From NCBI GenBank assembly GCA_019240525.1, contig JAFAYE010000001.1:283300-347299 (forward strand): a stretch of DNA of 64,000 nucleotides. The letters run 5' to 3'. The notes under the pieces are model-generated. The model did not search any database and had not been told where the DNA came from. It was given only the letters and a program-made list of their open reading frames with translations. Source of the stretch: Candidatus Eremiobacterota bacterium. GTDB lineage: Bacteria; Vulcanimicrobiota; Vulcanimicrobiia; Vulcanimicrobiales; Vulcanimicrobiaceae. Position numbers and translations under genes: made by a program. Below are positions 1 to 64,000 of this stretch, piece after piece; position 1 is the stretch's first letter; each line of letters opens with the position of its first letter.

Positions 1-922
1 GCTCGAGCCACGGTATCATGTGCGTGAAGATACGCCCCACCATCTCGACGTTGACCTGAAAGAACGATCCGGGCGAGATGCGGTAGCGAATGCCGGCGAT
101 CGACTCCTCGATCTCAGCGTTGCCGGCGAGCACTCGATGACGTCGCCCCAGGATCGCGTTCTCGTTCGAGAGATCGAACGAGTTTGTAACGCCGGCTAGG
201 GGACGCAAATCGCGCATCAGTGCCGTCGCGCCGCTCTCTGCGCTCTCGGCACGTCGCGCGGTCGTGATCGTAACGACGCTGGACCCGGTTTGCGCCGAAC
301 TGCGGGATACGAGATGGCGCGTTTCGCGCAACAGCGCGCCGACGGGACCGCTGCGGCGGAGCCGGTCGAGCTCGTGCAGATCCGCGTCGAGTTTGGGCGT
401 GACGATCGGACATGCGTCAATGGGCACGATCTGGTGCGAGCGTTGCTTGTAAAATCCCAAAACCGCTGGATCTTCGCGGCCGTCGACGACCAGCGACATC
501 TTATTGCGATACGAGCGTGGTTGCTCCATTCCGATTGTCTCGCTCACGTTCGCGTTGGTAAGGCCACCGATGCGCTGCAGCGCATCGCGCACGAGGCCGC
601 GCTTCCAGACGAGCTGCGCGGTATAGGTGAGGTGCTGAATCTGACAACCGCCGCAAACTCCGAAGACGGGGCAGAAGGGCTTCGCGCGCTGCGCCGACTC
701 GCGCAGAATCTCGAGCATCGTTGCGACGGCGTATCGTTGCTTAACGTCGGTAATTCGCACGCGAGCGAGCTCGCCGGGCAGTGGGCCAAAACAAAAAACG
801 ACAAGCCCTCCGGCCCTGCCGACGCCTTGGCCATTTGCGAGAAGATCCGTGAAGTCGAGGTCGAGTTCGACCCCTTTGCGCAGGCGAGCGCCGGAGTTAG
901 GCGCTGTGTCGTTGGTCGTCAA
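1..922 (-). CDS. rlmD: 23S rRNA (uracil-C5)-methyltransferase, RlmD/TrmA family (3' part beyond window)
   Basis: SAM-dependent methyltransferase that makes 5-methyluridine in rRNA or tRNA. About 307 codons are visible and the gene runs off the left edge, so the catalytic C-terminal domain is missing here. The visible part has an N-terminal TRAM-like segment (residues 15-65) and a 4Fe-4S site of family spacing: C84, C90 and C93 in FCPVFGVCGGCQ, with a fourth cysteine at C171. It ends in the SPGSFFQVN segment that precedes the SAM domain. The start is inferred as TTG at 922, because the conserved N-terminus continues upstream of any in-frame ATG; this overlaps the preceding small membrane-protein gene by 26 bases. 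RlmD versus another TrmA-family paralogue cannot be settled without the C-terminus. Confidence 0.82.
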   Translation of the reverse strand, partial: MTTNDTAPNSGARLRKGVELDLDFTDLLANGQGVGRAGGLVVFCFGPLPGELARVRITDVKQRYAVATMLEILRESAQRAKPFCPVFGVCGGCQIQHLTYTAQLVWKRGLVRDALQRIGGLTNANVSETIGMEQPRSYRNKMSLVVDGREDPAVLGFYKQRSHQIVPIDACPIVTPKLDADLHELDRLRRSGPVGALLRETRHLVSRSSAQTGSSVVTITTARRAESAESGATALMRDLRPLAGVTNSFDLSNENAILGRRHRVLAGNAEIEESIAGIRYRISPGSFFQVNVEMVGRIFTHMIPWLE

Positions 923-1196
923 GCGCCTTGAGCAGCGAATTTGCCTCGTCGATGAGCTGCTGAATGCGCTGCGTCGTTGGATCTTCGCGCCGCTCGCCGG
1001 CGGCGAGACGGAAAGAGATGTATGCTAGGGTCGCGCCGAGCGCTGCAACTCCGACTCCGATACCGACCCACATGAGCGCGCGCGCGACGTGGCGTTGCTC
1101 ACGGTCGTCGAGCCGATCGGGATCGGTTCGTGATTCCGGCGACTGCATGGAGTGCTTGTTCGCGCCCAGGGTAGCTGCGTCCCTATTTCGGCCCAT
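897..1196 (-). CDS. Small single-pass membrane protein, function unknown
   Basis: A 99-residue protein I do not recognise. A charged N-terminal half (about residues 15-40, with DRLDDREQRHVAR) is followed by one clear membrane helix (ALMWVGIGVGVAALGATLAY, about residues 40-60). A short amphipathic C-terminal tail follows (TQRIQQLIDEANSLLKALDD) that could form a coiled coil. ATG at 1196 overlaps the end of the upstream secreted-protein gene by 14 bases, and its 3' end overlaps the TTG start of the rRNA methyltransferase. These overlaps suggest a translationally coupled leftward operon. An inner ATG (MQSPESRTD) is an alternative start. Confidence 0.6.
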   Translation of the reverse strand: MGRNRDAATLGANKHSMQSPESRTDPDRLDDREQRHVARALMWVGIGVGVAALGATLAYISFRLAAGERREDPTTQRIQQLIDEANSLLKALDDQRHSA

Positions 1197-1785
1197 GCGG
1201 AGCCACGCTTGCCAAGAAAACGTCGTCGACGAACTGTTGGGTTGAAAGCTTTGGATAGCCGTCGCCGTGCACCCCGAAATAGAGCCAAAAACTGCGGCCG
1301 GCATACGGCGAGAGATTCCACTGACTGAGAATCCAAGCGGCCTTGTTGTTGACGGATCGGTACAGATTCAAGACGACCTCGCCTCGATCGTCGAGCAGAT
1401 CGGCCTCCTGATACGCGAGAACCGCATTGCCCTCATTCGAAAGCTGATAGAGGCGGGCGCTTAACATAGCGGCCGGTGGAATCGTTACGCGCTGACAGAT
1501 GCCCGAGTTGCCGCGAGGCTCACCGGCTCCGGTCGCCGTGCCGGCATACGCGTCGTACGACCCCCTGTATGGATGCTCTTTGGTCACGTACGCGCCGACG
1601 TCGCCGCATTGAAACCATCCGTTGTTTACGCCGCCACTTTCAAAACTTGGATTCGCGATCGCATTGGTCGACGTGCCGGCGGCCGGCTTCCAAAGCCAAG
1701 GTTGGGGCACGTTATAGTGGCCCGGCACCGCATGACGTTGCGCACTGGACGCGCCCACGCCAACGAGGACAAGCAGTGCACTCAT
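1183..1785 (-). CDS. Secreted protein with carbohydrate-binding-like jelly-roll domain
   Basis: A 200-residue exported protein. The N-terminus MSALLVLVGVGASSAQ looks like a short signal peptide. The rest resembles the jelly-roll modules attached to secreted enzymes: it opens with NPSFESGGVNNGWFQCG, contains AYAGTATGAGEPRG, and has aromatic and acidic beta-strand segments to the end. The reading frame stays open upstream through the antisense of tRNA-Ser, so longer starts would translate the tRNA. ATG at 1785 is preferred because it leaves the tRNA free and puts the hydrophobic segment at the N-terminus. Ligand unknown. It is the first gene of a leftward set whose members overlap. Confidence 0.65.
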   Translation of the reverse strand: MSALLVLVGVGASSAQRHAVPGHYNVPQPWLWKPAAGTSTNAIANPSFESGGVNNGWFQCGDVGAYVTKEHPYRGSYDAYAGTATGAGEPRGNSGICQRVTIPPAAMLSARLYQLSNEGNAVLAYQEADLLDDRGEVVLNLYRSVNNKAAWILSQWNLSPYAGRSFWLYFGVHGDGYPKLSTQQFVDDVFLASVAPHGPK

Positions 1786-1831
1786 CGCAAGTATGCGCCG
1801 AGTCGACCCGATTGGTTGCGGATTCGGCTGA

Positions 1832-1922
1832 GGAGAGGTGGTCGAGCGGTTGAAGGCACTCGCTTGGAAAGCGAGCAGAGGTGTTGAGCCTCTCGAGGGT
1901 TCGAATCCCTCCCTCTCCGCCA
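1832..1922 (+). tRNA. tRNA-Ser (anticodon GGA), CCA encoded
   Basis: Class II tRNA. Acceptor GGAGAGG (1832-1838) pairs with CCTCTCC (1912-1918). The anticodon stem CTCGC/GCGAG encloses loop TTGGAAA, giving GGA, which reads TCC and TCT. A long variable arm and a GGTTCGAATCC T-arm follow. Discriminator G1919 is followed by an encoded CCA. Confidence 0.97.
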
Positions 1923-1937
1923 TCGCGGGCCGGCGAA

Positions 1938-2675
1938 TCATCCGCCGGCGACGTTGTCCAGATGTGCGAGCCAAAAGTCGAAGCTCGCTCGAGCCTGGGC
2001 CTCCAGCATGGCATCGCCCGGGATGACGTCGCGTTTCAGGCGCGCGGCCAGCGTGGTACGTGTCGCGTAGTTCGCATCGATGACCAAATCGGGGCGTTGA
2101 AGCGACGCGGCGATCTCGTCGGGCAAATCGGCATCGGGGGGCAGGGTACTAATCACGATCTCCGGCGGATTCTCGCGTGGCCAGGGGCGAGCCTCATACC
2201 GCCGACAGGTTTCGCTGACTCGTTCGCCGTTGCGACCCCAGACGAAGGCGTAAGCATCGTTGTCGTGCAGCTCGGCCAAGATGGCGCGCGCGGTCGCGCC
2301 GTAGCCGAGAACGCCGACGCGTTTGAGCGCAACGGGCTCGTCGAGTACGGCTTCGATCGCCATCCGCGCCCCGATCCCGTCGGTGGTGGTGCCCACGGTT
2401 CGGCTGCCGAAAAAAATGGTGTTTACCGCCCGCGCGCGTTGCGTTTCGTCGGTGCAGACCTCGCATGAAGCGATGACCTCTTCTTTGAGAGGATAGGTGA
2501 CGTTGCAGCCGGCGTAGCCTTCGGCCCGCAATCGCGCGATTGCGGCGGCCCCTTCGCCACGCGGCACGCGAATGGCCGCGTAACTTCCCTCGATCGCGGC
2601 CTCTTCGAGAAAACCGCGATGAAGCCGCGGGCTTGCGCTATGTTCGACTGGATCCCCGATCAACGCCAGCTTCAT
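1938..2675 (-). CDS. aroE: Shikimate dehydrogenase family protein
   Basis: NADPH-dependent reduction of 3-dehydroshikimate to shikimate in aromatic amino acid synthesis. The 245 residues cover both domains: an N-terminal substrate domain with SASPRLH (13-19), NVTYPLKE (58-65, catalytic lysine K64), NT at 85-86 and TDG with catalytic aspartate D99; then a Rossmann domain beginning VGVLGYGATARA. The sequence is slightly shorter than E. coli AroE (272 residues). Its ATG overlaps the stop of the following HAD phosphatase gene in an ATGA junction. A quinate/shikimate dehydrogenase paralogue is possible, but the NVT-P-K signature supports AroE. Confidence 0.88.
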   Translation of the reverse strand: MKLALIGDPVEHSASPRLHRGFLEEAAIEGSYAAIRVPRGEGAAAIARLRAEGYAGCNVTYPLKEEVIASCEVCTDETQRARAVNTIFFGSRTVGTTTDGIGARMAIEAVLDEPVALKRVGVLGYGATARAILAELHDNDAYAFVWGRNGERVSETCRRYEARPWPRENPPEIVISTLPPDADLPDEIAASLQRPDLVIDANYATRTTLAARLKRDVIPGDAMLEAQARASFDFWLAHLDNVAGG

Positions 2676-3154
2676 CCGCGACGCCCGCGCAGCATCAAAC
2701 GTTCGAAGAACCGGAAGACCCGGGTCACCGCAAAGTCTTTGAGCTCAATAGGCTCGGTGAGGATGGTATAGAGGCCGCAGAGCTTGCCGCCGAGCACGTC
2801 GGTAAAGAGTTGATCGCCGACCACGGCGATCTCGCGGCGGCGCAGCTGTAAGCTCCGTTTTGCCCGCAGGAAGCCAAAGGGCAGCGGCTTGAGCGCATTG
2901 GGAAAACAGGCAACGTCAAGCTGTGCGGCCAGAGTATTGACCCGTTCGGAAAAGTTATTCGACACGAGCACGATGCGAAAGCCGCGTTCCCGTGCCCGAG
3001 CCACCCAATCGACGTGCTCCTGACCGAGTTCGGTCGCGCGAAAACCGAGAAGGGTGTTGTCCAGGTCGACGATGAGACCGCGAATGCCGGCCGCTTCCAG
3101 CTCCTCGTGCGGTACGTCGTGAAGGCGCGCCGCGAAGCGGTCCGGTCCCAACAT
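2672..3154 (-). CDS. yqeG: YqeG family HAD-IIIA phosphatase
   Basis: HAD-superfamily phosphatase of the YqeG/PGP type, 160 residues from ATG 3154. HAD motif I is DLDNTLL (residues 30-36, nucleophile D30). Motif II is VSNNFSERV, and motif III/IV is GDQLFTDVLGG. The C-terminal RVFRFFERLMLR helix is typical of YqeG. A longer in-frame extension to 3277 is open but lacks family features and would intrude on the NrdR-box region, so it was rejected as the start. Physiological substrate uncertain (family members act on phosphatidylglycerophosphate or phosphoproteins). First gene of an operon with aroE. Confidence 0.82.
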   Translation of the reverse strand: MLGPDRFAARLHDVPHEELEAAGIRGLIVDLDNTLLGFRATELGQEHVDWVARARERGFRIVLVSNNFSERVNTLAAQLDVACFPNALKPLPFGFLRAKRSLQLRRREIAVVGDQLFTDVLGGKLCGLYTILTEPIELKDFAVTRVFRFFERLMLRGRRG

Positions 3155-3294
3155 TGCGGGTGTTGCCTTGTACCGGTTATCCCCGGTATCCTCGGGCCTG
3201 TCCACATCACCTCCACCCGAAAGCCCGCCGACTCCCGCCAGTCCACAGACTTTTGTCGCCAACCACAGCGGATGCACAAGGATTTGCGGCGCTG

Positions 3295-3310
3295 CCCCAA
3301 TATCTTGTGG
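3295..3310 (+). promoter_or_regulatory. NrdR box 1 upstream of nrdJ
   Basis: The 16-mer matches the NrdR-box consensus (acaCwAtATaTwGtgt) at 12 positions, including the central AATAT and the right half TTGTG. It lies about 92 bases upstream of the nrdJ ATG. It is spaced 32 bp centre to centre from the second box, three helical turns, as in known tandem NrdR operators. Confidence 0.6.
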
Positions 3311-3326
3311 TAAAGTAGCCGATATT

Positions 3327-3342
3327 ACACAATAGGTACCCT
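3327..3342 (+). promoter_or_regulatory. NrdR box 2 upstream of nrdJ
   Basis: The left half ACACAATA is a perfect half-site and the right half is degenerate; 11 of 16 positions match the consensus. The three-turn spacing from box 1 is the main reason to accept it. Confidence 0.5.
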
Positions 3343-3401
3343 AGAGGTCCTGAGAAACCGTTGTATGCGAACGGGTGTTTGGTAAGACTGAGGAGCTCGT
3401 T

Positions 3402-6400
3402 ATGAAGTTTACGCGCACGTATTCCGCCCCAGGTGAGCCCTATGCCGGCGTCACCTTTGAGCCTCGCAGCTCGCGGATCGTCAACCCGGACGGATCGGTG
3501 ATCTTCGAAGCGGCCGACGTCATGGTGCCGTCGACCTGGAGTCAGGTCGCAGTCGACGTGCTGGCGCAGAAGTATTGCCGGAAGGCCGGGGTACCGAACG
3601 CGACGACGCGCGTGGCCGAGCAGGGCGTCCCGGAGTGGCTCCAGCGCTCGACCGTCGACGAACGTGCCCTCGAGGCCCTTTCGCGCGACGATCAGTTCGC
3701 CGCCGAGCGCGACGCGCGGCAAGTCTTCAATCGAATGGCGGGGTGCTGGACGTATTGGGGCTGGAAGCACGGTTATTTCGATTCGGAAGACGATGCGCGA
3801 ATCTATTACGACGAGATGTGCGCGATGCTCGCGCGGCAAATCGGCGCCCCGAACTCTCCCCAATGGTTTAACACCGGGTTGCACTGGGCGTACGGCATCT
3901 CTGGCCCGGCTCAAGGGCATTGGTACGTCGATGCCGGCGACGGCGTGGCGAAGCGATCCCCGGACACGTTCTCTTTTCCGCAAGTCTCGGCGTGCTATAT
4001 CCTTGGCATCAATGACGATCTCGTTAATGAGGGCGGCATCTTCGATGGCGTGATTCGAGAGGCGCGCATTTTTAAGGGCGGCTCGGGATCAGGCGCCAAC
4101 TTTTCAAAGATTCGCGCCGCCGGCGAAAAGCTGACGGGCGGCGGAACGTCGAGCGGCTTGATGTCGTTTCTCAAGGTCTTCGATCGCGCAGCGGGTGCGA
4201 TTAAGTCCGGCGGAACGACGCGGCGAGCGGCAAAAATGGTCGTGCTCAACGCCGATCACCCCGATATCGAAGATTTTGTGAATTGGAAAGTACGCGAGGA
4301 GCGTAAGGTGGCCGACCTCGTGATCGGCTCGAGAATCTTCGAACGACAGCTCAACGCGATCATCGCGGCCGCTCACGATACCCGCGTGCCCGAACAGGCT
4401 CGCCTCGATCCATCGCTGAACGCTTCGCTCCGTCGCGCGATTCGCGAAGCGGTTGCCGCGGGCGTCCCGTCGGGCGCAGCTCAGAACGCATTGGATTACG
4501 CACGTCAAGGCTACACGCGGCTCGAAGTCGAGCAATACGAAACCGGGTGGGATTCCGAGGCCTACGTCACCGTTTCGGGACAAAACTCGAACAACTCCGT
4601 TCGGCTTACCAACGGATTCTTCGACTCGATCGATCGCGACGACGACTGGCTTCTGACCGCACGCACGACCGGCGACGTCGTCAAACGCATCAAAGCGCGC
4701 GAACTATGGGAACAGATCGCGGTTGCGGCATGGCAATGTGCCGATCCCGGCCTGCAGTTCGACGACACCATTCAAGAGTGGCACACGTGTTCCAATGACG
4801 AGCGCATCAACGCGACGAACCCCTGCAGTGAGTACGTCTTCGTCGACGATACGGCGTGCAATCTTGCCAGCCTTAATCTCGTCAAGTTTTTGAACGGCGA
4901 CGGCAATTTCGACGCGGCCCGGTTCGCCGAAGCCGCACGCATCTGGACCACGACGCTCGAGATTTCCGTTGCGATGGGGCAGATGCCCTCGAAACGAATC
5001 GCCGAGAAAAATCACGGGTATCGCACGCTCGGCCTCGGTTACGCGAACTTAGGAACACTACTCATGCGCATGGGCCTGCCGTACGATTCCGAAGAGAGCT
5101 TCGGCTGGTGTGGCGCGATCAACGCGCTGCTGACCGGCATGGGCTATCGTACTTCCGCAGAGATCTCGCAGAAGCTCGGCCCCTTCGCGCGATTTGAAGC
5201 GAACCGAGAGTCGATGCTGCGAGTCATTCGCAATCATCGGCGCGCGGCATATGCCGCCGACTCTCGCGAGTACGAGGGACTCTCCGTCAAGCCGGTCACG
5301 CATATGCCCACGCTCTTCACGCAGAAGACGTGGGCGCTCGCGCGCAAGACCTGGGATGAGGCGCTTTCGATCGGCGAAGTAGCGGGCTACCGAAACGCGC
5401 AAGTCACCGTCACCGCGCCGACCGGCACCATCGGGCTCGTGATGGATTGCGACACCACCGGGATCGAGCCCGATTTCGCTTTGGTGAAATTCAAGAAACT
5501 CGCCGGCGGAGGATATTTCAAGATCGTCAATCAGTCGGTGGACGCAGCCCTGCATAAGCTTGGGTACTCGCAAGATCAAGTCGAGGCCATCGAAACCTAT
5601 GCCAAAGGGACCGGAACGCTCGAAGAGGCACCTCACGTCAACCGCGCAACTTTGAAAGCCAAGGGCTTCGACGAAGCCGCGATTGCGCGCGCCGAGGCCG
5701 CGCTGCCGAGCGCCTTCGAGCTGCCATTCGTCTTCAACAAGTTCGTCCTTGGCGAGGCCTTCTGCAAAGAAGGACTCGGTATAACCGAAGAGCAGCTCAA
5801 CGATTGGAGTTTTTCGATCCTCCGCGATGGTCTGGGCTTTAGCACGCGACAGATCGAAGAAGCCTCGGCGCATATCTGTGGGCGAATGACGGTCGAGGGC
5901 GCGCCGTATCTCAAAGACGAACATCTTCCCGTCTTCGATTGCGCCACGCCGTGCGGTAAATACGGTACGCGTTACATCCGACCGCTTGCGCATGTCGACA
6001 TGATGGCTGCGGCTCAACCGTGGGTGAGCGGAGCGATCTCGAAGACCATCAACTTGCCGCAGACGGCCACGATTGCCGACGTCAAGGAAGCGTATCGCTA
6101 CGCGTGGGAGCGCATGATCAAGGCGGTCGCGTTGTACCGTGACGGATCGAAGCTCTCGCAGCCACTCGCCGCGAGCTATGATTTTGGCGGCGATTCGAGC
6201 GAAGAGGAGGCTGCGGCCCAAGCGCAGGCGCCCTTTACGACACCGCTGCAGATCGCCGAAAAGATCGTCTATCGCTACATCGCTAAGCGGCGGCCGATGC
6301 CGCAGCGGCGCAGCGGTTACACTCAAAAGGCGACGATCGCCGGACACAAAGTCTATTTGCGCACCGGCGAGTATGAAGGCGGCCAACTTGGCGAGATCTT

Positions 6401-6986
6401 CATCGACATGCACAAGGAGGGCGCGGCCTTCCGCTCGCTGATGAATAATTTCGCGATCGCCATCTCGTTGGGCTTACAGCACGGCGTCCCCCTCGAGGAG
6501 TTTGTCGAAGCGTTTACCTTCACGCGGTTCGAGCCAAACGGTCCGGTGGTCGGACACGATCACATCAAAATGGCGACGTCGATTCTCGATTATATCTTTC
6601 GCGAGCTCGCGGTCAGCTATCTCGGCCGTTACGACCTCGCGCACGTACAACCGTCGATGCAGATGGACGCGATGGGCCCCGAAGCGCAAGAGGAGTACAT
6701 CGCCGAGGAAGAGGCCGGCGTGCAAGTTCGCCCGGCCGGCATCGCCGAAAGCCTGCATCCCATCAGCTCGCATTTGCATCCAGGGCACGAATCGTCGCGG
6801 CCGTTACCGGCGATCGGCGGCGGGGGCACCGCCGTGGTCACGCTCGCACGAACCGAAGCGATCAATGCATCCAAGGCCAAAGGCTATACCGGCAACGCCT
6901 GTATGGAATGTGGGCAGCTAACGATGGTGCGTAACGGAGCCTGCGAAAAGTGCGATTCCTGTGGTGCGACGAGCGGCTGTAGTTAG
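3402..6986 (+). CDS. nrdJ: Adenosylcobalamin-dependent (class II) ribonucleoside-diphosphate reductase
   Basis: Makes deoxyribonucleotides using B12 to generate the thiyl radical, so it needs no oxygen and no small subunit. 1194 residues. Visible signatures: SACYIL (redox cysteine), the finger-loop region with NPCSEYVF (thiyl-radical cysteine) followed by ACNLASLNL (second redox cysteine), TAPTGTIG and [11 protein letters not shown]-terminal TSCPD-like region follows ([12 protein letters not shown] onward). The tail is cysteine-rich ([16 protein letters not shown]), probably zinc-binding or the re-reducing tail. The start is ATG 3402, set by AGGAG at 3391-3395 with 6-base spacing; an upstream ATG at 3375 lacks such a site. 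Two NrdR boxes suggest NrdR control. No cobalamin riboswitch is seen upstream. Confidence 0.96.
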
Positions 6987-7044
6987 CACGGTGTTGAGTT
7001 CTCTCCGATGCGACTTTGGGGCGGTTGCGTAAAAGAGCCACTCA

Positions 7045-7728
7045 ATGATGATGCTTTTTACGCTCGCAATCGCTCTTTCGCAATCCGTGAGCGCCGCTCC
7101 AGAACCCTTGAGGCCGCCGGACGGGAGCTACACCTACACGATTAGTGAAGGGGCAGGTCCAGCGATCTTCCAGAGCACGATCGTCGTCAAGAGCAATGGA
7201 CCGACATTCGCGGTCTTCGAGAAGACTAAGCTGCCGAATGGCGCGGTCGCGATGACTACATGCACGTGGTCCAGCGCTGACCTGTTGCCGATCTCATTTG
7301 AAGTGCGTCAGGGAAAAACAGCATTGCGCGCGCGAATATCGCCGACGACGCTGAGTTTTACCAGTATACCGATTTCCTTTTCGCGGATTCGCGGCACAAG
7401 TTACATACTGCCCAGTGTGGGGCTTATTACGACTTCCATGATGCTGCCCTATCTTGTAACCGCGCACCCTGGCGAGTCGATTACTATCGCGGAGATCCAA
7501 AATAAGCAAACCGTACTTGCTCAGCCGAGCAGTGCATCCCCGAGCCAGGCAGGTCCGACCGGAGATGTGCCCTGTAGCATCACTAAAGACAAAGAACACG
7601 GGAACGCCGCAGATCCCGAGCAAATAGTTGCATGGCGCAACCCGAAAACGGGTGTCATCGACGAGGAGCACGTTTCCCCGGGGGACGCAAGGATAGTGCT
7701 GGTCAAGTTTACGCCCGGCTCCCGTTGA
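7045..7728 (+). CDS. Secreted protein of unknown function
   Basis: 227 residues with a hydrophobic N-terminus ([21 protein letters not shown]) that reads as a cleavable signal peptide. The mature part is beta-rich: [20 protein letters not shown], then [15 protein letters not shown]. It resembles proteins that report a substrate or cargo with a 'formula-like' outer-face beta fold, but no family motif is identifiable. Only two cysteines follow the signal region (near residues 75 and 177). Its stop lies 8 bases before the start of the phosphoesterase gene, so the two are probably cotranscribed. Confidence 0.6.
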
Positions 7729-7736
7729 AGCGACCG

Positions 7737-9185
7737 ATGCAAATGAATGCCCGGCGAAGCGTTCGCTGGACATTGCATTTTTTGGTATTGTCGCTGTCGG
7801 CGATGATGGCGGCCCCCGCCGATAGCAACCTGGGCGGCCAAGACATTCATAAGATCCGGCACGTTGTCATCATCATGCAAGAGAATCGCTCGTTCGATAG
7901 TTACTTTGGCACTTATCCTGGTGCTGACGGAATTCCGATGCGTCGCGGAGTGCCCCTCGTTTGCGTCCCCGATGCCCGAACACATAGCTGCGTGCGGCCC
8001 TATCACGACGCGAACGATGAGAACACCGGCGGCCCGCACGGCGCCCTCGCCGCCGATCGTGACGTCAACGGCGGAAAGATGGACGGTTTCATCGGCGCGA
8101 TGGAGGGCGCAGCGGAAACGGGAGGCTGCCCGACCGACATTCCCACGTGCGCGGTCAGGGGTCACGAGCGCAGCGTTATGGGCTATCACACGGAGCGAGA
8201 GCTGCCCGACTACTGGGCCTACGCGCGCAATTTCGTTCTTCAAGATCGCATGTTCGAGCCGATTGCTTCGTGGAGTCTGCCGCAGCATCTCTATATGGTC
8301 TCGGAGTGGGCCGCCAGCTGTGCCACCATCGGCGATCCAATGAGCTGCAAGCGGGAGCGCACCTATTTCAATCCGCAAGATTTTCCGCGCGATCTCTTCG
8401 ACACAGGATCGCCACAGGTGGCCGGTCGCCCGGATTATCCCTGGACCGACCTCACCTATCTATTGCACGCGCACGGCGTCTCGTGGGCGTATTACGTGAT
8501 GGACGGCTTCGAGCCGGATTGCCTCGCCGATCAGAGCAGCTGTCGTCGCCGCCCGCAGAGCGCGCGGACTCCCGGGATCTGGAATCCGCTACGCTCGTTT
8601 ACCGACGTCAAACAGGACGATCAGCTCGGCAACATCAAGGACACTAGCCTTTTCTTCAGCGATGTGCGCGACGGAAAGTTGCCGGCCGTCGTCTGGCTCG
8701 CTCCAGGAAATCGCTACAGCGAGCATCCGCCGGGGAGCGTTCGCAGCGGCCAAGCCTATGTTGTCGGCATCGTAAACGCGCTGATGCGCAGTCAATATTG
8801 GTCGTCGACTGCGATCTTTTTGACGTGGGACGACTGGGGCGGCTTCTACGATCACGTGGTGCCACCCAAGGTCAACTATTTCGGTTACGGACTACGCGTG
8901 CCGGCGCTCGTCATCAGCGCCTACGCGCGTAAGGGATATATCGATCACCAAACGCTGAGTCACGACGCCTACGTCAAGTTCATCGAAGACGATTTCCTCG
9001 GCGGCGAGCGCATCAATCCAACGAGCGATGGCCGCCCCGATCCGCGCGGCACCGTACCCGAAGAAGCGCCCGAGCTGGGCGATCTACGCAAAGACTTCGA
9101 TTTTTCGCAATCGCCGCGGGCGGCACTGATATTGCCCGGCGGCATCGGCCCTCCGTATAAGCCCGGATACGCCGGGCCGCCATAA
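7737..9185 (+). CDS. Secreted phosphoesterase, phospholipase C/acid phosphatase family (PF04185)
   Basis: 482-residue exported phosphoesterase of the AcpA/PlcH superfamily, which hydrolyses phosphomonoesters or phospholipid head groups. The signal peptide is [23 protein letters not shown]. The first conserved block is [17 protein letters not shown], where ENRSFD holds the metal-binding and nucleophile residues. Later blocks are [34 protein letters not shown] and [17 protein letters not shown] 7737 is chosen because the longer frame runs back into the upstream gene; ATG 7743 is also possible. It converges with a second family member 9 bases downstream. Substrate not predictable. Confidence 0.85.
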
Positions 9186-9194
9186 CCGGCGCGA

Positions 9195-10559
9195 CTAGAA
9201 GTCGTCGTCGGGGGATTCGCCGTCGATCGCCTGGCGTAGGAAGTACTGCTTCGAAAAACGAGCTTTGATCCGCGCAAAGGTTCGCGGCATTCTGCCATAG
9301 TCGAAGCAGTCGGAAAGATCGTTGGCACGCGTATCCGTTGTATCAAGCGACGGAAGGCCGAACGTTTCTTCGACGAACTTCAGGACGCTGCCGAACTCGT
9401 ACTTCGTGTGCGAAACGTAGCCGGTCTTCGCGTACGGTGAGATCACGATCATCGGCACCCGAAATCCCAATTCGAACGAATTATACTTTTGCGGGGGAAC
9501 GTGATCGTACCATCCGCCCCAATCGTCCCACAAAACGACGATGGCCGTGGAGTTCCAATACTTGCTCGCCCCGATGGCATTCACGACGCTAGCGACCCAT
9601 GACGGACCGGTTCCATCGGTCCTGCCGGGATGGTCGGACTCTTTGGCGGTCGGAATGACGTACGCGACCGAGGCAAGGCGACCGTTGCGGACGTCATTGA
9701 AAATTCGTGTCGAAGGCCAGACCACGTTTGCGTACGACGGACCATCGCGAATCTGCTTGATCGCATCGACCGCGTGCCATTCCCCCGCCCCGCCGAAAGG
9801 TTCGTAGTAGCGCCAACTCACGTCGTGTTCGTTCAGTAAATCCATGATCGAGATGCGCTCGAAGCAGGGAAAGACGGGATTGCCCTCTGCGCCTTGCGCG
9901 TCGATGGTTTCGACCGAGCTCGACGCAAGCGAATCGCACCCGCCTTGATGGCCGATATCGTCTTCGTCGTCGGCATTCTCCGAGGCACGGTACGGAGAGC
10001 CGTTGGCGATGGTCGACGTGCCGCTGATCAGATATTGATGCGCCGGAAACGAGGGCCCTTCGCTGGTTTCGAAGAGCTCGTCGGCAAGCGTGTAGCTCTG
10101 GGCCATCTGCCAATACGGCGTGATGTCGGCCCGCGCGACGAACGCGTACGCCGCCGAGCCCGGCGGCGGACATCCCGAGCGTTTGCCATAGCACTTGACC
10201 GGCTCGGTGTTGAAGCCGTCCATTGCGCCCCGATGGTAGTCCTCGACCCACGATCGGTGCTTATGCCCGAGGTCGTAGCGAGAGGCCATGGGCACCTCCG
10301 CAAGCACCACGGTCTTCCCGCTGGAGTTCTTGCCGGTGGAGACGGTATCCGCACCGGGAAATCCGTTGAAGAGATTGTCGAAGGTCCGGTTCTCTTGAAC
10401 GATGATGACGACGTGGCGAATCGGCGAACTTCCTTGAACGTGGGAAATGGACGGACCGTTCTGGTGGGTACTCGGCGCGAAAGTACTCGGGTCGGCCGAA
10501 CACCCAACGAGTGCAAGAACGAACGCAAGAACGCTTGCTTGAGCGAAAAACCGTCTCAC
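9195..10559 (-). CDS. Lipoprotein phosphoesterase, phospholipase C/acid phosphatase family (PF04185)
   Basis: 454 residues. The N-terminus carries a lipobox (LALVGCS, cysteine near residue 20), so this paralogue is predicted to be membrane-anchored. Family blocks: HVVIIVQENRTFDNLFNGF, ITPYWQMAQSYTLADELFE, VAYVIPTAKESDHPG and VVLWDDWGGWYDHVPP. The nucleophile position is threonine (ENRTFD) rather than serine, which also occurs in family members. It is convergent with the secreted paralogue at 7737-9185 and divergent from the BNR gene at 10644. Sequence divergence between the two argues against a recent tandem duplication. Confidence 0.86.
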   Translation of the reverse strand: MRRFFAQASVLAFVLALVGCSADPSTFAPSTHQNGPSISHVQGSSPIRHVVIIVQENRTFDNLFNGFPGADTVSTGKNSSGKTVVLAEVPMASRYDLGHKHRSWVEDYHRGAMDGFNTEPVKCYGKRSGCPPPGSAAYAFVARADITPYWQMAQSYTLADELFETSEGPSFPAHQYLISGTSTIANGSPYRASENADDEDDIGHQGGCDSLASSSVETIDAQGAEGNPVFPCFERISIMDLLNEHDVSWRYYEPFGGAGEWHAVDAIKQIRDGPSYANVVWPSTRIFNDVRNGRLASVAYVIPTAKESDHPGRTDGTGPSWVASVVNAIGASKYWNSTAIVVLWDDWGGWYDHVPPQKYNSFELGFRVPMIVISPYAKTGYVSHTKYEFGSVLKFVEETFGLPSLDTTDTRANDLSDCFDYGRMPRTFARIKARFSKQYFLRQAIDGESPDDDF

Positions 10560-10643
10560 GCCGGGACCTTACGGTGCGTCAAGCGCGAACTCTTCTCGGC
10601 TCTCGCGAAGGGTTTTTCGGCGTAAGAACGCGATATCGCCCGC

Positions 10644-13600
10644 ATGAAGCGTTCTCTGACCGTCCTCGGGGCATTGCTCTTTCTGTTTGCGCCGCTCCAT
10701 GGTCGCGCCGCCGATTCTTCGACGCCGTCGCAGCAACTGATGAGCAAGCTGAACTGGCGCAGCATCGGTCCGTTCATCGGCGGCCGCTCCGTCGCCGTGA
10801 CAGGCGTGCCCAGCGATCCGAGCCTTTTCTACTTCGGCGGGGTCGAAGGCGGCGTCTGGAAGAGCACCAACTACGGCTTGAGCTGGACGAACATCACCGA
10901 CAACAAGCTTCCGGGAGCCGCCGACCCCATCGGCGCACTGGCGGTCGCTCCATCGAACTCGAATGTGATCTATGCCGGTACGGGTGAAGCGGACATTCGC
11001 TCGGATTTCGACACGGGCGCCGGCGTTTACAAGACAACCGACGCCGGCAAGACGTGGTCGTATGCCGGCTTGCGCGACACCCATATGATCGCCAAACTGG
11101 TCGTCGATCCGGGCAACGCCAATGTCGTCTACGCTGCATCGATGGGTCACGTCTTCAAACCCAACAGCGAACGCGGCATCTTCAAGACCACCAATGGAGG
11201 CGCGACGTGGCGCAAGGTCCTGTACGTCGACGAAAACACCGGCGGCGTGGACCTGGTCATGGACTCACGCAATCACAACACTCTTTACGCCGCGATGTGG
11301 CAAGCTCAACGCCTGCCATGGAAGCTTAGCAGCGGCGGCCCCGGTAGCGGCCTTTATAAGACTGTCGACGGCGGAGCGCACTGGACGAAAATTTCAACGA
11401 ATCCCGGCTTTGCGGCCGGCATCCTCGGGAAGATCGGCGTCTCGGTCGCCGCGAGCAATCCACGCATCATCTATGCCATCGTGCAAGCTCGCGAAGGCGG
11501 CGTCTACCGTTCGAACAACGGCGGCGCGACGTGGAGGCGCGTCAACGCGGAGATGAAGCTGCGCCAGAGAGCCTTCTATTACACTGCGATCTTCGTCGAT
11601 CCGACGAATCCCGACGTCGCCTACGCTCCCAACGTCGACGCCGTCTACAAAACCAAGGACGGCGGCAGAACCTGGACCGGCCTCTCTGGTCCGCACGGCG
11701 ATAATCACATCGTTTGGATCAACCCGCGCAATCCCAAGATACTTCTGCTCGGCGACGACGGCGGCGGGACCGTTTCGGTCGACGGCGGCGACACGTGGAG
11801 CGGCGAGCACAACCAGCCGACCGGGCAATTTTATCACGTCGCCATCGACAATCAGTTTCCGTTCCACGTCTTTGGCGCTTCGCAAGATGAAGGCGCGTTC
11901 GAAGGTCCCAGCGCGGCGGTCGGCCCCGGTATCCCGGGAGAATGGTATAACGTCGCGCTTGGCGAGAGCACGTTCGTGGCACCCGACCCCGACAACGTGG
12001 ACGTTACGTATGGCAGCGGCTACTATAGCTCGTTCGTACGGCTCAACCGCATTACCGGCGATGCAAAAAATGTCAGCCCGTGGCCTCGCTACATGGCCGG
12101 CGCGGCCTCAGGTGAAACCAAATACCGCTTCGGTTGGACGCACCCGATATTCTTTTCACCAGCCAATCCGCAAGAGTTGCTCGTCGCCGCGCAAGTCGTC
12201 TTTTCAAGCACGGACAAAGGCCAAACGTGGAAGATCATCAGTCCGGACCTTACGCGAAACGACCCGAGCACCGAGGGACCGTCGGGCGGCCCGGTGACCT
12301 GGGATCAGACCGGAGCGGAGACGTTTCCCGATATCTCGTCCTTGGCCGTTTCGCCGCTCGACGCGAACCTGATCTGGGCCGGGTCGGCCGATGGACTCGT
12401 TCACGTGACGACCGATCACGGCGCGAATTGGACCATGGTGACTCCGCCGCAACTTCCGCAGTGGGCGCAAATTAGCTCGATCGAACCCTCGCATACGCAA
12501 AAAGGAACTGCGTACCTTACTGCCTCGCGATACCAATGGGACGATTATCATCCCTACGTCTACGAAACGACCGACTACGGCGCGCACTGGACGACGTTGA
12601 CCAACGGCCTTCCGTCAGACCAATACGTCTTCGTCGTGCGCCAGGACCCGCGCGAGCCGCGCCTGCTCTTCGCGGGCACGCGAGTTACGGTCTACGTTAG
12701 CCTCGATGGGGGCGGACAATGGCAGCCGTTGACTCGAAATCTTCCCGGCGTTCAGGTGCGCGATCTGGCGATCAGCGCGCGCGAAGGCGAGCTCGTCGCG
12801 GCGACGCACGGCCGTGCGTTTTGGATTCTCGACAACCTCGCCCTGCTCGAGCAACTCGCGCGTCAAAGCACGCACTCGATCGCGACGGTGCAGCTCTTTG
12901 CACCCGAAACGGCCTGGCTGAGCAATGCGTACGGCGGCCCCGCGAACTTCTCAGTTCCAAACTTCGGCGAGAATCCACAATACGGCGCCGCGGTCTACTT
13001 TACGATCCCGCCGAACTACAAAGGGCAAACTCCGGTGACGCTCACGTTTCTCGACGGGAACGGCGCGACGATTCGCAGCTTCAGCCTTCATCAATACAAT
13101 CAACACGAGAAGAAACTCTCGCCGGACGAAGAGGAGAAACTCGATGCCGGGCAACTGCGTGCTCACGAGCTGCGTACGATCACGGCAGTCAAACCCGGAA
13201 TGAATCTGTTTCAGTGGGACCTCAAGTACACGCCGGCCTACGACGTACCGGGATTTCGAAATCTCGGGACCGACGACTGGCCCGATACCTCCGACGGACC
13301 GACGATCGTGCCCGGCAATTATACGGTTGCGCTGCAGTACGGCTCCCAGCGCGTCACCGCGCCTCTTGTGGTGCGACTCGACCCGCGAATGCATACTTCG
13401 GCAGCGGATCTCGCGGCGCGCCTCTCGCTGGAGATGGAGCTCTTGGGATCGATCGATCGTCTCGATCGTGCAATCGCTTCGGCGCTACGCGCGCAGAGCG
13501 CCGCCACTGGCGCGCGACGTGCACAGATCGATGCCGGGCTCGCCGATCTCATCCTTCTCGACGTGCACTCCAGCGAAGCCGACGTCATGCATCCGACAAA

Positions 13601-13745
13601 GATACGCGAACAGCTCGCCTTCCTGATGAACTCGCTGGAAGGCGCGTACGCGCGGCCGACCGCGGCGGAATACGCGACCGCCAAGGATCTCGAGGCCCTG
13701 GCAAACGCCGGAGAGTCGCGCTTACAAACGCTGCTGGCTCAATAA
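10644..13745 (+). CDS. Secreted BNR/sortilin-type beta-propeller protein (VPS10-like glycosyl hydrolase fold)
   Basis: 1033 residues with signal peptide MKRSLTVLGALLFLFAPLHGRA. The body is a string of Asp-box (BNR) repeats: VWKSTNYGLSWTNI, VYKTTDAGKTWSYA, IFKTTNGGATWRKV, LYKTVDGGAHWTKI, VYRSNNGGATWRRV, VYKTKDGGRTWTG and others to about residue 720. This predicts one or two propellers of the sortilin/xyloglucanase type. The last 300 residues form a separate module with GNYTVALQYG and a helical C-terminus. Such proteins are often annotated as glycosyl hydrolases, but catalytic acids cannot be assigned by eye. Divergently transcribed from the lipoprotein phosphoesterase. Confidence 0.82.
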   Translation: MKRSLTVLGALLFLFAPLHGRAADSSTPSQQLMSKLNWRSIGPFIGGRSVAVTGVPSDPSLFYFGGVEGGVWKSTNYGLSWTNITDNKLPGAADPIGALAVAPSNSNVIYAGTGEADIRSDFDTGAGVYKTTDAGKTWSYAGLRDTHMIAKLVVDPGNANVVYAASMGHVFKPNSERGIFKTTNGGATWRKVLYVDENTGGVDLVMDSRNHNTLYAAMWQAQRLPWKLSSGGPGSGLYKTVDGGAHWTKISTNPGFAAGILGKIGVSVAASNPRIIYAIVQAREGGVYRSNNGGATWRRVNAEMKLRQRAFYYTAIFVDPTNPDVAYAPNVDAVYKTKDGGRTWTGLSGPHGDNHIVWINPRNPKILLLGDDGGGTVSVDGGDTWSGEHNQPTGQFYHVAIDNQFPFHVFGASQDEGAFEGPSAAVGPGIPGEWYNVALGESTFVAPDPDNVDVTYGSGYYSSFVRLNRITGDAKNVSPWPRYMAGAASGETKYRFGWTHPIFFSPANPQELLVAAQVVFSSTDKGQTWKIISPDLTRNDPSTEGPSGGPVTWDQTGAETFPDISSLAVSPLDANLIWAGSADGLVHVTTDHGANWTMVTPPQLPQWAQISSIEPSHTQKGTAYLTASRYQWDDYHPYVYETTDYGAHWTTLTNGLPSDQYVFVVRQDPREPRLLFAGTRVTVYVSLDGGGQWQPLTRNLPGVQVRDLAISAREGELVAATHGRAFWILDNLALLEQLARQSTHSIATVQLFAPETAWLSNAYGGPANFSVPNFGENPQYGAAVYFTIPPNYKGQTPVTLTFLDGNGATIRSFSLHQYNQHEKKLSPDEEEKLDAGQLRAHELRTITAVKPGMNLFQWDLKYTPAYDVPGFRNLGTDDWPDTSDGPTIVPGNYTVALQYGSQRVTAPLVVRLDPRMHTSAADLAARLSLEMELLGSIDRLDRAIASALRAQSAATGARRAQIDAGLADLILLDVHSSEADVMHPTKIREQLAFLMNSLEGAYARPTAAEYATAKDLEALANAGESRLQTLLAQ

Positions 13746-13778
13746 CGCCAGCAGCCGTCGGTCGCGTGCTCGCGCCGG

Positions 13779-16700
13779 CTAAGCGACGGCGTCAGGCAAA
13801 ATGACGCCGGTAAGATTGAGCGGATCGTACGCGCCCAACGCGAGCGGTTCGATACCACCGCTTGCGCGTCGCACCGCTCGCAGCGATTCGAGAGCTTCGG
13901 GCAGCGCGAACTGCTCGCCGACGTAGCCCGCGACAAACCGGCCGCCGCGGATCTCGCCGCGCGCTTCCATCCTTCGCAAGACGGTAAGGAGCTCGCGCCA
14001 TGGCGGCGCGAGGCTTTCGTGGGCGATGACATCGCGAAAGACGACGCCCCACCGTGCGAGCAACCTTCGCGCGAACGCTTCGCTGTCGATCCGTTCGGTC
14101 GCCGCTTGCAGTAACGTCCAGCGCCCGCTGGAGGAGCGCGGGCGCGCGCGAAGACCCTTTTCGCCTAATCGGCGTTTCGCATCGCTCAACGCGCGCAGTG
14201 CGTCAAAGCCGTCTGCGGTTACCAACCCAGCGGCAACGAGCTGCCAAAGCGCTTCTTCGACCTCGCTCGGCAACCGCTTCGTGGTCTTGGCAATCTCAGC
14301 GAAAAACGGCGCGTGCAAGCGTTCGATCTGCTCGAGGACTTCGCGCGAAACGTTCGTCAGTGCGCCGGTATCGCCGGTGCGGCGGACGATCAGCTCTTCG
14401 GCGTTGGCGCGCAAGAACAGCGAGATCGGCGCAAGGCGAGTGGGCCGCACTCGGGTGCGCTCGCGCAAGGGCGCGGCCTCGAGCGCGGGGTGAGGACTCA
14501 GCCGTCCCCACATGACTTCGCCCGAATAACAGAGCCGGTCGAGCAGTTCGGGACGATAACCGGCGACGCGCGCGGGCAGAACTTGTTCTTCCCACGCATA
14601 CGCCGGGATCTCGTAACCCTCCAGCTGGCGCACGATTTGCAGCGTTCCGTCAATACCATGAAGACGAGTGAGCGGCGCGACGTGCTGCCAACGCTGCAGG
14701 AACGCGATATACACGGCAGTCGTTACCGGTTCGATCTCGCGTCGCAAGGTTCCAATCGTCAAGCGGTGGATACGCGCGAGGACGCGGCGGTTGCACCACT
14801 CCTCCCCCGCATCGGAGCCGGAGAAGCGCCCACGCAGGACTTGACCTTGGGATTCGAGCCGAAGCAATGCCGCCTCGATCGTCACTAGGTCGAGCCGCAA
14901 GCGTTGAGCGAGCTGCACCGCCGCAAGCGGCCCGCTGCACTCGAGCCAACCCCGCACGATCTCGGTCGTTGCCGCGTCGCGGGCTTCGCCCGCCTCACCA
15001 TAGGCCGCGCGCGCCAGCTCCAAACGTTCGGCACACGTCCATGCGCCGTTCACCCGCATCGCGCGCCGATCTGCCACCAGATCCTCGAACCACGTTTCCC
15101 ACGATGCAAACGGCGGCAGGACGACGAGCGAGGACAAGGCGTCGTGCAACTCGTCAGCGTCGCGCACGATCGGCCATGCGTCCGCCGTAACTTCGGCGAT
15201 CGCCGCGGCATCGAGAACACCCGCGCCGTCGACGTCGTCGCGCAGGGTGCGGCGTAATTGCACGGCACGCGCTCGGCGCTCTTCCAGCGGCGCGTCGTCG
15301 AGATACGCATACGGATTGGCGTTGAGTATTTCGTGAGAAAAGGGCGAGGGCTCGGGAGTGTCGATCGCCACGGTTCGTACTCTGCCGGCTTCCACGTCGC
15401 GCAGAACCTCGAGCAGACCCGGAAGGTCCATGGCTTCGTTCAAACAGTTGCCGATGGTCTCACGCACCAGCACGTGATCGGGTATGCGAATCGGGCCGCT
15501 CAGATTTTCAGGGCAGGCCGCTTGATCGGGAAAGACTGAGGCGAGCAAATCGTCGGCGCGCATGCGCAAGAGCTGGGGAGGCACCTTGCGCCCTCCGCTG
15601 AAGCGCAGAATCGCTAAAGCTCGGGCGGCGTTCCAACGCCAGCGCGCCGTGAACATCGGGGCCGGTAGCAGCGCCTGCGTCAGTGTGTGCTCGACACTGG
15701 CCGACTTGACGAACTCGAAAACGACGTCGAGCGGAAACGCGTGCTGATCGGTGAGCGAGAGCACGAAGCCGTTGTCCGTCGCCGCGGCTTGCAACTCGAG
15801 ATTGAACGAGCGACAGAATCGCTTGCGCAGCGCAAGGCCCCACGCGCGATTGATACGAGCGCCGAACGGCGTGTGCAAGATGAGCTGCATACCACCGCCT
15901 TCGTCGAAGAACCGCTCGGCGACGAGCGTCCGATCCGTCGGGACCGTACCGAGGATCGCCTTGCCGGCTCGCACGTAGGCAACGGCCTGTTCGGCGCCCG
16001 CGCGATCGAGAGCGCATTGCCCTTCCAGCCATTCGCGGGCGGAAGCGTCGTCGCGTACGTCGATTGCGCCACGCACCTCGCAGACTTCACGCGATAACTC
16101 GATCGTTCGACCGAGACCTTCCCCGTTCCAAAATGGGATTGACGGTGGCGCGCCGTGCGCGTCTTCGACCCGCACGACGCCGGCTTCGACGCGGCGAACT
16201 TTCCAAGAGTTGGTGCCAAGCAGAAAGATATCGCCGGCCATGCTCTCGACCGCGAAATCTTCATCGAGGGTGCCGACCACATGGCCTTCGGGCTCGACGA
16301 CGACCCGATAGTTCGCATTATCCGGGATCGCACCGCCGCAGGTAATCGCGGCAAGGCGTGCGCCGCGACGCGCGCGCAGTCGTTCGTTCACGCGATCGTA
16401 GTGCAGAAAGGTCCCGCTTCGTCCGCGGGAGGTCGCGACGCCGTCGGCAAGCATCGAGATCACGTCGTCAAAGTCGCGCCGCGGCAGATTGCGGTAGGGA
16501 TAGGCGGCCCGCACCAGCGCGTAGAGCGCCTCGGTCTTCCATTCCTGGTGCGCGCAGGCCGCAACGATCTGCTGCGACAGTATGTCGAGCGGGGCGTCCG
16601 GAATCTTGAGCGCGTCGAGCGCGCCGGCGCGAATCGCGCGAACCAGCGCCGCGCATTCCAGCAGCTCGTCGCGCGTGGTGACGTACAGAATTCCTTTGGG

Positions 16701-17801
16701 CTTTGCGCCGACCCAGTGACCGGAACGTCCGACCCGCTGCAATGCCACGGCGATCGCGCGCGGCGACCCGAGTTGGACGACAAGATCGACCGAACCGATG
16801 TCGATCCCCAGTTCGAGCGAGGCCGTCGCAACGACGGCGCGCAACTCGCCCGCACGCAGGCGCCGCTCGACGTCAAAGCGCATTTCGCGCGAAAGGCTGC
16901 CGTGATGCGGCATGACGACGCCCTCGCCCAGCCGCTCGTTGAGAGCGAATGCGACTCGCTCGCTCATTCGACGCGTTCCAACGAAGATCAACGTCGTTCG
17001 ATGACTCTGGATCTGCTCGGTGACGCGATCGTAAATCTCGCCCCACATCTCCTTGCTTGCCACGGGACCGAGCTCGTCCGCCGGCACCTCGACGCGCAAC
17101 TCCATCTCGCGGCGGTGTCCGACGTTGACGATCGTCGCCGTGGAACTCAAGAATCGCGCAACTTCCTCGATAGGACGAACGGTTGCGGAGAGACCTATGC
17201 GCTGCGGCTTGCGTCCATTTTCGCGCATGGCAAGGTCGTCTAGGCGAGCCAAGGTCAACGCGAGATGGGAGCCGCGCTTGTCGGCAGCCATCGCGTGAAT
17301 CTCGTCGACGATCACGGTGGTAACGCCGGCGAAGAGCGCGCGCGACTTCTCGGCGGTCAAAAGAATAAAGAGCGACTCGGGGGTCGTCACGAGCACGTGC
17401 GGAGGATTGCGCAGCATTTGCTGGCGTTGCGTTGGAGTTGTGTCGCCGGTTCTCACCGCCGTGCGGATCGGAGCCAACGATTCACCGCCCTGCTTCGCCA
17501 GCGCGATCAGCGCGGCCAAAGGCTTCTCGAGATTCTCGCGCAAGTCGTTGCTCAGCGCTTTGAGCGGCGATACGTAGAGTACGAGGGTTCGATCGGGTAG
17601 CGTTCCCGCGCTCGCTTGTCGGACCAGATCGTCGAGCGCCAAGGTAAAGGCCGCCAGCGTCTTTCCCGATCCGGTCGGTGCGGAGATGAGCACGTCCTGT
17701 CCCTCGCGTACGACGGGCCATCCGCGCTGCTGCGGCTCGGTAACGCCGGTAAATGTCGCGGCGAACCACTTGCGAACGAGCGGATGAAGAGCGTCGAGCA
17801 T
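13779..17801 (-). CDS. lhr: Large ATP-dependent helicase Lhr
   Basis: Superfamily 2 DNA/RNA helicase, 1340 residues, a 3'-5' translocase linked to DNA repair. Helicase core: Q-motif-like TEPQQRGWP, Walker A APTGSGKT (about 40-47), DEIH box in VDEIHAMAADKRGSH, SATV motif III, IFVGTRRMSERVAFALNE opening RecA domain 2, and QRVGRSGH motif VI. The Lhr core continues with the winged-helix and beta-barrel region. The C-terminal 500 residues correspond to the extended Lhr C-terminal domain. The start is supported by AAGGAG 7 bases upstream. It is somewhat shorter than E. coli Lhr (1538). Convergent with the BNR gene. Confidence 0.93.
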   Translation of the reverse strand: MLDALHPLVRKWFAATFTGVTEPQQRGWPVVREGQDVLISAPTGSGKTLAAFTLALDDLVRQASAGTLPDRTLVLYVSPLKALSNDLRENLEKPLAALIALAKQGGESLAPIRTAVRTGDTTPTQRQQMLRNPPHVLVTTPESLFILLTAEKSRALFAGVTTVIVDEIHAMAADKRGSHLALTLARLDDLAMRENGRKPQRIGLSATVRPIEEVARFLSSTATIVNVGHRREMELRVEVPADELGPVASKEMWGEIYDRVTEQIQSHRTTLIFVGTRRMSERVAFALNERLGEGVVMPHHGSLSREMRFDVERRLRAGELRAVVATASLELGIDIGSVDLVVQLGSPRAIAVALQRVGRSGHWVGAKPKGILYVTTRDELLECAALVRAIRAGALDALKIPDAPLDILSQQIVAACAHQEWKTEALYALVRAAYPYRNLPRRDFDDVISMLADGVATSRGRSGTFLHYDRVNERLRARRGARLAAITCGGAIPDNANYRVVVEPEGHVVGTLDEDFAVESMAGDIFLLGTNSWKVRRVEAGVVRVEDAHGAPPSIPFWNGEGLGRTIELSREVCEVRGAIDVRDDASAREWLEGQCALDRAGAEQAVAYVRAGKAILGTVPTDRTLVAERFFDEGGGMQLILHTPFGARINRAWGLALRKRFCRSFNLELQAAATDNGFVLSLTDQHAFPLDVVFEFVKSASVEHTLTQALLPAPMFTARWRWNAARALAILRFSGGRKVPPQLLRMRADDLLASVFPDQAACPENLSGPIRIPDHVLVRETIGNCLNEAMDLPGLLEVLRDVEAGRVRTVAIDTPEPSPFSHEILNANPYAYLDDAPLEERRARAVQLRRTLRDDVDGAGVLDAAAIAEVTADAWPIVRDADELHDALSSLVVLPPFASWETWFEDLVADRRAMRVNGAWTCAERLELARAAYGEAGEARDAATTEIVRGWLECSGPLAAVQLAQRLRLDLVTIEAALLRLESQGQVLRGRFSGSDAGEEWCNRRVLARIHRLTIGTLRREIEPVTTAVYIAFLQRWQHVAPLTRLHGIDGTLQIVRQLEGYEIPAYAWEEQVLPARVAGYRPELLDRLCYSGEVMWGRLSPHPALEAAPLRERTRVRPTRLAPISLFLRANAEELIVRRTGDTGALTNVSREVLEQIERLHAPFFAEIAKTTKRLPSEVEEALWQLVAAGLVTADGFDALRALSDAKRRLGEKGLRARPRSSSGRWTLLQAATERIDSEAFARRLLARWGVVFRDVIAHESLAPPWRELLTVLRRMEARGEIRGGRFVAGYVGEQFALPEALESLRAVRRASGGIEPLALGAYDPLNLTGVILPDAVA

Positions 17802-17906
17802 CGGTCTTCTCCTTCAACCCGCCGTTCTCGCCGACCGCTTCAGCCGCGAAGCGACGGGCGACGGGGCGTGAGATTAGCCGCTTGTTCTGACGGGCAAAAG
17901 AGCGGC

Positions 17907-18197
17907 ATGAGAAAATCCGTACTCCTCGTTTCAACCTTCGTGCTCGGCTTGAGCCTCGCTCCGACGGCCGCGCCGGCACAGACCGATCAAACCACGACGG
18001 CGCCGGTAGCGACGGTGAATCCCGCCACGGGCGCGACGGTTAATCCGATGGATAATCCGACGGCTGCGCCGGTGGTGAACAACTATCCGGCCGGCAATGG
18101 CGGCAATGGCTGGTGGGGTTTGATCGGCCTCATCGGGCTGCTGGGCCTCTTTGGCGGTCGCAACCAGCGCACCACAACCATTTCCGGACCTCCGTAG
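17907..18197 (+). CDS. Small exported WGxxGxxG-type protein
   Basis: 96 residues. Signal peptide MRKSVLLVSTFVLGLSLAPTAAPAQ, then a low-complexity Thr/Ala/Pro/Asn linker (TTAPVATVNPATGATVNP). A C-terminal Gly/Trp hydrophobic stretch, GWWGLIGLIGLLGLFGG, is followed at once by basic residues. This layout matches the WGxxGxxG-CTERM sorting-signal family described for small surface proteins. ATG 17907 is chosen because it starts the signal peptide and leaves about 105 bases after the divergent lhr start for promoters. Function unknown; membrane anchoring or processing by a sorting enzyme is inferred. Confidence 0.7.
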   Translation: MRKSVLLVSTFVLGLSLAPTAAPAQTDQTTTAPVATVNPATGATVNPMDNPTAAPVVNNYPAGNGGNGWWGLIGLIGLLGLFGGRNQRTTTISGPP

Positions 18198-18242
18198 TCT
18201 CGCGCGGGAAGAGCTGCGGCGTTCGGCCCGAACCCGGGCCGG

Positions 18243-20198
18243 ATGCTCAGCCTCTTCTTCGCTGCAACGCTGCAAATCAGTGACATGGCGCGGCTCGTCG
18301 ACTTGGAAGAGCCAGCAATAGCACCCGATGGCAACCGAATCGCACTGCTCGCGATCGGCCAAGATCTACGGCGAGCTGCTTACGTCAATCGCTTATTGCT
18401 GGTGGACGTTGGCACTGGTCGGATGCAGACGCTGCTCCGAGGCCGCGACGTGAGCGTCCCGCGCTGGTCGCCCAATGGCCGCGACTTGGCCTTTCTCGCT
18501 CGCGCGGCCTCGAACGGTCCACGCCAACTTTTCCTGCGAACTCCGACGGGCCGAATGCTGCAACTCACCAGGGCCCAGGGTGATGTCATTGACGCGGCGT
18601 GGAGCCCCGACGGGCGGCAGATTGCCTACGTCGCCGCCGATCCGCAACCGGACGCGCCATTTTTTTTTGCCGGGGATAACGATTACACGGCAACGGCGCT
18701 GACGCCGCCCGATCATCTGTGGATCGTTTCGGCGTCGGGCGGCGCGGCGCGACGTATTACCAGCGGCTCGTGGACCATCGCACCAACCGACCCCGGCGGT
18801 ATCTTTTCGCCGCAGATTGCTTGGACGCGCGACGGGAGTCACATCACCTACACGCGCGTCGAAAATACATTTAGCGGCGACAGTGAATATTCGACGCTCT
18901 GGCAAGCCGACGTCACGACGCGCGCCGCGAAAAAGCTCACGAGTCACGCCGCCTTCGAGTTGAGCCCCGCCTATTCGCCCGACGGAACGGAGCTTTCGTA
19001 CTGGTATCCTCTGGGGGGCGACTTCAACGCCGAGAATACCGTGCGCGTGGGCGGCAGCGCGGCGGATCGCCAGCTCGCCGCCGCGCTCGATCGCAACGTT
19101 GCGGCATCGCTCTGGCTGCCGAACTCCCGGGAGATGCTTCTCTGCGCCACCGATGCGACGCAGTCCGTGCTCTGGCGCGCGGGTCCTGCGGACGTCCAAC
19201 GACTGCCGTTAGGCGATCTTCATCCCGTTTGCGATCCGTATTCCAGCGCAACTTTCGACTCGGGCCTGGCCGGCGATATCTCGCACAATGGTTCGATCGC
19301 CTTTATCGCTACGACCAGCCAGAGTGCGCGCGAACTGTATTATCTTGCGGCCGACTCGACACGGCCGCGCCGCCTCACGCACTTCAACGATTTTCTTGCC
19401 AAGATTGCAGTTGGCGCAATGACCGAGCTCGACTGGACGGGACCCGGCGGATTCGCCGAAGATGGCGTCGTGACGCGCCCGCCCGATGCGCGCTCCGATC
19501 GAACCTATCCAGTCGTCGTGCTCATTCACGGCGGACCGGGGCTTTCGAGTACGCGCGATTTCGTGTACGAGCAATGGCCGCTTGCGCAGATGATCGCCTC
19601 GCACGGGTATGTGGTGCTGCAGCCGAACTATCGCGGCAGCGATAATCTGGGCAATGCCTACATGACGGCAATCGTTCGCAATACTGTCGCGGGACCGAGT
19701 GAGGACATTCTCGCAGGACTCGAGGCGCTGGAACGCGCGGGCGGCGTCGACCCCTCGCGAGTTTCCGTTTCGGGATGGTCGTATGGCGGCGAACTGACGT
19801 CCTGGCTCATCGGCCACGACCATCGCTGGCGCGCGGCCGTTTCGGGCGCCGCGGTAAACAGCGAGTTCGACGAATACAATCTCTCCACGTCGAACGTGCA
19901 GGACCGCTATCCGCTCGGCGCGTCGCCCTACACGGGCGACGGCGAGCGCATCTATCGCGACAACTCGCCGATCACGTATTACGCGCAGATTACCACACCC
20001 ACGCTCATTTGGGGGACGACCCAAGATCCGGTCGTCCCGATCACGCAATCGTATGCGCTCTATCACGCGCTGCACGAGAACAACGTACCGGTAAGGTTCG
20101 CGGTCTTTCCGGCGTCGACGCACGGGCCGGCCGATCCACGTCAGACTGCGCTCTTGACCGAACTCTGGCTGCGCTGGCTCGACGAGTACATGCGCTAA
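18243..20198 (+). CDS. S9 family serine peptidase (prolyl oligopeptidase/acylaminoacyl-peptidase type)
   Basis: 651 residues. The N-terminal half is a beta-propeller of WD40-like TolB repeats (APDGNRIALL, VPRWSPNGRDLAFLA, DAAWSPDGRQIAYVA, PAYSPDGTELSYW). The C-terminal half is an alpha/beta hydrolase: VVLIHGGPG (oxyanion), GWSYGGE (nucleophile serine), then DPVVP and STHGP, which supply the Asp and His. The N-terminus MLSLFFAATLQ is only weakly signal-like, so location is uncertain. It lies 45 bases after the WGxxGxxG gene, possibly in the same transcript. A second S9 peptidase occurs at 36593-38599. Confidence 0.9.
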   Translation: MLSLFFAATLQISDMARLVDLEEPAIAPDGNRIALLAIGQDLRRAAYVNRLLLVDVGTGRMQTLLRGRDVSVPRWSPNGRDLAFLARAASNGPRQLFLRTPTGRMLQLTRAQGDVIDAAWSPDGRQIAYVAADPQPDAPFFFAGDNDYTATALTPPDHLWIVSASGGAARRITSGSWTIAPTDPGGIFSPQIAWTRDGSHITYTRVENTFSGDSEYSTLWQADVTTRAAKKLTSHAAFELSPAYSPDGTELSYWYPLGGDFNAENTVRVGGSAADRQLAAALDRNVAASLWLPNSREMLLCATDATQSVLWRAGPADVQRLPLGDLHPVCDPYSSATFDSGLAGDISHNGSIAFIATTSQSARELYYLAADSTRPRRLTHFNDFLAKIAVGAMTELDWTGPGGFAEDGVVTRPPDARSDRTYPVVVLIHGGPGLSSTRDFVYEQWPLAQMIASHGYVVLQPNYRGSDNLGNAYMTAIVRNTVAGPSEDILAGLEALERAGGVDPSRVSVSGWSYGGELTSWLIGHDHRWRAAVSGAAVNSEFDEYNLSTSNVQDRYPLGASPYTGDGERIYRDNSPITYYAQITTPTLIWGTTQDPVVPITQSYALYHALHENNVPVRFAVFPASTHGPADPRQTALLTELWLRWLDEYMR

Positions 20199-20241
20199 GG
20201 GCTGCCCTCATCCAAGCGTCGCCATTGCGCGTTATACGAGT

Positions 20242-20868
20242 ATGAAGTTTTTGCAAGCGGTCGCCCTTCTCGCCGCCTTTTCGATCGGAAGCCTACCGTC
20301 GGTCGCCGCGACGCCCCCGACCGAGCGAGTGGTGCTCGCGGGTGGTTGCTTTTGGGGAATGCAGCTGGTTTTTGGGTCGTTGCGCGGTGCGGTCGCGGTC
20401 GCCGGTTATGCTGGGGGTGACGCCGGCACCGCCAACTATGAAACCGTGAGTACCGGCTCCACCGGTCACGCCGAGTCGGTCTCCGTCACCTACGACCCGG
20501 CAAAAATTTCGTTCAAAAAAATTCTCGACGTCTATTTTCTGGTCGCACACGATCCGACGGAGCTCAATCGTCAGGGTCCCGACGAGGGCTCGCAATACCG
20601 ATCGGAGATTTTCTATACGACACCCGAACAACGCGCGCAGGCGCTGGCCTATATCGCGCATCTCCAAAGCGCGCACGTCTATTCAGGAAAGATCGTAACG
20701 ATCGTCGCACCCCTGCACGGTTTCTATCCCGCCGAGTCGTACCACCAGGATTATGCGGTTCACAACCCTGAAAATCCGTACATCGTCTTCAACGACTTAC
20801 CGAAACTCCGCAAACTTCGAAGCGATTTTCCGCAACTCGTGAAGGCCGACGCTCCCTTTAAGAATTAG
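20242..20868 (+). CDS. msrA: Exported peptide-methionine (S)-S-oxide reductase, one-cysteine type
   Basis: Repairs oxidised methionine. 208 residues. Signal peptide MKFLQAVALLAAFSIGSLPSVAA predicts a periplasmic or surface location. The catalytic motif is GGCFWG (cysteine near residue 36), followed by VAGYAGG, STGSTGHAESV and YHQDYAVHNP, all typical of MsrA. The catalytic cysteine is the only cysteine in the protein. It therefore lacks the C-terminal resolving cysteines of E. coli MsrA and must be regenerated by an external thiol or reductase. Convergent with the secreted protein gene 6 bases downstream. Confidence 0.93.
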   Translation: MKFLQAVALLAAFSIGSLPSVAATPPTERVVLAGGCFWGMQLVFGSLRGAVAVAGYAGGDAGTANYETVSTGSTGHAESVSVTYDPAKISFKKILDVYFLVAHDPTELNRQGPDEGSQYRSEIFYTTPEQRAQALAYIAHLQSAHVYSGKIVTIVAPLHGFYPAESYHQDYAVHNPENPYIVFNDLPKLRKLRSDFPQLVKADAPFKN

Positions 20869-20873
20869 CCGAG

Positions 20874-21764
20874 CTAGGACGGCGCGTCGGTTGTGTGCGC
20901 GGCGTAAGAGCGCGGGTCGAAATACCAATCCGGCAGCGCTCCAGGAAGCGTAATGTCGGTGAAATCGTAGTCCACGGTGGCATCGCGTCCGAGATAGTCG
21001 GCATCGGTTTGATACGTCGGCGTACCGTGGATATGGGTGACGATCGGCATGTTGTGCATCCAGCCGAGCGTAATCGTGAAGAGCATCGGATAGACGTGAT
21101 GGGTATCCTCTTCGTATAGTTTGTCGGTCGCGACCACTTCTTTGAGTTCGAGCGTCTTGCGGTCCACATACAGCTCGCGCAATCGATTGCGATCGGGATC
21201 GCGGCGCGGCTGAAGGCTGACGTGAGTCTCGTCGCCTTCATTGGCGATGCGCGTCACGCGATAATCGAACTCGCCCAGCACGGTTACGCTCGCGATGACC
21301 GGTGGGAGGCTTCCGGTGGGCTCCGGTGTCGGAACGAACTCGCGTGGATTCGTGTGCGGGTGAGCCGGCGCGGGCTCGAAGAGGTCGGCGGTCGGAGGAC
21401 CCGGATCCCACGGCTCGTTAAAGGACGGGCGTAAAAATTCTAGCGTTCCGCGCGCCGATCCCCGATAGACGCGCCGTCCGAGCGCAGCGCGATCGTAGGT
21501 GCGACACCAGATATGGTAGGTATAGCTGTTCAGAAGATCCGGATAGCCATCGTCGAGCGTCTGCTTACGAACCAGCGTGTACGTGATATACGGCGGCGGC
21601 GGACGATGCGAGCGGAACTGCCTGCGGATTTGGTAGAGTAACAGATCGGGCGACGGTAGCGGTATCGGCGTTGCAATAGAAGCGGAAGGCACCGTCGCGT
21701 GCAACGGCGCGGTTGCTACGCAAATTCCAAGCAAGACAAGCGCCGCAATAAGCGCGGATTTCAC
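20874..21764 (-). CDS. Secreted protein of unknown function
   Basis: 296 residues with signal peptide [23 protein letters not shown]. Conserved-looking features are [29 protein letters not shown], then [12 protein letters not shown] and [21 protein letters not shown]. The last resemble strands of lipoprotein-carrier or outer-membrane sorting proteins (a LolA-like half-barrel), but this is only a structural impression. Its start overlaps the stop of the upstream dehydrogenase by four bases (ATGA), so the two are translationally coupled. Confidence 0.6.
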
Positions 21765-22525
21765 CTCGGCGCCATTCGTATCGCACCATCGAGGCGAATC
21801 ACCTCACCGTTGAGCATCTGATTTTCCACGATGTGACGCGCGAGCGCGGCGTATTCCTCCGGCCTTCCGAGGCGCGACGGAAAAGGCACCTGCTTGCCCA
21901 GCGACTCGCGCGCGGCTTCGGGGAGTCCCGCAAGCATCGGCGTATCGAAAATGCCCGGCGCAATGCTGACGACGCGAATCTGATGTTGCGCGAACTCGCG
22001 AGCAACGGGAAGCGTCAAGCCCACGACGCCGCCTTTCGATGCGGCATAGGCCGCTTGCCCAACCTGACCGTCATAGGCGGCAACCGATGCGGTGCAGACG
22101 ATGACACCACGATCTTCGCCGGCTTCGATCGAGCGTTCGAGCATCTTCGCCGCCGCCAATCGGATGACGTTGAACGTACCGATGAGGTTGACCGCGATGA
22201 CCTTGGAAAAGTTCTCGAGGGGAAGCGGGCCGTTACGGCCGATCACGCGCTCGGCCGTCGCGACTCCCGCGCAGTTGATCGCGCCGTGCAAGGCGCCGAA
22301 CCTCTCGACGGCCGTGTTTACCGCGTTCGCGACCTGCGTACCATCGGTGACATCGGTGCGCGCGAAGACGACGGCATCGCCGAGCTCCTTCGCGAGCTCC
22401 GCCCCCCGCTCGCTGACGTCGCAGATAACGACGTTGGCACCGTTTCGCGAGAACTCCCGAGCACACGCGGCGCCCAGGCCCGAGCTGCCGCCGCTGACCA
22501 CAAACGTTCGTCCTTCTATTTGCAT
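21761..22525 (-). CDS. SDR-family NAD(P)-dependent dehydrogenase (type II hydroxyacyl-CoA dehydrogenase-like)
   Basis: 254-residue classical short-chain dehydrogenase. Cofactor site [10 protein letters not shown] (residues 11-20), an acidic ICDVSERG after beta-2 suggesting NAD preference, NCAG, and catalytic YAASK. Overall arrangement ([57 protein letters not shown]) is closest to 3-hydroxyacyl-CoA dehydrogenase type 2 of the HSD17B10 group, active in fatty acid and isoleucine catabolism. ATG 22525 begins at the cofactor fold; an upstream in-frame start at 22573 adds only a non-conserved leader. Exact substrate inferred. Confidence 0.85.
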
Positions 22526-22600
22526 AGCCGCGGTGGTACAGCTTGACGTGGTCGTAATCCTGGATGGTAGCAAACGGGCAGATGAGGGAAGAAACTCGAT

Positions 22601-23104
22601 ATGAGCGTTGCACTCAGCGTCGCGTTTCTCGTCGTGCGAGTGATTTTAGGGCTCGGCTTGATCGCTCACGGCACGCAGAAGCTTTTCGGCTGGTTCGGCG
22701 GCCACGGGCTCGCCGGAACGGGCGGCTTCTTTGAAAATCTTGGGTTTCGTCCCGGGCGCCTCTTCGCGCTGATGGCCGGCCTGGGCGAAACCCTCGGCGG
22801 TCTGTTAACCCTCCTCGGTCTCGCCGGAGCAGTCGGACCGGTGCTGATCGTCCTGGTCATGCTGGTTGCGGTTGGATCCGTGCACTACAACAAGGGCTTT
22901 TTCGCGAGCGACGGCGGCTGGGAGCTCAATGCGATGATCGTCGCCGCCGCCGTGGCAATCGCCTTTGCCGGCAACGGCGCGTATTCGCTCGACAATGCGT
23001 TGGACCTCAATTTCCTCACCGACCCCGTGCAGGTCTGGTATTCGCTTGCCGCGGCCGTCATCGTCGCAGGCCTCAATCTGCTGGCGCGCAGGCGACCGGC
23101 GTGA
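22601..23104 (+). CDS. DoxX family membrane protein
   Basis: 167 residues with four predicted membrane helices. The family signature [23 protein letters not shown] occurs near residues 23-45 (given here as parts: [10 protein letters not shown] and [10 protein letters not shown]). [20 protein letters not shown] and [17 protein letters not shown] follow. DoxX proteins are inner-membrane and are often linked to redox or thiol homeostasis; no specific reaction can be given. Its end overlaps the GTG start of the following dehydrogenase by four bases (GTGA). Confidence 0.88.
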
Positions 23105-23937
23105 CGGTCGCGTTTTATGGCACCGGTATGCTCGGCTCGGCCATGGTACGCGCGATGCTGCAACGCGGTGTTGCCGTTCGCGTGTGGAACCGCACGGCGG
23201 CAAAAGCGCAATCGCTCGAGGCATTCGGCGCCACCGCATTCGCCGACCCTGCCGAGACGGCGCGCGGCGCGCAACTCGTTCATTGCTGTCTGAACGACGA
23301 TGCGAGCGTGGACGCAGTGCTCGACGCCGCGCTGGGTGGTATCGCGTCAGAATCTCCGATCGTTGACCACACCACGGTGCTCCCTCAGCGTGTCGTCGAA
23401 CGCCATAAGCGCTTAAGCGACGCCGGTTATTCGTTCGTGCACGCGCCTGTCTTCATGGGACCGCCAATGGCCCTCACCGCGACCGGCGTGATGATGACGT
23501 CCGGCGATCCGGCCATCGTCTCCCGAGTTCGCCCGGCGTTGGAAGCGATGTGCAGCGACCTGCGTCACGTGGGCAATCGCCCCGAAGATGCGGCGATTTT
23601 CAAGCTCATGGGGAACGCCATGATTCTCGCCGTGGTCGGCGGAATCAACGACGTAATCCGCATTGCGGAAGTACAGGGACTCACCCGGGAGCAAGCCTAC
23701 GCGCTGTTCGACTTCTACGACCCCAGCGGTCAAGTCCGCGGCCGCGGCCGGCGAATGGCGCGCGGCGATTATGAAGCGATGTGGACGCTCGACATGGCGC
23801 GCAAGGATGCGACGCTCATGCAGGCTGCGGCGCACCACGAGCGCTTGCCGGTGATCGACGCGATGGAAGGCCTCATGCGCAATGTCTCCGATCGGGGCCT
23901 GGGTGGCCTCGATCTCGCCGCGGTCGCCGCGCGCTAA
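23101..23937 (+). CDS. NAD(P)-dependent beta-hydroxyacid dehydrogenase (3-hydroxyisobutyrate dehydrogenase family)
   Basis: 278 residues from GTG 23101. N-terminal Rossmann motif GTGMLGSAMVRAML (about 8-21), then VWNRT, DHTTVLP and HAPVFMGPPMA, the substrate-binding block of the family (normally APVSGG). A catalytic lysine lies in IFKLMGNAMI, in the position of the family NK motif. The changed glycine block (FMGPPM) suggests imine reductase or glyoxylate-reductase-like specificity rather than 3-hydroxyisobutyrate; this is inference. GTGA overlap with DoxX. Its 3' end overlaps the convergent gene by four bases (CTAA). Confidence 0.85.
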   Translation: MTVAFYGTGMLGSAMVRAMLQRGVAVRVWNRTAAKAQSLEAFGATAFADPAETARGAQLVHCCLNDDASVDAVLDAALGGIASESPIVDHTTVLPQRVVERHKRLSDAGYSFVHAPVFMGPPMALTATGVMMTSGDPAIVSRVRPALEAMCSDLRHVGNRPEDAAIFKLMGNAMILAVVGGINDVIRIAEVQGLTREQAYALFDFYDPSGQVRGRGRRMARGDYEAMWTLDMARKDATLMQAAAHHERLPVIDAMEGLMRNVSDRGLGGLDLAAVAAR

Positions 23938-24431
23938 GGCTTCATTGCGCGGGCGGGTGGCGGAAACGGCAGCGCGGTACGCCGTGGCATCGGCGATCCC
24001 GTCCATATAGGCCGCGGCGTTTGCCCCGGAATCGGCGTAAAAACGCTGCTTGGTACAACTGCCTCTCCCGGCGGAACAAAAGGCGTCGGAGCGAGGAGCG
24101 GCGCCCGCAGTGGAATGGTAACCATGAGACGGTGCGCCGGCGCATCGTAGCGCACACTGGCACCGAGCGCACGAAGCACCGGTCCTGCCGGCACGAACGT
24201 ATCGCCGTAATCGCTCGCGTACGGCGGCTCGAGCACAACGTGGACGCGCCGCTTGCCCCGTTGGACGACCAACGTCCCGCCGCTGAGCCAAAGACGATCG
24301 GCGAGTTGCGTCAGCAGTGGAGCAACCGTGGCATAAACGCGTCCGCCCGACTCGTATGCATGCACGTACGCGGCGAGAGGGCGTCCATCGATCAGCACGC
24401 TGACCGGTGCTCCCGGTGGGAATAGCGGCAC
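23934..24431 (-). CDS. Copper-amine-oxidase-N/stalk-domain-like protein
   Basis: About 165 residues. Two stretches, PVSVLIDGRPLAAYV..YATVAPLLTQL and DTFVPAGPVLRALGASVRYD, look like the stalk domain repeats (PF07833) used in surface and cell-wall proteins. A proline-rich C-terminal tail follows (PFVPPGEAVVP, PFPPPARAMKP). The start is uncertain: GTG 24431 avoids overlap with the divergent membrane protein gene, whereas ATG 24467 would overlap that gene's start by 14 bases. With neither start is a signal peptide visible, which is odd for a surface-type domain. Confidence 0.5.
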   Translation of the reverse strand: MPLFPPGAPVSVLIDGRPLAAYVHAYESGGRVYATVAPLLTQLADRLWLSGGTLVVQRGKRRVHVVLEPPYASDYGDTFVPAGPVLRALGASVRYDAPAHRLMVTIPLRAPLLAPTPFVPPGEAVVPSSVFTPIPGQTPRPIWTGSPMPRRTALPFPPPARAMKP

Positions 24432-24453
24432 TTCGTACGATATACCGCCTGGA

Positions 24454-25281
24454 ATGCATCGACTCATCTCCGCGTTTCGCGAAGCCGCCGTTCGCTTCGC
24501 TCGAGACGGCTGCGCTTTCCACGCGCAATCGGTTGCATTCAACGCCATTTTTGCTCTCTTTCCGCTGAGCGTCCTCGCGTTGAGCGCGATTACTTTCGTG
24601 CTGCCCGACTCTCAATACCGCGCGCTTGCATTCTTCGACACCCTTGCGCCGACGCTCCACGACTACATCGTCAACAACCTCACGACGTACATCTATGGTC
24701 GCGGCATCTCGAGCCTCATCGCTCTGGCGTTCCTGCTTTGGTCGGGCAAAAATCTGTTCATGGGCTTAGCGTATGCGCTCGATCGCGCCCTCAACGTGCC
24801 CAAGGGACGTCCGCTGGTGCACAACCTCGCGCTCTCCTTCGTGATGTTGCCGGTCACGGCGATTCTGCTGACGATCGCCATTGCGCTGCCGATTGCGCTC
24901 GCGCTCACGTTCCACATCACCGGGAACTACGACCCTACGCGCGTTACCCATATCTTAGCGTACTTGCTGTCGATTGCGTTGGTCTTCATCGTGGCAGTCG
25001 TTCTCTACCGATGGCTGCCGAATCGCAGCGTTTCCTGGGCGTTCGCGCTACGGGGTGCGGCCGTAGTAGCGATCGCATGGCCTGCCCTTCAATACGCGTT
25101 TGCGGCGTATTTGACGCATGTCGATTTCACGCGAATCTATGGAGCGCTCTCCGCTCCCCTCGTCTTGCTGCTGTGGTTTTATTGCATCGGTTCCATTTTT
25201 CTCTTCGGAGCGGAGTACAGTATTGCGTGGCCGACCGGATATCCCGAGCCGCTGGGCGAAGAAGCCGCTGCTGATGCTTAA
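24454..25281 (+). CDS. YihY/UPF0761 family inner membrane protein
   Basis: 275 residues with about six membrane helices. The family N-terminus is clear: REAAVRFARDGCAFHAQSVAFNAIFALFPLSVLALSA (given as the blocks RFARDGCAFHAQ and FNAIFALFPLSVLALS). Downstream blocks LLWSGKNLFMGLAYALDRA and the closing LLLWFYCIGSIFLFGAEYS are also diagnostic. The family was once called BrkB or RNase BN, but it has no nuclease function; the role is unknown, perhaps transport. The next gene starts inside its last codons (8-base overlap). Confidence 0.88.
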   Translation: MHRLISAFREAAVRFARDGCAFHAQSVAFNAIFALFPLSVLALSAITFVLPDSQYRALAFFDTLAPTLHDYIVNNLTTYIYGRGISSLIALAFLLWSGKNLFMGLAYALDRALNVPKGRPLVHNLALSFVMLPVTAILLTIAIALPIALALTFHITGNYDPTRVTHILAYLLSIALVFIVAVVLYRWLPNRSVSWAFALRGAAVVAIAWPALQYAFAAYLTHVDFTRIYGALSAPLVLLLWFYCIGSIFLFGAEYSIAWPTGYPEPLGEEAAADA

Positions 25282-26284
25282 GAACTTCTGGCTGCGTCGC
25301 ATTTTTGGAACATCGCTGCTTTGCGCATCGCTTGCGCTGGTGACCGCGGCCGCACCGCCAAGCCCCGCGCCCAGTGCAACGCCCGCCGCAATCGAGCAGA
25401 TGCCCGTCGTCGTTATTTATCCCTTCGACGTTCAGACCGGGGTGGACGTTAGGCTCGGTGCGGCGATCGCGCAAATTCTGGCCCAGGAGATGATCGCCGC
25501 GGGCGGTATTACCGTTCCCGCCGTGCCGCAAGGAGTCAAACGCGCGAATTTTTTGGAAAACGCGCGCACCGCGCACGCCGATTTTTATATCAGCGGATAC
25601 GTCACGCCCGTCGGCGACCACGCATCGGTGGTCGAACAAGTGGTCAGCGTCGAAAGCGGCGTGATCCTCTTTTCGCAGACGGCGCAAGTATCTTCCGTCG
25701 CCGACGTCGCATCGCAATCGCTCTTAGCGCGCGAACAGATCTTGGCCTTTGTCGGCCGCGGCACCGAGAACGTGGAAACGCAGCCGTCGAATACCCCCGC
25801 CCCGACGTCGACCAACGGCGCTCAAATGCCGCTTACCGGAATAAGCAGCATTGTCAGTTCGGTCTTCAAGCACAAGGGTGCGGCGCGAGGACCGTCTCCG
25901 GCTCCCATCGTCAAACCCAGCCGGGGCATCATCGTTGCACCGGTGACCGCCTCTGGTGCGGTCGTCGCGGCCGATTTGGCCAACGCATCGCACGAGCTGT
26001 ACTTCGCGCTCAACGCTCGCTTCAACGCGCAAACGACCGCCATCACGTCGAACGTCGCCCAGTCGGCCGACGCAATCTGCGGAGCGAATCGCAACAATAC
26101 GATCGCCGGCGGCACGCTTACGGAGTTGCCGACGCACGGAAAGCCGCAGATTACCTTCACCCTAACCGTCTACACGTGCTTCGGTGCGATTTTGGGCACC
26201 AGCAGCGGGAAGGGCAGCACCGTCAAGAGCGCCGTCGACAGCGCCGTTGCTGCCTATGCCACCGACCACCCCGACAATAGTTAG
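25274..26284 (+). CDS. Secreted protein with TolB-N/CsgG-like domain, function unknown
   Basis: 336 residues. The signal region is RRIFGTSLLCASLALVTAAAPP, followed by a Pro/Ala-rich linker. The first folded block, MPVVVIYPFDVQTGVDVRLGAA..LAQEMIAAGGITV, resembles the N-terminal domains of TolB, FlgO and CsgG-type outer-membrane assembly proteins, which sense whole sets of periplasmic components. A second similar alpha/beta block begins after residue 200 (GIIVAPVTASGAVVAADLAN). ATG 25274 overlaps the membrane protein stop by 8 bases. Convergent with rimM, with a four-base overlap (TTAG). Confidence 0.6.
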   Translation: MLKNFWLRRIFGTSLLCASLALVTAAAPPSPAPSATPAAIEQMPVVVIYPFDVQTGVDVRLGAAIAQILAQEMIAAGGITVPAVPQGVKRANFLENARTAHADFYISGYVTPVGDHASVVEQVVSVESGVILFSQTAQVSSVADVASQSLLAREQILAFVGRGTENVETQPSNTPAPTSTNGAQMPLTGISSIVSSVFKHKGAARGPSPAPIVKPSRGIIVAPVTASGAVVAADLANASHELYFALNARFNAQTTAITSNVAQSADAICGANRNNTIAGGTLTELPTHGKPQITFTLTVYTCFGAILGTSSGKGSTVKSAVDSAVAAYATDHPDNS

Positions 26285-26784
26285 GAGTCGAGCAGGCCCT
26301 CGGGCGGGTCGATCACGATTCGCCGCCGATCGAGGTCGATTTCGACGACGATCGCGCGCACCATCGGCACCATGCCTCCCCCGAGCACGAGCATGTCGCT
26401 CGACGGGTAGTGCTCGACCCGCTCGACGACACCGTAGTTCGTTCCGTTAATCCCGACGACCGAGCATCCGGCGAGATCGTCGTCGAGATATTCGTTCGCA
26501 CCCAGCGAAATTTCTTGGCGGGGTGAGTAGAGCACCGCTCCGGCATACGCGGCGGCAGCGTCGGCGTCTTCGACCCCGTCGATGCGAATCAATAAGCGCT
26601 TCTGATGCGAGCGTACCGATGTTATTCGCACCGGCCATGCGCGCTCGCCGAGCTCGCAGTGCAGCTGCGCGCCCTCGAAAAAGCTAATGCGACCCGCGCT
26701 AGTCGGGTCGCACTTCAACTCTCCGCGAAGACCGAAGATCCCGGCGATTCGCCCGGCGACAACGTCATGTCGAAGCGCCGTCAT
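26281..26784 (-). CDS. rimM: Ribosome maturation factor RimM
   Basis: 16S rRNA processing and 30S-head assembly factor, 167 residues. N-terminal beta-barrel with VAGRIAGIFGLRGELKC (VGxIxxxHGLxGE-type signature) and the VRSHQKRLLIRIDGVEDADAA block. The C-terminal PRC-barrel opens at YLDDDLAGCSVV and closes with VEIDLDRRRIVIDPPEGLL. ATG 26784 is inside the end of khpA (20-base overlap). trmD normally follows rimM but is absent here, and the gene ends against a convergent unrelated gene. Confidence 0.94.
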   Translation of the reverse strand: MTALRHDVVAGRIAGIFGLRGELKCDPTSAGRISFFEGAQLHCELGERAWPVRITSVRSHQKRLLIRIDGVEDADAAAAYAGAVLYSPRQEISLGANEYLDDDLAGCSVVGINGTNYGVVERVEHYPSSDMLVLGGGMVPMVRAIVVEIDLDRRRIVIDPPEGLLDS

Positions 26785-27247
26785 CCTCGAGATCCCGCGC
26801 GGCTTCTTCGCTGTCAAGAATATCGACGGCAACGCGACCCTCGGCCGTTGCGCGAACGACCGTCCGCAGCGCGTGAGCGACGCGCCCGCTACGACCGATC
26901 ACCTTACCCAAGTCTTCGGGATCGACAACCAACTCGATCACCGGCTGTGACTGCTCGTCGATAAAGAGCTCCACCGTCACGACTTCGGGCTTTTGCACGA
27001 GTTTTCGCGCGAGAAATCCCAGCAGTTCGGTGGCACGGCGATGCCCGGCCCACGGGTCGTTCGACGGTGCGCTCGGCCGGCGCGCAGGCCGCGGCGGACG
27101 TGCCCCGGACTCGCGTCGCGGCACGAACTCTTTTCGCGGCACTGGATCGGTTCGAGGCGCGGGCTCCTTGCGGGATAATGGTTTACGTTCGGGCTCGTCG
27201 ACGACCGTTTCGCTAAAGAGTCCAAACTCGTCGTCGAACGCGCTCAC
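26765..27247 (-). CDS. khpA: KhpA-type KH-domain RNA-binding protein with long N-terminal extension
   Basis: 160 residues, GTG start at 27247 overlapping the rpsP stop (GTGA). The C-terminal 80 residues are the KhpA domain ([38 protein letters not shown]), with the KH GxxG loop GRSG. The N-terminal half is an unusual low-complexity Arg/Pro/Glu segment ([20 protein letters not shown]) absent from typical 75-80 residue KhpA. The rpsP-khpA-rimM order is conserved in many bacteria. KhpA normally partners KhpB; no partner is present in this window. Confidence 0.88.
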
Positions 27248-27543
27248 GATGCGTTACTCTGGGCGCTGCGCGGCTTGCGTTTCGTCGTTGGAATGGGACC
27301 ACGCTCGACGATGCCTTTTTCGGCGAAGAGCCGCCGCACCGTGTCGGATGGTTGCGCGCCTTTGGCCAGCCACTGCCGCGCCTTTTCCTCGTCGACGACA
27401 ACGGTTCGTGGCTCCGTGCGCGGATTGTAGTGCCCTAAGATTTCGATGAATCGCCCGTCGCGCGGCGCGCGCGCGTCACAAACGACGAATCGATACGTGG
27501 GCTGTTTCTTTGCGCCGCTGCGGCGCAGTCGGATGCGTACCAT
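27244..27543 (-). CDS. rpsP: 30S ribosomal protein S16
   Basis: 99 residues, starting [20 protein letters not shown], the S16 signature, followed by [16 protein letters not shown]. The slightly long C-terminal tail ([13 protein letters not shown]) is basic and unstructured. ATG 27543 lies 6 bases after the ffh stop, and its stop overlaps the khpA start. It is part of the ffh-rpsP-khpA-rimM translation block. Confidence 0.97.
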
Positions 27544-27549
27544 TCTTTC

Positions 27550-28863
27550 TTATCTACCCCGCCTCGTTCGGCTCAACTGCTTGGTCATATGTTTGGCTTG
27601 ATCGAACTGCTTCACGAGCCGGTTAACGTCGGAAACCTGAGTGCCGGAGCCGCGAGCGATTCGTTTACGGCGCGAGCCGTCCAAAACTTCCGGACTGCGG
27701 CGTTCGCCGCGAGTCATCGAACAGATAATTGCCTCGATTTTGCTTAGCTCTCGTTCGGGAATCTCAAAGTTCTTTGGCAGTGCTTTGGAGAGGCCCGGAA
27801 TCATTTTCATGACGTCGTTGAACGAACCGAGCTTGCGCACTTGACGCATTTGCTCGAGAAAATCGTCAAGCGTGAAGGTCTGCTTGAGCAGCTTCTGCTC
27901 GAGCTTGCGCGCTTGTTCTTCGGAATAGAGGCTTTGCGTCTTTTCGATGAGCGTCAACGCGTCGCCCATGCCAAGGATGCGCGAGGCCAGCCGTTCGGGA
28001 TAGAACGGCTCGAGCGCCGCGAGCTTCTCGCCCATGCCGACGAACTTAATCGGCGCGCCCGTCACATTGTGGATCGACAGCGCCGCGCCGCCGCGCGTAT
28101 CGCCGTCGAGCTTCGTGAGCACGACGCCCGTGATGCCGAGGCGTTCGTGAAAGCCCTTGGCAACGTTCGTCGCTTCTTGTCCGGTCATCGCGTCGGCGAC
28201 GAGCAAAATTTCGGACGGATTGGCGACCCGCTTGATCTGCGCGAGTTCCTCCATCAGCGGCTCGTCGATCTGCAAACGCCCCGCTGTGTCGACGATCGCC
28301 GTCGAAAGCCCCAAGCGCTTCGCTTCCGCGACGCCCTCGCGCGCGATCGCGACCGGATCGGCGGTACCCCGCTCGTAGACCGGAAGCCCGATCTGCTTGC
28401 CCAATGTCTTGAGCTGGTCGATCGCCGCGGGACGGTAGATATCGGCTGCAATCAAAAGCGAACGGCGCCCTTGCTCCTTCAAGCGCAAGGCGAGCTTTGC
28501 GGCTTGCGTCGTTTTTCCGGATCCTTGCAAACCTACCAGCATGATGACCGACGGCGGCGCATCGGAAAATTGCAGGCGCGCTTTGCCCGAGCCGGTGGGA
28601 GGCCCCAGTAGCTCGACGAGCTCGTCGTAGACGACCTTGAGAATCGTCTGCGCCGGCGTCAGGGATTCGAGCACGTTGGCGCCGACCGCACGCTCTTTGA
28701 TGCGCGCAACGAATGCCTTGGCGGCCGCGAGCGAAACGTCGGCCGCGAGCAAGGCGACGCGCACTTCGCGCAACGCCTCGTTAACCTCGGCTTCGCTGAT
28801 CCTTCCGCGTCCGCTCAGGCGCTCGAAGATCGCGCTCAGACGCTCTTGGAGTTGATCGAACAA
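27550..28863 (-). CDS. ffh: Signal recognition particle protein Ffh
   Basis: GTPase that binds 4.5S RNA and targets nascent membrane proteins to FtsY. 437 residues: N domain (1-90), G domain with VGLQGSGKTTQAAKLALRL (G1), DIYRPAAIDQL, DTAGRL (G3) and TKLDGDTRGG (G4); C-terminal M domain with MIPGLSK and RGSGTQVSDVNRLVKQF. The start is TTG 28863, 6 bases after the acpP stop. No better start lies nearby, and MFDQLQERL aligns with usual N-termini. No 4.5S RNA gene was found in the window. Confidence 0.96.
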   Translation of the reverse strand: MFDQLQERLSAIFERLSGRGRISEAEVNEALREVRVALLAADVSLAAAKAFVARIKERAVGANVLESLTPAQTILKVVYDELVELLGPPTGSGKARLQFSDAPPSVIMLVGLQGSGKTTQAAKLALRLKEQGRRSLLIAADIYRPAAIDQLKTLGKQIGLPVYERGTADPVAIAREGVAEAKRLGLSTAIVDTAGRLQIDEPLMEELAQIKRVANPSEILLVADAMTGQEATNVAKGFHERLGITGVVLTKLDGDTRGGAALSIHNVTGAPIKFVGMGEKLAALEPFYPERLASRILGMGDALTLIEKTQSLYSEEQARKLEQKLLKQTFTLDDFLEQMRQVRKLGSFNDVMKMIPGLSKALPKNFEIPERELSKIEAIICSMTRGERRSPEVLDGSRRKRIARGSGTQVSDVNRLVKQFDQAKHMTKQLSRTRRGR

Positions 28864-28869
28864 TCGCGG

Positions 28870-29121
28870 TTAGGTGGTCGAAGAGCCGGCGGTCGTTTCG
28901 TCGATGCGTTTGACCGCATCGCCGACCGTCTTGATCTTCTCCGCTTCCTCGTCGGGTATATCGATGTTGAACTCGGTCTCGAACGCCATCACCAGTTCGA
29001 CCTGGTCGAGCGAATCGGCACCGAGATCGTCGGTGATCGATGCTTCGGGCGTCACTTCGGACTCGTCGACACCGAGCTGCTCGACGATGATCTTCTTCAC
29101 TTTATCGAAGGTGGTGGCCAT
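28870..29121 (-). CDS. acpP: Acyl carrier protein
   Basis: 83 residues, acidic. The phosphopantetheine site is the serine of [18 protein letters not shown], and the TVGDAVKRI helix follows. ATG 29121 is set by AAAGGAG 5 bases upstream; a second in-frame ATG at 29136 is not supported. It carries the growing acyl chain for the fabH, fabD and fabG products encoded just upstream. Confidence 0.97.
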
Positions 29122-29159
29122 GGCGTCTCCTTTCAAAATCGTTCACATCAAAACCCCTC

Positions 29160-29906
29160 TCACATGAGGATGCCGCCATCGACGACGAGCGTTTGTCCGG
29201 TCATGTATCCCGCGTCGTCGGAGCACAGGAACGCTACGACGGTGCTGACGTCTTCCGGCTTCCCGGCTCGTCCGAGAGCGGCTTGCTTGATCAAAAATTC
29301 CCTAGCTGCACCGGGGATCTTCTCAGTCATTGCGGTCTCGATGAGACCCGGCGCGACGGCGTTGACTCTTATATTCCTCGAACCCAACTCCTTTGCGACC
29401 GATTTGCAGAGCCCAATGAGACCCGCCTTTGAGGCTGCATATGCGGCTTGGCCCGCATTACCCGTCATGCCGACAATGCTGGTCATCAGGACGATCGAGC
29501 CCGCTCGCTGCTTCATCATCGGCTTTGCAACGGCGGAGCAAAGATAGAATGCCGACTTGAGGTTGACGTCGAGCATGCGATCGATGGTCTCCGACTTGAG
29601 TCGCAACAGCAGGGCGTCGGCACTCTGTCCCGCGTTAGCAACGGCGAAATCGATCCGTCCGAAGCGCGCGACGACGTCGCCGACGACACGTTCGATCGCG
29701 GCCTGGTCGGCCACGTCGGCCGAGAAGATTTCCGCCGCGGCTCCGGGACGCGCCTTGGCGCAACATTCCGCGCTCTCTCGCAACGCATCGAGGTCGCGGC
29801 CGATCAGCGCGACATCGGCGCCGCGGCGGGCAAGCTCAATTGCGATCGCACGACCAATCCCGCGACTGGCACCGGTAATCATCGCTGTTTTGCCGGCGAA
29901 GCTCAT
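29160..29906 (-). CDS. fabG: 3-oxoacyl-ACP reductase FabG
   Basis: NADPH-dependent second-step enzyme of fatty acid elongation, 248 residues. TGASRGIGRAIA cofactor loop, NAGQSADALLLRL (typical FabG NAG block), catalytic serine in LMTSIVGMTGNAGQ, YAASKAG, and VNAVAPGLIETAMT. The C-terminus AGYMTGQTLVVDGGILM is characteristic of FabG. Its ATG overlaps the fabD stop (ATGA). Confidence 0.95.
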   Translation of the reverse strand: MSFAGKTAMITGASRGIGRAIAIELARRGADVALIGRDLDALRESAECCAKARPGAAAEIFSADVADQAAIERVVGDVVARFGRIDFAVANAGQSADALLLRLKSETIDRMLDVNLKSAFYLCSAVAKPMMKQRAGSIVLMTSIVGMTGNAGQAAYAASKAGLIGLCKSVAKELGSRNIRVNAVAPGLIETAMTEKIPGAAREFLIKQAALGRAGKPEDVSTVVAFLCSDDAGYMTGQTLVVDGGILM

Positions 29907-30850
29907 ACGTTCGCTTGCGCCGCAGTTTCGCCGGCGCTCCGCAGCTGCCGCGCGGCGGCGAAGTCGCTCACGACCATCGTCCGTGGCGCCGACGGCATGC
30001 GTTTCATCAACGCGCTCAATACGCCACTGGCGCCGAACTCAACCACGATGTCCCGCTCGTAGCGCAGCAACTCCTCCGCGGTGTCGTGCCAGCGCACCTC
30101 GTCGACGACGGAGCGGATCAGGCTTCGTTTGATCGAGTCGACGTCGCGATACACTCGCCCATCGACATTCGAGATCACGTCAATGCCCGGAAGATCGAAG
30201 TGTGCGCTCTCGACCGCGGCTCGCAGCGGCTCGATCGCGGGCTGCATGAGCTCGCTATGCCAAGCGCCCGACACGTTGAGCGGCACGACGCGCTTCGCTC
30301 CCGCCTCGAGCATTGCTTCACCCGCGGCTTGCACCGCATCGAGCTGGCCGCTAATCACGATTTGGGTCGGCGAATTAAAGTTCGCGAGGTTCACGCGGGC
30401 GTGGCCGCGGACGTGCTCGAGCACCTCGCGGACCTTGGCGGCTTCAAGGCCAAGAATCGCCGACATTCCGCCTCGTGTTTGCTGCGCCGCCGCCTGCATC
30501 GCCCTTCCACGTGCACTGACGATACGCAACGCATCGTCAAACGTCAACGCGCGCGCAATCGTCAGGCTGCATAACTCTGCAAACGAATGACCCGCAGTAA
30601 CGACCGTTTCCCCCGCGTCGCCGGCGGCGGCAAAGAGCGCGAGATTCGTGGTGAAAATCGCCGGCTGACTGTACTCGGTCTCCCGCAGTTTTTCTTCGGG
30701 ACCCACGCGTTGCAGCGCGAGGAGATCGTACCCCAACAACTCTGAAGCGCGTTCGAAGATCGCGCGCGCAGCCACCGACTCTGCGGCCACGTCGCAGCCC
30801 ATTCCGACGCTCTGCGATCCCTGCCCGGGAAAAATGGCGGCGATTCGCAT
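29903..30850 (-). CDS. fabD: Malonyl-CoA:ACP transacylase FabD
   Basis: 315 residues. Oxyanion motif FPGQGSQ (residues 7-13), nucleophile serine in AGHSFAE (usual GHSLGE, here with Phe-Ala), substrate-carboxylate arginine in RGRAMQAA, histidine in NVSGAWHSELM. ATG 30850 overlaps the fabH stop by one base (TGATG). It loads malonyl groups on AcpP for fabH and for a condensing enzyme (fabF/fabB) not in this window. Confidence 0.95.
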   Translation of the reverse strand: MRIAAIFPGQGSQSVGMGCDVAAESVAARAIFERASELLGYDLLALQRVGPEEKLRETEYSQPAIFTTNLALFAAAGDAGETVVTAGHSFAELCSLTIARALTFDDALRIVSARGRAMQAAAQQTRGGMSAILGLEAAKVREVLEHVRGHARVNLANFNSPTQIVISGQLDAVQAAGEAMLEAGAKRVVPLNVSGAWHSELMQPAIEPLRAAVESAHFDLPGIDVISNVDGRVYRDVDSIKRSLIRSVVDEVRWHDTAEELLRYERDIVVEFGASGVLSALMKRMPSAPRTMVVSDFAAARQLRSAGETAAQANV

Positions 30851-31836
30851 CAAGCCCACCGCCACGCAACGGCGCCCCACGAGAGCCCACCGCCGAACGC
30901 AACGAAGACTATCAGATCGTCGCGCTTGACCAACCCGGCGCGCACCGCTTCGGAGAGCGCGAGTGGAATCGACGCCGCCGAAGTATTTCCGTACTCTTCG
31001 ATGTTGATAACGACTTTGTCGTCGGGTAACTCCAAGTAACGCGCGGTCGCGTCGATGATGCGCCGGTTCGCCTGATGCGGGACGAGGTACGTAACGTCGG
31101 CCTTTCCGAGACCGGCCTTCTTGAGCACCGATTCGGTGGCCTCGACCATTTTCTGCACGGCCAGCTTGAACGTTTCGCGCCCTTGCATGTGAATAAGATG
31201 GACTTTCGCGTCGAGCGCATCGTGATCGAGCGGCTTACGCGCTCCGCTGCCCTGCGCGTAGAGGAGTTCGGGACGACTGCCGTCGGCGCTCAAATCGGAG
31301 GCGAGAAAGCTATCGGCTTCGCTGCGCTCGAGAATTACCGCACCCGCGCCGTCGCCGAAGAGAATGGCGGTCGAGCGATCGTTCTTATCGAGAATTTTCG
31401 ATAACGACTCCGCGCCGATCAGCATGATCCGCTCGTAGATGCCCGCGCGTATCAATCCCGATGCTATGGTGAGCCCATAGATGAAGCCGCTGCAGGCAAT
31501 GGCAACATCGAACGCCGCCTTTTCTCGGGCACCCAGTTTCGTTGCGACCAGGCACGCGGTCGCCGGAAAATAATAATCGGGTGTCACCGTCGCGACGATG
31601 AAGCAGTCGATCTCCTGCGCGCGAATTCCGGCGTGCATAAGCGCGGCGCTCGCCGCGGCCGTCGCCAAATCACTGGTCGCCTCGTCTTCGGAGGCCCAAT
31701 GACGGCGCTTCATGCCGGTGCGGGTCGCGATCCAGTCGTCAGACGTGTCTAGCCAGGCTTCGAGATCGTGATTGGTGACGACACGCGCGGGCGCATAGTG
31801 GCCCACCCCGGCAATCCTGACCCCGCAGGAGGGCAC
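30850..31836 (-). CDS. fabH: 3-oxoacyl-ACP synthase III FabH
   Basis: Initiating condensing enzyme of type II fatty acid synthesis, 328 residues. Catalytic cysteine in DVAIACSGFIYGL, histidine in PHQANRRI, asparagine in EYGNTSAASIPLAL, and the closing GGGLSWGA. The N-terminus VRIAGVGHYAPARVVTN is typical. It follows rpmF directly, where plsX would usually lie between; plsX is absent. ATG 31836 is 7 bases after the rpmF stop. Confidence 0.96.
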   Translation of the reverse strand: MPSCGVRIAGVGHYAPARVVTNHDLEAWLDTSDDWIATRTGMKRRHWASEDEATSDLATAAASAALMHAGIRAQEIDCFIVATVTPDYYFPATACLVATKLGAREKAAFDVAIACSGFIYGLTIASGLIRAGIYERIMLIGAESLSKILDKNDRSTAILFGDGAGAVILERSEADSFLASDLSADGSRPELLYAQGSGARKPLDHDALDAKVHLIHMQGRETFKLAVQKMVEATESVLKKAGLGKADVTYLVPHQANRRIIDATARYLELPDDKVVINIEEYGNTSAASIPLALSEAVRAGLVKRDDLIVFVAFGGGLSWGAVAWRWA

Positions 31837-31843
31837 GCGCGAA

Positions 31844-32038
31844 CTAACCGGCCGACTCTTCAGGCATCTTGAGAACTTGACGGCCCTTGTACGTGCCGCA
31901 ATGCGGGCATGCGAAGTGCGGCCGCTTGGGCTGATGGCACTGCGAGCACAAGACCGTCGTCACGTCGCCGAGTTTCCAGTTCGCCGCGCGACGACTGCGC
32001 GTTTTACTGCGCGGCGTCTTCCATTTTAAGTTCGCCAC
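31844..32038 (-). CDS. rpmF: 50S ribosomal protein L32
   Basis: 64 residues from GTG 32038, one base after the yceD stop. The Shine-Dalgarno GGAGAG overlaps the end of yceD, which fixes this start. It opens ANLKWKTPRSKTRSRRA and has the zinc ribbon CSQC...CPHC, with the four cysteines spaced CxxC-x9-CxxC. Typical length. Confidence 0.96.
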   Translation of the reverse strand: MANLKWKTPRSKTRSRRAANWKLGDVTTVLCSQCHQPKRPHFACPHCGTYKGRQVLKMPEESAG

Positions 32039-32039
32039 T

Positions 32040-32522
32040 TTACTCTCCGTTGGAAAAAGAAGGTGAGGGCTGGCACGAGCATTCGCCCGCATTTCGGTTC
32101 GCCCCGCAGGAAGGGCAGAGACCGCGACATTCGGGCCCGCACCGCAGACCCAGTGGCAGGGCGCTCAACAAGCTCTGCTGCGCCAAATCGGCGATGTCGA
32201 GCCGCTCTCCGGTCAGAACGTTGCTCTCACCGAACGGATCGACGTCGCGGCCGCGCGCCGGATCGAGTCGCTCCTCGACCTCGACATGGATTCGAATGTC
32301 GACGTCTTCCAGGCATGCGTCGCACTGCCCGTGGACCCTGGCATCGACGCTTCCTTCCACGGCCAACATCCGGTCGGCCTGATGGAGTTGGAGTTCGACC
32401 CGGACCGGCTCCGGGAAGACGACCCCTTCAAATGGCTCAATTGGGACGTCGTCGGCAACGACCATTTGCTGACGGCTGCCGGCCAGCAGACCACTGATGT
32501 CGACTTTGTGTGAACGGTCCAT
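32040..32522 (-). CDS. yceD: YceD/DUF177 family rRNA accumulation protein
   Basis: 160 residues. YceD (Smrb) proteins bind and stabilise 23S rRNA precursors and commonly precede rpmF, as here. Visible features: VDISGLLAGSRQQMVVADDVPIEP (N-terminal strand set, given as the blocks VDISGLLAGS and VADDVPIEP), CDACLEDVDIRIHVEVEERL, and the C-terminal double cysteine element CGPECRGLCPSCGANRNAGEC. ATG 32522 is used; the longer frame runs into the leader hairpin. First gene of the fatty-acid/ribosome operon. Confidence 0.88.
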   Translation of the reverse strand: MDRSHKVDISGLLAGSRQQMVVADDVPIEPFEGVVFPEPVRVELQLHQADRMLAVEGSVDARVHGQCDACLEDVDIRIHVEVEERLDPARGRDVDPFGESNVLTGERLDIADLAQQSLLSALPLGLRCGPECRGLCPSCGANRNAGECSCQPSPSFSNGE

Positions 32523-32540
32523 AGAAGTACGTCGCCCAGC

Positions 32541-32566
32541 AAGAAACCCCGCCAAACCAGGCGGGG
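32541..32566 (-). terminator. Terminator-like hairpin in the yceD leader (attenuator candidate)
   Basis: Perfect 7-bp GC stem CCCCGCC/GGCGGGG around a 6-base loop, followed on the minus strand by TTTCTT. It ends about 20 bases before the yceD start, in the space divergent from the muramidase gene. It looks like an intrinsic terminator or attenuator, although the T-run is short. Confidence 0.4.
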
Positions 32567-32641
32567 CCGCCACGGACTTTGCCATTCTAGAACCCGCGTT
32601 CCGCCTTGTCAAACGGCCGCCCCGGGGGATAGAGGGCTGCC

Positions 32642-33301
32642 ATGAGCATCGACCCAATCGCTTCCAAACTCGCCGGCGAAGGCGTCAGCTTTGCCTCTCA
32701 GATTGCCGGCGCCGCCCGCAAGTACGGCCTCGACCCCGATCTGCTGGCGGCCGTGGCGGCGCAAGAGACCGGCGGCCCCGGAAGCAATGCCGGCCGCAAC
32801 GTCATTGGCGACGGCGGCCACGGCCGCGGGATCTTTCAAATCGATGACCGCTGGCACGTCTTCGCATCCACCCCAGCGGCCATGGACCCGGCCAAGAACT
32901 CCGACTACGCCGCCGGGATGATTTCGGGACTGCTCAAAGAGTACGGCGGCAACGTTCACGCGGCGCTCTCGGCATACAATGCGGGCTCGCCGACGGCCGA
33001 AGGCACGAAAACCCGATGGTCCGACGGCAGCGATCTTGCGTATGCCGATTCGGTCATGCGCCACTATCGCTGCCTGACCGGGGAGGCGCCGGAATCGCCG
33101 GCCACGTCAGCGATCGCCGAGTCGAATGCGACCGTCGCATCGGTCGGCACGCTCGCTGCTCAAGCCCAACAGGCGCCATTGCTCTCGCCGCCGATGCCGG
33201 GGATTTCGATGCCTCAAGCGCACGCCGCCCATTCCTACCACCGTCAAGCAACGGATTATCTCGCGTTGCTCGACGACGACGCCGACGAGACGAACTCGTA
33301 G
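32642..33301 (+). CDS. Lytic transglycosylase (SLT/goose-lysozyme-like), first gene of a four-gene cassette
   Basis: 219 residues. The catalytic domain spans about 17-150: AARKYGLDPDLLAAVAAQETGG (catalytic glutamate in QETGG), DGGHGRGIFQIDDRWH (GxGxxQI motif), and AALSAYNAGSP near residue 105. There is no N-terminal signal peptide, so export would depend on another route. The C-terminal 60 residues are unstructured (AQAQ, SPP, PG) and end in ATDYLALLDDDADE. This tail is shared with the next gene. RBS GAGGG sits before ATG 32642. The four genes run co-directionally with little spacing. Confidence 0.82.
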   Translation: MSIDPIASKLAGEGVSFASQIAGAARKYGLDPDLLAAVAAQETGGPGSNAGRNVIGDGGHGRGIFQIDDRWHVFASTPAAMDPAKNSDYAAGMISGLLKEYGGNVHAALSAYNAGSPTAEGTKTRWSDGSDLAYADSVMRHYRCLTGEAPESPATSAIAESNATVASVGTLAAQAQQAPLLSPPMPGISMPQAHAAHSYHRQATDYLALLDDDADETNS

Positions 33302-33317
33302 AACAGGAGAAACGGAC

Positions 33318-33683
33318 ATGTCATCTTTCCCTATCGAAGGAACCATCACGGGCACACCCTTTACCGATCCAACGAGCGGAACCGTGCGCGGTTCGCGCCT
33401 TCCGGACAGCGGTACGGTGCACGGCTCGGATAACGGCAGAGTGCACGGCTCGGAGAGCGGGAGAGTGCACGGCTCGAGCAGCGGCACCCTTGCGGGCGAG
33501 ACCGCCGAATCGCCGCAGAGCGAAGCGATCGCGGAACTGAGCACGCTCATCTCGTCGTTGAGTTCCCTCGCGACGCAAGCCCAGGGCCTTCCGCTCAGCC
33601 CGCCTAGTCTGCCGGGCCTGCCGCAGAGCGGTTATCAACCTCAAAGCACCGATTACACGCAGTTCGCCGGTGACGCCGAGTAA
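33318..33683 (+). CDS. Small secreted-type protein with GxVxGS repeats and tail shared with the muramidase
   Basis: 121 residues, no known family. Repeats of about 8 residues fill positions 8-55: GTITGT, GTVRGS, GTVHGS, GRVHGS, GRVHGS, GTLAGE. A short helical bridge (AIAELSTLISSLSSLATQAQ) leads to a Pro/Gly tail (PLSPPSLPGLP) ending in STDYTQFAGDAE. The tail aligns with the C-terminus of the upstream transglycosylase. AGGAGA precedes the start. I infer a structural or substrate protein of the same pathway; function unknown. Confidence 0.68.
   Translation: MSSFPIEGTITGTPFTDPTSGTVRGSRLPDSGTVHGSDNGRVHGSESGRVHGSSSGTLAGETAESPQSEAIAELSTLISSLSSLATQAQGLPLSPPSLPGLPQSGYQPQSTDYTQFAGDAE
33411..33482 (+). 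repeat. Three tandem 24-bp repeats within the 33318-33683 gene
   Basis: Units at 33411-33434, 33435-33458 and 33459-33482 share the core GTGCACGGCTCG. Each encodes eight residues (GT/RVHGS plus two). Flanking, more diverged units extend the protein repeat both ways. Confidence 0.85.
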
Positions 33684-33707
33684 CTAAAGCTTCAAAGGAG
33701 CGATGAC

Positions 33708-34040
33708 ATGGCATTCTTGCTTCCAGTCCTCGAAGGGCTCGGCAGCGGCCTCGTCGGCAATGCGATCGGCGGTGCGCTTGGAAACGGCGTCGCCGGCAAT
33801 GCCCAGAACGCTGCAATGAACGCACTCAACACCCAAGACGAAACCTTCCAGCTCGGAATGTACGGCTCGGAGATTCAGAATCAAGAGCAGCTTCAGGTGC
33901 AATCCGAAGTCTTCGATCAGATGATGGACGAGCGCAGCGAAAACATGCGTGAAGTCGATACGCTGCGCAACGTGGACATGGCACAGCGCAAGATGGACGA
34001 CTCGATCACGAAGAAGTTCATCCAATCGATCACTGAATGA
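33708..34040 (+). CDS. Small helical protein, cassette gene 3, function unknown
   Basis: 110 residues. The N-terminus is a Gly/Ala-rich hydrophobic segment (LEGLGSGLVGNAIGGALGNG), about residues 8-30, like the glycine-zipper stretch of secreted or translocated proteins. The rest is a long charged helix, QNQEQLQVQSEVFDQMMDERSEN and beyond, ending in DDSITKKFIQSITE. The motif D(D/E)xITKK(F/W)I recurs at the end of the next protein. AAAGGAG precedes ATG 33708. No family recognised; coiled-coil assembly is inferred. Confidence 0.68.
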   Translation: MAFLLPVLEGLGSGLVGNAIGGALGNGVAGNAQNAAMNALNTQDETFQLGMYGSEIQNQEQLQVQSEVFDQMMDERSENMREVDTLRNVDMAQRKMDDSITKKFIQSITE

Positions 34041-34309
34041 TGATGAGCGCGTTGCCGGCTCTTCGCAACGAACGCACGGCCGCGGGGCGCGGCACCCTCA
34101 CCGCGCCCCGCTCGGACGCCGTTTCAGGCGCCGATTCCGACTCGAGTGCCGAGCAGCAAGCACAGATCGCGGCCCAGCACCAAGCGTTCGACTACGAGGC
34201 GGCCGAACGGGCCGAGATCCTGCGCGAGCACGAAGTGCTCCAAGCGCTGCTCATGGCGCATCTCAAAAACGAAGACGAAATCACGAAGAAGTGGATCTCG
34301 CTGATCTAG
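34037..34309 (+). CDS. Small helical protein, cassette gene 4, function unknown
   Basis: 90 residues starting at ATG 34037 in an ATGA overlap with the previous gene. The first 40 residues are disordered (Ala/Ser/Arg). The remainder is a helix (AEQQAQIAAQHQAFDYEAAERA, then ILREHEVLQALLMAHL) ending in KNEDEITKKWISLI. The terminal ITKK(W/F)I motif matches the preceding protein, suggesting the two are paralogous building blocks or bind the same partner. In length and helical layout it is like small rod/needle-type subunits of export machines, but there is no sequence proof. Confidence 0.68.
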   Translation: MMMSALPALRNERTAAGRGTLTAPRSDAVSGADSDSSAEQQAQIAAQHQAFDYEAAERAEILREHEVLQALLMAHLKNEDEITKKWISLI

Positions 34310-34361
34310 CGGCGCCCTAGAGGAAGCCCCGTGCGAGCGTCCTATATTGCTAGCTCGCGTC

Positions 34362-34435
34362 GGGCCGTTAGCTCAGCTGGTTAGAGCGCATGCTTGATAA
34401 GCATGAGGTCCCTGGTTCGATCCCAGGACGGCCCA
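34362..34435 (+). tRNA. tRNA-Ile (anticodon GAT)
   Basis: Acceptor GGGCCGT pairs with ACGGCCC. The anticodon stem CATGC/GCATG encloses loop TTGATAA, giving GAT. T-arm CTGGTTCGATCCCAG. Discriminator A34435; CCA is not encoded. No rRNA genes flank it. Confidence 0.97.
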
Positions 34436-34448
34436 TTACTGAAACGCC

Positions 34449-34904
34449 ATGCTCTCTGTGGCGCAGCTCTACCGTCCTGAAACTCAGATATCTTCGGCGG
34501 GTAACGTCACATGGATGGAGCTCATCGCGCTTGCTGTCGGCGCCGCTATCGTATTGTTGACCATCGTGTTAACCGCCGTTCGTTATAGCGAGCTCCCTAG
34601 CCGCGTCCCTCTGCACTTCGGTATTACCGGGATGGCCGACAGCTATGGCCCTCGTCCGTTCATATGGCTCACGGTCGGACTCCAGTTTCTATTAGCGGGT
34701 ATCTATACGGCGGTGTACGCGACCACGCGCGAGCCCCGTATGATCATTGTGGCTGTCGCGGTCCTGGCGGTGCTTCTCTGGGCTCAAATTCAAATCGTCT
34801 CTGCGGCGGTTACCCGGAGGAACCGAGTCCCGGTCGCCCTTTTCTGGGGAGTTTTCGTAGGCGTGATAGTCGCAACGATCGTCGTCATCCAGTATATTCG
34901 ATAG
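34449..34904 (+). CDS. DUF1648 domain membrane protein
   Basis: 151 residues. The DUF1648 signature is LPSRVPLHFGITGMADSYGP, preceded by a membrane helix (MELIALAVGAAIVLLTIVL) and followed by three more helices (FIWLTVGLQFLLAGIYTAVY, IIVAVAVLAVLLW, and VPVALFWGVFVGVIVATIVV). The family is linked to SdpI-type immunity and growth-control membrane proteins; no toxin partner is seen beside it. It begins 14 bases after tRNA-Ile. Confidence 0.75.
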   Translation: MLSVAQLYRPETQISSAGNVTWMELIALAVGAAIVLLTIVLTAVRYSELPSRVPLHFGITGMADSYGPRPFIWLTVGLQFLLAGIYTAVYATTREPRMIIVAVAVLAVLLWAQIQIVSAAVTRRNRVPVALFWGVFVGVIVATIVVIQYIR

Positions 34905-34972
34905 GCCCGTGGACGGCGCGAGTGAGAGGCCTCGTTACTTTCGAATAGAAAGCCGCGCTGCGGTTCCCGGCC

Positions 34973-35668
34973 TCAGCGGGCGTCGTGCAATACGATTCCG
35001 AGCGTAAAACGCTCGCCCCAGTTCACGGTCGCGACGCCGTGGCGGAAGATCGCCTTATACCATCCCTTTGCTCCCGTCATCGGCGCGGCGCTCGTGGGCA
35101 AGATCAACAAATCGCCCTGCCCCGGCGTCAACACGTGAACGCGCGTTTGCGCACGAGGTTTCTGCTCGGCTAAAACGACCTCGCCACCGCCGAACTCCTC
35201 GCCCGGCCGGCTGAGATAGAACGTCGCCTGCAGCGGAAACGCCACGGGACCGTAGAGATCTTGATGGAGCCGATTGTAGTCGCCGCGCTTGTATCGCAAG
35301 AGCAATGCGGTTGGAAGCGTCTGCTCGCTCTCGAGGCACTCGTGCAAAAACGCCTCGTACGTCGGTGGAAACCGGTGCAAACGACCGAGGCGATGCATCC
35401 ATTCGTTCGCGACGGGCACCAACTGCTCGTACAAGGCATCGCGTAAGGCGCCGATTCGTGCCGGTAATGGCCGCGCGAAGTACTTGTATTCGCCTTTGCC
35501 GAATGCGTGCCGCTCCATAACGACGCGGCTGCGGAACAACGCGTCGTCGGCATAAAGCTCTCGCCATGCAACGGCTTCGCCCGGCTCGACCGCATTTGGA
35601 ACCAAAGCGAAGCCGTTTTGCAGTAGTTCGGCCTCGGCGTTCGCGCCGAGCAGATGTTGCCCAATCAC
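34973..35668 (-). CDS. 2OG-Fe(II) oxygenase (PF09859-like), predicted nucleic-acid repair
   Basis: 231 residues from GTG 35668, in a GTGA overlap with the upstream ada-like gene. Iron ligands are LHQD (HxD) and the second histidine in FRHGV; 2OG would be bound by the following arginine in GERFTLGIVLHDA. The blocks YNRLHQDLYGPVAFPLQATF and FGGGEVVLAEQKPRAQTRV match the uncharacterised Oxygenase-NA group, proposed to act on nucleic acids. Coupling to an alkyltransferase supports a role in alkylation damage, parallel to ada-alkB. Longer upstream starts would overlap ada extensively. Confidence 0.85.
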   Translation of the reverse strand: MIGQHLLGANAEAELLQNGFALVPNAVEPGEAVAWRELYADDALFRSRVVMERHAFGKGEYKYFARPLPARIGALRDALYEQLVPVANEWMHRLGRLHRFPPTYEAFLHECLESEQTLPTALLLRYKRGDYNRLHQDLYGPVAFPLQATFYLSRPGEEFGGGEVVLAEQKPRAQTRVHVLTPGQGDLLILPTSAAPMTGAKGWYKAIFRHGVATVNWGERFTLGIVLHDAR

Positions 35669-36531
35669 GGACGGGTCTGCGCTCGACCTTCGCGTTCCAT
35701 ATCGATCAGAACGCGTTTGCGATGCAACCCCCAGCGGTAACCGCCCAAACTTCCGTCTCCCCGAACGATCCGATGACACGGGATTGCCAACGCGACGGCG
35801 TTCATGCCGCATGCCCGCGCCACGGCGCGCGCGGCGTCGGGTTCGCCGATTCCGTCTGCAACCTCCTTATACGATTGAAGATCGCCGTATGGAATGCCCT
35901 GCAGATATTTCCAGACGCGTAGCTGAAACGCGGTCGCTCGAATGTCGAGCGGCAGGTCCAAGTGCGGCTGCTCTCCCGCGAGATACCGATTGATTGCGTC
36001 AATCCACACATCGAACGGCGGCCGCGGCAGTGGCGCAGGCACGACCGTTGCGTTGGGGTACTCCTTACGTAGTTGCAATGCGAGCGGCTCGGGCGAGTCG
36101 CCGAACTGCAGAAAACAAACTCCGCGATCCGTCGCTCCAATCGCCATACATCCCAACAATGTATCGACGCAAACAGTGGAAATTTCCACTCCCGCTCCAC
36201 CGCGACGATACTGGCCCGGCGTCATCCCTAGCCGCTGCGCGGCGTTTTCATAGACGCGGCTCGACGAACCGTAGCCGGCGTCGTAAATCGCCGAATCGAC
36301 GCCGTGCGAACCGCGCAATCCTTGCTTGAGCGCGCGGACGCGGGCACCGTTGACATATTCTTTCGGGGTGACCCCGGTGACGGCTCGAAACGCCCGTGCG
36401 AAGTGAAATCGGCTCATGACCGCCATCGCCGCGAGTCGATCGCCCGTGAGCGGCTCGTCGGGGTGATGGTCGATATAGCGGCATACTTCGCGGATTCGCT
36501 CGGTCGCCGGTTGCGCTATCTGCTGTTCCAT
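35665..36531 (-). CDS. ada: AraC-type regulator/O6-methylguanine-DNA methyltransferase fusion (Ada-like, lacking the zinc domain)
   Basis: 288 residues. An AraC HTH domain (residues 10-105: RFHFARAFRAVTGVTPKEYVNG and GYGSSSRVYENAAQRLGMTPGQYRRGG, given as the blocks RFHFARAF and GMTPGQYRRGG). A methyltransferase domain of the Ogt/Ada C-terminal type with GIPYGDLQSYKEVAD and the acceptor cysteine in IPCHRIVRGDGSLGGYRWG. The N-terminal methylphosphotriester Cys4 domain that senses methylation in E. coli Ada is absent, so the inducing signal would differ. First gene of an operon with the 2OG oxygenase. Confidence 0.9.
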   Translation of the reverse strand: MEQQIAQPATERIREVCRYIDHHPDEPLTGDRLAAMAVMSRFHFARAFRAVTGVTPKEYVNGARVRALKQGLRGSHGVDSAIYDAGYGSSSRVYENAAQRLGMTPGQYRRGGAGVEISTVCVDTLLGCMAIGATDRGVCFLQFGDSPEPLALQLRKEYPNATVVPAPLPRPPFDVWIDAINRYLAGEQPHLDLPLDIRATAFQLRVWKYLQGIPYGDLQSYKEVADGIGEPDAARAVARACGMNAVALAIPCHRIVRGDGSLGGYRWGLHRKRVLIDMEREGRAQTRP

Positions 36532-36592
36532 GTGCTCAGATTAGCGAAACGCGCGGCTAAGAACCATCCGAACCTTGCTACCTCGATGAGCT

Positions 36593-38599
36593 TTACGTGC
36601 GGTTCGCCGGCGCCAGGTACCGGTCGAACCAGGTTACCGTTTGCGTGAGGATATCGATCTGATTGTCGATCTTCTGCAGCGCGTGCCCTTCGCCGGCGTA
36701 AACGACGAGTTTGGTCGGCACCCCCAAAGTTTCCATGGCGTGCCAAAACTCGAACGCTTGTGGGGCCGGCACTTCTTCGTCGCGTTCGCCTTGGAGAACG
36801 AGAACCGGCGTTTGCGATCGCGTGATGAACGTTATCGGCGCGCTGCGCGCGTAGACGCTAGGATCTTGGTAGACCGATGCGCCGAAGAACGGAATCATCC
36901 ACTGATCGATTTTGTTCTGGCCGTAATACGATTGCCAGTTGACGATGCCCGCCCCGGCCACGATTGCCTTGAAACGCGTTGTCTGCACTTCGGCCCACAT
37001 GGCCATGTAGCCGCCGTAACTCCATCCGAAGAGTCCCAAGCGATTGGCGTCGATCGGTGCGTTACGCAATGCGTTGTCAACTCCGGCGAGATCGTCGCGC
37101 CAGTCGCCGTAGCCGAAATCCTTGATGTTGGCGCGTGTGAACGCTTCGCCTTGGCCAAAGCTCCCGCGCGGGTTGGGCATGAAAACGAAATAGCCTTGCG
37201 ACGCGAGCGCGTTGACGAAACGATTTCCGAATGAGGGCTCGGAGGCCGCGGAAGGGCCGCCATGAACGACCGTAACCATCGGGTAGCTGACTCGTGGATT
37301 GAAATCGAGCGGATAGATGAGCCAGCCCTGGATTGCGAATTGGTCGCTCCTCCACGTCAACGAAACGGCATTGCCGTACAAACGTATTACGCCGGCGTTG
37401 CTGCGAGAAATCTGACGTAGTTCGGCCGGTGGTCCCGCCCAAATCTCCGGCGGATCGGCGAACGATGATCGCACGAGAGCGACGATCGCACCCGAGCGCG
37501 CGCTCGACCAGCTTGGCAGTGACTCGTCGCGAGCGATCAGCGCCGACAGCGGTGCCGTGCCCACCGGCGTTATACTTAGCCGCATCAAGTGCATCGCGCC
37601 CGAGACATGCGCGACCAGATCGAGACTCGAAGCGTCGTTCCAGCGCAACGATTGCGCCGAAATCGGCGCACCGCCGGTCAGGTCGCGCGACGCGCCTGAC
37701 ACAGCGTTCACGAGATAGACGTCGCCGCCGGTGGACCCGAAATCGCTCATAATACCACCGATAATGGCAATGTTGCTTCCATCGGGAGACCACCGCGGGT
37801 CGTTGATTTGGAACGACGGGGCAAGCAGGTCGTGCATCGCGCCGGTGGCCAGCTCGACTCGGGCGAGACGCGCGACCCACCAATTGTTGTCACCGTTTCC
37901 CTTCGCGTACGTGACGGCGAGCTGCTTGCCGTCCGGCGACCAGTCGTATTCGTAGACGTACGTGTCGGCCGGGGTGAGCAAACGGATTCGGCCCGTCCGC
38001 ACGTCGATCGTTGCGGCGCGCTGCTCGTCGACCGAAGCACCGATCACGCCAACGTCGCGCATTCCCGGCGCGAGCGCGCCGGCTTTGCGATGCGCCCCGG
38101 GAATGTAGAGCACCCCCAGCATTCTGCCGTCCGGCGACCAGCTTAAACGCTGGGCGGCGCCGCTTAATTTGGTGACCTGATGCACGGATGCGCCGCCGGC
38201 GTTGCTTACGAACACTTGCAGCTGATCCTTCGAACGCGCATCGGAGAGGAACGCCACGCTGCGGCCGTCGGGCGACCAGACCGGCGTCTCTTCGTCGTAG
38301 TAACCATTGCGGCGGCCCGCGGTGATGCGAACGCGTCTGCCGCCGTGAAGTTGCTTGACGTATACCGAGGAATAACGCGGCGAGCCCAAGAGCCGCCGCG
38401 GATCGCGAAAACTTTCTTGCCAAGCCACCGCGCTGCCGCCGGGCGCAAGCGCAACCGCCGACAAATCCCTCACGGCATACGTGGCGGTTAGGACCTGGCG
38501 CATCGACGGTGCAGCCCGCGCCACGGCAGCATTCGACGCGATGCAAATTACCAAGGCGATACAGCCAAGGAACGGTACGTGACACAACGGGGCTTTCAT
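36593..38599 (-). CDS. S9 family dipeptidyl/acylaminoacyl peptidase, exported
   Basis: 668 residues. N-terminal signal peptide with a hydrophobic stretch (FLGCIALVICIASNAAVARA). A propeller of TolB-type repeats (APGGSAVAWQ, PVWSPDGRSVAFLSD, LSWSPDGRMLGVLY, YDWSPDGKQLAVTY, PRWSPDGSNIAIIG) fills residues 35-430. The alpha/beta hydrolase domain has TVVHGGPSAAS, GWSYGGYMAMW (nucleophile), GERDEEVP (Asp) and GEGHAL (His). A second, unrelated-locus S9 enzyme lies at 18243-20198, which lacks such a clear signal. Confidence 0.92.
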   Translation of the reverse strand: MKAPLCHVPFLGCIALVICIASNAAVARAAPSMRQVLTATYAVRDLSAVALAPGGSAVAWQESFRDPRRLLGSPRYSSVYVKQLHGGRRVRITAGRRNGYYDEETPVWSPDGRSVAFLSDARSKDQLQVFVSNAGGASVHQVTKLSGAAQRLSWSPDGRMLGVLYIPGAHRKAGALAPGMRDVGVIGASVDEQRAATIDVRTGRIRLLTPADTYVYEYDWSPDGKQLAVTYAKGNGDNNWWVARLARVELATGAMHDLLAPSFQINDPRWSPDGSNIAIIGGIMSDFGSTGGDVYLVNAVSGASRDLTGGAPISAQSLRWNDASSLDLVAHVSGAMHLMRLSITPVGTAPLSALIARDESLPSWSSARSGAIVALVRSSFADPPEIWAGPPAELRQISRSNAGVIRLYGNAVSLTWRSDQFAIQGWLIYPLDFNPRVSYPMVTVVHGGPSAASEPSFGNRFVNALASQGYFVFMPNPRGSFGQGEAFTRANIKDFGYGDWRDDLAGVDNALRNAPIDANRLGLFGWSYGGYMAMWAEVQTTRFKAIVAGAGIVNWQSYYGQNKIDQWMIPFFGASVYQDPSVYARSAPITFITRSQTPVLVLQGERDEEVPAPQAFEFWHAMETLGVPTKLVVYAGEGHALQKIDNQIDILTQTVTWFDRYLAPANRT

Positions 38600-38643
38600 C
38601 GGTCCAGCTTCGGCCCTATTGCCGCCGCCCCATTCAGCGGGTA

Positions 38644-38940
38644 TTAGCCGCCGGCCATCGCTCCAACCACCAAGAAGGGCTCGGCGCCGTCGGCGACCTC
38701 GCGCGGAAGCGGTGCGTCGGGCAGTTCGTGCGAGAGATCGCGCTCGCAGGCGAAAAACCGCACGTACGCGCGCCGCTTTTGGGTAACGTAATCGCGCATG
38801 GTGCCGCGCAGCGCCGGAAAGCGCGACTCAAGCGCATCGAGCAACGCACGCTGCGTAACCTCGCCGTTGAGCTCGACCGCGACCTCGCCCTCAACTCGCG
38901 CTAGCACACGCAAGTTTGCCGGGAGCACTACCCGAATCAC
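38644..38940 (-). CDS. MoaD/ThiS-like ubiquitin-fold protein paired with a propeller protein
   Basis: 98 residues from GTG 38940, in a GTGA overlap with the propeller gene. Beta-grasp pattern [37 protein letters not shown], and a C-terminus [10 protein letters not shown]. The final double glycine fits the sulfur-carrier tail of MoaD/ThiS. The pairing with a BNR-type protein occurs in other bacteria to my recollection, but the job of the pair is unknown. Molybdopterin or thiamine genes are absent nearby. Confidence 0.78.
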
Positions 38941-40052
38941 GGCAGCGTTTGCACTTCGACCGACAGGACCGCCGGCAAATCGCGTACGATTGCGCTCCAG
39001 TTCTCGCCGGCATCGGGTGAAAGATAGACTTGGCCTCCCGTCGTGCCGAAGTAGACTCCACAGGAATCGAGCGAGTCGACCGACATCGCGTCGCGCAAGA
39101 CGTTGACGTAACAGTTGGCCTGCGGGAGACCCTTCGTCAAGGGCTCCCAGTCGTCGCCGCCCGTTCGGCTGCGATAGACGCGTAATTGGCCGCCGATCGG
39201 GAAGTGTTCGGAATCGCTCTTGATCGGTACGACATAAATGGTTTCCGGTTCGTGTGCGTGCACGTCGATTGGGAAACCGAAGTCGGTCGGTAAGTTGCCG
39301 CTGACTTCGCGCCACGATTCGCCGCCATCGTCGCTGCGCATGACGTCCCAGTGTTTTTGCATGAAGAGCGCCTGGGGCTTGGAGGGATGCATCGCGATGC
39401 GATGCACGCAGTGGCCGACCTCCGCCTCTTGTTGTGGAATGCTGTTCGATTTGAGGCCGCGATTGATCGGGCGCCACGTAGCGCCGGCGTCGTCGCTGCG
39501 AAAAGCGCCGGCGGCGGAGATGGCGATGACGATTCGGTTGGCATCGGATGGATCGAGGATGATGGTGTGCAGGCACATTCCGCCCGCGCCGGGTTGCCAA
39601 CTCGTCGCCGACGTATGCGTTCGTAGGGCGGCAAGTTCTTCCCAACTCTGACCGCCGTCGGTCGTGCGGAAGAGTGCGGCGTCTTCGACCCCGGCATAAA
39701 CGGTGTCGGGATCCTGCAACGACGGCTCGAAATGCCACACGCGCGCAAACTCCCACGGATGCGGCGTGCCGTCGTACCAAAGGTGCGTTCCCGGCGTTCC
39801 CTTGTATGCGAACTGATTACCCACCGGATTCCAGCTGCGGCCGCCGTCGTCGGAACGCTGAACGATTTGCCCGAACCAACTCGATGATTGCGACGCATAG
39901 AGCCGGTTGGGATCGGCCGGCGACCCTTTGACGTGATAAATTTCCCAGCCCGCGAAATGCGGGCCGTCAATTTTCCATTCTTCACGCTTTCCGTCGGATG
40001 TCAACACGAACGCGCCTTTGCGCGTTCCGACCAAAACTCGCACCGAACTCAT
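38937..40052 (-). CDS. Cytoplasmic BNR/Asp-box beta-propeller (exo-sialidase-like), paired with MoaD-like gene
   Basis: 371 residues with no signal peptide: it opens [20 protein letters not shown]. Asp-box repeats recur ([78 protein letters not shown]), six in total, which predicts a six-bladed propeller. Sialidase catalytic residues cannot be assigned. The GTGA overlap with the MoaD-like gene implies co-translation. It is divergent from the propeller lipoprotein gene at 40112. Confidence 0.83.
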
Positions 40053-40111
40053 CGCATCGAATTACGCGCTGATTTATCGAGGCCCCTCCGCTCGGACGGG
40101 AATCGCTCGAT

Positions 40112-41449
40112 TTGCGCAAGAATCCGCTTTCCATCGTGCGTCTCGCTGTTGCGGTGTTGGCAAGTCTGATCGTCGGCTGCGATGGTAGTCGGAACACGAC
40201 GCTCTCCGCACCTAGCACCGCGATCTTTGGCCCTCCGGAGAAGATCGGCTATTCAAACGGCGACGACTGGGAGCCCGCGATGACTGCCGACAACTTCGGC
40301 CACCTCTACGTCGCCTTCGCGCATGCGAGCCTAGCGCAAGAGCGGCGGGGCATATACCACACGCAGATGCTGGTACAACGCTCCGATGACGCAGGTACGA
40401 CCTGGAATACCCCTGTCGCCGTGGCGACGGCGGCTCCGATTCAAAGCGAAGGTCAATTCGATCCTTGGTTCACGCTGGCGCCTGACGGCCAAACCTTGAG
40501 CTTCGGCTTTTTACAAGGGTATCCGGATGCGCCGGTCGACATCGTTTCATCGACGAATTTCGGAGCGACGTGGTCGGCGCCGCCGAGGAGTGTTTCGCGT
40601 CTGGCGCCACCGCTGGATAAAGTCGTGCTCGTTTCGCGGGGATCGCTCATGGCGGTCGGCTATACAGATTATCATTCGCATATCGTGGCATCGGTCTCAA
40701 TCAATTCGGGAATTACATGGACGACGCATATCGTTGCGAAGCTTGCGGGCTTAACGAACTCCTCGCAGGTGCTCGTGTCGGGTGGCGGCATCGACTCAGA
40801 AAGCAACATCTACTTTACTTGGGACGCGGTATGGAGCGCCACGCACAAGCCAGCGCCTGCGGCCGTCTGGATAACGAAATCTGCGAACCTCGGCGCGACT
40901 TGGACCACCACGAATCTCGCGTACAGCGGACTTCCGCCAAGCTGCACGCAGTGTCAAGACAAGTGGTTCTTCGCACCGCAAATCAACATGCAGATCGGCT
41001 CCGACGATGCCATCTATGCATTTTGGAACGCTACCGCCCCAAGCGAACACGAGCATAACGGTGGACTTGAGCGCGTCTACTTTGCGAAGTCGGCCGATCA
41101 TGGGAAGTCGTTTTCTACTCCGGCCGACGTCTCAGACGCGCCGAGAACCGCGACGCATTGTTTTCCAGCCGTCGTCAGCGGTCCAACGGCGGGGGACGTT
41201 CGACTTGCGTGGATGGACACGCGGACCGGCTCCTGGAACGTTTATTACAAATACAGCACGAACGGCGGCGAGTCGTTCAGCGGCTCGAGTACTCAGCTTT
41301 CATCGGGTCCGGCGGCAGACTTCGGCATTCCATACGGCGACTACATGCAGATGGCCGTCGACGTCAACAACATGACGCACGCCGCCTGGGGGGAAGATAC
41401 GAATCAGAAGAACCCGGGCAACATCTGGATCGTCAACCAAACCCGCTGA
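40112..41449 (+). CDS. Sialidase-like beta-propeller lipoprotein
   Basis: 445 residues from TTG 40112; no ATG occurs upstream of the lipobox. Signal region and lipobox are IVRLAVAVLASLIVGCDGS (cysteine near residue 23). Asp-box repeats include QRSDDAGTTWNTP, SSTNFGATWSAPP, SINSGITWTT, TKSANLGATWTTT, AKSADHGKSFSTP and YSTNGGESFSG. The catalytic residues of sialidases are not evident. Divergent from the cytoplasmic propeller gene at 38937-40052. Confidence 0.8.
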   Translation: MRKNPLSIVRLAVAVLASLIVGCDGSRNTTLSAPSTAIFGPPEKIGYSNGDDWEPAMTADNFGHLYVAFAHASLAQERRGIYHTQMLVQRSDDAGTTWNTPVAVATAAPIQSEGQFDPWFTLAPDGQTLSFGFLQGYPDAPVDIVSSTNFGATWSAPPRSVSRLAPPLDKVVLVSRGSLMAVGYTDYHSHIVASVSINSGITWTTHIVAKLAGLTNSSQVLVSGGGIDSESNIYFTWDAVWSATHKPAPAAVWITKSANLGATWTTTNLAYSGLPPSCTQCQDKWFFAPQINMQIGSDDAIYAFWNATAPSEHEHNGGLERVYFAKSADHGKSFSTPADVSDAPRTATHCFPAVVSGPTAGDVRLAWMDTRTGSWNVYYKYSTNGGESFSGSSTQLSSGPAADFGIPYGDYMQMAVDVNNMTHAAWGEDTNQKNPGNIWIVNQTR

Positions 41450-41467
41450 GATTGACGTAGCTCGATC

Positions 41468-41920
41468 GTGACTACACTCGAAGTTGTTGAGGCCGGCGAT
41501 GCCGACGTCCACGATCTTGCGAGGCTCTTCGATGCCTATCGCGTGTTCTACGGGCGCTCCTCGGGTTTGGAGCGCGCGCACGACTTCGTCACCGAGCGCT
41601 TACGGTCGCAAGTCACGCGTTTTTTCATCGCCAAGACAAACGGCGTCGCGATCGGCTTTGTCCACTTGCTCCCGTCGTTCGACACGCTCGCAATGCGGCC
41701 GATGTGGATCCTTGAAGACCTTTTTGTCGATCCGGCGCAACGCCGACAGGGCGCCGGCTCCGCGTTGCTGCGCCAGGCGGAGCAGTTTGCACGCGAATCG
41801 CATGCTTCCAAGCTGAGCCTCACGACGGCGAAATCAAATGACCTCGCGCAGCGACTCTATGTCGCTCACGGCTATCGCCGCGATGAACTCTTTTGGACAT
41901 ACCACCGAATACTCGATTAA
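41468..41920 (+). CDS. GNAT family N-acetyltransferase
   Basis: 150 residues, GTG start. The acetyl-CoA motif is EDLFVDPAQRRQGAGSALLRQAEQFA (given as the blocks EDLFVDPAQR and RRQGAGSALL), then SLTTAKSNDLAQRLYVAHGY, the last strand-helix of the fold. Close to amino-acid or antibiotic-type acetyltransferases; substrate unknown. It sits 18 bases after the lipoprotein gene. Confidence 0.85.
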   Translation: MTTLEVVEAGDADVHDLARLFDAYRVFYGRSSGLERAHDFVTERLRSQVTRFFIAKTNGVAIGFVHLLPSFDTLAMRPMWILEDLFVDPAQRRQGAGSALLRQAEQFARESHASKLSLTTAKSNDLAQRLYVAHGYRRDELFWTYHRILD

Positions 41921-41942
41921 TCCCAACAACGGGTTATAGATC

Positions 41943-42015
41943 TGGAGATGAGGGGGCTCGAACCCCTGACCCCCTGCTTGCAAAGCAGGTGCTCTACCAG
42001 CTGAGCTACATCCCC
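41943..42015 (-). tRNA. tRNA-Ala (anticodon TGC)
   Basis: Minus-strand acceptor GGGGATG pairs with CATCTCC, giving the G3:U70 alanine identity pair. The anticodon stem CCTGC/GCAGG encloses loop TTTGCAA, so the anticodon is TGC. Discriminator A; CCA is not encoded. Confidence 0.95.
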
Positions 42016-42127
42016 ATGTGCGACTGACTCGCTTATTCCACGACGCCGCTTCGCCCGGGCTAACATGTACTCCGCCCGCTCCAAAGGCGTGCCGGAAGGA
42101 TGTAATGAATAGGGCCGTCCGGCGAGT

Positions 42128-42203
42128 GGGGGCATAGCTCAGCTGGTAGAGCATTACGCTGGCAGCGTAAGGGTCAGGAGTTCGAGTCTCCTTGCCTCCA
42201 CCA
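42128..42203 (+). tRNA. tRNA-Ala (anticodon GGC), island integration target
   Basis: Acceptor GGGGGCA pairs with TGCCTCC, with the G3:U70 identity pair. Anticodon stem TTACG/CGTAA, loop CTGGCAG. CCA is encoded (42201-42203). Its last 25 bases (42179-42203) form the left attachment core, so the tRNA stays intact after integration. Confidence 0.95.
42179..42203 (+). other. attL core: 3' end of tRNA-Ala(GGC)
   Basis: The 25-base string from AGTTCGAG to CCACCA (T-arm to CCA) is repeated perfectly, in direct orientation, at 54181-54205. Beyond a single mismatch, the next five bases (AGAAC) also match. Confidence 0.85.
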
Positions 42204-42206
42204 TAG

Positions 42207-42231
42207 AACGCTGGCTTTTACGGGCGTTTTT
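42207..42231 (+). terminator. Possible intrinsic terminator after tRNA-Ala(GGC)
   Basis: Stem AACGC/GCGTT around a 12-base loop with a T-run at its right arm and beyond (TTTTT at 42227-42231). The stem is short, so this is tentative. A wider imperfect inverted repeat (CCATAGAA with TTTCTATGG) surrounds it. Confidence 0.35.
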
Positions 42232-42447
42232 CGTTTCTATGGGCGTGACGGTTGCCAAACGGTTGCCGTCCGCCCCAGGATCCGTAGCCGAATTGCCATT
42301 CACGACCGCAGCCGAGATACGTTCGAGCCGGTCGAGGAGGCTGGCGATCGCGGTGCGTTGCGCGTCGGCTACCAGATGAGCGTAGATGACTAGCGTGACA
42401 TTCGGCGTCGAGTGCCCGAGGACGCCAGCGGCCGTCGCACGTCCGTG

Positions 42448-42810
42448 CCTCCTACGATTAAATGTGTCGCTGCGTATGACAAGTGTCGTGAAGTCGCGTC
42501 GTCAAGATCTTCGCGGCTTTGGCGAGCCGCACGAAAGCTTAGGTCGCAGTCATCAGCGTAACTCGCCCACCGTGACCAGCCCGGAGTAATGCGCAGGGCG
42601 TGAGGCAGCCTTTACCCTCGCCAAAGGCCGCCGTCAGCCCAGCCGCGATCAATGCGACGCCGCGTTTCGAAGAATTGAGGCCGCCGGCGGCCACTCCGTG
42701 GAAAAAACGCAGCAAGGTCTGGGCAAAAGAAATCGTGAATTGTCTCAGTAGGCGACCCTGCCTGGTACAACCTGGAAGATCGAGTAGTCGTTACGAAGTT
42801 TTAGGAGGCA
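42448..42810. other. Gene-free stretch between integrase relic and helicase gene
   Basis: Short frames only, with no family features. Probably decayed integrase/island DNA plus the helicase promoter. AGGAGG at 42803-42808 lies 2 bases before an in-frame ATG. Confidence 0.6.
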
Positions 42811-45042
42811 ATGCGAGAGTTGCCTCACGGAAAGATTCCGCAGAAAGGATCTTACGTCGTGCAGTTCATCTCGTCGCTCGACACGTATGCCGACGACTTG
42901 GCGGCGCAAGCGGTATGGGCACGGCTTCGGGATCTCGTAAACGGTCAAGACGGCTACTGCTTTTACAAGCACCCGCTATTCGCGTCAATTACGTATCAGG
43001 CGCCAGACCTTACTCTGCTCGCCCGCAGCTATGCTCCACTCGTAATAGTCCTTGTGCGCGCATCGGCGGACGAGATTCAGCAGGTTGAGCAGCAGACGTG
43101 GACCATAGAAGGGCAGCCTGTCGATTCGCCGCTCCTGCAACTCGAAGACTTTGTGGTCGGATTGCGCGAGCGATTCTCCAAAGACCGCTCCCTGCGTGGC
43201 TTTCCCACACCGATCGGAGCAATGGTTGCGCCGTCGATTCGCTCGACCGTCCTCCGCGAGCTAGTGGCTGAAGTCGTTGCGGGACTGACCTTCGCGCCAG
43301 TATTGATCGGAGAGGGTGCCGATATGACCAGCGCCCTATCACGGCATGACATCGATGAGACAACATGGCTACGCGCGAAGTCGGTGTTCCAAGGGGCCAA
43401 TATACTTACAAAGGCACCTGGCGGCGAAGTCGCATTTGCGACGGATCGTATGGGGGTTGCGATCCGAAACTTGGAACGCGAGATAGCCCTCCTTGACGAG
43501 GAGCAGCTTAAGGTAGCGATTCAGATCGCGCCTGGGCCGCAGAGAATTCGCGGGTTAGCTGGCACCGGAAAGACCGTCGTACTCGCGATGAAAGCCGCGC
43601 TACTTCACCTCCGGTATCCAGATAAACTGGTGCTATTCACATTTCACACGCAAAGTCTTTACAATCAAGCGCGCAATCTCATTACGAAATTCTACCGGCA
43701 AGTCAGGGACGTCGATCCTGACTGGGAGCACTTGCACATTCGGCACAGTTGGGGAAGTCGCGCGAGGTCCGGAGTCTACTCGGATATTTGCCGGCGGCAA
43801 GGCCAAGCGCCCTTAACTTTCCGTGAAGCCGCATCCCGTGATCCCGGATCGCCGCTTCGCGCGTGCTGCAATCACGTCCTCAACAGCACGATTGACTCAA
43901 CGTACGACTACATACTTGTCGACGAGGCACAGGACTTTCCAGCAGAGTATTTTCAGGTGCTCGCGCGCCTTCTCACGTATGAGAAGCGAGTGTATTTCGC
44001 TTACGATGAGTTGCAAAGTTTGACATCGGTGGAGATCCCACGGCCGGAAGAACTCTTCGGAAATGACGCAAACGGACGCCCCTATATCGAATTTAACCTT
44101 AGTGAAGATTACCCTGGCGAGATCGAAAAGGACTTGGTGCTGCGGCGCTCCTATCGTTGCCCGTTAGAGACGCTCGTCTTGGCACATGGGATCGGGCTTG
44201 GTATCCACGGGCCTCACGGAATAGTTCAAATGGTGTCCGATCGCGCCTCGTGGGAGTCGTTTGGCTATGAAGTGCGAGGCGAACTTGAACCCGGACAAAA
44301 TGTTGAAATCCACCGCCCCGCAGAGAACAGTCCGAACCGTGTCTTGGCTTTGTATAACGGCGCTGAGCCAATCGTGCAAGTGCAAAGTTTTGGCGATCGC
44401 GAAGCAGAACTAGCATGGGTCGCTGCATCAATAGAACGCGACATTCGTACAAACGCGGTGAAGCCAGAAGACATTGTGGTTGTGTGCCTCGACTCTAGGC
44501 GCGCTCGAGCATTCTTGCCGCGGATACAGCGGACGCTTGAGCGCGCCGGCATTTCCTCCATCATTCCGGGACTCTTTGATCAATCGTCAGAGTTTGCTGA
44601 GCCCGGTCATGTTACGCTTTCTACAGTATATCGCGCCAAAGGCAATGAAGCTCCTGTTGTGTATATCGCCGCGTTTGATGCGCTTTACAGTTACACGGAT
44701 GAAATCGAGAATCGTAATCGAGCTTTCACCTCGATGTCCCGGTCAAAGGGCTGGCTGCGAATCACCGGCAGCGGAATACTGATGACCGAAGCGGCACAGG
44801 AGCTTGCTCGCGTCCAGCAGGATGTACCTTCGCTGCGCTTTACGTTCCCAGATCTCCGCGATCTAAGAATTCGTCGGCTCGACGCCTCGGAAACATCGAG
44901 ACGGCTCAAAGAAGTTAAACGTGCAACTCGCGCGGTTGACGCACTCCTAAGCCTTGAGCGTAATGCTTTGACCGAGCTTGATCCAAAAATGATAGCGCAT
45001 TTGAAGCGAATGCTTGCCGAGGTCGACGTTGAACCCGAATGA
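42811..45042 (+). CDS. Superfamily I (UvrD/Rep-like) helicase with unusual N-terminal domain, island cargo
   Basis: 743 residues. Walker A GLAGTGKTVV (about residues 245-254), DEAQDF Walker B (about 370), then VYRAKGNEAPVVYI and RAFTSMSRSKGWLRI as motifs V-VI. This is a UvrD-type ATPase. The N-terminal 230 residues match no clear domain: DLAAQAVWARLRDL and APDLTLLARSYAPLVIVLV recall a NERD/PD-(D/E)xK fold without the ExK catalytic pair. The start is uncertain: ATG 42811 (AGGAGG only 2 bases away), or GTG 42859 (AAAGGA 9 bases away). Overlaps the DUF2290-like gene by 14 bases from TTG 45029. A defence function is inferred from its island location. Confidence 0.82.
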   Translation: MRELPHGKIPQKGSYVVQFISSLDTYADDLAAQAVWARLRDLVNGQDGYCFYKHPLFASITYQAPDLTLLARSYAPLVIVLVRASADEIQQVEQQTWTIEGQPVDSPLLQLEDFVVGLRERFSKDRSLRGFPTPIGAMVAPSIRSTVLRELVAEVVAGLTFAPVLIGEGADMTSALSRHDIDETTWLRAKSVFQGANILTKAPGGEVAFATDRMGVAIRNLEREIALLDEEQLKVAIQIAPGPQRIRGLAGTGKTVVLAMKAALLHLRYPDKLVLFTFHTQSLYNQARNLITKFYRQVRDVDPDWEHLHIRHSWGSRARSGVYSDICRRQGQAPLTFREAASRDPGSPLRACCNHVLNSTIDSTYDYILVDEAQDFPAEYFQVLARLLTYEKRVYFAYDELQSLTSVEIPRPEELFGNDANGRPYIEFNLSEDYPGEIEKDLVLRRSYRCPLETLVLAHGIGLGIHGPHGIVQMVSDRASWESFGYEVRGELEPGQNVEIHRPAENSPNRVLALYNGAEPIVQVQSFGDREAELAWVAASIERDIRTNAVKPEDIVVVCLDSRRARAFLPRIQRTLERAGISSIIPGLFDQSSEFAEPGHVTLSTVYRAKGNEAPVVYIAAFDALYSYTDEIENRNRAFTSMSRSKGWLRITGSGILMTEAAQELARVQQDVPSLRFTFPDLRDLRIRRLDASETSRRLKEVKRATRAVDALLSLERNALTELDPKMIAHLKRMLAEVDVEPE

Positions 45043-45799
45043 CATTCTTCATTCGATGCGGTCGGCAATGGCCGAGTGGGTCGGTATTCTAAAGAACGCG
45101 AACTTTTGCCGATCTCCAGGCGCAGAGCACATCGTAACTTGGGACGGTTACCAAGACGCTCCTCGTATCGAGGACATCGTGCCCCGCTCACTCGTGGCTG
45201 ACATGGCGCGGCGAGGCCAATACTCGTTCCAGATGGTCGAAGACGATTCAATCTTTCAGCTTCAGTACGAGTTCAACCGCCGGGACACGGCGCAGCGTGC
45301 CCGGCTCGCTTTTTACATGCTGGTGCCGGAAAGCACGCCTGACGAATTAGACGACGCGACCTACGCGCAGTTCTCAGAAGAGTATGGCCAAGAAGATGAG
45401 GAAGCGCCAGAACAGTTGGAAACTGTCATTCCGCGCTTAGAGCCGGGCTCCGACTTAGGGGAGGAATTTGTTGGCGCTGAGGACGCTTCGGCGCCTTGGC
45501 TGAGAATAGATTACGACCTTCAAGCCGCACGTGGCGCCATTCATGCTCCCTGCCACATGCACATTAATGGCTTCAGCGCCGCTCGTCTACCGGTGAACGG
45601 CGTTCCAAGTCCGCGGCAGTTCGTTGACTTGATCCTTTCATTGGCTTACCCTGCTGTTTTTAGGCGTCATTTTGATAATGCCGGCAATCTGGTGGACGAG
45701 AATCGCTTCCGAAATTTGCACGGCGAGGTTATCCGTTGTGAGCGGCTCGCCCATGTACGATATGTTACGCACCTCTTTGTTCCCGGGCATGGCCCCTGA
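45029..45799 (+). CDS. DUF2290-like protein, partner of the helicase
   Basis: About 256 residues from TTG 45029, chosen because GAGG lies 6 bases upstream; TTG 45014 is an alternative. Family-like blocks: DIVPRSLVADMARRGQYSFQ, IFQLQYEFNRRDTAQRARLAFYM, WLRIDYDL, HAPCHMHINGFSAARLPVNG and PRQFVDLILSLAYP. The HP/HL-like, R-x-P and F-x-D-x-I-L pattern is what I associate with DUF2290, which occurs beside helicases in defence islands; this is from memory, not a search. No catalytic motif is evident. The 14-base overlap suggests a two-component module. Confidence 0.6.
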   Translation: MNPNDILHSMRSAMAEWVGILKNANFCRSPGAEHIVTWDGYQDAPRIEDIVPRSLVADMARRGQYSFQMVEDDSIFQLQYEFNRRDTAQRARLAFYMLVPESTPDELDDATYAQFSEEYGQEDEEAPEQLETVIPRLEPGSDLGEEFVGAEDASAPWLRIDYDLQAARGAIHAPCHMHINGFSAARLPVNGVPSPRQFVDLILSLAYPAVFRRHFDNAGNLVDENRFRNLHGEVIRCERLAHVRYVTHLFVPGHGP

Positions 45800-46012
45800 G
45801 TCGAAATAGGCTCCGCGCTAACGTCGCGGCGTAGCGACTCTGTTTGACCTTTGGAGGTAGCCAGGACACCCCCGTAGCGCAAATGCTCGGCGCCAAATTC
45901 CGCTCCCACACTTTGAGGCATACAACCAATACCGACATACCGATCTTTCGGGCCCGCGACCATCACACGCGACGGGGCTTCGGTAGTGTGCCTTGACCTT
46001 CGCACACACGCC

Positions 46013-46585
46013 TCAGTCGAAGTCTTTTTGGGTCGGCAGTTTCACTTGCAATGAAGATGGCGTTTTTACGAAGTCAGCCGCTCGCTCAGATTCCTTCAGC
46101 AGGACGGCTTCTTGGAATTCGTCGACGAATTCATATGCGCCTAGCGCAAATCTTGCAAATGCCAGGTCAACATACTTCGTTGTGAATTCCGGATCGAGCG
46201 TCCCGATCCGGACATCATTCAAGTGCCGAAGTATGACGGCAAAGCGATGCTGTTTTGGATTGAAGCCGAGTATCAAGACCTTGTTTCCGTGGCCCGTGAC
46301 CTCATCCATTACGAGATAACCCTTCACACTAGGCTTCCTTCGCGCTTTCGCTACGTCAGAGTCGGTGTACGCGCCGAGGGCGAAGCGACCGATCGCCCAA
46401 AGGAGATAGTTGTCTTCGTTCTCTCCAAAGAAGATGTCCATAACCATTTTCTTACGACGCCAAAGCTGCAGCCCGGAATCCTTTGTCTTCGAATTATACA
46501 CGAATGCGAGCCGCGCGTTCTTCGAAACGGTCGCAGTCTCCACCGTAAAGATTGTAGCGGGACCTTTGCCCAAGACTATCTGCAT
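46013..46585 (-). CDS. Orphan protein with internal FALGAY repeat, island cargo
   Basis: 190 residues, no family recognised. A possible beta-rich N-terminal part (IVLGKGPATIFTVETATVSK, LQLWRRKKMVMDIFFGE) is followed by a duplicated segment: WAIGRFALGAYTDSDVAKAR (about 64-83) and FARFALGAYEFVDEFQ (about 145-160). GGAG lies 8 bases before the ATG. It opens convergently to the helicase pair and in the same direction as hsdR. It might be an antitoxin, anti-restriction or housekeeping cargo; nothing decides this. Confidence 0.6.
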   Translation of the reverse strand: MQIVLGKGPATIFTVETATVSKNARLAFVYNSKTKDSGLQLWRRKKMVMDIFFGENEDNYLLWAIGRFALGAYTDSDVAKARRKPSVKGYLVMDEVTGHGNKVLILGFNPKQHRFAVILRHLNDVRIGTLDPEFTTKYVDLAFARFALGAYEFVDEFQEAVLLKESERAADFVKTPSSLQVKLPTQKDFD

Positions 46586-46752
46586 TGCTCTTCTCCAAAC
46601 GCTATGTGTGAGAGCGACCCGTTCACCGCTTCAATCCGTGGCGCACTGGAATGCTCGAATCGCAAGCAGCGAGAATGAAAGCGCTCGCCCCTTAGGGTCA
46701 GTCGTCACAACCGGCCAGAGCCAAAGTCATTCGACTCAGCCATGTCGGAAGC

Positions 46753-49700
46753 TTACGCGGCCCATTGATCTCCGAAGAGCGACGCTTGCATCAACACTTG
46801 ATTCGTTGCCTTGTCCGTTTTGTCGGGCGGATAACCGTAACGGCGGAGTAAGCGCTTGACGCTAACTTGGAGACCAGCGCGTGCGCTTTCACGCAGGTTC
46901 CAATCGATCGTGATATTCTCGCGAAGGTTTTTGACAAGCTCGCGCGCGATCGTCCGAAGCGCATCGTCTCCAAGCACTTCAACCGCGCTCTCGTTGTCGG
47001 CCAGCGCATCGTAAAATGCGACCTCCTCCTCAGTCAGTCCGAGCTGTTCGGCTCGTTTTGGATCGTCGCGCAGCTCTTTGGCGAACTCAATAAGCCGCTC
47101 GATCAGTTGCACAGTATCAATCGAACGATTGTCGTACCTGCGCACCGCCTCTTCTAACATTTCGGAGAACTTGCGCGCTTGCACGGCGTTGGATTTCTCG
47201 CGGACCTTAATCTCTTGACGCAGCAGTCGCTGCAACATCTGCTGCGCCAAGTTCTTCTGCGGTAAATCTTTGATCTCGGCAAGAAAGTCATCCGAAAACA
47301 CCGAGATATCCGGCCGCTTAATACCGGCCTGTGCGAGCACGTCCACGACGCCCTGTGTAGCCACGGCCTCAGAAACCAGTTGCTGAAGCGCTAGGTCTAC
47401 GTCTTCGGCGCTTTGGGCTCCGGGTGGTGTCGCTTTTACAATGGTTGCGCGCACGCCCCGAAAGAACGCGACCTCGTCCGAAAGCGCCCGGCCCAGATCG
47501 GAGGTCGACGCCAATGCGAAGACTCTCAGAACGCGCAGTACCCCCTCAAGAAAGCGTGATCGGAGGCCTTCCACGCCCAGGATAAAGTCCGCCGCCTCGT
47601 TCAGGCCGGCAAGCTTCGTTGCCGGCGGTCCATCAAGGTATTGCAAATATGCAAAGCCATGGAACATGTCGCGTACCACTTCGTACTCGCGCTGTAGCGC
47701 CACAACGGCGTCCCGTTCATCCTGAATGGGATCCCCAGTCCCACCTGAGGCCACATAAGTCGCCAACGCGTTCTTGAGTTCCGTGGCGATCCCGATATAG
47801 TCCACGACGAGGCCTCCGGGTTTATCCCGGAAGACACGGTTGACGCGCGCAATGGCCTGCATGAGAGAATGTCCGCGCATCGGTTTATCGATATAGATCG
47901 TATGAAGAGAGGGGACGTCAAAGCCGGTGAGCCACATATCGCGTACGATCACGAGTTGCAGAGGATCTGAAGCGTCTTTGAAGCGCTTCTCAATGGCCTT
48001 GCGCCGCGGCCTGTTGCGTAGGTGTGGCTGCATTTCCATGGGGTCCGCGGCGCTGCCGGTCATGACGACCTTGATCCGGCCCTTCGAATCCTCGGCGTTA
48101 CCCCAATCTGGGCGCAAGGCGAGGATGGCGTCGTAGAGGTCCACAGCGATGCGGCGGCTCATCGTCACGAACATTGCCTTGCCGTCGAAGTTAAATGACG
48201 CCTGGCGCTGCTCGAAATGCGCGACCAGATCCTTGGCGACCTCTTTCATGCGACGCTCCGCCCCGACCAGCGCCTCAATCTGCGACCATCGCGTGGCGTG
48301 TTTCCGTCGTTCGTCTGTTTCTTGGCCTTCCGTGATCTCCTCAAAAGCCTCATCAACCTTTGGGATCTCCTCGGGATGCAGCGCAAGCTTTGCAATCCTG
48401 GCTTCGTAGTAGATTGGGACCGTCGCCTTATCTTCGACCGCACGTAAGACGTCATAGACGTCAATGTAGTCGCCGAAAAGCGCCCGCGTATTCCGATCGG
48501 TCAGCTCGACCGGCGTGCCCGTAAAACCGATTCTCAGCGCGTTAGGCAGCGCGTCCTGGAGATGTTTGGCAAAGCCGTATTTCGTCTCGCCCGTCGTTTC
48601 GTCGATATGGCCCTCAAGGCCGTATTGGCTCCGGTGAGCTTCGTCGGCGATAACGATGATGTTACTGCGATCGCTCAGTTGCGGAAAGTGCTCCTCTCCC
48701 TCAAGCGTCGTGAACTTTTGAATGGTTGAAAACACGATGCCGCCGCCGGCCACGCGCAATTTAGATCGCAAGTCATCACGTTCTGCGGCGTGCTCGGGCG
48801 TCTGGCGCAGAAACTGGGCGCAGCGGAAGAACTGCTCAAACAGTTGGTCGTCGAGATCGTTGCGGTCGGTAACCAGCAGAAGCGTCGGATTCGCCAGTTC
48901 CGGCTCTTGGGCGATCTTGCCAGCAAAAAACGCCATTGAAAGGCTCTTGCCACTGCCCTGGGTATGCCAAAAGACCCCGATCCGTCGATCGCCATCAATG
49001 GCGCGAATCGTTTCGGCCACCGCCTTATTCACCGCGTAATACTGATGATACGCCGCCAAAATCTTATTTGGCGGTGTCGTTGCCTCGAAAAACGTGAAGT
49101 ACCGAATGAGATCGAGAAAAATATGCTTGTGGAATACTTCAGCTATCAACGTATCAAGCTCGATCGCCGATTTGCCGCCATCTGGCCGCTTCCAGACGCT
49201 AAAGCGTTCAAACGGCGCAGTAAGCGAACCTATCCGCGCCTGTGTGCCGTCGGAGATGACCGTGATCCCCGTGTACGCTAGCAGCCCTGGAACCTCGACC
49301 TTATACGTCTCGATCTGTCGAAAGGCGCCGGCGACAGTAGCTTTCTCCCCCGTCGGACTCTTAAATTCAAAGATCGCTAGGGGTAGACCATTAACGAAGA
49401 TAAGGAGGTCCGGCCGGCGTTCGCTGGCGTTTTCTTTAATAGTGAACTGGTTGACTGCAAGCCAGTCATTGGAATCTGGATTCTCGAAATCGATCAGTCT
49501 GGCCCGATCATAGCGCATCCTGCCCGCACCGTCGCTATACTCGACCTCTACGCCGTCGATAAAAAATCGATGGAAGCGTTGATTGTTCAAAACGACGTCG
49601 GTGGTTTCATGGACGCTGACCTTACGCAAGGCGTGCTCTAATGCGATCGCCGGAATCGTCGGATTCAGCCGCTGGAGCGCGGAACGCAGGCGCCCGACAA

Positions 49701-49842
49701 GAACGGAATCGCGGAAAGTGACCCGCTCTTCATTGATACCACCCGGGGCGATTACCGACCCGTGCAAATACGCGTAGTCGCGATCCTTCAGAAGGTCGAT
49801 GGCGTATTGTTCAACCGCATCTTCGTCGAGATAACTGGACAT
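46753..49842 (-). CDS. hsdR: Type I restriction endonuclease subunit R
   Basis: 1029 residues. N-terminal nuclease domain with the PD-(D/E)xK signature [20 protein letters not shown]. The motor has Walker [26 protein letters not shown] box, [26 protein letters not shown] and [16 protein letters not shown]. The C-terminal helical domain includes [13 protein letters not shown] and [18 protein letters not shown], and binds the methylase core. Its ATG abuts the hsdS stop (TGAATG). All catalytic motifs are intact, so cleavage activity is expected. Confidence 0.96.
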
Positions 49843-51174
49843 TCAGGCAGATTGTTCAACCATGCGTTCGGTGTCGATTGCGCAGATTTCGCCTGAAACG
49901 AGTTTGGGGAGCAAAGCGTCGCGTAGAGCAGCCAGCGTGCGAGATTCATGGATGCCAGCGACAATGCGGTCTACCATTGGACTCACCAGTGCAGCGAATG
50001 ATTTAGCGACAACCGCGGGCGGGAGCACGACTTCATAACGAGCGATGTGCTCCCAAGCAGCTCTGGGCATCTTTGTCCCCGTCGAACACATCTCAGTATG
50101 AGTTATTAGTGCATCGCTGCAAAGATGCATCATTACAAACCCGTACCACTCGGAGCAAGCAGCGTCAGCGACAAGGATGTCGGTCGAGCACACACCATCG
50201 AGTGGTGCAACACCCACCTTGTGGAAATACGGACGTAGTTTCCCGAAGAGTAACTCACGATGCCTAAATACAAACTTATTACTCTCTAATCCGTTGCCTT
50301 GACTCCAGTCGCATAGAGAGAGGCTGCGACGCGGCATATGCTCAAGTCCAATGTAGGGAGTACCATCTTTGATATCGTTAGCTGATATGCCGCGACGAAG
50401 ATTAACGGCTACCTCACCTAACGAACCAGCTCTCCATCCAGTGGGGACTTCCCGTGCTCCGGAATCTTCGAAAGAGTCTGGAAACATTGCCGCAACGTTC
50501 ACCGGCAGAGCCGTGTCACGTCCTTCGGCTTTCGCTCGCACGGGATCGAAATCGATAAACCACGATTTGAATAGCGCCCGCGCAATGGCTTCGAGCGTCG
50601 CGCTCATCTTGCGATTAAGCTCGATCTTGTCGTCGAGTGCGTCCAATACTCGCGCGATTGCGCGTTGTTCTGTAGTCGGCGGTAGGGCAATCGTCATCTG
50701 CCGCAAATGCGTGGGGCCGTAATGCTTCAGAACGCTGCCGGATGCCATTCGCTCCGCCTGAACGGCGAAAAGCCGCGACTTCAAAAAGTGTCGCAGAAAG
50801 CTTCGTTCAAGGCATTCTATCTTCGGTCGCATGCGTATTATCCCGGTGTACGCAATGGAGCCGCATGTTTCAGGCGAAACTTCGCTGACCATGCCGATGC
50901 TGGCGCTTGTGCTTACTAGAAGATCTTCAGCCTTGAGGCGAAAGTGCGCCCACCGGTTCTCAACCATGCTAGGATCAAGACGATCAGCGCCGTCCAAGGT
51001 GGCAAATCTTCCTTGAATCGACTTCAATCGCAGAAGCGGCACGCCAGACTCACGGAAGTCCTTAGCCAGAATGCCGGGCCCCTCTTGGAAGTCGACCGCA
51101 TCCAAAAATGTTAATAAGGTCCAGTGGGCAGGCAAAGCGGTGAAGAGCTCACTGTTTAACCTACTGGATTGCAA
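49843..51174 (-). CDS. hsdS: Type I restriction-modification specificity subunit S
   Basis: 443 residues with two target-recognition domains: [21 protein letters not shown] near residue 15 and [20 protein letters not shown] near 250, each followed by a conserved helix. The central repeat is [24 protein letters not shown] with [20 protein letters not shown], and the C-terminal one has [20 protein letters not shown]. The recognition sequence is not predictable. It overlaps hsdM by 14 bases and abuts hsdR. The [19 protein letters not shown] block is characteristic of this HsdS group. Confidence 0.95.
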
Positions 51175-52747
51175 ATCCGACCCTCTTTAACGCTTCTGCA
51201 ACTTCAGAATCGAGTTTTTCCGATAGCGACCGCTGCTCGCGGAGCCTCGAAGTAAGGCGACTGATCTTGTCGGCAAACGGCTCGTCATGGTCATCAAGTT
51301 CTTCCGTCCCAACGTAACGGCCCGGCGTCAACGCATACCCATGATTCCGAACTTCGTCGAGCGTCGAGGCCTTGCAGAATCCCGGAAGGTCCGCGTGGCC
51401 GCCGTCGTCCGATCGCCATGCGTGGTAGGCTCCGGCTATACGATCGATATCCTCGTCGCGTAATGCACGATGCGTCCGATCGGTCATCACGCCGAGCTTT
51501 CGGGCGTCGATGAAGAGAATCTGACTGGTGCGATCACGAAACCTATGATTACGACGATCGCGTGACAGAACCCAGACGCAGACCGGGATCTGCGTCGTGT
51601 AGAAGAGCTGACCGGGTAAGGCGACGACGCAATCGACGAGGCCGCCGTGCTCGGCTTCGACTAACCCTTTCCGAATGTCGCCTTCGCCACTTTGGTTTGA
51701 CGACATGGCGCCGTTGGCCATAACGAACGCGGCAACGCCGTTCGGAGCCAAGTGAAAGGCGAAGTGCTGGATCCAGGCATAGTTGGAGTTACCGACCGGC
51801 GGTATACCGTATTTCCAGCGCTTGTCGTGGCGCAGGCCCTGGCCGCCCCAGTCACTGTCGTTAAAGGGCGGATTGGCAAGAATAAAATCAGCCCGCAAAT
51901 CGGGGAACGCATCTTGCAGAAAACTGCCGGCCGGGTTCCAGCGGATGTCAGCCTCGATGCCCCGGATCGCCAGGTTCATCATCGCAAGGCGCCACGTCGT
52001 GTGGTTCGACTCCTGGCCGTAGATCGCGACATCCCCGATGCGGCCGCCGTGAGCGAGCACGAACTCTTCGGATTGCACGAACATACCGCCGGAGCCCGCG
52101 CACGGGTCGAAGACCCGCCCCTTATATGGTTCGATCAACTCGACGAGCAGCTTCACAACCGACCGCGGGGTATAGAATTCACCGCCGGCTTTGCCTTCGG
52201 CGTTAGCAAACCGTCCAAGGAAGTACTCGTACACGCGGCCGAGGATGTCTTTCTTACGCGACTCGCTGTCGCCCAGACCGATGCCGCTGATGAGATCGAT
52301 AACGGCGCCGAGCCGAGTCGGATCGAGGGAGGGCCGCGCGTACTCTTTGGGCAGCACGCCCTTGAGCGGCGGGTTCTCCTGTTCGATCGCGATCATCGCC
52401 TTGTCGACCAGCGATCCGATCTGCGGCGTCTTGGCTTTCGCGGCGATCTCCGCCCACCGCGCTTCCCGCGGTACCCAAAAGACGTTCTTTGCCTTGTACT
52501 CTAAGCGGTCTTCAGGGTCGCCCTCAGGATCTCGCCTGAGCGTCTGCCACATTTCGGCGAACGCGTCAGAAATGTACTTGAGAAAGATGAGCCCGAGGGC
52601 GATGTGCTTGTATTCCGACGCATCCATCGCGCCGCGCAGGGCATCAGCGGAGGACCAAAGCTTCGCCTCAAAACCGAGGTCAGACTCGCCAGTGCGATGT
52701 TGGCGCGGGGCTGCGTTCGCAGAAGACGCTCTCCGGCCTCGTGGCAT
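51161..52747 (-). CDS. hsdM: Type I restriction-modification DNA adenine methyltransferase subunit M
   Basis: 528 residues. N-terminal helical domain ([33 protein letters not shown]), SAM motif [13 protein letters not shown] (about 218), and the catalytic NPPF motif in [16 protein letters not shown], indicating N6-adenine methylation. Blocks [17 protein letters not shown] and [15 protein letters not shown] are typical. ATG 52747 is used; the N-terminal [17 protein letters not shown] is rich in basic residues and may be a poor leader. First gene of the M-S-R operon. Confidence 0.96.
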
Positions 52748-54002
52748 CGGCTCTCCCTTCTTCGAGCAATGAGCAAAGGCCGAAGAATCCTTCGACCGCC
52801 AGAAAGCTAAGCCGCAGGGCTGAAGACTCCTTCGAGGGCGCAGTCTGCATTGCGGTCGTCCCTCACCTCAGCGCTCGGCGTGGCATGCTTTGCAATAGCC
52901 GAGTGCAGCGGCTTTGGCCCACTAGCTGATTGCTCGCAATAGTAGCCTTGACGACTCGGCATAGTTTACTTTCTTGCCGACCCAGAGATTTTTGACAATC
53001 TCCGGAAGCGATGAAGGCGCTTAATGTGAGCGGCTGCGGTCAGGCCGGCACGCTATGATCCAGCTTTGAAGTATAAAGGCCGTAAGCCCCACTTTAGTTC
53101 GTCTTTTTTCATTGTTTGCCATGAATACGTTCAGGGCGGTTAACAGTATTGAGCTTCGCGCGCACCTGCGGCATGTCATTTTACCCGGTACTTCAGCCAT
53201 CGCACCGCACAAATGACAGGCTCCGGCGCCGGTAAATCGCGCACCCGGGCGCCCATCGGGGACTCCCCGGTGCGGCCGCGCCACTTACACGCGAAGGGTG
53301 AGCAGACGCCTTTCGGCGTGTTCTAGGCTGGGATGATGCGTGTGCGCGCTAATTAACGCGCTTATAGCAAGACGCAGCGTCTCGGCGTCTGATCTCGCGC
53401 GAGGACCAAGGGGCTTTGAGGGCGGACGCTATGCGAGCCAGCGGCTGCGAGGCAAACTTTTTTCGTCAAAAAATGCTCGACGCCTAATTAGTCAGGCGGT
53501 TAAGGGTGCGTGCTTCGCGATGCGCGGCCCCCCACTCGATAGTGCTACCTAGCGCAACGAGACAGTCAAGGGCAGGCCTAGTTCTCCTCAACAGGCGCGC
53601 AGGCGTTACGGCGAATGGTTTGTCTCCGGCCTGGGGCAGGCCGCCCCTCGGGAAGTCGCTTTGGCTTCAGCAGCCGTCCAACGCGCGGCGGATCTGCTCA
53701 ATCGCGCTCGCGAACAGGGCCAAATGGTCCCTTCTTGCACGCGCGGGGCCCGCTACTTAGGCCGCTGCTTAGGGCTCGGTTTTGCCCGGCGCGCGCAGCC
53801 ATCATTGCGTAGGCGGCGCGGTTAAGGCGCGAGCGTCAGATACCAAACTGCCGTTACGTCCTCGTCAGGGAGCGGTATGACTCGTCGCTCACACTTGCCG
53901 AGGACGGCCGGCCTGAACAGCGACCGCGTGACGAGTGTCGGCTGAAGCATTCTCACTGCTAGCAATAAGTCCGCGGGGGGACCGCCCGCTCAAAATCAGG
54001 CG
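52748..54002. other. Gene-poor tract between hsdM and the right integrase relic
   Basis: About 1.25 kb with no supportable gene on either strand. A minus-strand frame near 53021-53284 contains CHLCG...CRRC, but has no wider support. The tract has fewer coding constraints and patchy sequence. Probably island DNA in decay, with the hsdM promoter at its left edge. Confidence 0.6.
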
Positions 54003-54085
54003 TTACGCCCGTAATGGATCAGCGGTCGCCAAACGGTTGCCATCGGCTGCGACCGAATCCGCCCGGTGGCGCCTACCGACGACCG
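54003..54085 (-). pseudogene. Integrase C-terminal fragment near attR
   Basis: Minus-strand DGNRLATADPLRA followed by TAA. The DNA GGTNGCCAAACGGTTGCC is nearly identical to the tail of the left relic (DGNRLATV). It is probably the last piece of a second or earlier integrase at the same tRNA. Short, so confidence is limited. Confidence 0.5.
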
Positions 54086-54180
54086 AGCCGGACGGGAGCA
54101 CGTTGCGCAACTCCCTAAGTTTTAGGCCAGGCACGACTGTTCGCGACCCTCCCCGACGGATGGGAAATTACTCTCGAACA

Positions 54181-54205
54181 AGTTCGAGTCTCCTTGCCTC
54201 CACCA
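54181..54205 (+). other. attR core: direct repeat of the tRNA-Ala 3' end
   Basis: Perfect 25-base copy of 42179-42203 in the same orientation, with no tRNA sequence upstream of it. It marks the island's right end, 37 bases before the kelch gene stop. Confidence 0.85.
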
Positions 54206-54242
54206 AAGAACATCGCTGCGCAAGAGAACGCGTGTAATGCGA

Positions 54243-57200
54243 TTACCTGACGATCACTTCGAGCACTTCGTCGCACTCGTCCTCGGCCATCACCGTCACG
54301 ACTAGACGCTCCTCCTTTGCCCGTCGCACTCGATCTTCGACGCGATGTTCCTTGCTACGCAAGTGATGCATGCGACCGTAAAAATCTTCAAGAACGAAGC
54401 CGGCAAAGTCGCCGAAGTGATCGTAAACGATCGCATCGACCTTGCCGGTGATGGCGTATCGATCCGCTTCGTCGCGATCGCCGTCCTCGCTGCCATGGTG
54501 GCCACCGTGACCGCCGTGATCACCGTGACCGCCGTGACCGCCGTGACCGCCATGACCGCCATGACCGCCATGACCGCCATGACCACCGTGACCGCCGTGA
54601 TAGGGATGCCACCAGACCCCGGTCGGCGAGGGATAGATCTTCTGCGGGTCGCCGCCCATCTCGGTCACCCGGCCTCGAAGCTGTTCGAGGTAGCGCTGAA
54701 AGACCGGCCACCACCGGCTCTTCTTTGGAATCGAGGCGCCGATCCACATCATGATGGAGAGGCGCTCCTCTTCACGCGGCAAGAGAGCTTTTTTGGTAGA
54801 GACCGGGACGGTGATGTTGAACTGCCCCATCACCCGGCGCCACGGATGGAAGCTTCTTGCGGCAGCATCGCCGACGTCGGGGGCATCGATTTCCCCGCTG
54901 ACGCCCTTCGTTTGAAGGCCGGCGCTCGTGACCTGACGGACCGTAACCTCGAACTTCTGACCGTCTTTGATCCCAGGTGGCAGCTCGACTGAGAGCAGGC
55001 CGGCGTAGTTGATCGCGGAGCCTTGCGGAATTGGCACATACCCCACCGTGCCAACGGGCATTTGGATCGTGTGCGCGTCGGCCGCGGTCAGACGATGCGT
55101 AAGGTAAAGGCGATTGGCCCAGGCGATGATTTCCGCCGATGAAACGGCCGGAAGATAGATCGACGCCCTACTGCCCGCCGGCAGCTTGCCCCAATGGATT
55201 ACCAACTCATCTGGTTTGCCGTCGGGCAACAGTACCTGCGGCGAGGGCTTGATTTCGAATGTCTGCGGAGCGACTCGAGAGCGCGAATGCCCCGGGTTCG
55301 GCACATTGACGAAGGCGAGGTTACGCTGCGCCAGTTTGTTCGACGACGACGGATCGCTGCCAATGTCCGGCGGGTCGGGGATATAGGAAATCTCGGCTAT
55401 CAAGCATTGATGATCGCTACGCGCGAAGGATTGAATTGGAATCAGCGGACCGTCATTCGTGAAAGGTCCCGCGGCATCGCCTTGCACGAACGCCGGGAAG
55501 ACGTTCGAATTCGGTTGGTTGATATCGAGCCAGCAACCGAAGAACGTATGGACCTCTGCGCCAAGCAGATCCGGCGCAATCGACGGCTGAACGTTCGGCG
55601 TATCGGTCTGGTCGGCCATTGTCTTCGACCCGCCGACTGCGATCCGCGGACTGGCAAAGAACGGAACGGTTACGATCTCGTCGTTCTGCACGCCCAAGAC
55701 CGGAATGCGATTCGCGCCCTTGGTGCGCGACGCGTAGGTCGTCGTCGGATCGTAGATCGCATTGGTCTGCTGCGCGGCATACATTCGGAAGAAAACCCGC
55801 ACGTCAATGGCCGCGGCCGTGTCTTGGGTGCGTACGCGGGCAAGTGCGAAATTGTAAACTGGATTCGAGCCGTCAGAGGGCGCGAGGTTGAGCGCCGCGG
55901 CGTCCTCATTCTCAGCGATGGCCTCGAAGAGTCCGTCCGCTACAGCGCGATCGCTGTTGAGATTGTTAATGACCTTGGTGATGTAGGCAGTGGCATCGGC
56001 GACCACGTCGCCGGTGTTTCCTGGGGCCACTCCGAATCGATGCTCACCCGCCTCGATCTGGAAGACTCGCAAATCGGTACTCAGATACCAGGACTGTTGC
56101 ACGGTCGGATCCGTCGAAGCGGTATCGTTGTGAAGCAGAAACGGATTCGGGGTTTGGATCAGCTTGATGCGCGCAATCGCGGTCAGCGGGTTGCCCGTGG
56201 GCGGGTGGAAGGTCGCCGAAATGGTGATGTAGGCGGTTCCTTGGCCCGGCGGAAAGAGGGTCGGGTCTTGGAATATGCTGTCGTCGGTGAACGAGACTTG
56301 GAACGGGAAGAGGACCTGCTGCGGACCCGTATAGGTGATGTCTTCCGGTTCGGCGGCGCCGTTGTACGAGTACGTGATCCGTGAATCCGGGGAATGAACC
56401 GTCGGCTGATTGCCGGGGTCGAGCAGACTGGCCGCGTCCGTGATGCCTAAATCGGAGAGCTTGTAGCCCTCAATAATTACGAACAGCGCGGCCTGATAGA
56501 CGGCGGGCGCGCCGGCGAGATTGATCTGCGCGGCGATCTGGCCTCCGCCAAACTCCGGCTCCTGCAACAAAATGTTGATGTCTTGCGTACCGATCTCGAC
56601 CGTAATCGAAGCAGACGGGATGCCGTTTGCAATCGCTACCAGGTTGTAGGCGCCCTGAGGTATCGTCCGCGGAATCGTGACGCTGGCAGTTACCGGCCCC
56701 GGCACGGCAACGCCACGCGATGAGAAGTCTTGGGTCTTTAAATAGTAGACCGCGCCGGATGTCGTGTCCGTGATCTGCACGATCGGATAGTTGGTCGGCA
56801 TTTGGGCGTCGTCGCCATAGCTGTTCGCCTGCGACAGGCCATTGAGATTGGTACCGGCGAGCAGATAGCTGTGCCCGATAATGAGCGTCTCCGGAAAAGT
56901 GGTGATCACCGGCTGCCAGGCCGCCTCGTAGCTTCCTTCCGACGATGGCGTCGTGTAGATGTAGACTTGCGACTGCTGCGTGCTGAGTAGAATTTGACCG
57001 GTAGGCAACAACAAAAACCGCGACGTCCAAGTATCCTGGCTAGTCGCGGTGCTGGGCGGCTGGTCGGCGAGTTCGACGATGGTTCCCGCAACGGGATCGT
57101 ACTCGCAGACTTTCAGATTCTTTGAGAAAAAGTCGCGGCTGGTAATATTGCCCGCGCTGTCCTTCTTGACCAGAAGATATTCCGTTCCCGCCGTCGCCAG

Positions 57201-58220
57201 CATCCGGCCATTGGTCTGCAAGACGGCCGGCGCGTCGCTGAGGGTCAGCAATCCGTTTGGCGAGAGTACGATGCCGCCGTTACTGGGATCGCCCGGATCA
57301 GCCGGAAAGCTGGGTCCCTGCGTCCAGCTGTCGGTGCTTACGTCGTAGATTGCCGTTAGGCCCGTCGCGCCGAAGGTGATCGCCTTGCCGTCGTTCTGCA
57401 GTAGAGCGGGGCCGTTCTCAAACACACTTACCGGCGTCGGCGGCGTGGTGGTGTTATCATTCTGCGTCGTGATCGGCAGGGTGACGGGCAGAGCGCCGGT
57501 GGTCACCCAGATATCCTGCGCGGGAATGTAACGTTCCGCGCTCGTCGGCGATTGAGCGTTGCCGATGTTGACGTTCACCGTCAGCACGCTGCCGTCGGCG
57601 AGAAGCACCCAGCTTTCTTCATCGCAGGAGCCTTGTTTGGTATTGGGCTGCGTGCCGAAGGCAGTCCCGGCGACGGCCCAGCTGCTGCTCGCCGGCGACC
57701 AAACTGCGGTCTGGCTACTACCGGTGGCGCCCCCGAACAGGATACGGCCGTCGAATAACACCATCGACGCTGCGTCGCCATCGACGAAATTGACTGAAGC
57801 CGGCTTGTCCAACGCCGTCAGTTGAGACCACGTGTTGCTCTCGGGGTCATACACCTCGCCGAGCGGCGTATCGCCTCCGGCGGTCGAGTATTCCCCGCCA
57901 ATGGCATAGACGCGGCCATCCTGCAGCACGCCCGACGAGAAGAACTGACGCGTGTTCGTCATGTCCGACTCGGAGCTCGAACCGTCCGGAAACGTCCAAC
58001 TTCCGCCGACATAACCATTCTTCGGATCGGGTGTGAACCTCAACCACTCCGCGCCATTGGCGTTGTGGATCAGGACCGTGCCGTCCGTCAGCAAGAGCAT
58101 TGTATCGGCGCTGAAGCCGCCCGACGTCACATTGGGCGGTAGTGGGATCGCCTGCCAATTAGACACGTCTACTCCTCCCGTCGCCGAAGCCGCTTCAATT
58201 CGGAAAGTTGATGTGAACAA
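54243..58220 (-). CDS. Giant kelch (galactose-oxidase-like) protein with HGG metal-binding-like repeat
   Basis: 1325 residues. Residues 1-450 are kelch/galactose-oxidase repeats (MLLLTDGTVLIHNANG, VLQDGRVYAIGGEYSTAGG, MVLFDGRILFGGATG). The DUF1929-like C-terminal cap follows (IIGHSYLLAGTNLNGLSQAN, QGAYNLVAIANGIPS). A long region without clear domains (500-1180) includes TFFGCWLDINQP and Ala-rich stretches. Then come HGG x8, HGD, HGG x2 and HHG, a Gly/His tract of 11 units near residue 1220, and a C-terminal MAEDECDEVLEVIVR domain. No signal peptide. A radical-copper oxidase role is not supported because the active-site cysteine-tyrosine pair cannot be confirmed. Outside the island. Confidence 0.82.
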   Translation of the reverse strand: MFTSTFRIEAASATGGVDVSNWQAIPLPPNVTSGGFSADTMLLLTDGTVLIHNANGAEWLRFTPDPKNGYVGGSWTFPDGSSSESDMTNTRQFFSSGVLQDGRVYAIGGEYSTAGGDTPLGEVYDPESNTWSQLTALDKPASVNFVDGDAASMVLFDGRILFGGATGSSQTAVWSPASSSWAVAGTAFGTQPNTKQGSCDEESWVLLADGSVLTVNVNIGNAQSPTSAERYIPAQDIWVTTGALPVTLPITTQNDNTTTPPTPVSVFENGPALLQNDGKAITFGATGLTAIYDVSTDSWTQGPSFPADPGDPSNGGIVLSPNGLLTLSDAPAVLQTNGRMLATAGTEYLLVKKDSAGNITSRDFFSKNLKVCEYDPVAGTIVELADQPPSTATSQDTWTSRFLLLPTGQILLSTQQSQVYIYTTPSSEGSYEAAWQPVITTFPETLIIGHSYLLAGTNLNGLSQANSYGDDAQMPTNYPIVQITDTTSGAVYYLKTQDFSSRGVAVPGPVTASVTIPRTIPQGAYNLVAIANGIPSASITVEIGTQDINILLQEPEFGGGQIAAQINLAGAPAVYQAALFVIIEGYKLSDLGITDAASLLDPGNQPTVHSPDSRITYSYNGAAEPEDITYTGPQQVLFPFQVSFTDDSIFQDPTLFPPGQGTAYITISATFHPPTGNPLTAIARIKLIQTPNPFLLHNDTASTDPTVQQSWYLSTDLRVFQIEAGEHRFGVAPGNTGDVVADATAYITKVINNLNSDRAVADGLFEAIAENEDAAALNLAPSDGSNPVYNFALARVRTQDTAAAIDVRVFFRMYAAQQTNAIYDPTTTYASRTKGANRIPVLGVQNDEIVTVPFFASPRIAVGGSKTMADQTDTPNVQPSIAPDLLGAEVHTFFGCWLDINQPNSNVFPAFVQGDAAGPFTNDGPLIPIQSFARSDHQCLIAEISYIPDPPDIGSDPSSSNKLAQRNLAFVNVPNPGHSRSRVAPQTFEIKPSPQVLLPDGKPDELVIHWGKLPAGSRASIYLPAVSSAEIIAWANRLYLTHRLTAADAHTIQMPVGTVGYVPIPQGSAINYAGLLSVELPPGIKDGQKFEVTVRQVTSAGLQTKGVSGEIDAPDVGDAAARSFHPWRRVMGQFNITVPVSTKKALLPREEERLSIMMWIGASIPKKSRWWPVFQRYLEQLRGRVTEMGGDPQKIYPSPTGVWWHPYHGGHGGHGGHGGHGGHGGHGGHGGHGDHGGHGGHHGSEDGDRDEADRYAITGKVDAIVYDHFGDFAGFVLEDFYGRMHHLRSKEHRVEDRVRRAKEERLVVTVMAEDECDEVLEVIVR
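54500..54600 (-). repeat. Tandem 9-bp repeat encoding (HGG)n
   Basis: Eleven 9-base units of the type CAYGGYGGT inside the kelch gene. The variation in third bases is limited, which suggests recent or ongoing expansion by slippage. Confidence 0.9.
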
Positions 58221-58372
58221 CTTCTCATCGAAACGCGGCGAATTACGATACTACCCTATCCGCATTGATGATGCCAGAGCTTGCGCCGAAGATCCCAGGT
58301 TAAGCCACTTTAAAAAACCATACGCATCAAGCTCCGTTTGAGTAGCGACATGAACGCGCCGCTAACGATCGC

Positions 58373-59479
58373 TCATCGTTCGAAGAGCCATCGCGTCATG
58401 CCCGCGCGCACGACCCCGCGTTCGATTTCGTGGACGCGGTCCAGCAGGTGGTCTTCCGCTTCCTCAGGCTCGATGCGAAGCGGTTTGCGAGCCATGACCG
58501 GACCACGGTCGGTATCACTAGTGACGCAATGGAGCGTGGCGCCGACCCACTCGCTCGATGCCGCCAGCGCATCGCCGATGGCGCGAGGGCCGCGAAAAGC
58601 GGGGATCCGCAAGCCGTCGGGCGTCACGACGTCGTCGCGCGCCGGATCGAGCGGCAAAAAGGCCGGGTGCAGATTGAGCATGCTGGCAAAAGCACTCAGG
58701 AAAGCATCGGGCAAGAGATGCATCCATCCTAACATTACGACGACGTCCGGCCGTCGGGAGCGGACCACGTCGAGCAGACGCGCATCGTACGCCGCACGCG
58801 TTTCCTCTTGCCGGTTCCAAATGACGCTTTCAATCGAGTCGAGACCGGCGTTGCGCGCGCGCTCAATTGCATACGCGCGCGGGTTGTTACTCACCAGACC
58901 GACGATGTCGATTGCGAGATATCCCGCGGCGCTCGCATCGAGCACCGCCTGAAAGTTAGTGCCGTTTCCCGAGGCCATAATCACCGCGCGCCGCCCGGGC
59001 CGATAGAGGAGGTCGCGTTCGAACTCCTCGCCAATTCGTGCTCCGACGGCATCACTGTAGTAGCGCAACAAACGATCTTCGTTGACGGCAGGGATCAGTG
59101 CGCGCGAATAGCCTCGCCGGCGCAACTCGTTGAGCCCCAAACGTAACAACAACACGCCCAGCCCCGCTTTGCGTCGCTCGGGCGCGACACCGAATGGACC
59201 GAAAATCCCGACGCCGGGCTCGCGTCCGAGCCCGTTTAGCCATGCGAACCTCAAACCTTGCGGCTCGATCGTCGCGAAGCCCACCGGCAACTCGCCGGCA
59301 CGCGCGATAACGTTCGACCCCGCGTTGGCTTCGGAACTCCAGCTTCCCCCGAAGGTTTCGTCGATCCACGCCAGCGTTCGTTCGTCGGCGCAGGCGAATG
59401 ATTGAACGTCGATACCGCGGGCGGGCGGGGTTGGAAAAGGGTGATTGAGATCGACGACCAGATTGTAGAGTTTGCTCAC
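58373..59479 (-). CDS. purN: GNAT acetyltransferase fused to phosphoribosylglycinamide formyltransferase
   Basis: About 368 residues from GTG 59479. An N-terminal GNAT domain (25-158) has the acetyl-CoA loop GPFGVAPERRKAGLGVLLL (94-112). A C-terminal PurN domain starts near 163: AVIMASGNGTNFQAVL, SNNPRAYA, NLHPAFLP (catalytic Asn and His) and TSDTDRGPVM (catalytic Asp). The PurN catalytic triad is complete, so the glycinamide ribonucleotide formylation step of purine synthesis should work; the GNAT substrate is unknown. The start is uncertain, as no good ribosome-binding site is seen. Follows the GAF gene and purM. Confidence 0.83.
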   Translation of the reverse strand: MSKLYNLVVDLNHPFPTPPARGIDVQSFACADERTLAWIDETFGGSWSSEANAGSNVIARAGELPVGFATIEPQGLRFAWLNGLGREPGVGIFGPFGVAPERRKAGLGVLLLRLGLNELRRRGYSRALIPAVNEDRLLRYYSDAVGARIGEEFERDLLYRPGRRAVIMASGNGTNFQAVLDASAAGYLAIDIVGLVSNNPRAYAIERARNAGLDSIESVIWNRQEETRAAYDARLLDVVRSRRPDVVVMLGWMHLLPDAFLSAFASMLNLHPAFLPLDPARDDVVTPDGLRIPAFRGPRAIGDALAASSEWVGATLHCVTSDTDRGPVMARKPLRIEPEEAEDHLLDRVHEIERGVVRAGMTRWLFER

Positions 59480-59480
59480 C

Positions 59481-59882
59481 CTAGTCGAAGAGCGGCCGTA
59501 ACACCGACGCGCATTCTTCCAAGAACGCGACGTTCTCGTCACTCGACGCATCGCCTCGATCGCTCTGCGCGTCCAGGGTTCCGATCACGATCCCGCTTTC
59601 GGCACCGAGGATCGGCACGATTACTTCCGATTCGCCGACGACGCTCTCCCGCGCGCGCACCGCTTTGCCGCTTAGACCTTCGTCAAGATCAAAGCGCAGC
59701 CGTGCGGGCAGAACCGGCTGCGTGGCTCCGATCAAGGTAATCTCCTCGTCACCGACGTCGTAGATGCCGACCCAACGATAACCACGTGCCTCGCTGACGA
59801 TTTCGGATGCTTTTTGGGCGCGCGTTTCCCGCGACTCGTCGGTATCAACAGTTCGAGCCAGCAGACGCAGCAGGTCACTCAT
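59481..59882 (-). CDS. GAF domain protein, purine operon
   Basis: 133 residues, in an ATGA overlap with the purM stop. The sequence is a single GAF domain: GYRWVGIYDVGDEEITLIG, FDLDEGLSGKAVRARESVVG, VPILGAESGIVIGTLDAQSD and ENVAFLEECASVLRPL. In this form (a free GAF with G-x-Y-x-x-x-D) the family includes ligand-binding or Met-R-sulfoxide reductase (MsrC) proteins, but fRMsr cysteines are not present. Its place between purM and purN suggests a sensor of purine or formyl metabolites, or a stray passenger. Confidence 0.72.
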   Translation of the reverse strand: MSDLLRLLARTVDTDESRETRAQKASEIVSEARGYRWVGIYDVGDEEITLIGATQPVLPARLRFDLDEGLSGKAVRARESVVGESEVIVPILGAESGIVIGTLDAQSDRGDASSDENVAFLEECASVLRPLFD

Positions 59883-60946
59883 GCATGGTCTCGCGCCGGA
59901 TGGATCACGACCGGCAATTCGTCGCCCGTTCGCGCTTCGATCCATCCAACGATCTTCGCCTCGGAGACTGCGCTCAGTGCCGCCGACGCATCGGCCAACG
60001 GGACGATCAAGGTGTAGCCGATGCCCATGTTCAGAACGCGATAACGCTCCGCGAACGCGAGACCGCCGCGGCGCACGAGTTCGTGCATGAGCGGCGGAAC
60101 GCTCCAGCGCTGTTGCTCGAAGACGGCTTTGACTCCAGCCGGTAGCGTTCGTGCAACGTTCTCCAACAAACCGCCGCCGGTAATATGCGCCATCGCTTTG
60201 ACCGCAGCGACCGCTTCGATGGCTCGCACTGCGCGGTAGTACGACGGGTGCTCGGCAAGCAAGGCGTCGGCGTACGTACCGTCGTGAAAGCGCACGCCCC
60301 ATTCCGCCTGCCCGATCAAGGCGCGAGCCAGCGAGTAGCCGTTCGTGTGCAAGCCGACGGCGGGCAAGCCCACGATTGCATCGCCGGGCACGACGTTCGC
60401 GATGTCTGGAATTTCATTCTTCGGCACGATCCCGACGATCGTGCCGGCAAGATCGAAGTGACCCGCAGAGTAGAGTCCGGGCATCTCCGCAGTCTCGCCG
60501 CCGAGAAGCGCGCAGTTATGCGCGCGGCAGGCCTCGGCGCAGCCGCGCACGATTTCGGCGGCGATCGCCGGATCGAGCTTGCCGACCGCAAGATAATCTA
60601 AAAAGAAGAGCGGCGTCGCGTTGCAGACGAGAATGTCGTTGATGCAATGATTGACCAGGTCGCGGCCCACGCCACCGTAACGCTCGAGTTCAGCAGCGAT
60701 GAGGAGTTTCGTGCCGACGCCGTCGGTCGAAGCCACGAGCGCGCGGTCGTCGTCACCCGGAAGGCTGAAAAGGCCGGCAAAACCGCCGATGGCATCGAGT
60801 TGCGCGGGATGGCGCCACTCTGAAAGCACGGCGCGATAGCGCGCGACGGCTTCGTTGCCCGCAGCCACATTCACGCCGGCCTCGGCGTAGCGGTCGGGAG
60901 CGCCCGCTTTTTGCACCGGACGAGGATTCTCCCAGCTTTTCGCCAT
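59879..60946 (-). CDS. purM: Phosphoribosylformylglycinamidine cyclo-ligase
   Basis: AIR synthetase, the fifth step of purine synthesis. 355 residues. ATP and substrate loops STDGVGTKLLIAAEL, VNHCINDILV, PLFFLDYLAVGKLD, GGETAEMPG and HITGGGLLENVART. The family is homodimeric, with the dimer strand near the N-terminus. ATG 60946 is preferred; an in-frame GTG at 60964 would add MNYCQP. No clear ribosome-binding site distinguishes them. Divergent from pepA, with only about 17-35 bases between starts. Confidence 0.95.
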   Translation of the reverse strand: MAKSWENPRPVQKAGAPDRYAEAGVNVAAGNEAVARYRAVLSEWRHPAQLDAIGGFAGLFSLPGDDDRALVASTDGVGTKLLIAAELERYGGVGRDLVNHCINDILVCNATPLFFLDYLAVGKLDPAIAAEIVRGCAEACRAHNCALLGGETAEMPGLYSAGHFDLAGTIVGIVPKNEIPDIANVVPGDAIVGLPAVGLHTNGYSLARALIGQAEWGVRFHDGTYADALLAEHPSYYRAVRAIEAVAAVKAMAHITGGGLLENVARTLPAGVKAVFEQQRWSVPPLMHELVRRGGLAFAERYRVLNMGIGYTLIVPLADASAALSAVSEAKIVGWIEARTGDELPVVIHPARDHA

Positions 60947-60981
60947 AGGCTGGCAGTAGTTCACCGTCCGAAAGGTCCACC

Positions 60982-62553
60982 ATGCAAGTTCATGTCACGG
61001 CTGACGAGCCACTGAGCGTCAGCGCCGGAACGCTTGTCGTCCCCTTCTTCTCCGGCACCCCGCTCGAAGGCTCCGCGAAAGCCGTCGACGAGCGCCTCGG
61101 CGGCGTTATCGCCGATGCGCTAGCGTCGGGCGACGTGCGCGGAAAACTCGGCGATCGCGTTCTGGTCTATGCAAAAGATCAGCCGTATCGGCGCGTGCTC
61201 GCCATTTCACTCGGCGATCGCGCGACCTTTGAACCGTATCTCCTTGCGCGATACGCCGGAAGCGCGGTTCGATATCTCGGGCGACGCAACGTCGAGAAAA
61301 TTGCGATTGTGCTTCCCCCCCAAGCGCACGAACGTCCCGCCGAGTCGGCCTCGTTCGTCGCCGAAGGCGCCATCGCGGGAAGCTTCGACACAACCCTCTA
61401 TCAAGGTCATCCCGAGCGAAAGCTGGCGACGAGCGACGTTGTGATCTCCACGCACGACTTCGACGCGGCCGCTATCGAACGTGGCATCGCGCACGGCACC
61501 GCCCTCGGCGAAGCGATTAATTTGGCACGACGGCTCGCGGTGACGCCCGCCAACGATATGACTCCAACGCGTATGGCCGAGGAAGCGACGAAGGTCGCGC
61601 AGGCGATTGGGCTCGAGGTCGACGTACTCGACGAAGAACGCGCGCGCAGCGAGGGCATGGGATCCTTTCTCTCGGTCGCGCAAGGCAGCAGTCAGCCGCC
61701 GAAGTTCATCGTTATGCGTTACAACGGCGATCCTTCCAGCAAAGAACTGCTCGCGCTCGTCGGCAAGGGCATCACCTTCGACACGGGCGGCATCTCCATC
61801 AAGCCGGCCGAGAAGATGGAAGATATGAAATACGACATGTCGGGCGGAGCGGGCGTCATCGCTGCATTGAGCGCACTGGGTACGCTCAAGCCCAAGCTCA
61901 ATGTCGTCGGCATCGTTCCAGCCACCGAAAACATGCCCGGCGGCAAGGCCACCAAGCCCGGCGACATCGTTACGGCGATGAACGGCAAGACGATCGAGGT
62001 GATCAACACCGACGCGGAAGGCCGCCTCATTCTTGCCGATGCGCTCTGTTACGCAAATAAGCTCGGCGCGACGAGAATCGTCGACGCAGCGACGCTTACC
62101 GGCGCTTGCGTGATCGCGCTCGGACACGCTGCATCCGCGGCGATAACCAATAACGATGCTTTCGGCGCAGAGTTCCTCGCCGCCGCAAAAGCGACCGGCG
62201 AGCGCTATTGGAATATGCCGTACTTCGAAGAGTATAGCAATGCGATGAAGAGCGACATTGCCGATTTGAAGAACACCGGCGGTCGCCCCGCGGGCACGCT
62301 CACGGCCGCGGCGTTCTTGCGCGAGTTCGTCGGCGAAACACCCTGGATTCACCTCGACATCGCCGGCACCGCCTATCTCGACACCGAGTTTCCCTGGCAA
62401 GCGAAAGGGCCGACCGGTACACCGGTACGCGCATTCGTGGCCCTCGCCGAGGCCCTCGCCGGCTCATCCGTGGCGAACGGAGAGAGTCGCGATGAAAAGA
62501 GCGGCAGCGATGGAGGATCTGCGAACGGGCGAGGGGCTGAGTTGACGGTGTGA
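60982..62553 (+). CDS. pepA: Leucyl aminopeptidase, M17 family
   Basis: 523-residue cytosolic metallopeptidase. N-terminal non-catalytic domain, then the di-zinc catalytic domain: GKGITFDTGGISIKPAEKM with the metal and catalytic lysine/asp, MSGGAGVIAAL, and the family signature NTDAEGRLILADALCYA. A disordered Ser/Gly-rich C-terminal tail (residues 490-523) is not typical. It converts peptides to amino acids, or acts as a DNA-binding/Xer cofactor as in E. coli. Its stop overlaps the panB GTG. Confidence 0.95.
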   Translation: MQVHVTADEPLSVSAGTLVVPFFSGTPLEGSAKAVDERLGGVIADALASGDVRGKLGDRVLVYAKDQPYRRVLAISLGDRATFEPYLLARYAGSAVRYLGRRNVEKIAIVLPPQAHERPAESASFVAEGAIAGSFDTTLYQGHPERKLATSDVVISTHDFDAAAIERGIAHGTALGEAINLARRLAVTPANDMTPTRMAEEATKVAQAIGLEVDVLDEERARSEGMGSFLSVAQGSSQPPKFIVMRYNGDPSSKELLALVGKGITFDTGGISIKPAEKMEDMKYDMSGGAGVIAALSALGTLKPKLNVVGIVPATENMPGGKATKPGDIVTAMNGKTIEVINTDAEGRLILADALCYANKLGATRIVDAATLTGACVIALGHAASAAITNNDAFGAEFLAAAKATGERYWNMPYFEEYSNAMKSDIADLKNTGGRPAGTLTAAAFLREFVGETPWIHLDIAGTAYLDTEFPWQAKGPTGTPVRAFVALAEALAGSSVANGESRDEKSGSDGGSANGRGAELTV

Positions 62554-63374
62554 AGTCACGCAACGGCAGCGAGAGCGCTCGGCCGTACGAACCCGAAAAA
62601 AACCCGGCCATTCGCCGCCTGACGGCGGGTGCGATCAAACGGCGAAAGGGAAAGAGCCTCTTTCCGATTGCCACGGCGTACGACGCGCCCTTTGCGCAGT
62701 TCGTCGAAGCCGCGGGGATCGACGTCATTCTCGTCGGCGATAGCGTCGGCAACGTCGTGCTTGGATTCGACGAAACGACCCCGGTGACGGTGGAGAGCAT
62801 CATCTATCACACGCAAGCCGTCGTGCGAGGCAGCGAACGCGCGCACGTAATGGCCGACATGCCGTTTGGATCGTATCAGGTCGGCAACGAGGAGGCGCTG
62901 CGCAATGCGATTCGTCTCGTCAAAGAGGGCGGCGCATGTTCGGTCAAGTTGGAGGGCGGCCGCGATCAAGCCGAGCGGATCCGCGCGATCACGGGCGCCG
63001 GGATTCCGGTTGTCGGCCACATCGGCGTTACGCCGCAAACCGCCGGGCTGGGCCCGGGCTTCAAAATGCGAACGCATCGCGATCGTTTGCTCGACGACGC
63101 CCGGTCGGTCGAAGCGGCCGGCGCCTATGCGATCGTGCTCGAGGTGGTCGACTACGAGATCTCGCGCGAAATAACGGAAATGCTGACCATACCGAGCATC
63201 GGGATCGGCTCGGGCCCGCACTGCGATGCCCAAGTTCTCGTGCTTCACGACATCTTGGGCATGTATCCACACTCGCCGAGCTTCGCGAAGCGCTACGCTG
63301 AAATCGGAAATCTCGCGACCCAAGCGCTGCAGACCTACGCGCAGGAGGTTCGCGACCGAGTCTTTCCGGGCTAG
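62550..63374 (+). CDS. panB: 3-methyl-2-oxobutanoate hydroxymethyltransferase
   Basis: Ketopantoate synthase of pantothenate/CoA synthesis, 274 residues, GTG 62550 in a GTGA overlap with pepA. Signature blocks: TAYDAPFAQFVEAAGIDVILVGDSVGNVVLG, IYHTQAVVRGSERAHVMADMPF, GACSVKLEGG, VVGHIGVTPQTAGLGPGFK, and HDILGMYPHSPSFAKRYAE. The catalytic glutamate and magnesium-binding aspartates lie in these blocks. panC or panD are not nearby. Convergent with the XRE regulator. Confidence 0.95.
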   Translation: MKSRNGSESARPYEPEKNPAIRRLTAGAIKRRKGKSLFPIATAYDAPFAQFVEAAGIDVILVGDSVGNVVLGFDETTPVTVESIIYHTQAVVRGSERAHVMADMPFGSYQVGNEEALRNAIRLVKEGGACSVKLEGGRDQAERIRAITGAGIPVVGHIGVTPQTAGLGPGFKMRTHRDRLLDDARSVEAAGAYAIVLEVVDYEISREITEMLTIPSIGIGSGPHCDAQVLVLHDILGMYPHSPSFAKRYAEIGNLATQALQTYAQEVRDRVFPG

Positions 63375-63457
63375 CCGAATTGAGTGCCTACCAGGTGGCA
63401 CTCCGCGCTTCTATGCTGGGCCAATGTTCGAGTCCGAGAACTCCTTCGATCCGCTGG

Positions 63458-63988
63458 TTATCGCGATGCGCGCTTTCGAGCGCGTGCTTCTTGCGTGCGA
63501 CGCCATGTCTCCAGCGACTCCAATCTCCGTCGCATCGCCTGCATCTCGTCGATTAGTGCCAGTCCCCCCGCTGCCAAATCTTCGGCCTGCGCAGGCAGAC
63601 GTGATTCCGCTGCGACCTCAGCATCGCCGCTAGCCGGCTCGCGAACGCGCGCTCCCGCGCGCTCTAACGCGCTGGTCACAAACGCGTGAGCGCGAGCACG
63701 CGCGGCATCGTTCGCCTTTCGTCCGAGGGGACGTATCTCGATCAGCATCGTCGTTTTGTTTGCATCGACGAAGAGCCGGGATTCATCGCGTTCCAGACCG
63801 TAGAGCGCTTCGGCAGTGGTACCGAGTGCGCGCGCGAGACGAACGATCACGCTGATGGACGGATTGAGCCGCTGATCGGCTTCGATCTTGTACAATGTTG
63901 GATGATTGACTTCCGCGCGACGCGCAAGTTCGTTTTGCGACCAACCCAACGACCGTCGCCTGGCGGCGATTCTCTTTCCCAAGGTCAC
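63458..63988 (-). CDS. XRE-family helix-turn-helix regulator
   Basis: 176 residues from GTG 63988. HTH in residues 4-65: GKRIAARRRSLGWSQNELARRAEVNHPTLYKIEADQRLNPSISVIVRLARALGTTAEALYG, given here as the blocks LGWSQNELARRA and HPTLYKIEADQR. An alpha-helical, Arg/Ala-rich C-terminal region (ESLETWRRTQEARARKRASR at the end) may dimerise. No operator is seen in the 63375-63457 gap. Target genes unknown; panB, which it faces, is a natural candidate. Confidence 0.85.
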   Translation of the reverse strand: MTLGKRIAARRRSLGWSQNELARRAEVNHPTLYKIEADQRLNPSISVIVRLARALGTTAEALYGLERDESRLFVDANKTTMLIEIRPLGRKANDAARARAHAFVTSALERAGARVREPASGDAEVAAESRLPAQAEDLAAGGLALIDEMQAMRRRLESLETWRRTQEARARKRASR

Positions 63989-64000
63989 TCATCGGGACTG

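Follow-up and report, generated by a model that had tools for sequence, protein, structure and literature searches.

A four-gene group in the genome (2.8 Mb, 97% complete) of a bacterium from Candidatus Eremiobacterota, a soil phylum that has received little study, raises the question of what task a muramidase shares with three small neighbors, P2, P3, and P4, for which searches of Pfam, NCBIfam, and PHROGs returned no credible known family. The group lies within the window, that is, the whole stretch of 64,000 nucleotides of DNA that was analyzed, and we address the question by sequence conservation, structure prediction, gene neighborhood, and the fate of the genes across related genomes.

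Composition of the cassette

The initial annotation had listed four co-directional open reading frames including one ATGA overlap, and all of them are present (table 1). Shine-Dalgarno sequences are clear for P2 (AGGAG) and P3 (AAGGAG), and the overlap is that of the P4 start with the P3 stop. Nei-Gojobori comparisons within the genus gave dN/dS values of 0.02–0.08 (about 0.04) for P3, 0.09–0.43 for P4, 0.13–0.23 for the lysozyme, and 0.24–0.39 for P2. The ratio stays below 0.5 in all comparisons, which shows that these are four real genes, and purifying selection on P3 is very strong.

Table 1. Features of the cassette and its flanks (positions in the window)
Feature	Coordinates	Strand	Description
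Divergent promoter	32584..32612	-	Sigma70-like, TTGACA-N17-TAGAAT, read from sequence; belongs to the DUF177-rpmF-fabH operon, directly upstream of the cassette
Goose-type-lysozyme-like muramidase	32642..33301	+	219 aa, no signal peptide, Pro-rich tail; Pfam SLT 1.2e-10
P2	33318..33683	+	121 aa, HGS-type repeats and a copy of the lysozyme tail; genus-specific
P3	33708..34040	+	110 aa, glycine-zipper-like hydrophobic N-terminus and long helix ending ITKKFI; cassette core
P4	34037..34309	+	90 aa, Pro/Ala-rich N-terminus and C-terminal helical module common with P3
tRNA-Ile (GAT)	34362..34435	+	ARAGORN; bounds the cassette downstream

The divergent genes upstream, which we take from sequence recognition to be DUF177-rpmF-fabH-fabD-fabG-acpP-ffh, are served by a promoter that is conserved in the majority of the 39 upstream regions that were aligned. 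A promoter shared by the cassette and the secretion operon described below was considered and rejected, since the conserved upstream motif is the promoter of this divergent fab operon. Elsewhere in the window, a region of lower GC (46753-52747) holds long open reading frames that by eye resemble a type I restriction-modification operon.

The muramidase carries the catalytic Glu and the GDxGxGxGxxQxD signature of the goose-type lysozyme/SLT group, and its own version of the motifs (ETGG / GDGGHGRGxFQxDDR, including Glu42 and Asp57) is essentially invariant among 16 relatives. Goose-type lysozymes are also the nearest solved structures (E 3.5e-4), and the top NCBIfam model is the type III secretion system (T3SS) protein IagB at 2.8e-6, far below the cut-off. 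Judged by hydropathy, none of the cassette proteins has a signal peptide; for the lysozyme none is obvious, the 19-residue window near its N-terminus peaking at 0.75.

Shared C-terminal ends had been proposed for two pairs of these proteins, and the two pairs turned out to differ in kind. The tail common to the lysozyme and P2 is genuine (BLASTP within the genome of the window, 42% identity over 69 aa, E 8e-10 for the pair) and is seen again against the sequences of relatives; however, it is Pro/Ser-rich, and P2 is restricted to its own genus and one genome of a related genus (G060). The tail looks like a genus-level, recent partial duplication that was joined to short HGS-type repeats, and given this narrow distribution it forms a minor part of the earlier observation. 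The end common to P3 and P4, unlike the lysozyme/P2 tail, is a conserved structural module and proved stronger than had been claimed: in hhalign, profiles of the two families match across 57 C-terminal columns (probability 99.1%, E 3.8e-19). By this profile alignment P3 and P4 are true paralogs with a common C-terminal helical module. The module of about 57 residues (consensus FDxxxxERSExxREx-xLRxxxMxQxKxDDxIxKKFIxxI) is present in all the relatives examined, at family and order level, that have both P3 and P4.

The glycine-rich hydrophobic N-terminus that the initial annotation had noted in P3 is borne out by a hydropathy of 1.44, and so is the long helix, the AlphaFold2 model placing a short N-terminal helix at residues 4-22 and a single helix at 28-109 with moderate confidence (mean pLDDT 69.6). 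A Foldseek search with this model found no match in the PDB, sequence profiles of P3 and P4 against the solved structures there likewise gave no match and no needle protein, and no structural relative of P3 was detected among solved T3SS parts. The FlgJ rod-binding domain (PF10135) had no match at E<=1 in 23 P3 members or in P4 of the window.

Distribution of the Cassette among Relatives

Profile searches matched P3 or a fragment of it in 80–81 of 118 relatives, essentially all inside the class, and all 51 of the named genome matches are metagenome-assembled genomes of Ca. Eremiobacterota or labeled "bacterium." The order lysozyme-P3-P4 is kept across the family, usually adjoining DUF177-rpmF-fabH. 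The expectation that the four genes would co-occur elsewhere thus holds for three of them and fails for P2. Seven genomes (G022, G046, G056, G069, G073, G074, and G076) have the cassette without the lysozyme, and the other family of the class (f3) has a single P3 gene only, at a different locus.

P3 matches outside the class were set aside: one lies in a stop-containing frame (G114), and the others are small glycine-rich helical genes arranged in tandem in another family of the phylum (G099, L049 7896-9287; G096, L048 8571-9412), which adjoin TonB/ExbBD-like genes, are weakly P3-like, and are of doubtful homology.

Four genomes (G060, L135 6303-13640; G029, L051 8573-11218; G010, L149 10799-11161; G014, L139 8187-8549) mark the 3' end of P3 as an insertion hot-spot. 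In G060 an element of 6.8 kb that encodes a large serine recombinase interrupts P3, G029 carries an additional copy of the P3 end and P4, and P3 of G010 and G014 is truncated at an identical codon. These insertions suggest a gene-disrupting integrase attachment site.

A Reduced Flagellum-Type Secretion System in the Same Genomes

The genome of the window also encodes a reduced flagellum-type T3SS, which we name T3SS-B. Its export operon (C1:2085950-2097680) comprises genes for FlgB-like, FlgC, FliE, FliF, FliH-like, FliI, short FlgG-like, FliM/FliN-like, FliP, FliQ, FliR, FlhB, and FlhA proteins, of which FlgC, FliE, FliF, and FlgG were called by Pfam, FlhA by a match at 2.8e-192, and the rest by position and similarity. 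A second locus adds FlgF, FlgG, a 64-aa FlgJ-like protein assigned by resemblance, and a sigma factor; the FlgF-FlgG locus of G077 has a separate 79-aa FlgJ-like gene (E 0.0066, below the cut-off). The operon and the cassette are far apart on the chromosome (2.09 Mb vs. about 317 kb).

The rod, the MS-ring, and the FliPQR-FlhBA export gate of a flagellum are all represented in T3SS-B, and the flagellin filament, the P-ring, and the hook/junction proteins were not detected. In the genome of the window (G000) and in G003, G020, G025, and G077, neither flagellin (PF00669) nor the P-ring protein FlgI was found above the cut-off, with one sub-threshold flagellin match in G000, and hook genes were not detected in the genome of the window, which gave rod-type FlgC/FlgF/FlgG matches only. 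By contrast G022, in which a canonical flagellar locus is found as well, gave five flagellin matches, FlgI, and nine rod/hook-type matches. Retention of FlgC, FlgF, FlgG, and FliE likewise separates T3SS-B from injectisomes, which have no flagellum-specific genes. FlhA of T3SS-B clusters apart from canonical FlhA, and f3 sequences fall on the B side if the tree is rooted on canonical FlhA. Both T3SS-B and the cassette occur in G025, which is probably Vulcanimicrobium alpinus WC8-2, an organism of 3.50 Mb and 68.4% GC in which no flagella were observed and the flagellin gene is absent (PMC9758169).

Several features of these loci deserve separate mention. FliF of T3SS-B (L034 4768-6249; C1 about 2.087 Mb) has a C-terminal FliG middle domain (Pfam 1e-5); a FliF-FliG fusion is possible, and no separate FliG is seen in the operon. 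A methylenetetrahydrofolate reductase gene lies between fliP and fliQ (L034 10753-11655 and orthologous loci) in several genera. Five deep-branching Eremiobacterota genomes of 7–8 Mb (G104, G105, G110, G113, and G116) have 8–11 FHIPEP (FlhA/SctV) matches each and probably encode many parallel type III systems.

The fates of the two loci run in parallel. As far as contigs show, T3SS-B and P3/P4 are both intact in about 36 genomes, a count that includes G019 with one doubtful frameshift and G009 with P3 spread over contigs, several of the operons running off contigs. In four genomes both are broken. G008 has frameshifts in the FlgG-like gene, FliM, and FlhB, and a deletion in its cassette leaves lysozyme residues 1-112 adjoining P4 77-90. 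G014 combines a deletion from FlgC into FliP, a stop in FlhA, and a break in FlhB with a P3 truncated at residue 97 and no P4. G021 retains only T3SS relics between secD and rpsI, with stops in FliP, and its P4 is a frameshifted pseudogene. In G060, FHIPEP and FliP are absent and P3 is the copy cut by the 6.8-kb element; its break and those of P3 in G010 and G014 fall at one insertion hot-spot. The exception is G042 (98% complete), with no FHIPEP or FliP and yet open P3, P4, and lysozyme frames; a transposase gene stands between its lysozyme and DUF177, and in its P3 the nearly invariant Leu86 is replaced by Pro. Fisher's test on the resulting 36/0/1/4 table, which was assembled by hand and ignores phylogeny and ascertainment, gave an uncorrected p of 5e-5. 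Where T3SS-B was found without P3, the genomes checked have assembly gaps: the contig breaks off at DUF177 or within the lysozyme gene in G005, G038, G066, and G068, and the fab locus is unassembled in G023, G040, G059, and G075.

This pattern supports a functional link between the cassette and T3SS-B. The wall hydrolase and helical subunits had originally been read as a compact export or assembly apparatus in their own right; service to such a machine is what the data support, the cassette being not self-contained but an accessory locus that tracks a T3SS-B encoded elsewhere.

In many relatives the T3SS operon carries its own SLT enzyme directly after FliI, which rules out the cassette lysozyme as the sole wall enzyme of T3SS-B. 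The operon SLT is absent from G000, G020, G029, G031, G035, and G070, all six of which keep the cassette lysozyme, and G069 and G073, without the cassette lysozyme, keep the operon SLT. In this small sample the complementary pattern suggests overlapping roles, and the cassette enzyme may therefore be the T3SS-B wall cutter in the genome of the window.

Interpretation and Comparison with Known Systems

The reading we favor, to which we give about an even chance, is that the cassette provides accessory, probably exported, parts of a flagellum-derived, filament-less T3SS-B that is present across a whole class of Eremiobacterota. The goose-type lysozyme, for which no Sec signal was seen, would leave the cell through T3SS-B or act with it, cutting the wall for the rod, and P3 and P4 would be exported to form a distal part in place of a hook, filament, or needle, the glycine-rich hydrophobic N-terminus of P3 perhaps serving membrane insertion or tight helix packing. 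What the data show directly is the identity, conservation, and paralogy of the genes, the presence of T3SS-B, and the joint decay of the two loci; export through T3SS-B, a distal position, and membrane activity are inferred. Weighing against this reading are the open-frame cassette of G042, the distance of the cassette from the T3SS-B genes and its position against a fatty-acid operon promoter, the seven genomes that lack the lysozyme and the family with P3 only, the SLT in the T3SS operons of many relatives, and the want of a detectable structural relative of P3 among solved T3SS parts.

Some of these same observations would suit an independent envelope factor, acting in wall remodeling, cell division, or another surface machine and lost together with T3SS-B through a shared lifestyle. 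Its constant place adjoining the DUF177-rpmF-fabH promoter, its retention in G042 without T3SS-B, and the several lineages that dispense with the lysozyme all fit, but the joint decays are four and independent, in genomes of 1.9–4.0 Mb, and no clear broken cassette stands beside an intact T3SS-B; we regard this explanation as unlikely. The functional link itself would also agree with P3 and P4 remaining in the cytoplasm, as chaperones or gatekeepers of T3SS-B export or as its regulators, while the lysozyme alone acts outside. Both proteins are small, acidic, and helical, of a size that fits a chaperone or gatekeeper, and the N-terminus of P4 looks disordered; however, the hydrophobic glycine-rich N-terminus of P3 would be unusual in a soluble chaperone and known chaperone families gave no match, so that we hold a cytoplasmic role to be rather improbable.

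More improbable by far is domestication of a phage ejection module resembling T7 gp14/gp16, in which a lysozyme domain and glycine-rich helical proteins would make a trans-envelope tube. The likeness lies in a transglycosylase/lysozyme domain with a glycine-rich hydrophobic helical partner and in the shared arrangement of a hydrophobic N-terminus and a long helix; the top PHROG for the lysozyme is an internal virion protein with an endolysin domain (1.9e-11), and two of 23 P3 members weakly match Pfam T7_gp14 (best E 0.0084). Against it, the lysozyme matches are generic for the fold, the weak gp14 matches do not include the protein of the window, and neither significant gp14 homology nor a phage origin is seen: 2.9 million viral contigs gave no relative, no other phage genes lie nearby, and conservation is class-wide.

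We found no description of T3SS-B or the cassette in the open-access literature. Taken further, the favored reading would describe a class-wide flagellar secretion machine without a filament, exapted independently, with an outer structure built from the previously undescribed helical family P3/P4 and with a type-III-exported goose-type lysozyme, a picture that we put forward only tentatively. If this is true, flagella would have given rise to secretion devices by a third route, in addition to injectisomes and relic basal bodies. The analysis points to a non-motile secretion system of flagellar descent in soil bacteria that are widespread, names P3 and P4 as candidates for replacing hook and filament, and allows the conversion of a flagellum to an exporter to be tested in V. 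alpinus, a species available in pure culture.

The closest parallels include systems suspected or presumed to secrete. The flagellum basal bodies of the endosymbiont Buchnera aphidicola are suspected of an exporter function. They too keep a flagellum-type basal body and export genes without a filament (PMC8109811), but the Eremiobacterota hosts include a free-living isolate, and T3SS-B, unlike the Buchnera structures, is without a detectable P-ring and hook and has a dedicated lysozyme-P3-P4 cassette. Non-flagellar T3SSs, including an early-branching form in Myxococcales, are similarly flagellum-derived, non-motile, and presumed secretion devices; T3SS-B keeps FlgC, FlgF, FlgG, and FliE, whereas the Myxococcales systems are without FlgBCDEK and FliEG (Abby and Rocha 2012, PMC3459982). 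With muramidases of the FlgJ type and the IagB family the cassette shares a dedicated wall enzyme for a T3SS, but its enzyme resembles goose-type lysozymes, and many relatives have a classic SLT within the T3SS-B operon itself. Filament-less flagellar exporters are thus already known in principle from Buchnera (PMC8109811) and the Myxococcales (PMC3459982), and T3SS-B is set apart from them by its rod genes without a detectable P-ring or hook, its hosts, and the P3/P4 family.
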